DNA from: a bacterium
GTDB lineage: Bacteria; Vulcanimicrobiota; Vulcanimicrobiia; Vulcanimicrobiales; Vulcanimicrobiaceae
NCBI GenBank assembly: GCA_021845615.1
Contig: JAJZVP010000003.1
Location: forward strand, 1-45,276
Length of the DNA stretch: 45,276 bases
Direction of reading: 5' to 3'
Each line of letters opens with the position of its first letter. Within the stretch, counting starts at the first letter, position 1. The translations under genes were made by a program, and so were the position numbers. Shown one piece after another: positions 1 through 45,276 of this stretch. Below the pieces are notes generated by a model, which had not been told where the DNA came from, did not search any database, and was given only the letters and a program-made list of their open reading frames with translations.

Positions 1-494
1 ATCTCGTCAGGACGCTCTGTTCGACGAACTGCGCTTTTTCGGCGACGCGCCGCATGGTCGCCGCGCTCGTGCGAATCGGCGACGGCGCCTTTCCCACTCC
101 GCAGCGCATCCTCGATCTCGGCGAAGACGCGCTCGTCGCCGAGGTGCGCATGGGGTATCGCGCGCGTTCGCTGGTCGCGCTTGCCGAGCGCAGTTGCAAC
201 GGCGAGCTCGATCTCGAATCGTTGCGCGCCGCCGCCGGAGCGCGAGAAGAAGAGGTCGCCGCCGCGCTCGGTGCGCTGCACGGGTTCGGGCCCTATGCCG
301 TCGCTCACGCGATGCAACTGCTCGGCTTTTATCGTCCGCTGATCCTGGATTCGTGGACGCGCCCCACCTACGTGCGCATCATCGGCAAGCGCAGCCGCAG
401 CGACGCGGCGATCCGCCGTGACTTCGCGCGCTACGGCGCGTACGCCGGGCTCGCGTTCTGGCTCACGCTCACCAAGGATTGGGTTCCGGGCTAG
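1..494 (+). CDS. HhH-GPD DNA glycosylase, C-terminal part (5' end outside window)
   Basis: Base-excision-repair glycosylase of the helix-hairpin-helix GPD superfamily (AlkA/Nth-like), which removes damaged bases from DNA. The reading frame is open from base 3, before the first ATG at 54, and encodes L-V-R-T-L-C-S-T-N-C, which resembles the family block before the first ATG. The gene therefore starts outside the window. The hairpin is seen as LHGFGPYAVAHAMQLLG, followed by LILDSWTRPTY, whose Asp is the expected catalytic residue. The end, GLAFWLTLTKDW, is typical of the family. Its TAG stop overlaps the stop of the convergent transporter gene within one CTAG. Substrate specificity cannot be told from this fragment. 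Confidence 0.82.
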   Translation, partial: LVRTLCSTNCAFSATRRMVAALVRIGDGAFPTPQRILDLGEDALVAEVRMGYRARSLVALAERSCNGELDLESLRAAAGAREEEVAAALGALHGFGPYAVAHAMQLLGFYRPLILDSWTRPTYVRIIGKRSRSDAAIRRDFARYGAYAGLAFWLTLTKDWVPG

Positions 495-1738
495 AAGCGC
501 GCGAGCAGCAGCGCCGCAGCGAGCGCCGGCAGCGTGCAGGCGATGCCGATGCGCGCGAACTCACGGGCGCTCGCACGCATACCGTGTTTGCGAAGCATTT
601 GCGCCCAGAGCAGCGTCGCGAGCGATCCGCTCAACGCAAAGTTCGGCCCAAGATCGATCGCAATCACTAGCGCCCGATGAACGCCGGCGGCGGCGCCCGC
701 GGAGCTCAGCGATGCCGCGAGCGCGGCGATCGGGAGATTGTTCGCCAGCGCGCTCGCAACGGCGGCGATGAAGCCGACCGCCACGGCGGAGTGCCCGGCG
801 CCCGGCGCCTGGAGCAGTGCCCGCAGCCCCGCCAGCAGCCCCGTCGCCTCGACCGCCGCCAGCAGCACCAGCAAGCCCGCGACGAAGGGAAGAACGCCGA
901 GATCGATGCGGCGGAGATCCTCGCGCCCGAAAGTGCCCGTCAGCAGCCCGGTGCCGAGCACCACCGCCGCGCCGAGGAGGGCGGCGAGCCCCGGCGGGCG
1001 CTGAAAGAGGCTCGCCGCGAGCAGCAACGCGACGGCAAAGAGGACCGCCCAGAGGACCGCCCGCTCGCCGGGGCGGAGTGCCTCGACCTGCAGGCTCCGC
1101 TCGAAGCCTCCCCCGAGGTCGCGCCGGAAAAGCCAGGCGAGCACCACAAAGGTGATCGCAAGCGCCGCGATACTCGGGAGGGCAAAGAGCCGGAGCCAGC
1201 CGAGCAGCGGGGGAAGCGCCGCCCCGTAGAGCAGCAAATTCGCCGGGTTCGCGATCGGCAGCACGAAGGAGCCGGCATTGGCAACCAGCGCGCAGGCGTA
1301 CGCGTAGGGCGCCGCCCGCTCCCGGAGCGCCGCGGCGAGAACCAGCACCGCCGGGGTGAGCGCGATCACCGTGGTGTCGTTCGAGAGCAGCGCGGTCGAG
1401 AGCGTTCCCAGCCCAAAGAGCCAAGCCAGGAGCGCGAGCCGTCGGCCGCCCGAGAGCGCGAGCAAACGTTCGGCGGCGACCTCGAAGAGCCGCGCCTTCG
1501 ACGAGACATCGGCAATCGTCAGGATTCCAAGCAAAAAAAACGCGACGTCGCGAGCGTTCCACCACGCCGTCCATACGGCGGGCGGGCTCGCTCGAAACGG
1601 CAGCAGCTCGACGAGCACTGCGGCACCGAGGCTCCATTGCCACGCTCGCGAGCGCCACGGTCGGGCGATGATCCCCACCAAAGCCACCACGACGATGAAG
1701 AGCGGGATCAGCTCGCCCGCAGGCGGGAGATTCTCCAC
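491..1738 (-). CDS. ArsB/NhaD-type (SLC13-like) inner-membrane permease
   Basis: Polytopic inner-membrane transporter of the ion-transporter superfamily that includes ArsB arsenite pumps, NhaD antiporters and citrate/SLC13 carriers. The roughly 415-residue product has about ten hydrophobic segments. Two half-repeat re-entrant motifs are visible: LLSNDTTVIALTP in the first half and the loop ANAGSFVLPIANPANLLLYG after it. The second half holds SALANNLPIAALAAS. The start is taken as GTG at 1738; a TTG at 1762 would add eight residues, and neither has a clear Shine-Dalgarno. No arsR or arsC is adjacent, so arsenite efflux is only one possibility and the substrate is undetermined. It is divergent from xerC and converges on the glycosylase. 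Confidence 0.8.
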   Translation of the reverse strand: MENLPPAGELIPLFIVVVALVGIIARPWRSRAWQWSLGAAVLVELLPFRASPPAVWTAWWNARDVAFFLLGILTIADVSSKARLFEVAAERLLALSGGRRLALLAWLFGLGTLSTALLSNDTTVIALTPAVLVLAAALRERAAPYAYACALVANAGSFVLPIANPANLLLYGAALPPLLGWLRLFALPSIAALAITFVVLAWLFRRDLGGGFERSLQVEALRPGERAVLWAVLFAVALLLAASLFQRPPGLAALLGAAVVLGTGLLTGTFGREDLRRIDLGVLPFVAGLLVLLAAVEATGLLAGLRALLQAPGAGHSAVAVGFIAAVASALANNLPIAALAASLSSAGAAAGVHRALVIAIDLGPNFALSGSLATLLWAQMLRKHGMRASAREFARIGIACTLPALAAALLLARF

Positions 1739-1808
1739 ACCCGATCTAATAGCCACAAACAATGATTTGGTGATGTTGATATCCTGTGAATGAAGAGCCG
1801 AGGAGTCT

Positions 1809-2738
1809 ATGAGTTCCTATATCCCAACCGATCCGCTCGTCGCCGAGTTCGCCGCATACCTCCGGCTCGAGCGCGGACAATCGCCGCGAACCGCCGAGGA
1901 GTACGCCCGCGACATCGAGGTGTTCGGCGATTTTTTGGAGCCGGGGCACCCGCACGGAACGCCGTTTGAAAATTTGCTCGCAACGACGCCATCGGATATC
2001 CGCCGATTCGTGATGGAACTTATGGGCCCTCGCGCCTACAATCCCACCTCGGTGCGCCGCAAACTCGCCGCGCTGCGATCGTTCTTCGCGCTCCAACGTC
2101 GCGAAGGGCGGCGCACCGATAACCCCGCCGCAGACGTTCCGCCCCCGAAAGCCGCCAAGCGGCTGCCGCACGTGATGAGCGAGGGCGAGGTCGGCACGCT
2201 CTTGCGGACGCGCATCGCCGGCCGCAGCGACGAGCAGCGGCTACGCGATACGGCGATTATGGAGCTGCTTTACGCAAGCGGAATCCGGCGGGCGGAGCTA
2301 GTCGGCCTCGATCTCTCCGACGTCGATACCGAGCGGCGCTTGCTGCGCGTGACCGGGAAAGGCAACAAGCAACGCACCGTCTTTATCAATCTCGCCGCCG
2401 CCGAGGCGATCCGCGCCTACCTGGGGGTGCGGCCGCGCTCGACCGATTCGGCGCTCTTTCTTTCGCGCCGAAAAAAGCGGCTTTCGTACCGGCAGGCCTG
2501 GGCGATCTTTCAGAGTTACGCAAAGCTCTCGGGGCTCACCAAACACGTCACCCCGCACGTGATGCGTCATTCGTTCGCGACCCATCTTTTGGAGAACGGA
2601 GCCGACCTCGTGACGATCAAAGAACTGCTCGGGCACGAGAGCCTCGCGACGACGCAGATCTACACGAACGTCTCGCTCGAACATATGCGACGGAATTACG
2701 AGGAAGCGCACCCGCGCGACCGAAGCGAGGAGCGGTGA
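1809..2738 (+). CDS. xerC: tyrosine recombinase XerC/XerD
   Basis: Site-specific tyrosine recombinase of the XerC/XerD type, which resolves chromosome dimers at dif during cell division. The 309-residue length is normal. An N-terminal SAM-like DNA-binding domain spans about residues 8-100 (AAYLRLERGQSPRTAEEY). The catalytic domain has all expected residues: R160 in SGIRRAEL, K184 in TGKGNKQR, H250 and R253 in PHVMRHSFATHLL, H276 in LGHESLATT and the nucleophile Y285. The ATG is preceded by AGGAG at 1801-1805. A GTGA overlap links it to the downstream lipoprotein gene. There are no phage neighbours, so a housekeeping role is more likely than integrase. XerC versus XerD cannot be separated by eye. 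Confidence 0.9.
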   Translation: MSSYIPTDPLVAEFAAYLRLERGQSPRTAEEYARDIEVFGDFLEPGHPHGTPFENLLATTPSDIRRFVMELMGPRAYNPTSVRRKLAALRSFFALQRREGRRTDNPAADVPPPKAAKRLPHVMSEGEVGTLLRTRIAGRSDEQRLRDTAIMELLYASGIRRAELVGLDLSDVDTERRLLRVTGKGNKQRTVFINLAAAEAIRAYLGVRPRSTDSALFLSRRKKRLSYRQAWAIFQSYAKLSGLTKHVTPHVMRHSFATHLLENGADLVTIKELLGHESLATTQIYTNVSLEHMRRNYEEAHPRDRSEER

Positions 2739-3454
2739 AGCAGACTCTTCTTCTCCTCACCCTCTGCGCGTCGACCGCGCTCGCGAGCTGTAGTTCGAAG
2801 GCGCCGTTCGCGCGGACCGTCGGCGAGCTACATCCCGGGATGCGTATGGAGTTGCGCGTCGCGGGGGCGCAAGTTGAAGCGTACGCGCCGTTGCCGAAGG
2901 AACCGACGCAAGCCTACACCGTCGAAGCGACCGCGCTTGGGGCGATCCCGCCGGCGCCGACGATCGTGCCGGATCGGCACGGCATCGTCGTGAACGCGCC
3001 GCAGCCGCTCGCCGATCTGCTCGTTCGCGTCCCTCCCGGCGTCGATCTCGTGGTTCGCGACGTCGCCGGTGATATCGATGTCAGCAACGTCGGTGGAAAC
3101 GTCGATCTCGCGACCGAGCGGGGAAGCATCCATGCGTTGCTCGACGGATACGCGCAAGCGCGTGTCGGCACCGGAAATATTACCGTCACGATGGGAGCGC
3201 TCGCCTGGCCCGGAACGCTGCACTTTCGCGTCGAAGCCGGCGACGTGACGCTCTTCGTCGCGGCGAACGCGCACTTTCACCTCCACCTGCACACCGCCGA
3301 TGGAACGATCTTCACCACCTACGGCTTACGGGGAACCTCGAAGGGAACCAGCGAGCGTATCGACGGAAATGTCGGCGCGCCGGGCTCCCAGGGCATCTCG
3401 GTCGTCGTCAAACGCGGCAGCATCCGCGTGTTACGGATGATGCCGCAAGCGTAG
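2735..3454 (+). CDS. DUF4097-like putative lipoprotein
   Basis: Predicted secreted lipoprotein of 239 residues. It has a short signal peptide with lipobox L16-A-S-C19. The mature part is beta-rich with repeating short strands such as GDIDVSNVGGNVDLATERGSI and GNITVTMGAL. This resembles the repeat pattern of DUF4097 putative adhesins, in which strands stack as a solenoid. No catalytic motif is evident. It starts at GTG 2735, overlapping the xerC stop by four bases, with AGGAG at 2728-2732. Translation is therefore probably coupled to xerC, although the functions look unrelated. The role is unknown and the family call is moderate. Confidence 0.7.
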   Translation: MKQTLLLLTLCASTALASCSSKAPFARTVGELHPGMRMELRVAGAQVEAYAPLPKEPTQAYTVEATALGAIPPAPTIVPDRHGIVVNAPQPLADLLVRVPPGVDLVVRDVAGDIDVSNVGGNVDLATERGSIHALLDGYAQARVGTGNITVTMGALAWPGTLHFRVEAGDVTLFVAANAHFHLHLHTADGTIFTTYGLRGTSKGTSERIDGNVGAPGSQGISVVVKRGSIRVLRMMPQA

Positions 3455-3459
3455 CGTCC

Positions 3460-4353
3460 CTACTGTTTGTTTCCGAAGAGCGATCCGAGGACGTTGCCGA
3501 TGTTACTCGTCCCGCCGACCTGCGTCTGCCCCTCGGCTGCAGGCTCGTGATAGGTCATCGACTGAATGCCGATCCGGCCGGGGCCGTAAAAACGATTCAT
3601 CTGCAGGGCGAATCCGCCGACCGCGGCGCCGAGCGCTCCCAGTAGGCCGCCCCCGCCGGCGCTCTGCAGAACGCTCACGGTTTCCATTCGCACGTTCGCG
3701 TCTTTCCAAAGCCATCCACCCGGTTCGACATCGAGCACCTCCCCGGCGGCGAGCGTCTTTTCAAAGACGTTTCCGTACCCGTGAATCAGGAGCACGCCTT
3801 CGCGGCTGCGCGCGAAGAAACGATCGACGAAGAGCCCGCTGCGCGAAAACAGCACGTTCGCAAGGCCCTGCTGCCAATAATAACTGTACTCGATCTCTCC
3901 GGTCGCCAGAAGAAACTGGTGCTCGCGCACGTCGACCGATTGCCCGGGAGCGAGGCGTAAGGCGACGATCTGCCCGGGAGCCTCGCGCGAGAACGCAATG
4001 TTTCCGGGCCCCTGCGCGGTCGAGATGAAAATTTGTAGGCCGGCGAAGAAACGCTGCGCCGCATTTTGGAGGCTCATGAAGCCGAGGCGAATCTGCGGCG
4101 ATTTCCAGAGCACGATGTGGTGTTCGAAATAGACCGTCTCGCTCGCGCCGAGCTCCACGTCGACGACCGGCACCAATTGCCCCTCGATGCGAATCGAACA
4201 ATCGCCGATGCGAATGAGCTCCTTGGGATTATCGGTCTCGGCAACGGGTTCGGTGTAGCTGCCGACTCCCGTACTGCTCGCCGCCGGGGCACCGCAATTC
4301 GGGCAGAATTTCGCCTGTGCGGGGATCGCCGCTTGGCAGCTCGGACAGTTCAT
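3460..4353 (-). CDS. zinc-ribbon plus AIM24 (TIGR00266-like) family protein
   Basis: A 297-residue protein with an N-terminal zinc ribbon (Cys 3, 6, 17, 20: MNCPSCQAAI then KFCPNCG). An AIM24/TIGR00266 beta-sandwich domain covers about residues 45-250. Characteristic features are the Gly-rich beta pairs (LIHGYGNVFEKTLAAGE), VDVREHQFLLATGEIEY and a Gly/Ala-rich segment near residue 230 (GGGGLLGALGAAVGGFA). The C-terminus is short and polar. The biochemical role of bacterial AIM24 proteins is not established; the mitochondrial homologue affects inner-membrane organisation. Its ATG overlaps the panE stop (ATGA), which makes it the last gene of the long gmk-to-panE minus-strand run. It converges on the DUF4097 lipoprotein with a gap of only 5 bp. 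Confidence 0.83.
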   Translation of the reverse strand: MNCPSCQAAIPAQAKFCPNCGAPAASSTGVGSYTEPVAETDNPKELIRIGDCSIRIEGQLVPVVDVELGASETVYFEHHIVLWKSPQIRLGFMSLQNAAQRFFAGLQIFISTAQGPGNIAFSREAPGQIVALRLAPGQSVDVREHQFLLATGEIEYSYYWQQGLANVLFSRSGLFVDRFFARSREGVLLIHGYGNVFEKTLAAGEVLDVEPGGWLWKDANVRMETVSVLQSAGGGGLLGALGAAVGGFALQMNRFYGPGRIGIQSMTYHEPAAEGQTQVGGTSNIGNVLGSLFGNKQ

Positions 4354-5303
4354 TGGGTGACCGCTCCTTTCCGCGCGCGCACTCTCTCCAGCGATTTCAT
4401 CAATCGGACGATGGCTTCGTTATACGGCGTCGCAACGCCGGCCCTGCGGCCGAGCGCGACGACCGCGCCGTTGAGATGATCGATCTCACTTTTATTGCCG
4501 AGCTCGAGGTCGAACGCCATCGAGCTCTTGCTCTCCGATCCGACCGCGATCACTTCGGTGACGTACTGCCACGGATTGGCGAACGGCAGCGCGATTTTCA
4601 ACGCTGCGGCGACGGCGGCGGCTTCGTCCGCCAACGATTCGGCGAGCCGCGCGGCATCGGGCTCGCGCAGAATCTCGCCCGCCGTACAATCGAGGATCGC
4701 CGAGAGGGCGTTGACGGCGGCGTTCGCGACGAGTTTTCCCCACAGGTGCGGTTTGATATCGTAGACCACCGCGGCGCGCAGGCCGCTTCGCGAGAGCAGC
4801 GTCGCGACCGCCTGCGCCGTTGCGGCGGATGCGCCCGCCGAACCGATCAGCGTCATACCTTGCTCGGAGCTCCGCACCGCGCCGGGAGCGACCGTCTCCG
4901 CCGACTCCGTCGTCACGCCGAGAATGACGGGTACCGCGCCGCCGAGTGCGGTCTTGATCGCATCCTCATTCCCGACGCCGTTTTGCAGCGAGACGATCGC
5001 CGTCGTCGGATTCAATTCACCCGCAAACGGTCGCAGGGCGCGCAACGTATCGACGGCTTTCACGAAGAGGAAGAGTACGTCGGAGGTAAAGAGGTCGCGC
5101 GCACGTCGAGCGACGCGGATGCCGCGCGCCTCGCCATCGTTCACGCGTAGCCCTTCGCGTTCGAGCCCGGCGCGCACCGTCTCGTTCGATTCCAGAATCG
5201 TGACGTCGGCGATTCCCGCGAGATGGTAGCCGAAGAGGGAGCCCATCGAGCCACCCCCGATGAGACCGATACGCGGTCGCGTATCGGGATTATCGCGGTG
5301 CAT
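4350..5303 (-). CDS. panE: 2-dehydropantoate 2-reductase (ketopantoate reductase)
   Basis: NADPH-dependent reductase converting 2-dehydropantoate to pantoate in pantothenate and coenzyme A synthesis; cytosolic. The 317-residue product starts with the Rossmann motif IGLIGGGSMGSLFGYHLAG. It continues with the family block VLFLFVKAVDT, then SLQNGVGNE, where the Asn contacts substrate. The helical C-terminal half includes KPHLWGKLVANAAVNALSA, whose Lys and Asn match the catalytic region. The ATG lies within the 3' end of mlaD (14-bp overlap), and its own stop overlaps the AIM24 start. No other pan genes are in the window. Related KPR-fold reductases with other substrates exist, so the precise substrate is probable rather than certain. 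Confidence 0.85.
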   Translation of the reverse strand: MHRDNPDTRPRIGLIGGGSMGSLFGYHLAGIADVTILESNETVRAGLEREGLRVNDGEARGIRVARRARDLFTSDVLFLFVKAVDTLRALRPFAGELNPTTAIVSLQNGVGNEDAIKTALGGAVPVILGVTTESAETVAPGAVRSSEQGMTLIGSAGASAATAQAVATLLSRSGLRAAVVYDIKPHLWGKLVANAAVNALSAILDCTAGEILREPDAARLAESLADEAAAVAAALKIALPFANPWQYVTEVIAVGSESKSSMAFDLELGNKSEIDHLNGAVVALGRRAGVATPYNEAIVRLMKSLERVRARKGAVTQ

Positions 5304-6783
5304 CGGTAAATTCTACTCCGTAGACGTTCCGTCGTTGAGCGTGGAGCACGTCTCGCTCCCCAAAAAACAGGCGTACGTTCGGTGCGACGCGCAATTTCGT
5401 CGAGAGGTCGAGCATCGGCCGCGCGACGTCGTAGAGCTTCGTCGAGAAGCCGAGCGAACCGCGCGAATACGCTCCGAGCACTCCGAGTCGCGAGTAGAGA
5501 ACGCCGCCGCCGAAATAGAGCCCCGGGCCGACGCGTCGGACCGCTGCAAGATCGAACGTGGTCGTGCCGCTTCCCAGGTCGTTCGCTCCGAGAACGAGTT
5601 GCGTCGGCGAGTGCGGGAGAAAGCGCAGGGCGAGCGAGCTATACGGCCCGCGCGAGGGTCCGAGTAGCGGCGAGCCTCCGCCGACGCGTTCGGGTGCGTA
5701 GCCGCTGATCCGCACGCGCGCCGAGACCAGCGAAAACGCTCCGCGATGTCGGTGCGGTTCGGGCGTTCCCCCATCGCCCCGATCGCCTTTTCGTAGGTGC
5801 CCGCCGAGAGCCCCGAGCAGGGAGTTCGCGCGTTGCGAGGTTTCGTCGAGGTTGCGAATCGTATCCCGAAGGCGTCGTTGCGTCGTGGGGTCGCCCGTGA
5901 TGCTCTCCATATCGGTCGCCATCTTCTTCAGTTTCGCACTCGCCTCGGCGATATTCGTCGTCGTCGCCAAAACGTTGCCTTTAAATGCCGGGTCGTTCGC
6001 GATGCTCGCAACGATCTGCATCGTCGAATTGAGGGCGGTAGCGGTGCCTTGGATCTGCGCGAGCGTTTCGTTCAAGCGATTCGAGTTGCCGCGAACGGTT
6101 CGGTCGAGGGTCGTGGTCATCGAGACGATGTGGCCGCTGGCGATGGTGAGGTTGTTCTGCAGTTCGGTCGCGATATCGTTGCTTTGCGCGGCGAGCCGCG
6201 CCACCGCGCTACTCGCCGTGGCGGTGAGGGCGTTCGTATTTTCGAGCGTTTGCTGGAGCTCGTCGAGCAATTTCGGCTCGCGCTTGGCGACATCGGCGAG
6301 CACACCGTTGAGCACCTTCAATTGCCCCTGCCCCTCGGTGACGAGGTCGGCGATCGTCGCGGTGTTGGTTCCCTGCGGTTGTTCGGAGACCGGCAGGATA
6401 CCCGGCGGGATAATCTCGGGCTGTTCGCCGGGTTCGGGGCGCGGCGGCACGATCAAGAGGCTCGGGTCGCCGGTCAACGGAGCCTGAATGAGGAAGCGAG
6501 ATTCGCTGGGAATGCGTACGGCTTGTCCACCGACGTGCGGCTTGATCGCGAGGATGACGTCGACGGTCGTATCGGGAAGCAGTTTGATGCTCTCGACGCT
6601 TCCGACGGAGACGCCGCTGAAAAAGACCTGCGCGCCCGAATGGAGCCCCGCCGCGGAGCGAAAATGCACGCCGATGCGATAGCCCGAGTGCCGCGTGCCG
6701 AAATCGGTGATGACGTAAAAGAACGCAAAGAGCAGGGCGAGCGCCGCCAGCGCGAAGGCTCCTACTTGTGCTTGCTTCGACAT
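5290..6783 (-). CDS. mlaD: MlaD-like MCE protein with long helical region and C-terminal beta domain
   Basis: Periplasmic substrate-binding component of an MCE/Mla lipid transporter, 497 residues. Domains in order: a single N-terminal membrane anchor (about 7-27); an MCE domain (about 33-115, with FRSAAGLHSGAQVFFSGVSV); a Pro-rich linker; a long predicted helical, coiled-coil-like region (about 143-330); a Gly/Asp linker with PEPHRHRG; and a beta-rich C-terminal domain (about 348-497) with alternating strands such as GLYFGGGVLYSRLG and LRVAPNVRLFFGE. The ATG at 6783 follows a strong GGGAGGAGGGT; an upstream in-frame extension to 6906 is Arg/Ser-rich non-coding-like sequence. E. coli MlaD is only about 180 residues, so the extra domains are notable. 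It is downstream of mlaE and mlaF. Confidence 0.88.
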   Translation of the reverse strand: MSKQAQVGAFALAALALLFAFFYVITDFGTRHSGYRIGVHFRSAAGLHSGAQVFFSGVSVGSVESIKLLPDTTVDVILAIKPHVGGQAVRIPSESRFLIQAPLTGDPSLLIVPPRPEPGEQPEIIPPGILPVSEQPQGTNTATIADLVTEGQGQLKVLNGVLADVAKREPKLLDELQQTLENTNALTATASSAVARLAAQSNDIATELQNNLTIASGHIVSMTTTLDRTVRGNSNRLNETLAQIQGTATALNSTMQIVASIANDPAFKGNVLATTTNIAEASAKLKKMATDMESITGDPTTQRRLRDTIRNLDETSQRANSLLGALGGHLRKGDRGDGGTPEPHRHRGAFSLVSARVRISGYAPERVGGGSPLLGPSRGPYSSLALRFLPHSPTQLVLGANDLGSGTTTFDLAAVRRVGPGLYFGGGVLYSRLGVLGAYSRGSLGFSTKLYDVARPMLDLSTKLRVAPNVRLFFGERDVLHAQRRNVYGVEFTDAPR

Positions 6784-6794
6784 ACCCTCCTCCC
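6784..6794 (-). promoter_or_regulatory. strong Shine-Dalgarno that fixes the mlaD start
   Basis: On the minus strand GGGAGGAGGGT abuts the ATG of mlaD, with the core GGGAGG about 5 nt upstream. This supports the start at 6783 rather than the longer open frame reaching 6906. Confidence 0.6.
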
Positions 6795-6796
6795 TT

Positions 6797-7555
6797 CTAC
6801 ACCGGTATCGGCCCGACCTCACTGCCGGTGAGGAACTGCTGGACGAACGGATTGGTCGAGGTGCGTATCTCCTCGCGCGGTCCGTAGGCGATGATCGCTC
6901 CCTCAAAGAGCATAGCGACGTAATCGGCCATCCGGAAGATCGAGTGGAGATCGTGCGAGATCACCACCGCGGTGCCGCCGAGCTTCTCGCGGAGACGGAC
7001 GATCGTATCGGTAATAAGGTTGGTAACGATCGGGTCGAGTCCGGTCGTCGGCTCGTCGTAGAGCACGAGCTCCGGGCGCGTCACGATCGCGCGAGCGAAA
7101 CCGGCGCGTTTGAGCATCCCGCCGGAGAGTTCGTTCGGCAAGCTATCGTAGACGTGGCGCAGCCCGACGCTCTCCAGTGCGTCGTCGACGATATGCCGGA
7201 TCTTTTCATCGGGCAGCGCGGTATGCTCTCGCAACGGCAATCCGACGTTCTCACCGATGGTGAGGCTATCGAGCAGCGCCGCAAACTGAAACGCGAGGCT
7301 CGTCTTCTGCCGGAGCTCGACGAGATCGCGCTCCGGAGTGTGGCAGAGATCGTGCCCGTCGACGTACACGTGTCCGCTCGATGGTTCGATGAGTCCGTCG
7401 AGCAGGCGCAGGATCGTCGATTTCCCGGCACCCGAGAGACCGACGATACAGGTGATCGCACCGCGGACGATCTTCAGGCTACAGTTTTTGAGGATGACGT
7501 GTTCGCCGAAGGAGAGCGTGACGTCATCCAGGCTCGCATAGATCGTCGGTTCCAT
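6797..7555 (-). CDS. mlaF: MlaF-type ABC transporter ATP-binding protein
   Basis: Cytoplasmic ATPase that powers the MlaE permease in MCE-type lipid transport. The 252 residues contain Walker A (GLSGAGKST), the Q-loop (QFAALLDSLTIGENV, the pattern typical of MlaF/Ttg2A ATPases), the signature LSGGM, Walker B with D-loop (LVLYDEPTTGLDP) and the switch His (VVISHDL). It lies 3 bp after mlaE and 13 bp before mlaD, so the three are surely co-transcribed. The direction of lipid movement (retrograde or anterograde) cannot be judged from sequence. Confidence 0.93.
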   Translation of the reverse strand: MEPTIYASLDDVTLSFGEHVILKNCSLKIVRGAITCIVGLSGAGKSTILRLLDGLIEPSSGHVYVDGHDLCHTPERDLVELRQKTSLAFQFAALLDSLTIGENVGLPLREHTALPDEKIRHIVDDALESVGLRHVYDSLPNELSGGMLKRAGFARAIVTRPELVLYDEPTTGLDPIVTNLITDTIVRLREKLGGTAVVISHDLHSIFRMADYVAMLFEGAIIAYGPREEIRTSTNPFVQQFLTGSEVGPIPV

Positions 7556-7558
7556 CGA

Positions 7559-8335
7559 TTAATGCCCGCCGAAGAGCAGATAGCTCATGATGAAATTCGT
7601 CCCAAAGATGAGGATGATCGAGATGACGACCGCGCTCGTCGTCGCTCGTCCGACGCCCGCCGCGCCGCCACGCGTCGAGAGCCCCTGATAGCAGCCGACG
7701 AACGCGATAATACAAGCGAATACGAGCGCCTTGAGGAGCCCTTTGACGACGTCTTCGAAGCCGACGGCTTGACGGGCCGAGGCGATGAACGAGGCGGGAT
7801 TGATGTGCGCGTACGCTTGCGCGATCCACATGCCGCCGAGAATCGAAATGATATCGGCGAAGACCGTAAGTAGGGGCAGCATGATCGCGAGCGCCAACAA
7901 GCGCGGAACGACGAGAAAGCGAACCGGCGAGAGCCCCATCGAACGGAGCGCGTCGATCTGCTCGGTCACCACCATCGATCCGATCTCCGCGGCGATCGCC
8001 GAGCCGACGCGTCCGGCAACGACCACCGCCGTGAGCATCGGACCGAGTTCGCGGACCGAGGTATAGGTCACCGCTCCTCCGACGAGACTGCCGATTCCGA
8101 ACTGCACCGCTTGCTGCGCGGACTCCAGCGAGATCACCATTCCGGTAAAGAGCGAGGTCAGCAAGACGATCAGCAGCGAGCCGATGCCGAGTTCGTAGGC
8201 CTGGACGAAGGTTTCGGCATAGCGGATCTGCGCGTGCACCAACGAGCGAACGCTCTCACCGATGAGCGACGTCATGCCGCCGAGGTACTCCAGAAACGCA
8301 ATCGTCCGTTCGCCGAAGCGTTCGAGAATGCCCAT
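7559..8335 (-). CDS. mlaE: MlaE-family lipid ABC transporter permease
   Basis: Inner-membrane permease of the MCE/Mla lipid transporter. The 258-residue length is normal. The family hallmark RELGPMLTAVVVAGRVGSAI is present, followed by the coupling region QIDALRSMGLSPVRFLVVPR. About five hydrophobic segments follow an amphipathic N-terminal helix. The end, NFIMSYLLFG, is typical. It is the first recognised Mla gene in the order mlaE-mlaF-mlaD. It starts 3 bp after the stop of a small coiled-coil gene, which may belong to the same system. MlaA, MlaB and MlaC homologues are absent from the window. Confidence 0.93.
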   Translation of the reverse strand: MGILERFGERTIAFLEYLGGMTSLIGESVRSLVHAQIRYAETFVQAYELGIGSLLIVLLTSLFTGMVISLESAQQAVQFGIGSLVGGAVTYTSVRELGPMLTAVVVAGRVGSAIAAEIGSMVVTEQIDALRSMGLSPVRFLVVPRLLALAIMLPLLTVFADIISILGGMWIAQAYAHINPASFIASARQAVGFEDVVKGLLKALVFACIIAFVGCYQGLSTRGGAAGVGRATTSAVVISIILIFGTNFIMSYLLFGGH

Positions 8336-8338
8336 CGC

Positions 8339-8677
8339 TTATGCCGACGCCTCGTCGAGCAAGCCGAGCATCGCCCCGATGTTCTCCAGTCGTTTCACCG
8401 CCACGTTCCTCTCCGCGGTGAAATTCAGTTGCGACTGTGCCAGCTCCGCGAGTCGCCGATCGAGATCGCGCAATTGCGCCCGCGTCTGCGTATCGAATCC
8501 GGCGAAATACCGAAGTAAGGCCTTGCGATAGGTCTCCTCCAACTCTCGCGTCGGCGCGCCGGCCTCGAGCGCCTTTCCGACTCGTTCGTGCAGCGAGCGA
8601 ATCGCCGCATCGCTAAAATGAAAGGCGGTCGCGCGTTCGTACAGCGTCCGAAGATCAGCTTCCACTCGTGCCTTCAT
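8339..8677 (-). CDS. small helical coiled-coil protein of unknown function
   Basis: Hypothetical 112-residue protein that I do not recognise. It is almost entirely predicted helix and rich in Arg, Glu, Leu and Ala. Heptad-like stretches include [17 protein letters not shown] and [17 protein letters not shown]. It has no signal peptide and no cysteines. The frame overlaps the 3' end of rph by 23 bp and ends 3 bp before mlaE, so it is translated from the same transcript. Its position directly before mlaE makes an accessory role in the lipid transporter possible, but that is inference from context. The gene is supported by tight packing with its neighbours. Confidence 0.65.
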
Positions 8678-9392
8678 CGATCGCTTTCTTTTGAATCTCG
8701 AATAATTCGCCGATTCCCTTGGAGGCCAATTCCAGCATTCGGTCGAGCTCGGAGCGCCCGAAGGGCTCGGCCTCGGCGGTCCCCTGTAACTCGACGTAGC
8801 GCCCCGCGTCGGTCATGAACACATTCATGTCCACGTGCGCGCTGCTGTCTTCTTCGTAGTTCAAATCGAGCATCGGCGTCCCATTGACGATCCCGACGCT
8901 GATCGCGCCGACCAATCCGAGCATCGGCCAACGGGCGCGCTCGGCTCGAGAAAAACGCTTCGATAGCGCGATCGAGAGGGCGACGCACGCTCCGGTGAGC
9001 GAGGCCGTCCGAGTGCCGCCGTCGGCCTGAAGGACGTCGCAATCGATGGTAATCGTTCGTTCGCCGAGTTTCACGGTATCGACGATCGCTCGCAACGAGC
9101 GGCCGATGATCCGCTGGATCTCGTGCGTGCGCCCGCCCTGCCGGCCTTTGGAGGCTTCGCGAGCGGTCCGCTCGCTCGTCGCACGAGGGAGCATCGCGTA
9201 CTCGGCGGTGATCCAGCCGAGCCCCTTGCCTTTCAGCCAGGGCGGGACGCGATCTTCGAGCGTCGCGGCGCAGAGCACACGCGTACGACCGACCTCGATC
9301 AGGGCGGAGCCTTCGGCGAAGTCGAGCGGATTGGGCGTGATGCGCACCGGGCGAAGTTGGTCTGGGGCGCGTCCGTCATTTCTTTGCACCAC
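8655..9392 (-). CDS. rph: ribonuclease PH
   Basis: Phosphorolytic 3'-to-5' exoribonuclease that trims the 3' ends of tRNA precursors. The 245-residue length is normal. Family blocks are [35 protein letters not shown] (phosphate and RNA site), [19 protein letters not shown]-like sequence, the catalytic region [18 protein letters not shown], and the C-terminal [20 protein letters not shown]. The start is GTG at 9392; a second GTG is the next codon. It lies 11 bp after glmS and overlaps the next small gene by 23 bp. Confidence 0.95.
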
Positions 9393-9403
9393 CCCAAGCT
9401 TCG

Positions 9404-11242
<1,839 letters not shown>

Positions 11243-11248
11243 GATCGA

Positions 11249-11521
11249 CTATTTTATGCCTTCGCGCGTGCGCGTGTACTCGATCTTTCCGGCGGCGATT
11301 TCGTCGAGAGCGATCGAGACGGGCTTGTTGCGATTCGCCGCGTCGCGGTCGACCAACGGTTCGCTGGCGAAATACTCGCGGCGTTCCATCGGCGGGGTCT
11401 CTTCCATACGTATCCAGTTATTGAGTTGGCGGGCGCGCATCATGGCGATGTTCACCAGCGTGAATTTCGAATCCGCATGCTCCATGAGGCCATCGAGGTC
11501 GCCGAATATACGTTTGCTCAT
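11249..11521 (-). CDS. rpoZ: RNA polymerase omega subunit
   Basis: Small RNA polymerase subunit that binds and stabilises beta-prime. The 90-residue product has the family pattern DSKFTLVNIAMMRARQL near residues 18-34 and KPVSIALDEIAAGKI near the C-terminus. The central segment is less conserved. It lies directly between gmk and glmS; the gmk-rpoZ pair is a common bacterial arrangement, which strengthens the call for this short protein. Confidence 0.88.
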   Translation of the reverse strand: MSKRIFGDLDGLMEHADSKFTLVNIAMMRARQLNNWIRMEETPPMERREYFASEPLVDRDAANRNKPVSIALDEIAAGKIEYTRTREGIK

Positions 11522-11551
11522 TGTTTTCCGGTCCGTTCTATACGAGTGTGA

Positions 11552-12202
11552 TTACGATTGGGTGACGCTCGCGAGCGAGTCGTCGGGGAAGCGGTGAATC
11601 CGCATGCGTTCGGCTCGGAAGATCGCGGCGAGATCGTCGACCGCTTCCTCCGAGCGTTGTTCCTGATTGACGACCAGATAATCGAAGCTTCGAACATACC
11701 TGATCTCTTCGTGCGCGATCGCCAGGCGGCGCGCGATCTCTTCGTTGCTTTCGGTTCGCCGTTCGAGCAACCGTCGGCGCAAGTTCGAGAATTTATCGGG
11801 CAGAATGAAGATCGAGACGGCCTCGGGGAAGGCACGAACGATGGCCATCGCCCCATTGACCTCCGGTTTCATCACCACATCGAAGCCTTCGCGAAGCGTT
11901 CCCTCGATGTAGGAGCGCGGCGTACCGTACGCGTGGCCGTTGTACTCTCGCCATTCGAGGAAGCCCCCGGCGGCGAGGCGCGCTTCGAACTCCTCGCGCG
12001 TGATGAAAAAATAATGTTCGCCGTCCCGCTCGCCCGGTCGCGGCTCTCTCGTCGTCGCAGAGACCGAGTAGCGAAGCATCGGCATTCGCGCTCGAAGAGC
12101 GTCGACCAAGGTGTCTTTCCCCGCACCCGAGGGTCCTGAAATAACAAAGAGTAAGCCCGGGCCGATAATCGCACGCCCTCCCACCGACGTTCTTTGCTTC
12201 AT
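11552..12202 (-). CDS. gmk: guanylate kinase
   Basis: Phosphorylates GMP to GDP in purine nucleotide metabolism. The 216 residues contain the P-loop FVISGPSGAGKDT, the GMP-binding region SVSATTREPRPGERDGEHY, GFLEWREYNGHAYGTP, and the lid RRRLLERRTESNEEIARR. A dozen extra residues precede the P-loop. It heads the minus-strand run gmk-rpoZ-glmS-rph-mlaEFD-panE and sits 40 bp downstream of a lipoprotein gene on the same strand. Confidence 0.95.
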   Translation of the reverse strand: MKQRTSVGGRAIIGPGLLFVISGPSGAGKDTLVDALRARMPMLRYSVSATTREPRPGERDGEHYFFITREEFEARLAAGGFLEWREYNGHAYGTPRSYIEGTLREGFDVVMKPEVNGAMAIVRAFPEAVSIFILPDKFSNLRRRLLERRTESNEEIARRLAIAHEEIRYVRSFDYLVVNQEQRSEEAVDDLAAIFRAERMRIHRFPDDSLASVTQS

Positions 12203-12242
12203 ACGCCAAGCACGCCGAAAGTTCCTCGCCGCACGGGGGGCA

Positions 12243-12710
12243 TCAAAGAACGCGACAGAGCCGATGCTGCGCGTATTGGAGTACCTCGGGCGGGAGCGCG
12301 TCGCTCGCCGAGCCGCTCCATCGGATCTCGTAGGCCGTCGTATTGCGGATCGAAAAGAAGACCACGATCTTGCCGGGCGGCCGATTCGTGACGAAATCCA
12401 TCTCGCCGGCGGCGCCCGGACACTCGGCGAGCGCGTGGGTCCCGCTCACTTTGCCGCCACCCGGCGCGAGAACGACGCTCTCGAGAATGTGCGTGGCGAG
12501 ATCGGAGGGAGCGCCCTGGAAGGGCATCTGCGAGACGGAGACGCGCTCGCCGGGGTGCGCCGAGGAGACCCAGGAGCCCGCAACGCCGCGCTGCCAGCCG
12601 ACCGGTCCCGACGCTCCGCCGCAGCCGCTCAGTGAGAGCCCCGCCAGCAGCACCGCTCCCCAAAGGCGGGTCGCGGAGGATCGAAGCGGAACGAAGGTGC
12701 GCGTGTTCAC
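12243..12710 (-). CDS. putative lipoprotein of unknown function
   Basis: Predicted 155-residue secreted lipoprotein. From the GTG at 12710 the N-terminus has a basic region (R4, R10, R15), a hydrophobic core and the lipobox LSGC with Cys30. A Gly-rich tether (GGASGPVG) follows. The mature domain is about 115 residues with strands such as KIVVFFSIRNTTAYEIRW and three further cysteines. I recognise no family. The longer open frame reaching 13007 is Arg/Ser-rich and is the antisense shadow of rqcH, so it is not used. The start overlaps the divergent rqcH start by 8 bp, so its promoter must lie inside rqcH. Confidence 0.68.
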   Translation of the reverse strand: MNTRTFVPLRSSATRLWGAVLLAGLSLSGCGGASGPVGWQRGVAGSWVSSAHPGERVSVSQMPFQGAPSDLATHILESVVLAPGGGKVSGTHALAECPGAAGEMDFVTNRPPGKIVVFFSIRNTTAYEIRWSGSASDALPPEVLQYAQHRLCRVL

Positions 12711-14271
12711 GGATTGGCTGCTTCTGCGTCGATGCGCGCTCGAACTCCTCGGCGCCTTGCGCGGCGCGCGCTGCAGCGCCGCGTCGGAGAGTTTCGATCG
12801 GCGCCTCGTCCTGCGCTTCGAGGGCGCCGGCGGCGAACGCCTCTTCGCTGCGGCCTGCTTCGATCCGACGCCGACCGTCGCGTTCGTACCCGCGCTCCCT
12901 CTCGAAGAGCGGCCGGGGTTCGCGCGCGTTCTGCGCGACCGACTCGTTGGAACGCGCGTCCTCGAGGTCTCCTCGCGACGAAACGATCGCCTGCTGCGGC
13001 TACGCATGGGCGCGCGCTCCCGCTTCGGCGTGGCGCGCTACCACGACCTCATCCTCGAACTCGTCCCCCGATTCGGCAACGCGTTGTTGCTCAACGAGGA
13101 GGCGCGCATCGTTTCCGCGCTCCACCGTTTCGATGCGACCGCGAACGCGCGACGAACCGCGATCGAAGGCGCTCCCTACGAACCGCCCCCGCTCGACGAA
13201 CGCTTGCGCGTACCGCGCGCGATCGCACGAGCGTACGGCGCCGATGCCGAGCGCATCGTCGCGGAGATCGAATCCTCGATCGAACGGATGACCGAGCTCT
13301 ACGTCTATCGCGACGAGAGCGGCCGGCTGCTTCAGGCTCATCTCGTGCCGCTGCCGATGCCCGAGGCGATCGAAAGTCGCGAGGCGTCGCTGCTCGCACT
13401 CTTCGCCGAAATGCAAGCGCGGCCGAACGAACAACAGGTCACCCAATCGGTCGCGACCCGTCGCGACCGGCTCGTCGCCCGCATCGGGAAGCGGCTCGCC
13501 GCCGACGAACGCGACGCCGCCCAGATACGCGCCCGGCTCGACGAGATCGCCGAGCGCGAGGCGTTGCGCGACGCCGGTGCGGCGATCTATGCGAAGCTGC
13601 ACGAGCGGCCGAGCGACGAGCGCGAGGCGTTGAAAGAGGAGGCGCGCGGCTATTTCGAGCGCTATCGTACGCTCGGGCTCCGTGCCGAGCGGCTCGCACC
13701 CGCGCTCGCGCGTTTAGAATCGCGCATCGAGAGCGCGCGGCTCTTGCAGTGGGAGGCATCGCGGGTCGAACCCGAGCTGCTCGCCGAGGTGGAACGCTCC
13801 TTTGCGGCCGCCTTCGAACCGCGCGCGGGCCGGGTACGAACGCGACCGGCAAAAATCCCCAAGCGCCTCCCACCCAGAGAGCTCCGGTTGCGCCCCGGCG
13901 TGCGCGTGCTCGTCGGCAGGTCGCCCGAACAGAACGCCGATCTGACGTTTCGGATCGCGCGTCCCGACGACCGCTGGTTTCATACCAAAAACGTTCCCGG
14001 CGCGCACGTCGTGTTGCAGTGCGATGAGGAGATTACCGAAGACGACGCGGCGATCGACGTCGCCGCCGATTGCGCCGCCCTATTCTCCAACGCAAGCGCG
14101 AGCGCGAAAGTCGACGTCGAGTACACGCGCCGCAAGCACGTTCGAAAGCAGCGCGACGGCGCCCCGGGATTGGTCTTCTACACGAACGCGCGCGCGCGTG
14201 TCGGGATCCCCGAACGCGCGCGCGCCTATTTTCCCTCTACGGAAGCCGCGCTTCGCACGCCTTCCAGTTAA
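12703..14271 (+). CDS. rqcH: NFACT family protein (RqcH-like ribosome quality control factor)
   Basis: Homologue of RqcH (formerly fibronectin-binding protein A-like), which binds obstructed 50S subunits and recruits tRNA-Ala to add C-terminal alanine tails to stalled peptides. The product is about 522 residues. The NFACT-N domain (about 1-180) includes FGVARYHDLILELVP. The central part is a long charged coiled coil. The NFACT-R domain (about 400-522) has DDRWFHTKNVPGAHVVL, then KVDVEYTRRKHVRKQ and GLVFYTNARARVGIPE, which match the family closely. The start is taken as GTG 12703 with GAAGG at 12693-12697; GTG 12697 is an alternative. It converges on and overlaps the superoxide dismutase gene by 35 bp. 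Confidence 0.9.
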   Translation: MFTDWLLLRRCALELLGALRGARCSAASESFDRRLVLRFEGAGGERLFAAACFDPTPTVAFVPALPLEERPGFARVLRDRLVGTRVLEVSSRRNDRLLRLRMGARSRFGVARYHDLILELVPRFGNALLLNEEARIVSALHRFDATANARRTAIEGAPYEPPPLDERLRVPRAIARAYGADAERIVAEIESSIERMTELYVYRDESGRLLQAHLVPLPMPEAIESREASLLALFAEMQARPNEQQVTQSVATRRDRLVARIGKRLAADERDAAQIRARLDEIAEREALRDAGAAIYAKLHERPSDEREALKEEARGYFERYRTLGLRAERLAPALARLESRIESARLLQWEASRVEPELLAEVERSFAAAFEPRAGRVRTRPAKIPKRLPPRELRLRPGVRVLVGRSPEQNADLTFRIARPDDRWFHTKNVPGAHVVLQCDEEITEDDAAIDVAADCAALFSNASASAKVDVEYTRRKHVRKQRDGAPGLVFYTNARARVGIPERARAYFPSTEAALRTPSS

Positions 14272-14824
14272 GGTTTGCAAAGAACGACTCGATATACTTT
14301 CCGCGCTCGGAGGGTTTGTAATCGCGGATGAACGCGTGCTCCCAGACGTCCATCACCACCAGCGGAACGAAGCCCGCGGGGTTCCCGATCTCGTGTTCGG
14401 CGATCCAATGGTTGCTCACCGCTTTAGCGTGGGGATCGTAGTAGGCGATCGCCCAGCCGATCCCGCGCATCGCGCCGACGGCGGCAAAATCTTTCTTCCA
14501 CGCATCGAAGTCGCCGAAGCTCTCGCCGAGGACGTTGTGAAGCTTTCCGCCCGTGAGATCGTTCGAACCCTTCGCGAGGTTGTCGAAATAGTATTCGTGC
14601 AGGCGCATGCCGTTGTATTCGAATCCCAGTCGACGAACGAGTTCCGCGTAAGCGGGATCCGCTCCGACGTTCTTGCCGGCGCTACGTATCGTCGCGAGGT
14701 GCTCGTTGAGAAGGTTCGTGTTTTTAACGTAGCCCTCGTAGAGACCGAAATGGATGTTCAGGGTATCGTCCGAGATCCCGGTGAGCCCGGAGAGTTCCCA
14801 CTTTTTAGGTGTGTATACGTGCAT
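14237..14824 (-). CDS. superoxide dismutase [Fe/Mn]
   Basis: Detoxifies superoxide to oxygen and hydrogen peroxide. The 195-residue protein keeps all four metal ligands of the Fe/Mn family: His25 (NIHFGLYEG), His76 (MRLHEYYFDNL), Asp159 and His163 (VVMDVWEHAF). It belongs to the subgroup with HEYYF rather than the classic HxxFW motif. Position 139 is His (VSNHWIAEHE) where E. coli enzymes have Gln or Ala, so metal preference is uncertain. No signal peptide is seen, so it is cytosolic. AAAGG lies 8 nt upstream of the ATG. Its 3' end overlaps convergent rqcH. Confidence 0.92.
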   Translation of the reverse strand: MHVYTPKKWELSGLTGISDDTLNIHFGLYEGYVKNTNLLNEHLATIRSAGKNVGADPAYAELVRRLGFEYNGMRLHEYYFDNLAKGSNDLTGGKLHNVLGESFGDFDAWKKDFAAVGAMRGIGWAIAYYDPHAKAVSNHWIAEHEIGNPAGFVPLVVMDVWEHAFIRDYKPSERGKYIESFFANLNWKACEARLP

Positions 14825-14869
14825 GCGAGTGACCTTTCTATACGTCGAGGGTGTCTGAACGTGCCTTCG

Positions 14870-15853
14870 TCAGACGGGTATTAAAACAATCTTCCCGATA
14901 TGTTCGGAAGATTCCAGCCGTTCGTGCGCTTTCCGCGCCTCTGCGAACGGGAAGACCGAATCGACGACCGGTGCGATCGTCCCGCGTTGGCCGAGCAACG
15001 GCCAAATCGCCTGTTGGAGATCCTCGGCGATCTGCGCCTTCTCGGCGTTACTCCGTCCGCGTAGCGAGGAGCCGATGACGCGCGCTCGCTTGCGTAGGAG
15101 AGTCGTGAGATCGAGCCGTACCTCGCCGCCTCGCATCGTCGACAGAACGACGATGCGCCCTTCGGTGGCGAGCGCCTCGAGATCGCGCGCGACGTAGTCG
15201 CCGCCGACGAGATCGAGAATGATATCGACGCCGCGCCCGTTGGTGTAGGCGAGCGTCGAAGCGACGAAATCGGTGGTCGTATAGTCGATCGCGCGATGCG
15301 CCCCGAGCTGAATCGCCTTCGCACACTTCCGGTCGCTCCCCGCGGTAACGAAGACGCGAGCGCCCAACGCGCGAGCGATCCCGATCGCCATCGTTCCCAG
15401 CCCGCTCGTACCGCCGTGAATCAAGAGCGTGTCGCCCGGTTCCATCGCGGCGCGATTCACGAGATTGTCGTATGCCGTGAAGGCGTTCTCGGGAAGCGTC
15501 GCTCCTTCAACGGAACTCCAGTTCTCGGGAAGCGGCAGCACGCTGCCCTCGGGCACCACGACGCGCTCGGCATAGCCGCCACCGTTGCAGAGCGCGCAGA
15601 CCCGATCGCCGAGGCGCCATCGCTCGACCCCGGGGCCGAGCGCGGCGACGCTCCCGGCGACTTCGAGGCCCAAGATCGGGCTGTGCCCGGGCGGGGCCGG
15701 ATAGAGCCCGCGCCGTCCCAGCGCGTCGGCCCGGCTCACCCCCGCGGCCTCGACTGCGATCTGGATCTCGCCGGCTCCCGGGAGCGGCGCGGGGCCATCG
15801 AAGAGCCGCAGTACCGACGGGTCGCCGGGCGCATCGAAACCAACGTATCTCAC
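14870..15853 (-). CDS. NAD(P)H-quinone oxidoreductase, zinc-independent MDR family (QOR/PIG3-like)
   Basis: Medium-chain dehydrogenase/reductase of the quinone oxidoreductase type, 327 residues. The GroES-like N-terminal domain has GVSRADALGRRGLYPAPPG and PILGLEVAGSVAALGPGV, typical of PIG3/TIGR02824 proteins. The Rossmann domain has LLIHGGTSGLGTMAIGIAR and later DIILDLVGGDYV. Zinc-ligand cysteines of alcohol dehydrogenases are missing, which fits a zinc-independent enzyme reducing quinones or related carbonyls with NADPH. Its ATG overlaps the queA stop by 4 bp, so it is co-translated with queA, though no functional link is known. Confidence 0.87.
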   Translation of the reverse strand: MRYVGFDAPGDPSVLRLFDGPAPLPGAGEIQIAVEAAGVSRADALGRRGLYPAPPGHSPILGLEVAGSVAALGPGVERWRLGDRVCALCNGGGYAERVVVPEGSVLPLPENWSSVEGATLPENAFTAYDNLVNRAAMEPGDTLLIHGGTSGLGTMAIGIARALGARVFVTAGSDRKCAKAIQLGAHRAIDYTTTDFVASTLAYTNGRGVDIILDLVGGDYVARDLEALATEGRIVVLSTMRGGEVRLDLTTLLRKRARVIGSSLRGRSNAEKAQIAEDLQQAIWPLLGQRGTIAPVVDSVFPFAEARKAHERLESSEHIGKIVLIPV

Positions 15854-16944
15854 GGTCGCGCCCGCTCTAAGAACATGGCGTCGCCGAACGAAAAGAATCG
15901 ATACGAGCGCCCCACCGCTTCGCGATATGCATCGAGCATGCGCTCGCGCCCGCAGAACGCGCTGACGAGAACGAAGAGCGAGGAGCGCGGCAGGTGAAAA
16001 TTGGTGACCAGCGCATCGACCACGCGAAATTCAAAGCCCGGCGTGATGAAACATGCGGTCGCGCCTTCGCCCGCGAGCAAGCGTCCGCGCTCGAGCACGC
16101 AGCCTTCGAGCGCGCGCAGGACCGTAGTCCCGACGGCGACAACGCGGCGCCCCTCGCGTTTCGCCGCCTCGATTGCGGCGACGCTCGCTGCGGGAATCTC
16201 GTACCGCTCTTCGTGCATCGTATGCTCGTCGACGCGCTCGGTAGAGATGGGGCGAAAGGTTCCCAAGCCGATGTCGAGCACGATCGAGCGGCGTTCGATA
16301 CCGCGCTCGGCGATCCGTGCGAGCAATTCGGGAGAAAAATGCAACGATGCCGTCGGCGCCGCGACGCTCCCCGGTACGCGAGCGAAGACGCTCTGGTAGC
16401 GATGCTGCGATTCTTCATCGTCGTTGTGAATGTAGGGAGGCAGCGGTAGACGCCCGATGCGTTCGATCGTCGCTTCAAACGAATCGCGAAAGAAAAATTC
16501 GATCTCGCGCCGACCATCCGCGTGCGTCGCACGAACGACCGCTTCTCCTTCCTCACCGAAGTCGATCTTCGAACCGACGCGGATCCGGCGCCCCGGGCGA
16601 GCGAGCGCGAGCCAGCGACGCGCCGCGCCGTCGTAGCGCAGCGAACCGACCGGATGCAAGAGCAGCAACTCGGCGCGCCCACCACCGGCGAGCCGGCCGA
16701 CGAGTCGTGCGTGTATCACCGCCGTTTCGTTGAGTACGAGGAGATCGTCGGGGCGCAACACTTCGTCGAGTTCGCGAAAGAATCGGTGTTGGTGCTTGCC
16801 GTCGCGCGAAACGACGAAGAGCCGGCTCTCGTCGCGCTCGAGCGCCGGGTGCTGGGCGATCGATTCGCGCGGGAGCGCGAAATCGTAGGCGGCGGTTAGC
16901 CGTTCGTCAGTCGTTGCTGCTCGATCTCGATGAAGGTCGATAAT
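15850..16944 (-). CDS. queA: S-adenosylmethionine:tRNA ribosyltransferase-isomerase, unusual start
   Basis: Transfers and isomerises the ribosyl group of SAM to make epoxyqueuosine in tRNA. Family blocks include LRPDDLLVLNETAVIHARL, the region APTASLHFSPELL and LVTNFHLPRSSLF. The first canonical start is GTG 16761, but that would remove the conserved N-terminus. The same frame upstream encodes AAYDFALPRESIAQHPALER and a linker to LRPDDL, exactly as expected for QueA. From 16761 back to the in-frame stop at 17176-17178 there is no ATG, GTG or TTG. The best candidate is AUU at 16944 with GGAGG 10 nt upstream (minus strand, 16955-16959), giving 364 residues. A coding error or another rare start codon remains possible. 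It overlaps pilZ and qor. Confidence 0.85.
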   Translation of the reverse strand: MIDLHRDRAATTDERLTAAYDFALPRESIAQHPALERDESRLFVVSRDGKHQHRFFRELDEVLRPDDLLVLNETAVIHARLVGRLAGGGRAELLLLHPVGSLRYDGAARRWLALARPGRRIRVGSKIDFGEEGEAVVRATHADGRREIEFFFRDSFEATIERIGRLPLPPYIHNDDEESQHRYQSVFARVPGSVAAPTASLHFSPELLARIAERGIERRSIVLDIGLGTFRPISTERVDEHTMHEERYEIPAASVAAIEAAKREGRRVVAVGTTVLRALEGCVLERGRLLAGEGATACFITPGFEFRVVDALVTNFHLPRSSLFVLVSAFCGRERMLDAYREAVGRSYRFFSFGDAMFLERARP

Positions 16945-17282
16945 CTCTTTGCGTCCTCCGGTGCGACCTCTATGAATTGGACGCCGATCTGAAAAGTTTC
17001 GTTCGCCGAGGGGCGGATCCAGCGTACTTGGCCGCGCATGCGGAGAAAAGGATTCCGCTTCATCGTAATCGTGTATTTGGAGCCGACCGGAAGGTACTGG
17101 TCGACCATCGCACGCATGCCGGTCGGCGAAATATCGGCGATCGCTCCACGAAAGAGCATCGCCGAGAACGGATCCTCAACGACGATATCGATAAATTTCC
17201 GCAAGCGTAGACCGTATCGTTTGTTGGCGGCATCCGCTTCGTCGCCTTTGGTCACCGCTATGCGGTCTTTTCCGTCCGTCAT
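16896..17282 (-). CDS. PilZ-domain (c-di-GMP-binding type) protein
   Basis: Single-domain PilZ protein of about 128 residues. Both c-di-GMP motifs are intact: RxxxR at residues 22-26 (RYGLR) and DxSxxG at 50-55 (DISPTG). The rest is the expected beta barrel, ending in GQVRWIRPSANETFQIGVQF. It has no membrane segment and is probably a cytosolic c-di-GMP responder. The ATG at 17282 follows GAGGGT closely; a TTG at 17318 would give 140 residues and overlap spoIID. It lies between the SpoIID gene and queA in a coupled gene run. Its partner cannot be told from the sequence. Confidence 0.87.
   Translation of the reverse strand: MTDGKDRIAVTKGDEADAANKRYGLRLRKFIDIVVEDPFSAMLFRGAIADISPTGMRAMVDQYLPVGSKYTITMKRNPFLRMRGQVRWIRPSANETFQIGVQFIEVAPEDAKRLSTFIEIEQQRLTNG
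16955..16959 (-). promoter_or_regulatory. candidate Shine-Dalgarno for a noncanonical queA start
   Basis: GGAGG on the minus strand, inside the 3' part of pilZ. It is followed after 10 nt by ATT-ATC-GAC in the queA frame. It is the only good ribosome-binding site near the conserved QueA N-terminus. It may be fortuitous, because it also encodes Glu-Asp in pilZ. Confidence 0.35.
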
Positions 17283-17292
17283 ACCCTCGTTC

Positions 17293-18294
17293 TCAGATTC
17301 GTCCGATGCTGGTTCCAACGAAATAGAAGCTCAAGATCTCTTGCGCGGAGCCTCCGGCGAGAGCGTAACCTCGCGCGCCCCATTGACAGAGACCGACTCC
17401 ATGCCCCAGGCCTCTCCCTTCGATACGGAGCCCGGCAAAGGCCTGCGTGCCCGGAGCGACGAGCGCCCTCTCTCGCCGAACGAGCAGACTTGGGACTCGG
17501 CGCGCTCCGACATCGATACGGAATCGCGTTGCGGAAATTCTCGCGACGCCGAGCGTCCCACCGAGCGCTACCGAACGCGCGCGACCGCTACGATCGTAAT
17601 CCGTAAAACGCACCTCCTGAAGCGCGCCGATCTGCGGCGCGATTCGTTCGACGGTCGCCTCGAGATCGGAGGCGCCGAGGTCGGCTTTCCAGCGAAAACG
17701 CGGCGAGGCGGTGCAGTAGGGACACGGATGCGCGGAGAGATAGGGAATCGGCGCGCCACCCCACGCGTCGGCGGAGGATTCGCTATAACCGCCACAGCAC
17801 GACGAGTACTCGATCTGCGCGAATCCACGACCGTAGCGCAACACCATTCCCGAGGTGCTTCGAACCGCCGCCGTACTTGCGGGCTCTTCACTCTCGATGC
17901 CGCGATAGACCTGAGCGAGTTCGGAGGGAACGAGATCGTACGGCCGATTGGGGTTGCTTCGCGCGAGGATAAACCCGCGCGAACAGATCGCTTGCGCTTC
18001 GAGCGCGGCGATCGGCCAACTCGCGCTCATCTCCGAGGGCACGACGCTGGCGAGATAATCGTCAAAATCGACCTCATTCACGACCCGACCGTCGGCGAGC
18101 ATCGAGTACGAGCCGCGATAACGGCGCCCCTCGAAGAGGAATCCGCCAGGAAGCGGCTCGACCGTGCCGCGCCCCAAAAGCACCCGCAGCGCCTGAGAAC
18201 GATCTCCGCCTCCGCCGAGCTCCTGTGCGGCGAGCGGCGATGCCAGGGCGAGCCCGGCGAGCGCGCCGAGGAAGCTGCGCCGAGGGAGTTTCAT
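17293..18294 (-). CDS. SpoIID/LytB-domain protein with Tat-like signal peptide
   Basis: Homologue of SpoIID, a peptidoglycan-denuding lytic transglycosylase first known from sporulation but also found in non-sporulating bacteria. The 333-residue protein starts with a twin-arginine-type signal (PRRSFLGALAG then SPLAAQ). The SpoIID domain shows VNEVDFDDYLASVVPSEM with the catalytic-type Glu, ALEAQAICSRGFIL, paired cysteines (SSCCGG, PCPYC), and the end motif GRGLGHGVGLCQWGARGYA. Its ATG overlaps the ruvB stop (ATGA). The in-frame extension to 18654 is ruvB shadow. Cell-envelope neighbours upstream (PBP, PASTA kinase) fit a role in wall remodelling. Confidence 0.9.
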   Translation of the reverse strand: MKLPRRSFLGALAGLALASPLAAQELGGGGDRSQALRVLLGRGTVEPLPGGFLFEGRRYRGSYSMLADGRVVNEVDFDDYLASVVPSEMSASWPIAALEAQAICSRGFILARSNPNRPYDLVPSELAQVYRGIESEEPASTAAVRSTSGMVLRYGRGFAQIEYSSCCGGYSESSADAWGGAPIPYLSAHPCPYCTASPRFRWKADLGASDLEATVERIAPQIGALQEVRFTDYDRSGRARSVALGGTLGVARISATRFRIDVGARRVPSLLVRRERALVAPGTQAFAGLRIEGRGLGHGVGLCQWGARGYALAGGSAQEILSFYFVGTSIGRI

Positions 18295-19328
18295 ATCGTC
18301 GCTCGCCCCGCCTCGGTCACGCGGCGCCCTGCCGCCGTACGAACGATAAAGCCGCTCTTTAGCAGAAATGGTTCGACGACGTCCTCGAGCGTCTCGGCGT
18401 CCTCGCTGAGGCTCGCCGCGATCGCCGCGATTCCCGCCGGACCTCCGTGATATTGCTCGACGAGCGTGCGAAGGAACGCACGATCGAGCCGGTCGAGGCC
18501 GCGTTCGTCGACCCCTTCTCGCGCTAATGCGTCGAGCGCCACCCGCGCGCTGATGCGTCCGTCTCCACGCACCTGCGCGTAGTCGCGTACGCGACGCAGC
18601 AGGCGATTCGCGATACGCGGCGTTCCGCGGCTCCGTTCGGCGATCGCCAAGCACCCCTCGGGTTCGATCGGCACTTCTAAAATCGCCGCCGATCGCGCGA
18701 CGATTCGTTCGAGATCGCCAACGGCGTAATAATCGAGGTGATGAACGATACCGAAACGGTCGCGTAGCGGTGCGGAGAGCATTCCGGCGCGCGTGGTCGC
18801 TCCGACGAGCGTGAATCGTTTGAGCGGCAGTTTCAACGTCCGCGCGTAGGCGCCGCGATCGACGATGAAATCGATCTGAAAATCCTCCATCGCCGGGTAG
18901 AGAAATTCTTCCACGACGCGCCCGAGCCGGTGCATCTCATCGATGAAGAGTACGTCTCCATGTTCGAGCGATGTGAGGACGCCGACCAAATCCTTCGGCT
19001 TATCGAGCGTCGGTCCGCTCGTCGGACGAATGCTCGCACCCATCTCTCGCGCGATGAGCGCCGCCAACGTCGTCTTCCCCAAGCCCGGAGGTCCGTAGAA
19101 CAGCACGTGCTCGAGCGGTTCGTCACGGCGCTGTGCGGCGTCGATCGCGATGCGAAGATTTTCGACGACCTGCTCTTGCCCGACGTATTCGTCGAAGCGC
19201 CGCGGGCGCAGCCCGGCACCGAGAACCTCATCCTCGAGCGCGCCCTCCGGATCGAGCAGCCGCGTCGATTCGTCGAGCGGTTCGGTATCCTCCGGCCCGA
19301 AGAGCCGCTTCCGCGCCTCCTCGCTCAT
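18291..19328 (-). CDS. ruvB: Holliday junction DNA helicase RuvB
   Basis: AAA+ motor that, with RuvA, drives branch migration of Holliday junctions in recombination repair. The 345 residues contain LRPRRFDEYVGQEQVVENL, Walker A YGPPGLGKTTLAALIA, Walker B LFIDEMHRLGRVVEEFLYPA, sensor 1 (GATTRAGMLSAPLRDRFG), and a winged-helix C-terminus with GPAGIAAIAASLSE. The stop overlaps the SpoIID start and the start overlaps the ruvA stop, each by 4 bp. Confidence 0.97.
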   Translation of the reverse strand: MSEEARKRLFGPEDTEPLDESTRLLDPEGALEDEVLGAGLRPRRFDEYVGQEQVVENLRIAIDAAQRRDEPLEHVLFYGPPGLGKTTLAALIAREMGASIRPTSGPTLDKPKDLVGVLTSLEHGDVLFIDEMHRLGRVVEEFLYPAMEDFQIDFIVDRGAYARTLKLPLKRFTLVGATTRAGMLSAPLRDRFGIVHHLDYYAVGDLERIVARSAAILEVPIEPEGCLAIAERSRGTPRIANRLLRRVRDYAQVRGDGRISARVALDALAREGVDERGLDRLDRAFLRTLVEQYHGGPAGIAAIAASLSEDAETLEDVVEPFLLKSGFIVRTAAGRRVTEAGRATI

Positions 19329-19957
19329 GAGGGAGCCACCGTTGGGACGCTGCGCCGTTCGTAGATCGCCGCGAGCAGACGCTCGGCATCGTCGATTTCC
19401 GGGCGCGCGGCGAGAACGTCGCGGAGCATTTTTTCCGCTTCCTGGCGGCGATATTCCAATTGCAAGAGCACGGCGAGCGCTTCATCGGCGAAATCGGGCA
19501 TCCGTTTCGTCGTCGGCTCGGGGGCCTCTTGAATCAATAAGAAGCGCGCGACTTTCCCTTGGAGTTTGGCGACGATATCGCGAGCCTTCTGTTGCCCGAT
19601 ACCGGGAAGCGTTTTGAGAAAGGTGTGATCGCCGCGCTCGATCGCCGCGGCGATCTTGTTCATCGGAACCGAGAACGCGCGGACCGCCGAACGCGGGCCG
19701 ATCGACGAGACGCCGAGCAAGGCCTCAAAAAACGCGCGCTCGACCGAGTTCGAGAAGCCGTAATACGAAAATCGTCCGCTCTTCTGTTCGAGCGAGAGCA
19801 CCGAATAGATCTCGAGCCGCACCGGCGAGCCCGGCTCCGTCGGAAGTTTTTCGGCGACGCAGAGCGGCACGAGAATTTCGTACCCGAGCCCGCCGACGTC
19901 GAGCGTCACGCGCTCGCCTTCGCGTTCGACGAGCCGCCCTTCGATTCGTGAAAACAC
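19325..19957 (-). CDS. ruvA: Holliday junction DNA helicase RuvA
   Basis: Junction-recognition subunit of the RuvAB complex. The 210-residue product has an N-terminal OB domain (MFSRIEGRLVEREGERVTLDVGG type start), two helix-hairpin-helix motifs (LLGVSSIGPRSAVRAF and LKTLPGIGQQKARDIVAKL), and a C-terminal UBA-like domain that binds RuvB. It is translationally coupled to ruvB and lies 14 bp after ruvC, giving the order ruvC-ruvA-ruvB. Confidence 0.96.
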   Translation of the reverse strand: MFSRIEGRLVEREGERVTLDVGGLGYEILVPLCVAEKLPTEPGSPVRLEIYSVLSLEQKSGRFSYYGFSNSVERAFFEALLGVSSIGPRSAVRAFSVPMNKIAAAIERGDHTFLKTLPGIGQQKARDIVAKLQGKVARFLLIQEAPEPTTKRMPDFADEALAVLLQLEYRRQEAEKMLRDVLAARPEIDDAERLLAAIYERRSVPTVAPS

Positions 19958-19971
19958 CGTCGCCCCTCCCC

Positions 19972-20472
19972 TTAACGCAGATCGCCGGGCAACGAGCGCC
20001 GCGTACTGCGCCGCGCGAATGCTAGGGCCAAAGCGAGCGCGTCGGAGACGTCGTTTGGTTCGGGGGCTCGTCGCAGGTGGAGGAGTTGTACGACCATGGC
20101 GTTGACTTGCTCTTTGCGCGCGCTTCCCGATCCTACCAACGCTCGCTTCACGTACGAATGCCCCAACGTCGCAACCGGAACGCCGGCCTGCGCCCCCGCC
20201 AAGCAGAGCACGCCGCGCGCGTGCCCCATGAGGATCGCGGTCGAGGGATTCCGATAGGTCGTGTAGAGCTCTTCGATCACGATGTGCGTGGGCGCGGTCT
20301 GACGGATCGCACCCGATATTCCTTCGTGCAACTGCGCGAGGCGATCGCTCAGCGTATCGCGAACCCGCGGCGCGATCGTCCCGGCCTCGATCAGACTGAC
20401 GCGTTCGCCGTTCACCGCGATCGCGCCGTACCCCGTGACGCGAAGCGCTGGATCGATGCCGAGAATTCTCAC
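19972..20472 (-). CDS. ruvC: crossover junction endodeoxyribonuclease RuvC
   Basis: Holliday junction resolvase, 166 residues. The RNase H-like fold shows the acidic residues in RILGIDPALRVTGYGA (Asp7), HIVIEELYT (Glu), and PNDVSDALALALA (Asp near the C-terminus). LVGSGSARKEQVNAMV is the usual block before the last acidic site. The GTG start overlaps the pknB stop by 4 bp. Coupling of Holliday resolution to a kinase gene is probably an operon accident. Confidence 0.95.
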   Translation of the reverse strand: MRILGIDPALRVTGYGAIAVNGERVSLIEAGTIAPRVRDTLSDRLAQLHEGISGAIRQTAPTHIVIEELYTTYRNPSTAILMGHARGVLCLAGAQAGVPVATLGHSYVKRALVGSGSARKEQVNAMVVQLLHLRRAPEPNDVSDALALALAFARRSTRRSLPGDLR

Positions 20473-22523
20473 GATTTTCCGTTCACGACGAGCGTGACGT
20501 TCGCGCCCGGCGCGAGCGTCGTGCCGACGAGCGGTTCGGTATGCACGACGTCGCCGTTCGCACCCTCGGTCGTCGTGTAGCGAATCGAGCCGATATGGTA
20601 CCCCGCATCTTCGAGCGTCGTACGCGCCTGGTCGACGGTCATGCCTTCGGTGTCGGGGACCTCGCCCGGAACCGCGACGGTAAGGGCGACGCTCGAACCC
20701 GGAGAGACCGCGCTTCCCGCGCTGGGTTGCTCGGCGAGCACCGTTCCACTCGCCGCTGGATCGACGCTGTAGGAGAGCGTCTCGAGCAGTCCGAGGCGAG
20801 CGAGTTGCGCGCGAGCGGCGTCGGCTCCAATACCGACGAAATTCGGTAGCGTCACCGGCGGCCCGGCATTCTCGGCACCGGTGCTGACGACGACGTGCAT
20901 CGTCGCGCGCTGTGCGATCGACTGGCCCGGCACCAGATCCTGCGAGGCGATCGTGCCGGCGGCGACGCCGGGAATCGGGCTCTGTTGGACGATATCGAGC
21001 GTGAGCCCCAGCTGCGCGACGAGTTTTTGTGCCGATGCGAGATCGAGCCCGACGAGATTTGGCACGTCGATCGGTTTCGGCCCCATCGAAACGACGAGAA
21101 CGACGAGCGAATGCGCTCGCGCTCGCGCGCCCGGTGCGGGGCTTTGCGCGACGACGCTCTCTTTCGCAGCGGCGTCGTATCGACGTTCGATCCGCACGTG
21201 GAAACCTTGCTCGCTCAAGCTGCGCTGCGCGTCGCCCGCTAAGAATCCGCGCACGTCGGGAAGCCCGACGAGCGGCAAGCCGTTACTGACGATCAATTCG
21301 ACGAGCGAATTTTTCTGCACTAGCGATCCCGGCGGCGGATTCTGCCGTATCACGCGATCTGCTGGAACGCGATTGCTCGGACTTTGTAGGAAGCGCACCT
21401 GAAGGCCGTCGGCGACGATCGCCGCTTGGGCTTGCGCGACGCTCATGTTGCGGAAATCGGCGAGCGCGATCCGACCGCCGAGATTGCCGCCGAACTGACC
21501 GAATATCGCGAACCCGGCGACCGCGGCGACGATCGCGAGAACGATAAAGAGCGGCACGATCGCCGGATTACTTCGGGTCACCGCATTGCGTCGGGGAACG
21601 TCGATGTTTCGGCGATCCGGAAGCGGCGAGCGGCGCGGCGGCAGTGGGCTTCGTAACGTCGGGGGCGCGTCGTCGCTCGTGGCAAAGGCCGCGACGTTCG
21701 GTCGCTCGCGCGCCTCCCGAAGCGCGCGCGCCAAGTCGCTCGCTGCGGCGAATCGATGCGCCGGCTCTTTCTGAAGCAGCTTATTGACGATCGCCGCGAG
21801 CGCCGGGCTCACGCCGCTCTCGGGGGGGATGACGGGAACCGGATCGCCGATATGTTTGATCGCGACGGCGACGGGAGAGTCTGCCGTGTACGGCAGTTCT
21901 CCCAGCAACATCTGATACAACACGATGCCGACGCTGTAGAGATCGGAGGCGGGCGTCAGTTCGCGGCTCTGGGCCTGCTCGGGCGAGAGGTAATAGACGC
22001 TTCCCATCACCAAACCCGGCCGCGTCATCGCCATCGTCTGCTCCGAGAACGCGCGCGCGATTCCGAAATCGGAGAGTTTTACGACATCGTCTTTTCCGAC
22101 CAGAATATTCGCCGGCTTGATATCGCGGTGAAGGAGCCCTTGCCGATGCGCGTACGCGAGCCCTTGGCAGACCTGCGCGGCGTAATCGATGGCCACGGGC
22201 TCCGGAAGGCGCCCCTCGCTGTTGATGATCTCCGCGAGCGAGCAACCGTCGACGAACTCCATGACGATGTAATAAATCGAATCCTCGCGACCGACGTCGT
22301 AGGTGTTGACGACGTTGGGATGCGAGAGCCGTCCGACCGATTCGGCTTCTTGGTAGAACCGTCGCACGAATTCTTGGTCGGCTGCGTATTGATCGCGCAA
22401 GACTTTGATGGCGATACGACGGCGAAGGAGCGCGTCGGTACCCGAATAGACGACCGCCATTCCGCCCTCGCCGATTCGTTCTTCGAGCCGATACCGGCCC
22501 GCAATCGTATGTTGCTCGATCAT
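20469..22523 (-). CDS. pknB: PASTA-domain Ser/Thr protein kinase (PknB/PrkC type)
   Basis: Transmembrane eukaryote-like kinase that senses muropeptides or lipid II and phosphorylates cell-division and wall-synthesis proteins. The 684 residues divide into a kinase domain (about 10-270: Gly loop IGEGGMAVVY, Lys40, HRDIKPANI at 132-140, DFG 152-154, SPEQ), a juxtamembrane Pro/Arg linker, one membrane helix (about 321-343), then five extracytoplasmic PASTA repeats (about 353-684), each with the pattern VP-x-x-x-G and PxPG or PSAG turns. All catalytic residues are present. The start overlaps the PBP stop, the classic pbp-pknB pairing. No PP2C phosphatase is nearby. Confidence 0.96.
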   Translation of the reverse strand: MIEQHTIAGRYRLEERIGEGGMAVVYSGTDALLRRRIAIKVLRDQYAADQEFVRRFYQEAESVGRLSHPNVVNTYDVGREDSIYYIVMEFVDGCSLAEIINSEGRLPEPVAIDYAAQVCQGLAYAHRQGLLHRDIKPANILVGKDDVVKLSDFGIARAFSEQTMAMTRPGLVMGSVYYLSPEQAQSRELTPASDLYSVGIVLYQMLLGELPYTADSPVAVAIKHIGDPVPVIPPESGVSPALAAIVNKLLQKEPAHRFAAASDLARALREARERPNVAAFATSDDAPPTLRSPLPPRRSPLPDRRNIDVPRRNAVTRSNPAIVPLFIVLAIVAAVAGFAIFGQFGGNLGGRIALADFRNMSVAQAQAAIVADGLQVRFLQSPSNRVPADRVIRQNPPPGSLVQKNSLVELIVSNGLPLVGLPDVRGFLAGDAQRSLSEQGFHVRIERRYDAAAKESVVAQSPAPGARARAHSLVVLVVSMGPKPIDVPNLVGLDLASAQKLVAQLGLTLDIVQQSPIPGVAAGTIASQDLVPGQSIAQRATMHVVVSTGAENAGPPVTLPNFVGIGADAARAQLARLGLLETLSYSVDPAASGTVLAEQPSAGSAVSPGSSVALTVAVPGEVPDTEGMTVDQARTTLEDAGYHIGSIRYTTTEGANGDVVHTEPLVGTTLAPGANVTLVVNGKS

Positions 22524-23923
22524 TTCGTTATCACCGAGAGCGCTTCCGCGAGAACGTCGCGCGCGATCGGCGCGGCGACGGTCGCCCCGTATCCCGCGTT
22601 TTCAACGACGATCGCCACCACGATCCGCGGCGAGCGGGCCGGCGCGAAGCAGACGAACCACGAGTCGGGCGCGCCGTGCGGGTTGGTCGCCGTCCCGGTC
22701 TTTCCAGCAACGGTCACCCCCGGCAACCGAGCGGTCGTCCCGGTGCCCCATGCCACCACGGCTTCCATCATCGTCGTAACCTTCGCCGCCGTCTCCGCCG
22801 ATACCGGGCTGCCCAACGGGCCGACCGGCGTTCGCGTCAGGAGATGCCCCCGGCGTTCGATCGCGCGCACGATGAAAGGGCGCTCCTCGACGCCGCCGTT
22901 CGCAATCGTCGCCGCAATCGTCGCGATCTGCATCGGGGTCACCAAGAGCGCACCCTGCCCGAAGCCCATCTGCGCGAGCTCTCCGGCCCAGATATGCGAT
23001 TCCGGCGGGACGTACGCGCGCGCCGTCGGCAATTGAAAATCGAGCGAGTCGCCGACCCCGTAGCGGCGCAGATACCGATAGAACGTCGGCGCGCCGGTTC
23101 GCAGGACGATCTGAGCGAAATCGACGTTGCTGGAGAGCGCGAAGGCCTTCACGATCGTCCCCGCCCCGGTCGCCTCATAATCGTTATCGTGCAGGCGTGC
23201 CTTCCCGATCATCAGGTATCCCGGATCCTCAAAGACATCGTGCATGCCGACGCTGCCGCTATCGATCGCCGCCGACGCGGTCACCATTTTGAAGGTCGAC
23301 CCCGGCGGGTAGAGCCCTTCGAGCGCGCGGTCGAGCAGCGGACTATCTTTCGCGTGTAGGGCGCCGGAGAAGGTCGTATCCATGGTATTGGGATCGAAAC
23401 TCGGAACGCTCGCGATGGCGAGAACGGCGCCGTCGCGCGGATCGAGCACGACGCCGGCCGCCCGGGCGTGCCGCGCGAGCAGCGTCGCCAATCGTCGTTC
23501 GATTTTTGGTTGGATCGTCGTGACGAGATCGTCCCCCGACTGCGGCGCGACGCGCCCGAAGGATGCCGCGAAATCGCGGATCTGTTCGATGGGGTTCGCC
23601 GAGTACGTCGGTTCGGAAAGCAATGCGTCGTACGCGCGCTCGAGACCCGCGGTTCCGTACCGACGCGACGCATACCCCACGACTTGCGCGAGCGCCGAGC
23701 CCATCGGATAGACGCGCCGCGTGCCGTCGGTCGCGGCGAGAACGCTCCCATCGGCGGCGAGAATCCGGCCACGCCCGACGGCGATCAAACTCCGTCGCGG
23801 ATTGGAACGGTTCGCCGAAATCCGCGGCGCGTCGACGAGTTGCAACCATGCAAAACGCGCCGCGAGCGCGAGAAAGAGCACCGTAAAGAGCGCCGAAATG
23901 CGCCCGAGGGAGCGTTGGTTCAC
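22520..23923 (-). CDS. pbpA: class B penicillin-binding protein (PbpA-like transpeptidase)
   Basis: Peptidoglycan D,D-transpeptidase anchored in the inner membrane. The 467 residues have one N-terminal membrane helix (about 8-28), a short pedestal, and a transpeptidase domain with the three active-site motifs: SxxK at 209-212 (PPGSTFKMV), SxN at 264-266 (LSSNVDF), and KTG at 408-410 (AGKTGTAT). It is shorter than FtsI and lacks PASTA domains, matching the PbpA type found with PknB in Actinobacteria. The start is GTG 23923, overlapping the previous stop (GTGA). The open frame up to 24490 is Arg-rich shadow. No FtsW/RodA partner is adjacent. Confidence 0.92.
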   Translation of the reverse strand: MNQRSLGRISALFTVLFLALAARFAWLQLVDAPRISANRSNPRRSLIAVGRGRILAADGSVLAATDGTRRVYPMGSALAQVVGYASRRYGTAGLERAYDALLSEPTYSANPIEQIRDFAASFGRVAPQSGDDLVTTIQPKIERRLATLLARHARAAGVVLDPRDGAVLAIASVPSFDPNTMDTTFSGALHAKDSPLLDRALEGLYPPGSTFKMVTASAAIDSGSVGMHDVFEDPGYLMIGKARLHDNDYEATGAGTIVKAFALSSNVDFAQIVLRTGAPTFYRYLRRYGVGDSLDFQLPTARAYVPPESHIWAGELAQMGFGQGALLVTPMQIATIAATIANGGVEERPFIVRAIERRGHLLTRTPVGPLGSPVSAETAAKVTTMMEAVVAWGTGTTARLPGVTVAGKTGTATNPHGAPDSWFVCFAPARSPRIVVAIVVENAGYGATVAAPIARDVLAEALSVITK

Positions 23924-24681
23924 GCGCGCTCGCGAAGGATGACGAAACCGGAATCGACGCGAACGGCGATATGCGACCGTTCGCTCTCGGTATCGAGAAT
24001 TTGCCCGATCAACGATCGCACGAGTTCCTCGCGGCAATCGTAGAACGAGGCTAAAATCTCGACCCCGAGTTCCTCGAGCAGCGCGGGGGCGACGAAACCA
24101 CAGCGCGGTAGCGTATCGTAATGCCGCTCGTCGTAGGCGCCGTTGCGCCACGGCCCGCGGCGCCCGAAGACCTGATGGTGAAAATCCCAGGCGCAGAGCT
24201 CGCGCTCGCCCCAGCGAAAATCGCCGCGGACGCAGAGCCGGCGACAGACCGCACAGGGAACGATCGGCACGGGGCCGCTCTCGATCGCCTCGACGATATC
24301 GGGGGGAAGATCTTCTACGTTGATGAGCTCGGCTTCGTTGAGATTTGCCGGTAGGGGAGCGTTCCACCCGACGCGCGCGAGCAGATCGAGATCGTGCAGC
24401 GAGGCGACGAACGCGCTCTCGTCCTCCGCCGGGAAGGTGCGATCGATCCAATGCAAGAGATCGTCGGGCGCGATACCGACGTTCTGCCACGTATCGCCGA
24501 CCGCGGTATCGATCGGCGTCACTGCGACCGGGACCAGGCGAGCGACGATCGTTCTTCCTTCGGGGAGGAGACTGTTGGTGAACGCGAGCGTGCTCCCGTT
24601 TCCGCCGAGAACGACGATCCCGGCCGGCCGATCGGCTACGCTCTCGCCGTCACCGACGCGAGATAGCGATGGAGACTGCAC
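23920..24681 (-). CDS. unknown protein with a four-cysteine cluster, between carB and the PBP
   Basis: Product of about 253 residues that I do not recognise. The N-terminal half is mixed alpha/beta (GIVVLGGNGSTLAF, then RTIVARLVPVAVTPI). The middle holds C-x2-C-x3-C-x12-C (CAVCRRLC then ELCAWDFHHQVFG), which looks like a zinc site. Two more cysteines follow (LPRCGF, YDCREE). The C-terminus is helical, then a strand. There are no membrane segments. The start is uncertain: GTG 24681 overlaps carB by 46 bp and GTG 24747 by 112 bp, and the extra residues of the latter look like carB shadow. Its stop overlaps the PBP start, so it belongs to the cell-wall gene run. Confidence 0.7.
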   Translation of the reverse strand: MQSPSLSRVGDGESVADRPAGIVVLGGNGSTLAFTNSLLPEGRTIVARLVPVAVTPIDTAVGDTWQNVGIAPDDLLHWIDRTFPAEDESAFVASLHDLDLLARVGWNAPLPANLNEAELINVEDLPPDIVEAIESGPVPIVPCAVCRRLCVRGDFRWGERELCAWDFHHQVFGRRGPWRNGAYDERHYDTLPRCGFVAPALLEELGVEILASFYDCREELVRSLIGQILDTESERSHIAVRVDSGFVILRERA

Positions 24682-27600
24682 GGCGGCCCCGCCGTATTTG
24701 CGAGGGCCTCCGCCAGAGCCCGGGCGGTATCGAGACTGGTCAGACACGCTATACTGGCTTCGACCGAGCCGCGCCGAATCTTGTAAGCATCGGAGACCTC
24801 CCGCGCGCCCTTCGCGTCGTTGATCACCAGGTCGACGCTACGCGAGGCGATCGCGTCGAGCACGTGCGGGCTTCCCTCCGCAATTTTATTGATCCGCTCG
24901 CAGGCGATGCCCGCGGCGGCGAGCACGCGCTGGGTTCCGTCGGTCGCGATCAATCGGTGCCCCAATTCGGCGTAGCGGCGCATGATCGGTACCGCCCGCT
25001 CCTTCTCCTCGTCGGCGATCGAGACCAAAATTCGTCCGCCGCGCTCCGGCAACGCGATACCGGCCCCGAGAAAGCCTTTCCGCAGCGCGCCGGCAAAGCT
25101 CGCGTCGATCCCCAAGACTTCGCCGGTCGATTTCATCTCCGGGCCGAGAATGGTCTCGACTCCACGCATTTTTGCAAACGAAAAGACCGGCACCTTGACG
25201 ACCGTGAACGGGGATCGCGGGCGAAGCCCGGTTCCGTACGGGAGATCGGCGAGCCGCTCTCCGAGGGCGATACGCGTCGCGGCGGCGGTGAGGTTGATCC
25301 CCGTCGCTTTCTGAATGATCGGCACCGTGCGCGACGCGCGCGGATTCGCCTCGATAATATAGAGCTTCCCGCGGTGGATGACGAACTGGATATTGATCGA
25401 GCCTCGCACGCCTAATTCTCCGGCGATCGAACGCGTGACCTCGGTGATGTGCCGTTCCATCGCATCGTCGAGCGAGGGCGCGGGATAGACCGAGATGGAA
25501 TCGCCCGAATGTATGCCGGCACGCTCGATATGTTCGAAGATTCCCGGAATCAAAATATCTTCGCCGTCGAAGACGGCATCGAGTTCGACTTCGAGCCCCT
25601 CGAGATAACGATCGACGAGAAGCGGTGCGTCGGCGGCGATCGGCGGGGCGGATTCCACGTAGGAAGCGAGTTGCCCCTCGTTATACACGATCTCCATCGC
25701 GCGACCGCCGAGCACGAACGACGGACGAACGAGTACCGGAAAGCCGAGTTCGCGCGCGATCGCGCGCGCCTGGCGAAAGCTCCGCGCGGCGCGCCCCTCG
25801 GGACGGGCGACGCCGAGGCGCGCGAGGGCCGCGTCGAATTGTTCGCGATCCTCCGCCATATCTAAGGTCGCGCGATCGCTGCCGACGATCGGCACGTCTC
25901 GTTCGGTCAACTCCGCAGCGAGCGAGATCGCGGTCTGCCCTCCGAACGCCAACATCACGCCGCGCGCGCCGGTCGAGCGATACGCCGCCTCAACTTCGTC
26001 GGCGCCCGGCGGTTCGAAGACGAGGACGTCGGAGATATCGAAATCCGTCGACACGGTCTCGGGATTATTGTTGACGACCACCGGGGCGAGCCCCGCATCG
26101 CGAAGCGCCCACGCGGCGTGCACGCAACTATAATCGAATTCGATTCCCTGCCCGATGCGAATCGGGCCGCTCCCCACGACGACGACCGCTTCGCGCTCCG
26201 GCGGACGCATCTCGTCGCTCTCGCCACGCGACAGGTAATAGTACGGCGAGCGCGCGGGAAACTCCGCAGCGGCGGTATCGACCATGCGAAATGCCGCCGC
26301 CGGACCGGTCGGGCGCTCGGCGCTCCCGGTAAGGGAACGGATTCCGCGCGACGAGTAACCGTCGCGGAACGCGCGATCGATATCTTCGGGATCGCGCCGT
26401 TCGTGTAAGCGCCGTTCGAGCGCGACGAGTTCGGCGACCTCTTCGAGCCAGAAACGGTCGATCGAACTCGCCGCATGCAGCCGTTCAACGCAGGCGCTAC
26501 GGTCGGTGCCGCGCCGCAGCAACTCGGCGACCGCGAAGAGTCGTTCGTGCGTTGGGTTCTCCACCACGGCCGCGAGTTGGTCGTCGCTCCATTCGCGCAT
26601 CGCCCCGCCGGTTAACGTCTCGCGGCCGATATCGAGGCCGCGTATCGCCTTGAGGAGCCCGGCGGCGAAGGTCCGGCCGATGCCCATCGCCTCACCGGTC
26701 GATTTCATCTGCGTTCCGAGCAGCGTGTCGGCGAGCGGAAATTTATCGAAGGGCCACCGTGGAATTTTCACGACGACGTAATCGAGCGTCGGTTCGTAGG
26801 CCGCCTTCGTAACGCCGGTCACCGGGTTGGGAATATCTTGCAGCCGCTGCCCCAACGCGATGCGCGTCGAGATTTTCGCGATCGGATAGCCCGTCGCCTT
26901 ACTCGCCAATGCCGAGGAACGCGAGACGCGCGGGTTGACTTCGATGATCGCGTATTCGTTGCTCGTGGGATGCAGGGCGAATTGAATGTTGCATCCGCCT
27001 TGAACGTCGAGAGCGCGAATGACGTTCAAGCTCGACGTACGCAGCATCTGATACTCGCTATCGGAGAGCGTCTGCGACGGGGCGATGACGATCGAATCGC
27101 CGGTGTGAACGCCGACCGGGTCGAAATTCTCCATGTTGCAGACGATGATGCAATCGTCGGAGGCGTCGCGGAGGACTTCGTATTCGACCTCCTTCCAGCC
27201 GAGCAACGAAACCTCGAGGAGCGCCTGGTGGATCATGCTCGCGGCGAGCCCCGAGGCGAGCGTCTCGCGTAGCTCGCGTTCGTTGCGAACGATCCCGCCG
27301 CCGGTACCGCCGAGCGTGTATGCGGGACGAACGACGAGTGGGTATCCCGCTTCGAGGGCGAAGGCGAGCCCCTGTTCGATCTCGGTAACGACGACGCTGC
27401 GCGCGACCGGCTCGCCGATCTCGATCATTTTTTCTTTGAAGAGTTCGCGATCTTCGGCGAGTTTGATCGTCGCAATCGGCGTGCCGAGCAATTCGACGCC
27501 GTAGCGCTTCAAGACGCCGGCATCGTCGAGGGCGACGGCGAGATTGAGACCGGTCTGGCCACCGAGCGTCGGAAGGAGCGCGTCGGGGCGTTCGAGTTCG

Positions 27601-27818
27601 ATCACCGCGCTCACCGACTCGAGGGTGAGCGGCTCGAGATAGACCGCATCGGCGATCTCGGGGTCGGTCATGATCGTCGCCGGATTCGAGTTGACGAGCA
27701 CGACGCGATGCCCTTCCTCTCGAAGGGCGCGACACGCCTGGACCCCTGCGTAATCGAACTCCGCGGCCTGACCGATCACGATCGGTCCGGAGCCGATGAC
27801 AAGAATATTCCGGCGCAT
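24636..27818 (-). CDS. carB: carbamoyl phosphate synthase large subunit
   Basis: Makes carbamoyl phosphate from bicarbonate, ATP and ammonia passed from CarA, for pyrimidine and arginine synthesis. At 1060 residues it is full length. The two ATP-grasp halves are clear: NILVIGSGPIVIGQAAEFDY starts the first and VVVGSGPIRIGQGIEFDYSC the second. EVNPRVSRSSALASKATGYP and IEANPRASRTVPIIQKATG are the paired metal-site blocks. A C-terminal MGS-like regulatory domain follows (about 930-1060). Unusually, carA is not adjacent but about 4.2 kb upstream on the same strand, with the Bat cluster and pdxH between. Confidence 0.97.
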   Translation of the reverse strand: MRRNILVIGSGPIVIGQAAEFDYAGVQACRALREEGHRVVLVNSNPATIMTDPEIADAVYLEPLTLESVSAVIELERPDALLPTLGGQTGLNLAVALDDAGVLKRYGVELLGTPIATIKLAEDRELFKEKMIEIGEPVARSVVVTEIEQGLAFALEAGYPLVVRPAYTLGGTGGGIVRNERELRETLASGLAASMIHQALLEVSLLGWKEVEYEVLRDASDDCIIVCNMENFDPVGVHTGDSIVIAPSQTLSDSEYQMLRTSSLNVIRALDVQGGCNIQFALHPTSNEYAIIEVNPRVSRSSALASKATGYPIAKISTRIALGQRLQDIPNPVTGVTKAAYEPTLDYVVVKIPRWPFDKFPLADTLLGTQMKSTGEAMGIGRTFAAGLLKAIRGLDIGRETLTGGAMREWSDDQLAAVVENPTHERLFAVAELLRRGTDRSACVERLHAASSIDRFWLEEVAELVALERRLHERRDPEDIDRAFRDGYSSRGIRSLTGSAERPTGPAAAFRMVDTAAAEFPARSPYYYLSRGESDEMRPPEREAVVVVGSGPIRIGQGIEFDYSCVHAAWALRDAGLAPVVVNNNPETVSTDFDISDVLVFEPPGADEVEAAYRSTGARGVMLAFGGQTAISLAAELTERDVPIVGSDRATLDMAEDREQFDAALARLGVARPEGRAARSFRQARAIARELGFPVLVRPSFVLGGRAMEIVYNEGQLASYVESAPPIAADAPLLVDRYLEGLEVELDAVFDGEDILIPGIFEHIERAGIHSGDSISVYPAPSLDDAMERHITEVTRSIAGELGVRGSINIQFVIHRGKLYIIEANPRASRTVPIIQKATGINLTAAATRIALGERLADLPYGTGLRPRSPFTVVKVPVFSFAKMRGVETILGPEMKSTGEVLGIDASFAGALRKGFLGAGIALPERGGRILVSIADEEKERAVPIMRRYAELGHRLIATDGTQRVLAAAGIACERINKIAEGSPHVLDAIASRSVDLVINDAKGAREVSDAYKIRRGSVEASIACLTSLDTARALAEALANTAGPPCSLHRYLASVTARA

Positions 27819-27883
27819 GCTAGGGAAGGCGGATTGGCTTCAGACGCACGAGAGTCCTGGAAGCGCTCCGAGGATGCTCCGTT

Positions 27884-28528
27884 TTACGGCTGAAGACGGA
27901 CGCGCGCCCAACCCTCGCGCTCGCGTTGGTAGAGAAGGCGGTCGTGCATGCGATTCGATCTCCCTTGCCAAAATTCGATCGAACGCGGGACGATGAGAAA
28001 ACCTCCCCACGAGTGCGGCCGTTCGATCTCCTCGTCGGCGAAACGCTCCTCGAAATGCGCCATACGCTCGTCGAGGACGGCTCGCGATTCGACCGGTTCG
28101 CTCTGCTCCGATGCCCAAGCGGCGAGCCGATGGCCGCGCGGCCGCGAGGCGAAATAGAGATCCGATTCGTGCTCGTCGGTGCGACGCACCTCGCCTTCGA
28201 TGCGAACCTGCCGTTCGAGCGCTCCCCACCAAAATGTCGCAGCGGCGAACGGACGCGCGAGCAGTTCGCGCCCCTTCCGGCTGTCGTACGATGTAAAGAA
28301 ACGAAGCCCGCGCTCGTCGAGCCCGCGCAAGAGGACGATGCGCAGACTCGGCCGTCCGTCCTCGCCGACGCTCGCCAGCGCCATCGCGTTGGGTTCGACG
28401 ATCTGCGAATGCATCGCGTACGCCTCGTCGAGCCACCGCTGCAAGGCGACGATCGGGTCGTCGGAGAGCTCGCTCTCGCGGAGTTCTCCCCGCTCGTAGG
28501 GCGTTCGGCTCGTAGCGATCTCTTTCAC
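27884..28528 (-). CDS. pdxH: pyridoxamine 5'-phosphate oxidase
   Basis: FMN-dependent oxidase producing pyridoxal 5'-phosphate from pyridoxine or pyridoxamine phosphate. The 214 residues contain EPNAMALASVGEDGRPSLR, IVLLRGLDERGLRFFTSYDS (FMN site), the region FWWGALERQVRIEG, SEQSEPVESRAVL, and the C-terminal signature WGGFLIVPRSIEFWQG...RMHDR. The ATG overlaps the stop of the VWA gene, which makes it the last gene of the carA-Bat run. A gap of 65 bp separates it from carB. Confidence 0.95.
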   Translation of the reverse strand: MKEIATSRTPYERGELRESELSDDPIVALQRWLDEAYAMHSQIVEPNAMALASVGEDGRPSLRIVLLRGLDERGLRFFTSYDSRKGRELLARPFAAATFWWGALERQVRIEGEVRRTDEHESDLYFASRPRGHRLAAWASEQSEPVESRAVLDERMAHFEERFADEEIERPHSWGGFLIVPRSIEFWQGRSNRMHDRLLYQREREGWARVRLQP

Positions 28529-29445
28529 GATACCCTTCCCAATCCCACCGCAGCGAGAGCGGCGAGTGCGAGCAACAACGCTCCGACGAACGCCGCCGCC
28601 AGCGAAACGTCGACGCTCTTTCGTTCGAACGAGGTGACGCGCCCCAACGCGCCGAGCGCTCCGCGCAGCTCCGAAGCATTCTCGACGCGCACGAAACGCC
28701 CCCCGCTCGCGCGAGCGTACGCGCGCAACGCGGCCGAGTCGATGCCGGCGGCCTCGCTCGTTCCGGGAATCAGCGATCCGGAATTCGTACCGATGCCGAC
28801 GGTATCGACGCGAATGCCGCGCTCGCCGAGCGAGGAAGCTGCGGCGAGCGGATCGACGCCGGTGTTATTCACGCCGTCGGTCACCAACACGACGGTACGC
28901 GGCCCCCGCCGCCCGAGCAGCGATCCCGCGAGTTCGAGTGCGTCGCCGATCGCCGTGGGGCCGTTCGGCGCGGGAAGCGTATCGAGCGCGGCGATCGCCG
29001 CGGCGTGATGCGCCGTCAGCGGCTGCACCACCGAGGCGGCTCCCGAGAAGGCGACGATCGCGACGCGCTCTCCGCTCGCCATCTCCCGAATGAAACGCGT
29101 CGCCGCGGCGCGCGCCGCGAGCGCGCGCGTCGGAACGATATCCGTCGAAGCCATCGAGCCCGAGGTGTCGATGCAAAGGACTATCGCGCCGTCGTGAACC
29201 GGTACCGGTAGGACGAGATGCGGACGCGCGAGCGCGAGCGTGGCGAGCGCGAGCCCGGCGATCCACGCGCCGCGCAGCAGCGAGCCGACGGGATCGCGCT
29301 CGCCGAGCGCGCGCCGAAGAAAGGCGAGATCGGAGAACGCGAGATCGCGCGCGTCGCGCATTCGCCGCGCGCGCCGGAGCGCCTGGACTCCGAGCGCGAC
29401 CGAGAGCGCCGCAACGAGGAGCCATCCCGGCGCTCCGAAACTCAA
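28525..29445 (-). CDS. von Willebrand A domain membrane protein (BatA-like)
   Basis: BatA-type protein of 306 residues. Two hydrophobic segments lie near the N-terminus (GWLLVAALSVALGV and GAWIAGLALATLALA). A VWA domain follows with an intact MIDAS motif DTSGSMAS near residue 80 and the later Thr and Asp (NGPTAIGDAL, LVTDGVNNTG). A C-terminal membrane helix closes the protein. Bat proteins are linked to aerotolerance and periplasmic stress, working with MoxR ATPases. The start is TTG 29445, overlapping the DUF58 stop (TTGA); a longer frame to 29754 is shadow of that gene. Confidence 0.88.
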   Translation of the reverse strand: MSFGAPGWLLVAALSVALGVQALRRARRMRDARDLAFSDLAFLRRALGERDPVGSLLRGAWIAGLALATLALARPHLVLPVPVHDGAIVLCIDTSGSMASTDIVPTRALAARAAATRFIREMASGERVAIVAFSGAASVVQPLTAHHAAAIAALDTLPAPNGPTAIGDALELAGSLLGRRGPRTVVLVTDGVNNTGVDPLAAASSLGERGIRVDTVGIGTNSGSLIPGTSEAAGIDSAALRAYARASGGRFVRVENASELRGALGALGRVTSFERKSVDVSLAAAFVGALLLALAALAAVGLGRVS

Positions 29446-30278
29446 GCGAGCGCCCCCCGCGGAATGCCGAAGGCCTCTGCGAGCGCGCCCGTTCCATCGT
29501 TCTCTTCGAGGATACCGGTTCTCCACCCGAAGCGAGCGAAGCGGCGCACGAGTTCTTCTTCGCGTGCGACGCTCGCACGTCGATACGCATCGCGTTCGCG
29601 CTTTCCGAACCAGCGCAGGAGCGGTTCGCCGCTCTCGACATCGACGAGGCGGGCGAGGCCGTGCAGCGGGAGATCGCTCTGCCACGGATCGCGGGCCAGC
29701 GCGAGGGTTGCATCGTAACGCGCGGCGAGCTCGGCGAGCCGCGCCTCTTCGCATCGCTCGGCGCCCGCGGCATCGGTCACCACCAGCAGCGCGGCGCCGC
29801 GCGGTAACGTCGCCGTCGCGATATCGAACATCGCGTTCGGATCGAAATCTTCTGCTGGTTGCGCGCGCAGCGCTTCGCGCGCGAGCGCCGCACCCGAGCG
29901 CCCCGGCCGCGCTCGCTCCGGAACCGGGCCGCGCGAGAGCAGTGCGATCGCGCGATCCTCACCGCCGCTCGCGCCGAACCACGCAGCGATCGCATCGTCG
30001 GCGGCATCGGCGAGCGCCCTTCGGCGCCCGAGGCCCATCGATGGAGATCGATCGCAGATCGCGCCGAAGATCAGTGCGATATCTTCGAGCATCACGCGGG
30101 TTTGCAAGGCGCCGCTCCGAGCGGTCGCCGCCCAGTCGATGCGTCGAATATCGTCGCCGACGAGATAGCCGCGCAATTGTACGAATTCATATCCGTCGCC
30201 GCGCGAGGTCGTCGGCGATCCGCCTCCGAGCACGCGGGGACGATTCCGGCCGCGCAGGAGCGCTTCGCGCAGCGTCAC
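29442..30278 (-). CDS. DUF58 domain protein of the MoxR/Bat cluster
   Basis: A 278-residue soluble DUF58 protein. The signature is seen as GYEFVQLRGYLVGDDIRRIDW followed by WAATARSGALQTRVMLE (family pattern: D-D-x-R-x-I-D-W-x-x-x-A-R). A VWA-like fold follows with degenerate metal-site residues (ICDRSPSMGLG). DUF58 proteins always accompany MoxR ATPases and are thought to link the ATPase to VWA partners. The GTG start at 30278 overlaps the moxR stop; the frame upstream to 30452 is Arg-rich shadow. Confidence 0.88.
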   Translation of the reverse strand: MTLREALLRGRNRPRVLGGGSPTTSRGDGYEFVQLRGYLVGDDIRRIDWAATARSGALQTRVMLEDIALIFGAICDRSPSMGLGRRRALADAADDAIAAWFGASGGEDRAIALLSRGPVPERARPGRSGAALAREALRAQPAEDFDPNAMFDIATATLPRGAALLVVTDAAGAERCEEARLAELAARYDATLALARDPWQSDLPLHGLARLVDVESGEPLLRWFGKRERDAYRRASVAREEELVRRFARFGWRTGILEENDGTGALAEAFGIPRGALA

Positions 30279-31198
30279 GGCACGCGAACGCCGGCGATCG
30301 TCTCGGCGATCCACGACGGCGCCGCGATTCCCTCCAGCGAGAGGCGATGCGTGAATGCGATGCGATGCCGCAGCACCGCCGGAGCGACGCTGCGAATATC
30401 GTCGGGCTCCACGTACGCCCGCTCCTGAAGATAGGCCCGCGCGCGCGCGCAACCGACCAATGCGAGGCTCGCGCGCGGGCTCGCTCCATTTGCGACGTAG
30501 GGCGAGAAATGGCGCGTCGCCATCACGAGATCGACGACGTATCGATGTAATTTGTTATCGACGTGAACCGCCCGAGCGCCCGCGCGCCACGCACGCAGGT
30601 CTTCGAGCGTCGCCACGCGCTGCGGAAGCGGCGTCCGCGCGAATGCATACCGCTCGAGAATCTCGAGCTCTTCTTCTTCGTTCGGATATCCGAGATCGAT
30701 CTTCAGCAGAAAGCGATCCATCTGCGCGAGCGGCAACGCATAAGTACCGTCGTTGTCGAGCGGATTCATCGTCGCGAGAACGACGAAGGGGTCGGGGAGC
30801 GGATGCGTCTCGTGGCCGATGGTCACCTGACGCTCCTGCATCGCTTCGAGCAGCGCGCTCTGGACCTTCGCCGGCGCGCGATTGATCTCGTCGGCGAGAA
30901 CGATATTGGCGACGATCGGTCCGAGCACGGTATCGAAGCGCGAGCTCTGTTGGTCGAAGATCCGCGTTCCGACGATATCGGCCGGCAGCAGATCCGGAGT
31001 GAATTGAATGCGCTTGAACGTCGCGTCGAGCGAGGCGGCGAGCGCCCGGCACGCCAGCGTCTTTGCGATACCCGGCGGCCCCTCGAGAAGCGCGTGTCCG
31101 TCGGCGATCGATGCCAACAACAGCCCCTCGATCGCCGCATCCTGCCCGACGATCGTCTTTTTGAGAGCTCGTTCGACATCGCGTGGAGTCGCGTTCAT
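30275..31198 (-). CDS. MoxR-family AAA+ ATPase
   Basis: AAA+ chaperone-like ATPase of the MoxR type, 307 residues from ATG 31198. Walker A is LLEGPPGIAKTLACRALA, Walker B IVLADEINRAPAKVQSALLEA, and sensor motif VLATMNPLDNDGTYALPLAQ. RFLLKIDLGYP is typical of MoxR. It probably acts on substrates or metal centres together with the DUF58 and VWA proteins encoded just downstream. It overlaps both neighbours by 4 bp. Confidence 0.94.
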   Translation of the reverse strand: MNATPRDVERALKKTIVGQDAAIEGLLLASIADGHALLEGPPGIAKTLACRALAASLDATFKRIQFTPDLLPADIVGTRIFDQQSSRFDTVLGPIVANIVLADEINRAPAKVQSALLEAMQERQVTIGHETHPLPDPFVVLATMNPLDNDGTYALPLAQMDRFLLKIDLGYPNEEEELEILERYAFARTPLPQRVATLEDLRAWRAGARAVHVDNKLHRYVVDLVMATRHFSPYVANGASPRASLALVGCARARAYLQERAYVEPDDIRSVAPAVLRHRIAFTHRLSLEGIAAPSWIAETIAGVRVP

Positions 31199-32100
31199 GA
31201 CAGAACCTCCGCGAACGCAGCGTCGCACGTTCGAATGGCGTTTTGCAAGTCGTCGTCGGTGGTAAAGGCCGCTCGCTCGAGCGCTCGCAGGAGCGGCGAG
31301 AGATCGCGATCTCGCTCGCTCAGGCGCGCGAGTACGTCGGAGAGGGTCTCGCTCGCCGTCGCGCCGACGAGCGAACGAACGGCGATTCGGACCGAGCGCG
31401 CGACCGCGCGGGTCGGCTCCGCTCGAAGCACGAGCGCGGCGTCGCGCAAACGTTCCTCACGCGTTTGTTCTACGACCGGCGGCTCTACGATCGCGGCCGG
31501 CACGAGCGCGGGCTCGGGCCTCCGCCGTCGACGGCGAAGCGATCGGATCGCCGCCGCCAAGAGGACGACGGCGACGAGCGCACCGAGAACGTACGCGACG
31601 CGATCCAAGATCGGCACGAGGTTCCCAACCGCGCTCCCGACCGTCGCAAAGGGTTGCAACGCCCCTCCGCGCACGACGATCGTCAACGAATTACTCGAAT
31701 ATTGCTCCGCCTGTCCGGTCCGTGCGTCGATGGCGTCGAGCGTCGCAGGCGCCAGTCGAATCGCCCCGGTGCGTGCCGCTCGCACCGTCAACGTTTCGCG
31801 ATAGACAGTCTCGCCGTTCGCGTGTTGGATCGAACGCTCGTCGCCGCGCAATTCCAATTGCGAGAGGATCGGGAGGGTCACGTTGTCGATGCGGCGGACG
31901 TTGCCACGAACCGTCAGCAGGATCGTCAACGCGAAGGCGCGACCGATCGTCGGCGAGGCCGGCCGCGCGCTCATCGTAAAGCGCTCGACCTCGAGGCGCG
32001 GAAGGCTCTGCGCGGACCCGATCTGCGGGGCGATCACGAAGGCGAGCGCCGCGAGAACGAGGCCGAGATTTATGCGAACGAGCGAGCGCGGTCCAGCCAC
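31195..32100 (-). CDS. BatD-like membrane protein
   Basis: A 301-residue protein with a cleavable-looking signal peptide (basic start, then LGLVLAALAFVIA, then IGSAQS). It has an Ig-like beta domain (about 35-155), one membrane helix (about 170-188: VLGALVAVVLLAAAI), and a basic then acidic cytoplasmic helical tail. This is the layout of BatD/oxygen-tolerance proteins, but it is about half their usual length, with one beta domain instead of several. It lies upstream of moxR and overlaps the carA 3' end by 31 bp. Assignment rests mainly on layout and neighbours. Confidence 0.7.
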   Translation of the reverse strand: MAGPRSLVRINLGLVLAALAFVIAPQIGSAQSLPRLEVERFTMSARPASPTIGRAFALTILLTVRGNVRRIDNVTLPILSQLELRGDERSIQHANGETVYRETLTVRAARTGAIRLAPATLDAIDARTGQAEQYSSNSLTIVVRGGALQPFATVGSAVGNLVPILDRVAYVLGALVAVVLLAAAIRSLRRRRRRPEPALVPAAIVEPPVVEQTREERLRDAALVLRAEPTRAVARSVRIAVRSLVGATASETLSDVLARLSERDRDLSPLLRALERAAFTTDDDLQNAIRTCDAAFAEVLS

Positions 32101-33155
32101 GTTGCAAAGAGCCGACGCGCGTCGCGCGGACCCGGTGAGGCCTCGGGGTGAAACTGCACGGCTTCGATCGGGAGCGTACGGTGCGCGAAGCCCTCATTCG
32201 TGCCGTCGTTGAGGTTGGTCATCGTCGCCTCGAGTTCGCTGGGGAGCGAGTCGGCATCGACGGCATATCCGTGATTGTGCGCCGTGACGATCACTTCGTC
32301 GCGGCGAAGATCTTTAACGGGCTGATTTCCACCGCGATGGCCGTAGGGCAACTTATAGGTCCGCGCTCCGTATGCGAGCGCGAGGAGTTGATGCCCCAGA
32401 CAGATGCCGTAGAGCGGAACGCTGCCGATCAGCGAGCGCAGCGTTTCGATCGTCTCGGCGAGATCGGTCGGATCTCCCGGCCCCGGCGAGACGAGCACCA
32501 TCGCGGGATCGTTTGCGAGAATCTGTTCGCGCGTCGCATCGTAGGGAACGACGGTGATCTCGGCTCCGAGCGCCGAGAGATCGCGGAGGATCGCGCGCTT
32601 CACGCCGCAATCGACCAACGTCACCCGCGTGCCGCCGCGAAGCCCTTCGACGTGCGCGCTTCGCGCGGCGACGCTGGGCACCAAATCTTTGGTCGTCGCG
32701 CTCCGAACGAACGCGGCGAGGCGACGTTCGGCATCCGCGATCTCCTCGGCCCCGACCGCAAGCGCGGCCCAGATCGTTCCGTGCTCGCGCAGGGCGATCG
32801 TGATCGCTCGCGTATCGGCGCCGACCATCGTCGGGACGCGCTGTTCGTCGAGCCAGGCGGGCAGCGACTCCTTCGAAAGGTAGTGCGACGGATGGTAGGA
32901 GATGCGCTTCACGATCGCTCCGGCGACGCAGGCGCGGCCGTATTGGGCGGCTCCACCGCTGATCCCGTAGTTGCCGATCATCGGGTAGGTGAACGTCAAA
33001 ATCTGCCCGGCGTACGAGGGGTCGGTGAGCGCCTCTTCGTAGCCGGTCATCCCGGTATAAAAGACCGCTTCCCCGAGCGCTAGTCCGGTGCACGCGAGCC
33101 CATCGCCGTCGAAGCGCGAACCGTCGGCGAGAAAAAGTGCGGCGGGGTGAGGCAT
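32070..33155 (-). CDS. carA: carbamoyl phosphate synthase small subunit
   Basis: Glutaminase subunit that supplies ammonia to CarB. The 361 residues begin MPHPAALFLADGSRFDGDG. The family block GEAVFYTGMTGYEEALTDPS is present. The class I glutamine amidotransferase domain has the nucleophile in YGICLGHQLLALAYGA, GHRGGNQPV, TAHNHGYAV and the catalytic His-Glu in VQFHPEASPGP. The start is ATG 33155; the upstream open frame to 33296 is shadow. It is divergent from marC (45-bp gap) and leads the Bat cluster rather than carB. Confidence 0.96.
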   Translation of the reverse strand: MPHPAALFLADGSRFDGDGLACTGLALGEAVFYTGMTGYEEALTDPSYAGQILTFTYPMIGNYGISGGAAQYGRACVAGAIVKRISYHPSHYLSKESLPAWLDEQRVPTMVGADTRAITIALREHGTIWAALAVGAEEIADAERRLAAFVRSATTKDLVPSVAARSAHVEGLRGGTRVTLVDCGVKRAILRDLSALGAEITVVPYDATREQILANDPAMVLVSPGPGDPTDLAETIETLRSLIGSVPLYGICLGHQLLALAYGARTYKLPYGHRGGNQPVKDLRRDEVIVTAHNHGYAVDADSLPSELEATMTNLNDGTNEGFAHRTLPIEAVQFHPEASPGPRDARRLFATWLDRARSFA

Positions 33156-33200
33156 CGGGGCAGAGGGTTTGGCATCCCGAAGCTCGATCCCTCGGCGGTA

Positions 33201-33833
33201 ATGGACTGGCATTTTACGGCGACGGCGTTCGCAACCGCATTTACCATCGTCGATCCCCTCGGCATGATCCCGTTTACCATGGCGACGACCGCTCATCTAC
33301 CGCGCGAGAAACGCGGCCGAATCGTCGACCAGGCGGTGCTCGTCGCCGCGATCGTCATGGCGGCGATGGGGCTCGTCGGCCCGGCGGTGCTCGCCTACCT
33401 CGGCATCACGCTCCCCGCCTTTACCATCGCGGGCGGCATGCTGCTCTTCCTCATCGCGATCGACATGCTCTTCGCGCGGCCGACCGGTACGCGCCGCACC
33501 GAAGATGAGGAACGCGCTGCGAGCGCGGCCGAGAATCCGGCGGTCTTCCCTCTGGCGATCCCGATGATCGCGGGGCCGGGGACGCTCGCGACGGTCCTCC
33601 TCCTCGTCAGCCTCGCCGCGGGCTCCGCAACGCGTATCCTCTCGACGATTCTCGCCTACGCAGCGGCACTTTTCGTGACCTGGCTCTGCATGCGCGGGGC
33701 CGCTCGCTTCCTGCATCGCATCGGAACGACTGGAATTCACGTGGTCTCGCGCGTACTCGGCATCGTGCTCGCCGCGCTCGCAGTGCAGTTCGTGATCAAC
33801 GGCCTCTTACAGACGCCGCTCTTTCACCACTAA
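33201..33833 (+). CDS. MarC-family integral membrane protein
   Basis: Inner-membrane protein of the MarC/UPF0056 family, 210 residues with six hydrophobic segments. Family blocks are FTIVDPLGMIPFTMATTAHL, GGMLLFLIAIDMLFA and FPLAIPMIAGPGTLATVLL. Function in the family is unresolved; an early link to multiple antibiotic resistance was not upheld. The start is ATG 33201, although an in-frame ATG exists at 33147 over the carA start. It is the only plus-strand gene between carA and pyrC and ends in a CTAA shared with the pyrC stop. Confidence 0.9.
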   Translation: MDWHFTATAFATAFTIVDPLGMIPFTMATTAHLPREKRGRIVDQAVLVAAIVMAAMGLVGPAVLAYLGITLPAFTIAGGMLLFLIAIDMLFARPTGTRRTEDEERAASAAENPAVFPLAIPMIAGPGTLATVLLLVSLAAGSATRILSTILAYAAALFVTWLCMRGAARFLHRIGTTGIHVVSRVLGIVLAALAVQFVINGLLQTPLFHH

Positions 33834-35119
33834 GGCTCGCTCGAGCGACCCTCGGCTCGATAGGCGATACGCCCGGCGACGACGGTCGCTTCGATGCGGC
33901 GCGGCAGCTCCCAGCCATCGAAGGGCGTCGCCCGCCCCTTCGATGCGAAGAGCGAGGAATCGACGCGCCACGGGCGCTCGGAGAACATCGTGATATCCGC
34001 GGGAGCACCGACCGCGAGCGTCCCGCCGGGAAGGCGGAGCGCCTCGGCGGCGCGCGTGCTGCAGAGCGCGACGAAATCGCTCATCGAAAGATCGGGAAGA
34101 GCGCGTGCGTACGCTCCGACCGCGATCTCCAACCCGGTGAAACCGACCGCCGCGCGCGCGAGCTCGCCACTCTTTTCGGCATCGGTATGCGGGGCGTGAT
34201 CGCTCGCAAAAAAGTCGATCGCTCCGGCGCGAACGGCATCCCGTAGCGCGCGCGCGTCGTCGGCGGTGCGCAACGGCGGATTCACCTTCGCGCGCGCGCC
34301 GAACTCTTCGACCGCTTCGTCGGTGCACAACAGGTGGTGCGGCGTGACTTCGCAGGTAACGCGCCCGCGGCGTTCGCGCGCCCACGCGATCAATTCCATG
34401 CCGCGCGCGGTCGAGACGTGAGCGATATGTACGCGAGCGCCGACCTCCAACGCGAGAATGAGGTCGCGCGCGACGATGCTCTCCTCCGCCGAAGCCGGGC
34501 TCCCCGGAACGCCGAGCCGCGCCGATACGGCGCCCTCGTGCATCACGCCGTTTCCTTTCAGCGCGGCGTCCTCGGCGTGGACGATCGCCAAAGCGTCGAG
34601 CGGTTCGAGCGCGCGCAGGACCTCGCGCATCACGCGCGCGTCGGCGACCGTGCTGCCGTCGTCGGAGAACGCGACCGCGCCCGCCGCAAGGAGCGACGGA
34701 TAATCGAGAACCTCGCGACCCGCGCGAGCGCGCGTCATCGCACCGATGGGAAAGATGCGCGCGAGGATCCCGCGTTCGCGGCTCGCAGCGGGAAACGCAA
34801 CCCGCCCCAGGATCTCGGCGCCGTCGAGCGCCGGCTCGGTATTCGGCATCGCACAGAGCGAGGTAAAGCCTCCGCGCACCGCGGCCGCCGTTCCCGAAGC
34901 GAGCGTCTCCTTCGCCTCGAATCCGGGTTCGCGCAAATGCACGTGCGCGTCGATAAATCCGGGCGCGACGACCCAACCGACCGCATCGATCGTCTCCTCG
35001 CCGGCGCGCGCGCGCAGGCGCTCGCCGATCTCGACGATGCGGTCGCCCTCGGTCCGAAGATCCCGCAACGCATCGAGAGATTGTCGCGGATCGACGATGC
35101 GCCCACCACGAACGAGCAT
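33830..35119 (-). CDS. pyrC: dihydroorotase
   Basis: Third step of pyrimidine synthesis: cyclises N-carbamoyl-aspartate to dihydroorotate. The 429 residues correspond to the long class I type. Metal ligands His59 and His61 lie in FIDAHVHLREPG. CEVTPHHLLCTDEAV and FASDHAPHTDAEK carry the later His and Asp ligands. GGFTSLCAMPNTEP is typical. It starts 3 bp after the pyrB stop and is the last gene in the MFS-valS-pyrR-pyrB-pyrC series. Confidence 0.95.
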   Translation of the reverse strand: MLVRGGRIVDPRQSLDALRDLRTEGDRIVEIGERLRARAGEETIDAVGWVVAPGFIDAHVHLREPGFEAKETLASGTAAAVRGGFTSLCAMPNTEPALDGAEILGRVAFPAASRERGILARIFPIGAMTRARAGREVLDYPSLLAAGAVAFSDDGSTVADARVMREVLRALEPLDALAIVHAEDAALKGNGVMHEGAVSARLGVPGSPASAEESIVARDLILALEVGARVHIAHVSTARGMELIAWARERRGRVTCEVTPHHLLCTDEAVEEFGARAKVNPPLRTADDARALRDAVRAGAIDFFASDHAPHTDAEKSGELARAAVGFTGLEIAVGAYARALPDLSMSDFVALCSTRAAEALRLPGGTLAVGAPADITMFSERPWRVDSSLFASKGRATPFDGWELPRRIEATVVAGRIAYRAEGRSSEP

Positions 35120-35122
35120 CGC

Positions 35123-36025
35123 CTACCAGCCGTGAACGAGATGGTGCAAGAGCGCCGCCCGCACCAACACGCCGTTGCGAACCTGTTCGCGATAGCGCCA
35201 CCGCGGATCGAGCGTTACGGCGTCGACGATCTCCATTCCGCGATTGTACGGCCCCGGATGGAGGATCGGCGTCCGCGCGCCGAGCCGTTCGAGACGTGCG
35301 TCGTTGAGTTGGTATGCCGCGACATAGGCGGCGTCGTCGATCGGCATGCTCTCGAATCGTTCGCGCTGCACGCGCAACATCACGAGCGCGTCGATCGCTT
35401 CGATCGCCGCATCGAAATTCCGCGCGATCCGTACGTCCGAAGGCACGTCGGTCGGCAAGAGGAAGGCCTCGGGGCCGATGGCGAGCACCCGCGCTCCGTA
35501 GCGACGAAGCAGCCGCATCGATGAATGCGCGACGCGACTGTGCCGGATGTCGCCGACGAATGCGATCGTGCGGTCGTTCAAATCCCCGAGAATATCGCGC
35601 AGCGTAAACGCGTCCAACAGTGCCTGAGTGGGGTGCGCGTTGGTCCCATCGCCGGCGTTCACCGTGCAACCGTCGAAAGCCGCGGCGATCTCGGCGACGG
35701 CGCCGACGAGCGGGTGCCGCGCGACCAGCACGTCGATTCCCAACGCGCGTAGCGTGACCGCCGTGTCGTCGAGCCGCTCGCCCTTGGTCGCGAGGCTCAA
35801 TTGCGCCGGCGAGAGGTTGACGACGTTCGCTCCCAAGCGAAGTTGCGCGCACTGGAAGGAGACGTGCGTTCTGGTACTCTGTTCGAAGAAGAGGTTCGCG
35901 CAGAAGCGTCCCTCGAGGGAACGGGGCGCCGGGCGTTGCGCGAATTCCCTCGCGAGCGAGAAAATCGCATCGATCTCCCGATCGGTGAGATCGTCGATAT
36001 CGAGCAGGCTACGCGTCGTCGTCAA
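35123..36025 (-). CDS. pyrB: aspartate carbamoyltransferase catalytic subunit
   Basis: Condenses carbamoyl phosphate with aspartate. The 300 residues have the carbamoyl phosphate loop STRT at 50-53 (FFEQSTRTHVSF), the block LSLATKGERLDDT with the active-site Lys, HPTQALLDAF, and the aspartate-binding MLRVQRER and HPGPYNRGMEI. The PyrB is of the type acting without PyrI; no pyrI is present. The start lies 17 bp inside pyrR and the stop is 3 bp before pyrC. Confidence 0.96.
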   Translation of the reverse strand: MTTTRSLLDIDDLTDREIDAIFSLAREFAQRPAPRSLEGRFCANLFFEQSTRTHVSFQCAQLRLGANVVNLSPAQLSLATKGERLDDTAVTLRALGIDVLVARHPLVGAVAEIAAAFDGCTVNAGDGTNAHPTQALLDAFTLRDILGDLNDRTIAFVGDIRHSRVAHSSMRLLRRYGARVLAIGPEAFLLPTDVPSDVRIARNFDAAIEAIDALVMLRVQRERFESMPIDDAAYVAAYQLNDARLERLGARTPILHPGPYNRGMEIVDAVTLDPRWRYREQVRNGVLVRAALLHHLVHGW

Positions 36026-36545
36026 CGAGTAGGACCTCGTCGGTCGGGGCGGGCGTCGGGTTCAAGGTCACGACCACGCGTTCGCGCCGGCTCGTGGGGA
36101 TGCGTCGACCGACGTAATCGCCTTGGACCGGTAATTCGCGCAGACCGCGATCGACGAGCACGCAGAGGCGAATCGCCGAGGGGCGGCCGAGATCGATCAG
36201 CGCGTCGAGGGCGCTGCGAACCGTTCGTCCGGTAAAGAGCACGTCGTCGACGATCACGATCGACCGCCCCTCGACCGCATCGGGAATCTGCGACTCGGGG
36301 AGAGCGTGCACGACGTTATCGTCGCGATAGAGATTGACGTTGAGATAGCCGAGCGTTGGGGCGACGCCGCTGATCCGTTCGATGTGTGCCGCGAGCCGCT
36401 GCGCGAGCGCCTCGCCGCCACGACGGATCCCGAACAACTCGATTCCCTTCCGCGCGTCCTCCGGCTCGAGAATTTCGTGCGCGAGCCGCGCGATGATGCG
36501 TTCGATCTCCTCGGCGCCGACGAGCCGTCGACTGCGTGCGCTCAT
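36009..36545 (-). CDS. pyrR: PyrR bifunctional protein (pyr regulator / uracil phosphoribosyltransferase)
   Basis: PRTase-fold protein that in Gram-positive bacteria binds pyr mRNA to control attenuation and has uracil phosphoribosyltransferase activity. The 178 residues show IRRGGEALAQRL, GYLNVNLYRDD, the PRPP loop SIVIVDDVLFTGRTVRSAL, and LVDRGLRELPVQGDYVGR, all closely PyrR-like. Its ATG overlaps the valS stop and its 3' end overlaps pyrB, so there is no leader for a classic attenuator in front of pyrR, pyrB or pyrC. Any PyrR target would have to lie elsewhere. Confidence 0.94.
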   Translation of the reverse strand: MSARSRRLVGAEEIERIIARLAHEILEPEDARKGIELFGIRRGGEALAQRLAAHIERISGVAPTLGYLNVNLYRDDNVVHALPESQIPDAVEGRSIVIVDDVLFTGRTVRSALDALIDLGRPSAIRLCVLVDRGLRELPVQGDYVGRRIPTSRRERVVVTLNPTPAPTDEVLLVDDDA

Positions 36546-39151
36546 TTGCCTGCCTCCATCGCGGCGAGCGCCTCGCGCGCGCGCCGTAGATCGTTACGAT
36601 ATCCGTCGAGTTTCGCTCGCTCGGCACCGACGACCTCGGCGGCCGCTCGCGCCACAAAGGCCTCGTTTGCCAACTTCTTCTCCGACCGAGCGACCTCGGC
36701 GACGAGTCGCTCGATCTCGCGCCGATAGCGTTCGGTCATTCGTTCTCGCGGAGCCTCGACGCTCACCGCATCGAGCGCCGCGATCGCATCGCCGTCGGCC
36801 GCCTCGCTCGCGATCTCGGTCGCCACACCGAAGTGCAGCACCAGCGCGCGAAGCTCCGCGGGTAGATTCGCAGGTATGCGAAGGTTCATCGGCGCTCGCG
36901 GAGCGAGGCCGTAGGCGACCCGCTCGTTGCGAATGCGTTCGATGCAGCGCTGGAGCGCCTCGAATTCGGCGACGGCGCGCGCGTCCTCGGCACATTCGAA
37001 GGCATCGGGCCAAGCCGCGGTGACGATACTCTCGCCATCGTGCGGGAGCGCCTGCCAGACTTCTTCGGTGATGAAGGGCGCGATCGGGTGCAAGAGACGC
37101 ATCGAGGCGTTGAGCGCGTAGGAGAGCACCGAGGCCCGCGTCGCCCGCGCCTCGGGCATCTTCGTGGCTTCGATGTACCAATCGCAAAGTTCGTACCAGA
37201 CGAAGCGCCAGAGCGTTTCGATGGCGTTGCCGAAATCGAAGCCGTCGAAGAGCGCGCTCGTTCGTTCGATGGTCGCCCGTAAACGCGCGACGATCCAACG
37301 ATCCGCGAGCGTCCGCGTCGCCGGCAACGGCAACTGCATCGCCCCGGGGAGCCCTTCGGGAAGGGCGCGCGCGTAGCGCAACGCATTCCAGATCTTACTA
37401 TTGAAGTTGCGCGCCTCTTCGCAACGCGACTCTTGAAAGCGAATCTCTTGGCCTTCGAGCCGCATCTGGCGCAGGATGCCGACGCGAAACGCGTCGGCGC
37501 CGTATTTCGCAACCAAGTCCATCGGGTCGATCGCATTCCCGAGCGACTTACTCATCTTTCGGCCCTGCGCGTCGAAGACCAACGGCGTGACGAATACGGT
37601 CGGGAACGGCAAACGGTCGAGCAAGTGGAGGCCCATCATCACCATTCGCGCCACCCATAAAAAGATGATCTCGCCGCCGGTGATCAAGACGCTGGTCGGA
37701 TACCAATGATCGAGTTCGGGTGTCGACGCCGGCCAACCGAGAATCGAAAACGGCCAGAGCGCGCTACTGAACCAGGTGTCGAGCGTATCGGGATCCCGCG
37801 TTAAGGGGGCGCCGTTATGCTCGCGCTCCGCGATCGCTCGCGCCTCGCCTTCATCGTGCGCGACGACGATCGCGCCGTCGGGCGTATACCATACCGGAAG
37901 TTGGTGCCCCCACCACACCTGTCGCGAGATGTTCCAATCGCGAATCTGCTCGAGCCATTGCTCGTAGGTACGCCCGTATCTCTCCGGCACGAAACGGAGC
38001 CGCCCTTCGCGATAGGCCGCGAGCGCGGGCTTCGCGAGCGACTCCATCCGCACGAACCATTGTAGCGAGAGCATCGGCTCGACGACCTCTCCGCTGCGCT
38101 CGCTGCGAGCGATCGCCATCCGATGCGCGCGTTCTTCCAACAACGCGCCCGACGCGCGAAGGTCGGCGAGAATACGATCGCGCGCGACGTAACGATCGAG
38201 CCCGCTGTAGGGGCCGACCTCGATCTCCGCAGCGCTGACGCGCGCCTGAAGGTCGAAGATCGAAGGCATCGGTAAATCGTGACGGCGCCCGATCTCGTAA
38301 TCGACGGCATCGTGCGCCGGCGTTACCTTAACGGCGCCGGTTCCGAAAACGGGATCGACGGCATCGTCGGCGATCACCGGGATCGCGCGTCCGGTCAACG
38401 GCATCGCGACCTGCGTTCCCACCAGCGCGGCGTAGCGCTCGTCGTCGGGATGGACCGCGATCGCCACGTCGCCGAGCATCGTTTCGGGGCGCGTCGTCGC
38501 AACGACGATGCCCTCTCCCCCATCGACCCCGCGATAGCGCACGAACCAGATCGTCGCATCGCACTCTTCGCGATCGATCTCTGCATCGGAGAGCGTCGTC
38601 TGCGATTTCGGATCCCAATGAATCAACCGCTTCCCGCGATAGATGAGCCCTTCGCGATGGAGCCGCACGAAGGCGCTGCAGACCGCTGCCGAGAGACCTT
38701 CGTCCATCGTAAATCGCGAGCGATCCCAATCGGGGCCGAAGCCCAACGTACGAAACTGCCCCTCGATCGTACCGCCGTACTCCTTCGCCCACTCCCACGC
38801 GCGCTCGAGATAGCGCGGGCGACCGAGCGACTCGCGACTCTCGCCGCCCTTCGCAAGCTCGCGCACGAGAACCGATTCCGTGGCGATCGCCGCGTGATCG
38901 GTACCGGGCAACCAGTCGGCATTATCGCCCAACATGCGATGGTATCGCGTGAGAATATCCATCGGCGTGTAGGTGGAGCCGTGTCCGAGGTGCGCGCGAC
39001 CGGTGACGTTGGGCGGCGGCATCGCGATGATGAAGGGCGGGCGAGCGGGATCGGGTTCCTCGTGAAAGAGCCCCTTCTCTTCCCACCACGCATATCGCGT
39101 CGCTTCGACGCGCTGCGGATCGTACGTCGCCGGCAATTCTTCGTTCGTCAT
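36542..39151 (-). CDS. valS: valyl-tRNA synthetase
   Basis: Charges tRNA-Val. From ATG 39151 the product is 869 residues. HIGH motif appears as RAHLGHGS, the KMSKS loop as GRKMSKSLGNAIDP. The editing (CP1) domain includes VVATTRPETMLGD and FGTGAVKVTPAHDAVDYEIG. The C-terminal coiled-coil arm is present (ERYRREIERLVAEVARSEKKL). An in-frame extension upstream to 39487 is Arg/Ser-rich shadow of the MFS gene. It sits 7 bp after the MFS gene and overlaps pyrR by 4 bp; no T-box leader is possible there. Confidence 0.96.
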   Translation of the reverse strand: MTNEELPATYDPQRVEATRYAWWEEKGLFHEEPDPARPPFIIAMPPPNVTGRAHLGHGSTYTPMDILTRYHRMLGDNADWLPGTDHAAIATESVLVRELAKGGESRESLGRPRYLERAWEWAKEYGGTIEGQFRTLGFGPDWDRSRFTMDEGLSAAVCSAFVRLHREGLIYRGKRLIHWDPKSQTTLSDAEIDREECDATIWFVRYRGVDGGEGIVVATTRPETMLGDVAIAVHPDDERYAALVGTQVAMPLTGRAIPVIADDAVDPVFGTGAVKVTPAHDAVDYEIGRRHDLPMPSIFDLQARVSAAEIEVGPYSGLDRYVARDRILADLRASGALLEERAHRMAIARSERSGEVVEPMLSLQWFVRMESLAKPALAAYREGRLRFVPERYGRTYEQWLEQIRDWNISRQVWWGHQLPVWYTPDGAIVVAHDEGEARAIAEREHNGAPLTRDPDTLDTWFSSALWPFSILGWPASTPELDHWYPTSVLITGGEIIFLWVARMVMMGLHLLDRLPFPTVFVTPLVFDAQGRKMSKSLGNAIDPMDLVAKYGADAFRVGILRQMRLEGQEIRFQESRCEEARNFNSKIWNALRYARALPEGLPGAMQLPLPATRTLADRWIVARLRATIERTSALFDGFDFGNAIETLWRFVWYELCDWYIEATKMPEARATRASVLSYALNASMRLLHPIAPFITEEVWQALPHDGESIVTAAWPDAFECAEDARAVAEFEALQRCIERIRNERVAYGLAPRAPMNLRIPANLPAELRALVLHFGVATEIASEAADGDAIAALDAVSVEAPRERMTERYRREIERLVAEVARSEKKLANEAFVARAAAEVVGAERAKLDGYRNDLRRAREALAAMEAGK

Positions 39152-39158
39152 GTTCGCT

Positions 39159-40562
39159 CTATAATACGCCGTCGACCAACATCGCTTCGAGCGAGCGATT
39201 CCGCCCTTCGACGCCGTAGCGCAGCCACCAGAGCAGCGCGAGCGAACCGATGGCGAAGATCGCCGCCATCGCCACGAAGACCGGAGCGACGCCCGCGCGC
39301 GCGAAGAGTGCGTAGAAAGCCAACGGAGCCGCAATCGCACCGACGCGCCCCACCGCAACCGAGAGCCCGATACCGGTCGCTCGCAGGTGCGTCGGGAAGA
39401 GTTCGCTCGTAATGACGTACGCTCCCGAACCGACCCAGGCGCTAAAGATGCTAAAGACGGCGAACGATGCGACAAAAGTTCCGCCACTCCCCAAGCCGAG
39501 CGCGAGCGCGAGCGATCCGAGCGCCGCGAGCGTGAAGCCCAGCAGCATCGTCGGGCGACGCCCCCAGCGATCCATCAGCAGCGAGGAGACCACCTGGCCG
39601 CTCAGCCCGCAGAACGCGCCCAAGAGATAGAGGAGCGGGATCTCTTGTCCGTGCATGCCGACGGCGGGAAAGATCGCGATGCCGGCGATTGCGAGAATGC
39701 CGTAATACGGCATCACTTGCGCGAGATTGACGACGAACGCGAAGAGCAATCGCCGCGGCGTCGCGCGGAAGAGCTCGGCGATCTGTCCGAAATAGCCCGT
39801 CGCCGGAAGCAAGGGGGTGAATTCGATGGGCAGGTCGGGATCGACGACGGTCGCGGCTCCGCTCGCGGCCTCCACGGCCGCGACGATCTCGCGCGCCTCG
39901 GCGATGCGCCCGCGCGCGAGCAACCAACGAGGGGACTCAGGAACGAAGCGACGGACGATCAGCACGCCGATCGCCAATAACGCCCCGAACCAAAACACGA
40001 GCCTCCACGTCGCGCCGCCGACGTTTCCGAGCGCGTAGAGCGCGATGCTCGAGGCGGCGATCGCTCCGATATTCCAGGAGGCGTTGATCAGCCCGTCGGT
40101 GCGGCCGCGAAAACGCGCCGGAACGAATTCGTCGATCGCGCAATTAATCGCGGAGAATTCTCCGCCGATCCCGATGCCGGTAAGAAAACGAAAACATGCG
40201 AGCGAGAGATAATTCCACGAAAATCCGGTGAGGATCGTCGCCACCGCATAGATCGCGAGCGTCACCATGAAGAGGCGCTTGCGTCCGAGCCGATCGGCGA
40301 GCTCGCCGAAGACCAAGGCCCCGACGAGCATGCCGATGGTGTAGATGGGATTGACCCACGCCGCCAAGCTCGCGCTGAAATGTAAGTGCGAGGCGATGCT
40401 CGATAGGACCGGGCCTACGATCGCGGTCTCGAAACCATCGAGCACCCACGCGATCCCAAGCGCGACGGCGATACGCGTGTGCATCGGCGACCATGCCAGC
40501 GCATCGAGGCGCGAGAGTAACGTCGGTTTAGAAGGCGACGACGCGGCGGTAGTTGACGGCAC
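39159..40562 (-). CDS. major facilitator superfamily transporter (SV2/AAHS-like)
   Basis: Inner-membrane secondary transporter of 467 residues with twelve predicted helices. Loop 2-3 has GELADRLGRKRLF and the matching second-half loop LLMDRWGRRPTML; PESPRWLLARGR follows helix 6. This pattern fits sugar-porter, aromatic-acid symporter or SV2-like groups. The start is taken as GTG 40562, because LSRLDALAWSPMHTRIAVAL before the ATG at 40484 resembles the family N-terminus. No Shine-Dalgarno is evident. It is divergent from surE and only 7 bp before valS. The substrate is unknown. Confidence 0.88.
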   Translation of the reverse strand: MPSTTAASSPSKPTLLSRLDALAWSPMHTRIAVALGIAWVLDGFETAIVGPVLSSIASHLHFSASLAAWVNPIYTIGMLVGALVFGELADRLGRKRLFMVTLAIYAVATILTGFSWNYLSLACFRFLTGIGIGGEFSAINCAIDEFVPARFRGRTDGLINASWNIGAIAASSIALYALGNVGGATWRLVFWFGALLAIGVLIVRRFVPESPRWLLARGRIAEAREIVAAVEAASGAATVVDPDLPIEFTPLLPATGYFGQIAELFRATPRRLLFAFVVNLAQVMPYYGILAIAGIAIFPAVGMHGQEIPLLYLLGAFCGLSGQVVSSLLMDRWGRRPTMLLGFTLAALGSLALALGLGSGGTFVASFAVFSIFSAWVGSGAYVITSELFPTHLRATGIGLSVAVGRVGAIAAPLAFYALFARAGVAPVFVAMAAIFAIGSLALLWWLRYGVEGRNRSLEAMLVDGVL

Positions 40563-40635
40563 GGCGCGCTCTGTTGTCTGCGCGCGCGCGAATCGCCTGC
40601 AGGCAGGGGCGCGAGCGCGCTCGAAGCGCGCCACG

Positions 40636-41421
40636 ATGCGTACCCCGACGATCTTGCTCACCAACGACGATGGAATCGCTTCGCCCGGCTTGCACGAGCT
40701 CGCGCTCGCGCTCGCGGAGATCGCCCGGATCGTCGTCGTCGCGCCCGACGGCAACCGCAGCGGCGTCAGCCACGCGATCACGACCGGCGACTCCGTCGGC
40801 ATTACGGCGTACCACGGGATCGAGGGAGTTCGCGCCTACGCCTGCACGGGGACGCCCGCGGATTGTGCGGTGATCGGGATCGGCGAACTCTGCGACGAGC
40901 GCCCCGACCTCGTCGTCAGCGGCATCAACGACGGCCCGAACCTCGCCGACGATGTGAACTACTCCGGCACCGTCGCCGGCGCGGTGGAGGCGGTCCTCCT
41001 CGGCGTCCGCGCCCTCGCCATCTCGCTCGCGAGCGACCCCGACGACGGCGCGATGCCCCGCCGCTGGGAGAGCGCCGCCGAGCAAGCCCGCCTCCTCGTC
41101 CCGCAGGCCTTCGCCGAATTGCCGCCGGAGCGATACTGGAACGTCAACGTCCCGAATCTCGCCCCTGAACGGCTGCTCGGGCGCCGCTTTACGAGCCTGG
41201 GGCGCAAGCGCTACGGCGACACGATCTCCCGCATCGACGAGCGCCGCGACGAGCGTTACTTCCGCGTCTGGAATCTACCCGGACGCGGCGATAGCGAGGA
41301 CCCCGACTGCGATATCGGCGCCGTCCTTCACGGCTACGTCAGCATCACGCCGATCGCGATCGACCGAACCGACCGCGAGGAGCTCAACCGTTTGCGGCTC
41401 GCTCCGGTTCAAGGGGCATGA
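40636..41421 (+). CDS. surE: 5'/3'-nucleotidase SurE
   Basis: Metal-dependent nucleotidase and exopolyphosphatase linked to stationary-phase survival. The 261 residues start MRTPTILLTNDDGIASPGL, in which the paired Asp bind metal. APDGNRSGVSHAIT and VSGINDGPNLADDVNYSGTVAGA are the remaining active-site blocks. The length is normal. The first codon is ATG 40636; a long in-frame extension upstream lies over the MFS gene and is rejected. Its TGA overlaps the ATG of the next gene, the putative selenoprotein, so the two are translationally coupled. Confidence 0.95.
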   Translation: MRTPTILLTNDDGIASPGLHELALALAEIARIVVVAPDGNRSGVSHAITTGDSVGITAYHGIEGVRAYACTGTPADCAVIGIGELCDERPDLVVSGINDGPNLADDVNYSGTVAGAVEAVLLGVRALAISLASDPDDGAMPRRWESAAEQARLLVPQAFAELPPERYWNVNVPNLAPERLLGRRFTSLGRKRYGDTISRIDERRDERYFRVWNLPGRGDSEDPDCDIGAVLHGYVSITPIAIDRTDREELNRLRLAPVQGA

Positions 41422-41921
41422 AAGAACGTTTTACGGTCGGCGAAGCCGCCCCACTCGAGCTCTTCCCCCAGCCGATTCAACTACCAGCGCTAGTTATTTG
41501 GCCGCGACATACCGGTTGAACGTTTTTTGGCGAACCGCTCGCGCAGTTGCGCGAGTCCGATAAAGCGAAGCGCGGCGAGCGCGTCTACGTCGTCGTCGCC
41601 GCGGATGCAGCGACGACCGCGGCGCTCTGCGAGGGCTACGGCGTCGCGGATGCCTGCATCGCCGACCCCGAACGGCGCACGCATCGCGCCGCTCGCCTGC
41701 GCCCGGCCTCGATCCTCACCTTCTTCTCGCGCGACCTCATACGGCGCGCGTTAGAGAATCGGCGCGCCGGCTTCCGGCAGAATTGGTCGAAGGCACGATG
41801 GGACGACCTCGGTCGCGTACCGGGGGCGATGCGGATCGACGAAAATGGGCGGGTCGCCTGGATTTACCGGGGCGCGCATGCCGGCGACCTTCCGCCGGTG
41901 GAGGAGTTGCTCGCGCGTTAG
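41418..41921 (+). CDS. putative Sec-containing peroxiredoxin-like (AhpC-TSA_2/Prx-like) selenoprotein with in-frame TGA
   Basis: Thioredoxin-fold redox protein of 167 residues if TGA 41517-41519 is read as selenocysteine (U34). Upstream of the TGA the frame gives TVGEAAPLELF, then LPALVIWPRHTG. Directly after it comes TFFGEPLAQLRE in the same frame, and translation continues without another stop to TAG 41919. Prx-like proteins have a block like R-H-x-G-C-x-F-C-R-E-x-L-A-Q-L, so the TGA falls on the first redox cysteine. The second position is Phe (U-T-F-F). Strand VYVVVAADAATTAALCEGYG and the end GRVAWIYRGAHAGDLPPVEE also fit the family. Cys71 and Cys80 could resolve the selenenic acid. The ATG overlaps the surE stop. 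A hairpin suited to a bacterial SECIS follows the TGA. A nonsense pseudogene is the alternative. Confidence 0.8.
41538..41555 (+). promoter_or_regulatory. candidate bacterial SECIS hairpin
   Basis: Perfect 7-bp stem CTCGCGC/GCGCGAG with loop AGTT (41545-41548), inside the reading frame. The loop begins 25 nt after the TGA and has G at its second position followed by U. Both fit known constraints on bacterial SECIS elements bound by SelB: loop 16-37 nt after UGA and a G within the first two loop bases. A G-U pair can extend the stem by one. GC-rich coding DNA makes chance stems common, so this is support, not proof. Confidence 0.62.
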
Positions 41922-41931
41922 CGCCGAAGCG

Positions 41932-43200
<1,269 letters not shown>

Positions 43201-43223
43201 GGCGGACGGGCGACCTCCCTAGG

Positions 43224-43835
43224 CTACGGTGCCGGAGACGGCATCGAACTACGGTCTTCGATGATGCTATCGATTATCCCGTACTCTTTGGCGTCCTGGG
43301 CGGTCATGTAGTAATCGCGATCGATGTCCTTCAGGACGTCGTCGAGGGGCTTCTTGCAGGTCGCTTCATAAATTTTCGCCACGGTCAGGCGGGTCGCGAT
43401 CAGGTCACGCGCCGCGATCTCCACGTCGGTCGCCTGCCCTCCGAGCTGGGAGACCCACGGCTGATGGATGAGAATCTTCGCATGAGGAAGGGCGAAGCGC
43501 TTGCCCTGCGCCCCGCCGGTCAGAAGAATCGAGCCCATCGATGCCGCCATGCCCATACAGATCGTCGCCACGTCGGGCTTAATAAAGCGCATCGCATCGT
43601 AGATCGCCAGGCCCGCGGTCACGCTGCCACCCGGGCTATTGACGTACATGTCGATATCTTTGTCGGGATCTTCCTTTTCCAAGAAGAGCAGCTGCGCGAT
43701 CGTCAAACTCGCGATCGAATCGTCGATCGGGCCGCCGACGAAGACGATACGGTCCTTGAGAAGCCGCGAATAGATATCGTACGCGCGTTCCCCGCGCGAC
43801 GACTGCTCGACGACCATCGGTACTAAGTGACCCAT
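43224..43835 (-). CDS. clpP: ATP-dependent Clp protease proteolytic subunit
   Basis: Serine protease barrel subunit of ClpXP. The 203 residues show the catalytic triad Ser99 (MGMAASMGS), His124 (ILIHQPW) and Asp173 (DIDRDYYM). The N-terminal axial loop [19 protein letters not shown] is standard. It sits between tig and clpX, the usual bacterial tig-clpP-clpX order. Confidence 0.97.
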
Positions 43836-43861
43836 CCGAGAACGACCTATCCCTTCTTCAC

Positions 43862-43880
43862 CGACGGCGTGGAGCCGTCG
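43862..43880 (-). other. GC-rich hairpin between tig and clpP
   Basis: Perfect 7-bp inverted repeat CGACGGC/GCCGTCG with a 5-base loop in the 68-bp gap between tig and clpP. No T-run follows on either strand, so it is not a normal intrinsic terminator. It could be an RNA-stability or processing element separating tig and clpP expression, or chance. Confidence 0.3.
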
Positions 43881-43903
43881 TGCTGACGCTGCGTGTGCGT
43901 TCT

Positions 43904-45196
43904 CTACGGCGCGGCGACGCGCTGCGCCTTGTCGATGAGAAATTCGAGGGTTTTATTCCGGACGATACCGTCGTAGACCGACTGCATGTTCTGCGCGAGC
44001 GCCTCGCGCACGCGGTCCACGGGTTGCCCGTATCGGCGAGCGAGGAGAGCGAGTTCGGCCTGAATCTCGCCGGGGCTCGCCTCGATGCCCTCCGCGTCGG
44101 CGATCGCCTCGATGAGGAGCGTCCCCTTCACGCGACGCTCGGCGTCGCCGGTGAGTTCCTCGCGGAGCTCCTCCTCGGTCTTGCCGATCGAGGCGAGATA
44201 CTCCGCAAAATTCGCCCCCTGCTCTTGGGCCATGCGGCGCGCCTCTTCGACGAGCTGCTCGCGTTCGGCAACCAAAAGGCTCGGGGGAACGGGAACGTCG
44301 TGCGACCCGACGAGCTGCTCCATAATCGCATTTCCCATCTCGCGACGCATCCGAGCCTCGGCGATCCCCTCCAAGCGCTTGCGAACCTCCGCCCGCAACT
44401 CTTCGATCGTCGCAAAATCGCTGACCTCGGCGGCGAAGGCGTCATCGAGCGTCGGCATTTCGAGTTGCTTCACGTCGTGGAGCGTCACCTCGAAGATCGC
44501 GGTCTTTCCCGCGAGTTCGCCAGCGTGATAGCCCTCGGGAAAATGCGTCTCGATCTCGCGGCGTTCGCCGGCCTTCATGCCGACGATCCCGGTCGCAAAG
44601 CCGGGAATAAAGCGATCCTCGAGCAACTCCGCGACCTGCCCCTCGGCGGAGCCTCCCTCGAACGGCGTCCCGTCGATCCTCCCGATGAAATCGATCGTCA
44701 CGATATCGCCGAGCGCGGCCGGGCGTTCGACCGGGGCGAGGGTGCCGCGGTCGCGCGCGAGCCCCTCGAGCGTGCGCGCGACTTCGTCGTCGCCGACGGT
44801 ACGCTCCGGAACCGAGACCGAGAGCCCGGTGTAGGTACCTAACTCCACCGTCGGGCGCACCTCAACGCGCGCCTTCACGCGCAACGGCTCGTCCTCCGCG
44901 CTCGGAAGCATCTCGAGTTTCGGGCGCGCGACCGGCGCGAGCTCGTGTTCGCGCACCGCCGTGCTGTAGAGCTCCGGAACGAGATCCTCCATCGCCTCGG
45001 ATTCAATGCCCGCGGTGCCGTAGGTCTGCTCGAAGACGCGACGGGGGATGTGCCCTTTGCGGAAACCGGGAATACGCGCGTTCTTACTCAGACGCCGAAA
45101 GGCGACTTCGCGGGCGCGGTCGAGTGCATCGGGCAGCACGGGGATAACCAGTTCGACGCTCGTCGCATCGAGTCGGGTGAGGGTTGAGGTCGTCAC
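43904..45196 (-). CDS. tig: trigger factor
   Basis: Ribosome-associated chaperone and peptidyl-prolyl isomerase that meets nascent chains. The product is about 430 residues. The N-terminal ribosome-binding domain has the signature [16 protein letters not shown] (GFRxGxxP). The central FKBP domain runs from [20 protein letters not shown] to [19 protein letters not shown]. The C-terminal domain is helical (about 250-430). The start is taken as GTG 45196 with AAGGA 4 nt upstream; GTG 45211 would add five residues but lacks a Shine-Dalgarno. The gene begins only 39 bp after the tRNA-Gly. Confidence 0.94.
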
Positions 45197-45235
45197 GGGA
45201 TCCTTACTCACTTGGTTGGGGTCGGCGCGCCGCGA

Positions 45236-45276
45236 TGGAGCGGAAGACGAGATTCGAACTCGCGACCCTCGCCTTG
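45236..45276 (-). tRNA. tRNA-Gly, 3' part (rest outside window)
   Basis: Read on the minus strand, the last 41 bases give the end of a tRNA: the 3' side of the anticodon stem, variable loop, T arm GCGAG-TTCGAAT-CTCGT, acceptor strand CTTCCGC, discriminator T and encoded CCA (45236-45238). The acceptor and T-arm sequences closely match bacterial tRNA-Gly. Only the last anticodon base (C) is visible, which fits Gly (NCC), but the isoacceptor cannot be told. Confidence 0.82.

Follow-up and report, generated by a model that had tools for sequence, protein, structure and literature searches.

Background

Several peroxiredoxin-related proteins carry selenocysteine (Sec) in their redox motif. Fish SelU presumably has its place in the AhpC-TSA_2 / PRXL2 group, and the bacterial selenoprotein filed under cd02970, with a UxxS motif, is one that we take to represent the PRX_like2 group. 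A 2026 inventory of 119 prokaryotic selenoprotein families and subfamilies lists peroxiredoxin (Prx) with TxxU, Prx-like proteins with UxxC or UxxU, and the AhpC/TSA-family cd02970 entry with UxxS (PMC13188914, Table 1); it has no UxxF motif and no entry for NF040769, the NCBIfam family of SelL-related redox proteins. Sec peroxiredoxin (PF00578, TxxU) and Prx-like families 1-3 (UxxC) are known from marine metagenomes (PMC2398784, PMC13188914), and eukaryotic Selenoprotein L (SelL) carries two Sec residues that stand two residues apart (PMC3316567). A literature search found no paper on NF040769. Its Sec members may already have been met by NCBI curators, since its model number comes immediately before NF040770, a selenoprotein family in PMC13188914.

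In this study, we analyse a gene with an in-frame TGA codon in a 45,276-nucleotide stretch of DNA (the window) from a member of the Vulcanimicrobiaceae. Its product shares with the marine proteins a Sec in a redox motif and differs from them in motif and Pfam family. Like the cd02970 selenoprotein it is Prx-like, bacterial and has Sec first in the motif, and by listed motif the two differ (UxxS there, UxxF here). Where SelL has two Sec residues, the window protein has one, with Phe at U+3, and where human prostamide/PGF synthase (PRXL2B) has C44-x-x-C47 it has U34-x-x-F37 together with the distal cysteines C71 and C80. Prx-like bacterial selenoproteins being an already known kind, the gene is best read as a Sec subfamily that is new within a superfamily already known. 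We put the probability that UGA is decoded as Sec here, in a redox protein of the AhpC-TSA_2 / SelL-related group, at about 0.93, and Sec is probably inserted in vivo. This would add a Sec subfamily that is well supported and whose UxxF motif is unlisted, in a bacterial family with SelA in about four fifths of its genomes.

Results

The gene and its reading frame

The features of the locus are collected in Table 1. The 504-base frame holds a single TGA, and its joined translation, with TGA read as U, has one U in the stretch ...LVIWPRHTGUTFFGEPLAQLRE.... The initial annotation, made from the letters of the window, had claimed that the ATG overlaps the stop of the preceding gene, that one TGA at codon 34 interrupts a frame open on to TAG with no other lesion, and that an ORF caller would give just the 124-residue piece; translation and the plain ORF list bear out all of this, with no other stop or frameshift in the frame. 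The product of the preceding gene (MRTPTILLTNDDGIASPG) we take, from knowledge of SurE, to belong to that family, and a clpX-like gene lies downstream of the selenoprotein gene on the opposite strand. At first sight a stop codon seems to interrupt the gene, and routine gene finding drops the active-site half of the protein. When the window was scanned by codon bias for more read-through genes, nothing convincing came up, the scan being insensitive enough to have missed the selenoprotein gene itself.

Table 1. Coordinates of the features discussed, given as positions in the window
Feature	Position	Strand	Basis
surE-like gene, TGA stop overlapping the selenoprotein start (ATGA)	40636..41421	+	sequence MRTPTILLTNDDGIASPG
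Complete gene for a predicted 167-residue selenoprotein (Sec34), ending in TAG 41919-41921	41418..41921	+	full-length gene shared by 10 genomes of the genus (L020-L029)
Possible lower helix, GGUU (41514-41517, last Gly codon and U of UGA) with AACC (41533-41536)	41514..41536	+	RNAalifold consensus
In-frame TGA, predicted to be read as selenocysteine (U34)	41517..41519	+	TGA in 22/23 homologues, TGC in 1; Cys44 in human prostamide/PGF synthase at the aligned site
Putative bacterial SECIS-type hairpin G-CUCGCGC-AGUU-GCGCGAG-U, loop 41545-41548	41537..41556	+	pairing across homologues, frozen synonymous sites, lost in Cys homologue
Fragment given by standard ORF caller, 124 aa from TTG	41547..41921	+	start codon within SECIS loop; without active site

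Conservation of the TGA codon among relatives

Searching 99 genomes from the same family turned up 23 homologues, in 22 of the genomes. All but one of the 23 carry a single TGA, which aligns with codon 34 of the window gene, and none elsewhere in the aligned region; these 22 genes come from 21 genomes, and the others are 39-92% identical in protein to the window gene. All ten genomes of the genus that were examined carry TGA at codon 34. The remaining homologue (L041; G095:C53) has TGC, and thus Cys, at this position; it is the sole Cys form in the family, and its genome still has SelA. Both codons that the initial annotation had anticipated in orthologues, TGA and TGC, therefore occur. Its claim that coding is conserved on either side of the TGA also held, as dN/dS within the genus is 0.18 before the codon and 0.17 after it, so that both halves are under purifying selection as protein. 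As judged from these alignments, the TGA is conserved far beyond chance. If the TGA had arisen lately in a gene for a Cys protein, as a pseudogene lesion or through sequencing error, a single base would be enough, TGA being one base from TGC, but the identical codon across so many divergent genes, together with the low dN/dS, leads us to count this account as already refuted, with a vanishingly small probability.

Most bacterial selenoprotein families have more Cys forms than Sec forms, and here, among the genomes searched, the protein is nearly always the Sec form. The proposal that this is a Sec form of a usually Cys-based family thus holds for the superfamily and fails for the bacterial subfamily. 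SelA was found in all 22 homologue-bearing genomes and a homologue in none of the 17 SelA-less genomes of the 99, an association that is suggestive only, because the genomes are related and some are incomplete. Searches of plasmid records (tblastn) and viral contigs found no relative, the rest of the phylum gave no match outside the family at E 1e-12, and a single-protein scan of genome contigs returned just two close relatives, which seem to be the G035 and G032 genomes once more. In a single case (L093; G029:C130:32000-43000), about 1 kb separates the selenoprotein gene from selB-selA, and the two lie on opposite strands.

Sec-decoding machinery of the genome

The source assembly (2.22 Mb, 186 contigs, 81% complete) contains a tRNA-Sec with UCA anticodon (68.5 bits against a cut-off of 47), selA (396.2 bits) adjoining selB (311.7 bits) on contig C2, both above cut-off, and selD (365.5 bits). 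The suggestion that the organism decodes Sec, for which the initial annotation had named these four genes as the check, is accordingly supported by the genome. SelD of the source genome (L018 / G000:C40:2239-3162) is itself predicted to be a selenoprotein, having its own in-frame TGA in SSCAGUASKL with a GUU-loop hairpin after it. At the window gene, SelB and tRNA-Sec(UCA) would decode UGA codon 34 as Sec, with the hairpin that follows the codon as the signal. The frame would stay open as well if TGA were decoded as some other amino acid, under a reassigned code or by a suppressor tRNA; TGA, however, terminates 10 of the 25 long ORFs in the window and is thus not reassigned wholesale, the position aligns with Cys, and a full Sec system and the candidate SECIS hairpin are in place, so that we hold such decoding to be extremely unlikely.

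A SECIS-type hairpin downstream of the TGA

The predicted hairpin has an 8-bp stem and an AGUU loop with G at loop position 2, the loop starting 25 nt after UGA, and in all 22 TGA homologues it fits the published bacterial SECIS model; over 21 distinct sequences, pairing holds in 98% of cells. The folding energy of the 43 nt after UGA is -16.4 kcal/mol, a shorter stretch compared with shuffles gives z -1.61, and 64 nt folded from the TGA are not stronger than shuffles (z 0.38); the case for a SECIS element accordingly rests on conservation and not on energy. The codons CTC, CAG, TTG and GAG within the hairpin are each invariant in 22 of 22 sequences, TTG making up 11% of the Leu codons in the rest of the TGA-bearing genes, and where Ala is retained, in 20 sequences, its codon is always GCG. 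At the Arg codon the wobble base switches between C and T, which keeps a G-C or G-U pair, one homologue has a compensatory A-U in the stem (there is one both-sided change overall), and dS is 0.35 in the hairpin codons against 0.82 and 0.84 on the flanks. These codon patterns indicate that the predicted hairpin is held by synonymous codon choice, and it is this synonymous constraint that provides the strongest evidence for a SECIS element. Covariation statistics on the stem in the homologue alignment do not beat a column shuffle; covariation is thin because six of the eight stem pairs never vary, which is a limit and not a contradiction. The hairpin is gone in the Cys homologue, as is the TTG, with CTG in its place, and this single, divergent sequence serves as a supportive rather than a decisive control.

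The same TTG bears on the view that the TGA is a true stop and that a separate cistron starts downstream of it. Its presence in all 22 TGA-bearing genes would suit such a start codon, but the TTG is explained by the hairpin loop, and the neighbouring codons CTC, GCG, CAG and GAG are frozen along with it, and the CTG of the Cys homologue stands at this very site. The fragment would moreover have neither active site nor first core strand, and purifying selection on the 33 codons before the TGA is as strong as on those after it, all of which makes a separate cistron very unlikely.

Upstream of the hairpin, the RNAalifold consensus pairs a possible lower helix in 98.8% of cells, and 7 sequences change U-A to U-G. 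The Gly codon that precedes the TGA (41514-41516 in the window) is GGT in 22 of 22 sequences, against 14% GGT among Gly codons; this invariance may reflect a SECIS lower helix, GGUU with AACC or AGCC, or a codon-context effect.

Family, fold and active site

All 23 members match Pfam AhpC-TSA_2 (PF13911), with a best E of 1.6e-14, the window protein scoring 20.2 bits where the gathering score is 27. The best family match of all 23 is NF040769, over nearly the whole length, yet the family falls below the curated cut-off of 120 bits: the window protein reaches 71.9, and genome-search scores of 54-90 leave none above it in 149 genomes. The fold model of the window protein is good (pLDDT 88.6, pTM 0.87). 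Its best PDB match is 9usa, the C44S/C47S mutant of human prostamide/PGF synthase (E 1.4e-3, probability 1.00, TM 0.53-0.55), and the fold matches of the model must be graded as weak (TM about 0.53 for the best). In the profile alignment, U34 falls on the first of the two Cys in the PGF synthase stretch FGCVVC, with an E of only 0.37 by sequence, for which reason the weight of this alignment lies on the fold match; the aligned residue is named Cys44 because C44 and C47 of 9usa are taken as the FGCVVC pair. The initial annotation had put U34 at a redox-Cys position, and it does align with such a residue, the active-site Cys in PRXL2/AhpC-TSA_2 proteins. The product is best read as a thioredoxin-fold protein of the AhpC-TSA_2 (PRXL2) / SelL-related group.

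The motifs of the known groups are absent from the family. The CxxC or UxxC of AhpC-TSA_2 / PRXL2 is replaced by UxxF throughout, F37 being nearly invariant; the UxxU of SelL was not found, the Sec homologues showing a single U in UTFF or URFF; and the classical peroxiredoxin motif PxxxTxxC(U) is missing, with an invariant H31 at U-3 in place of T. As the classical motif is absent, we do not file the product as a peroxiredoxin, and the earlier label "peroxiredoxin-like" stands in the sense of Prx-like (PRXL2/SelL-related) and not of peroxiredoxin proper. The Sec protein might nonetheless be a true peroxide-reducing enzyme, a functional selenoperoxiredoxin, since its Sec is at the peroxidatic position, peroxiredoxins come next after prostamide/PGF synthase in the PDB fold search, and the Pfam models Redoxin and AhpC-TSA are matched as well by some members of the family. 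Against this stand the H31-x-x-U34 in place of T-x-x-U and the fact that the closest match by structure is to a PRXL2 protein and not to a peroxiredoxin, and we regard a selenoperoxiredoxin as a tentative possibility, at somewhat less than even odds.

For the preferred reading, a Sec-decoded redox protein of the AhpC-TSA_2 / SelL-related group, a mechanism can be proposed. In the fold model, U34 is in the loop that joins strand 24-28 to helix 38-46, where thioredoxin folds usually have their catalytic site; at this place, between the first core strand and the next helix, relatives have the first Cys of CxxC. Its selenolate would attack a peroxide or disulfide. Because the partner position U+3 is Phe, we propose a distal resolving Cys: in the manner of atypical 2-Cys enzymes, C71 or C80 would most likely resolve the oxidised selenium, and a thioredoxin-type donor would then reduce it. 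C80 is conserved in 23 of 23 homologues and C71 in 22 of 23 (Ala in L033); C71 closes the helix after the second strand, and thiol peroxidase Tpx has its resolving Cys at a place that resembles this one. The chance that C71 or C80 is the resolving thiol appears to us about evenly balanced. We are equally divided on the fuller reading, in which a subfamily dominated by Sec (22 forms, against 1 with Cys), absent from the current prokaryotic selenoprotein catalogue, would have changed an ancestral UxxC/CxxC to UxxF and come to depend on distal C71 and C80 as an atypical 2-Cys-like mono-selenol enzyme.

Other Prx-like selenoproteins in the phylum

Another family of the phylum contains two sister selenoproteins, L073 (G135) and L077 (G138), with the sequence LFVWLRHFGUIFCREE and a UxxC motif. 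Their LFVWLRHFGUIFC aligns with LVVWLRHVGUTFF of the window family, and in both families the TGA is followed by a GUU-loop hairpin, which in the sisters lies about 26 nt after it and has a stem that differs between the two (U-A to C-G). The sisters keep the Cys at U+3 and are without C71 and C80, the reverse of the window family, so that the two families together offer a testable case in which the resolving residue would have moved and selenium been kept. The phylum looks rich in Prx-like selenoproteins.

Two more Prx-like sequences of the UxxC type have an in-frame TGA, L087 (G103, frame from 1306) with FNRGFIUPFC and L090 (G015, minus strand) with FYRGHWUPFC, and more TGA matches are present in G127, G128, G129 and G114.
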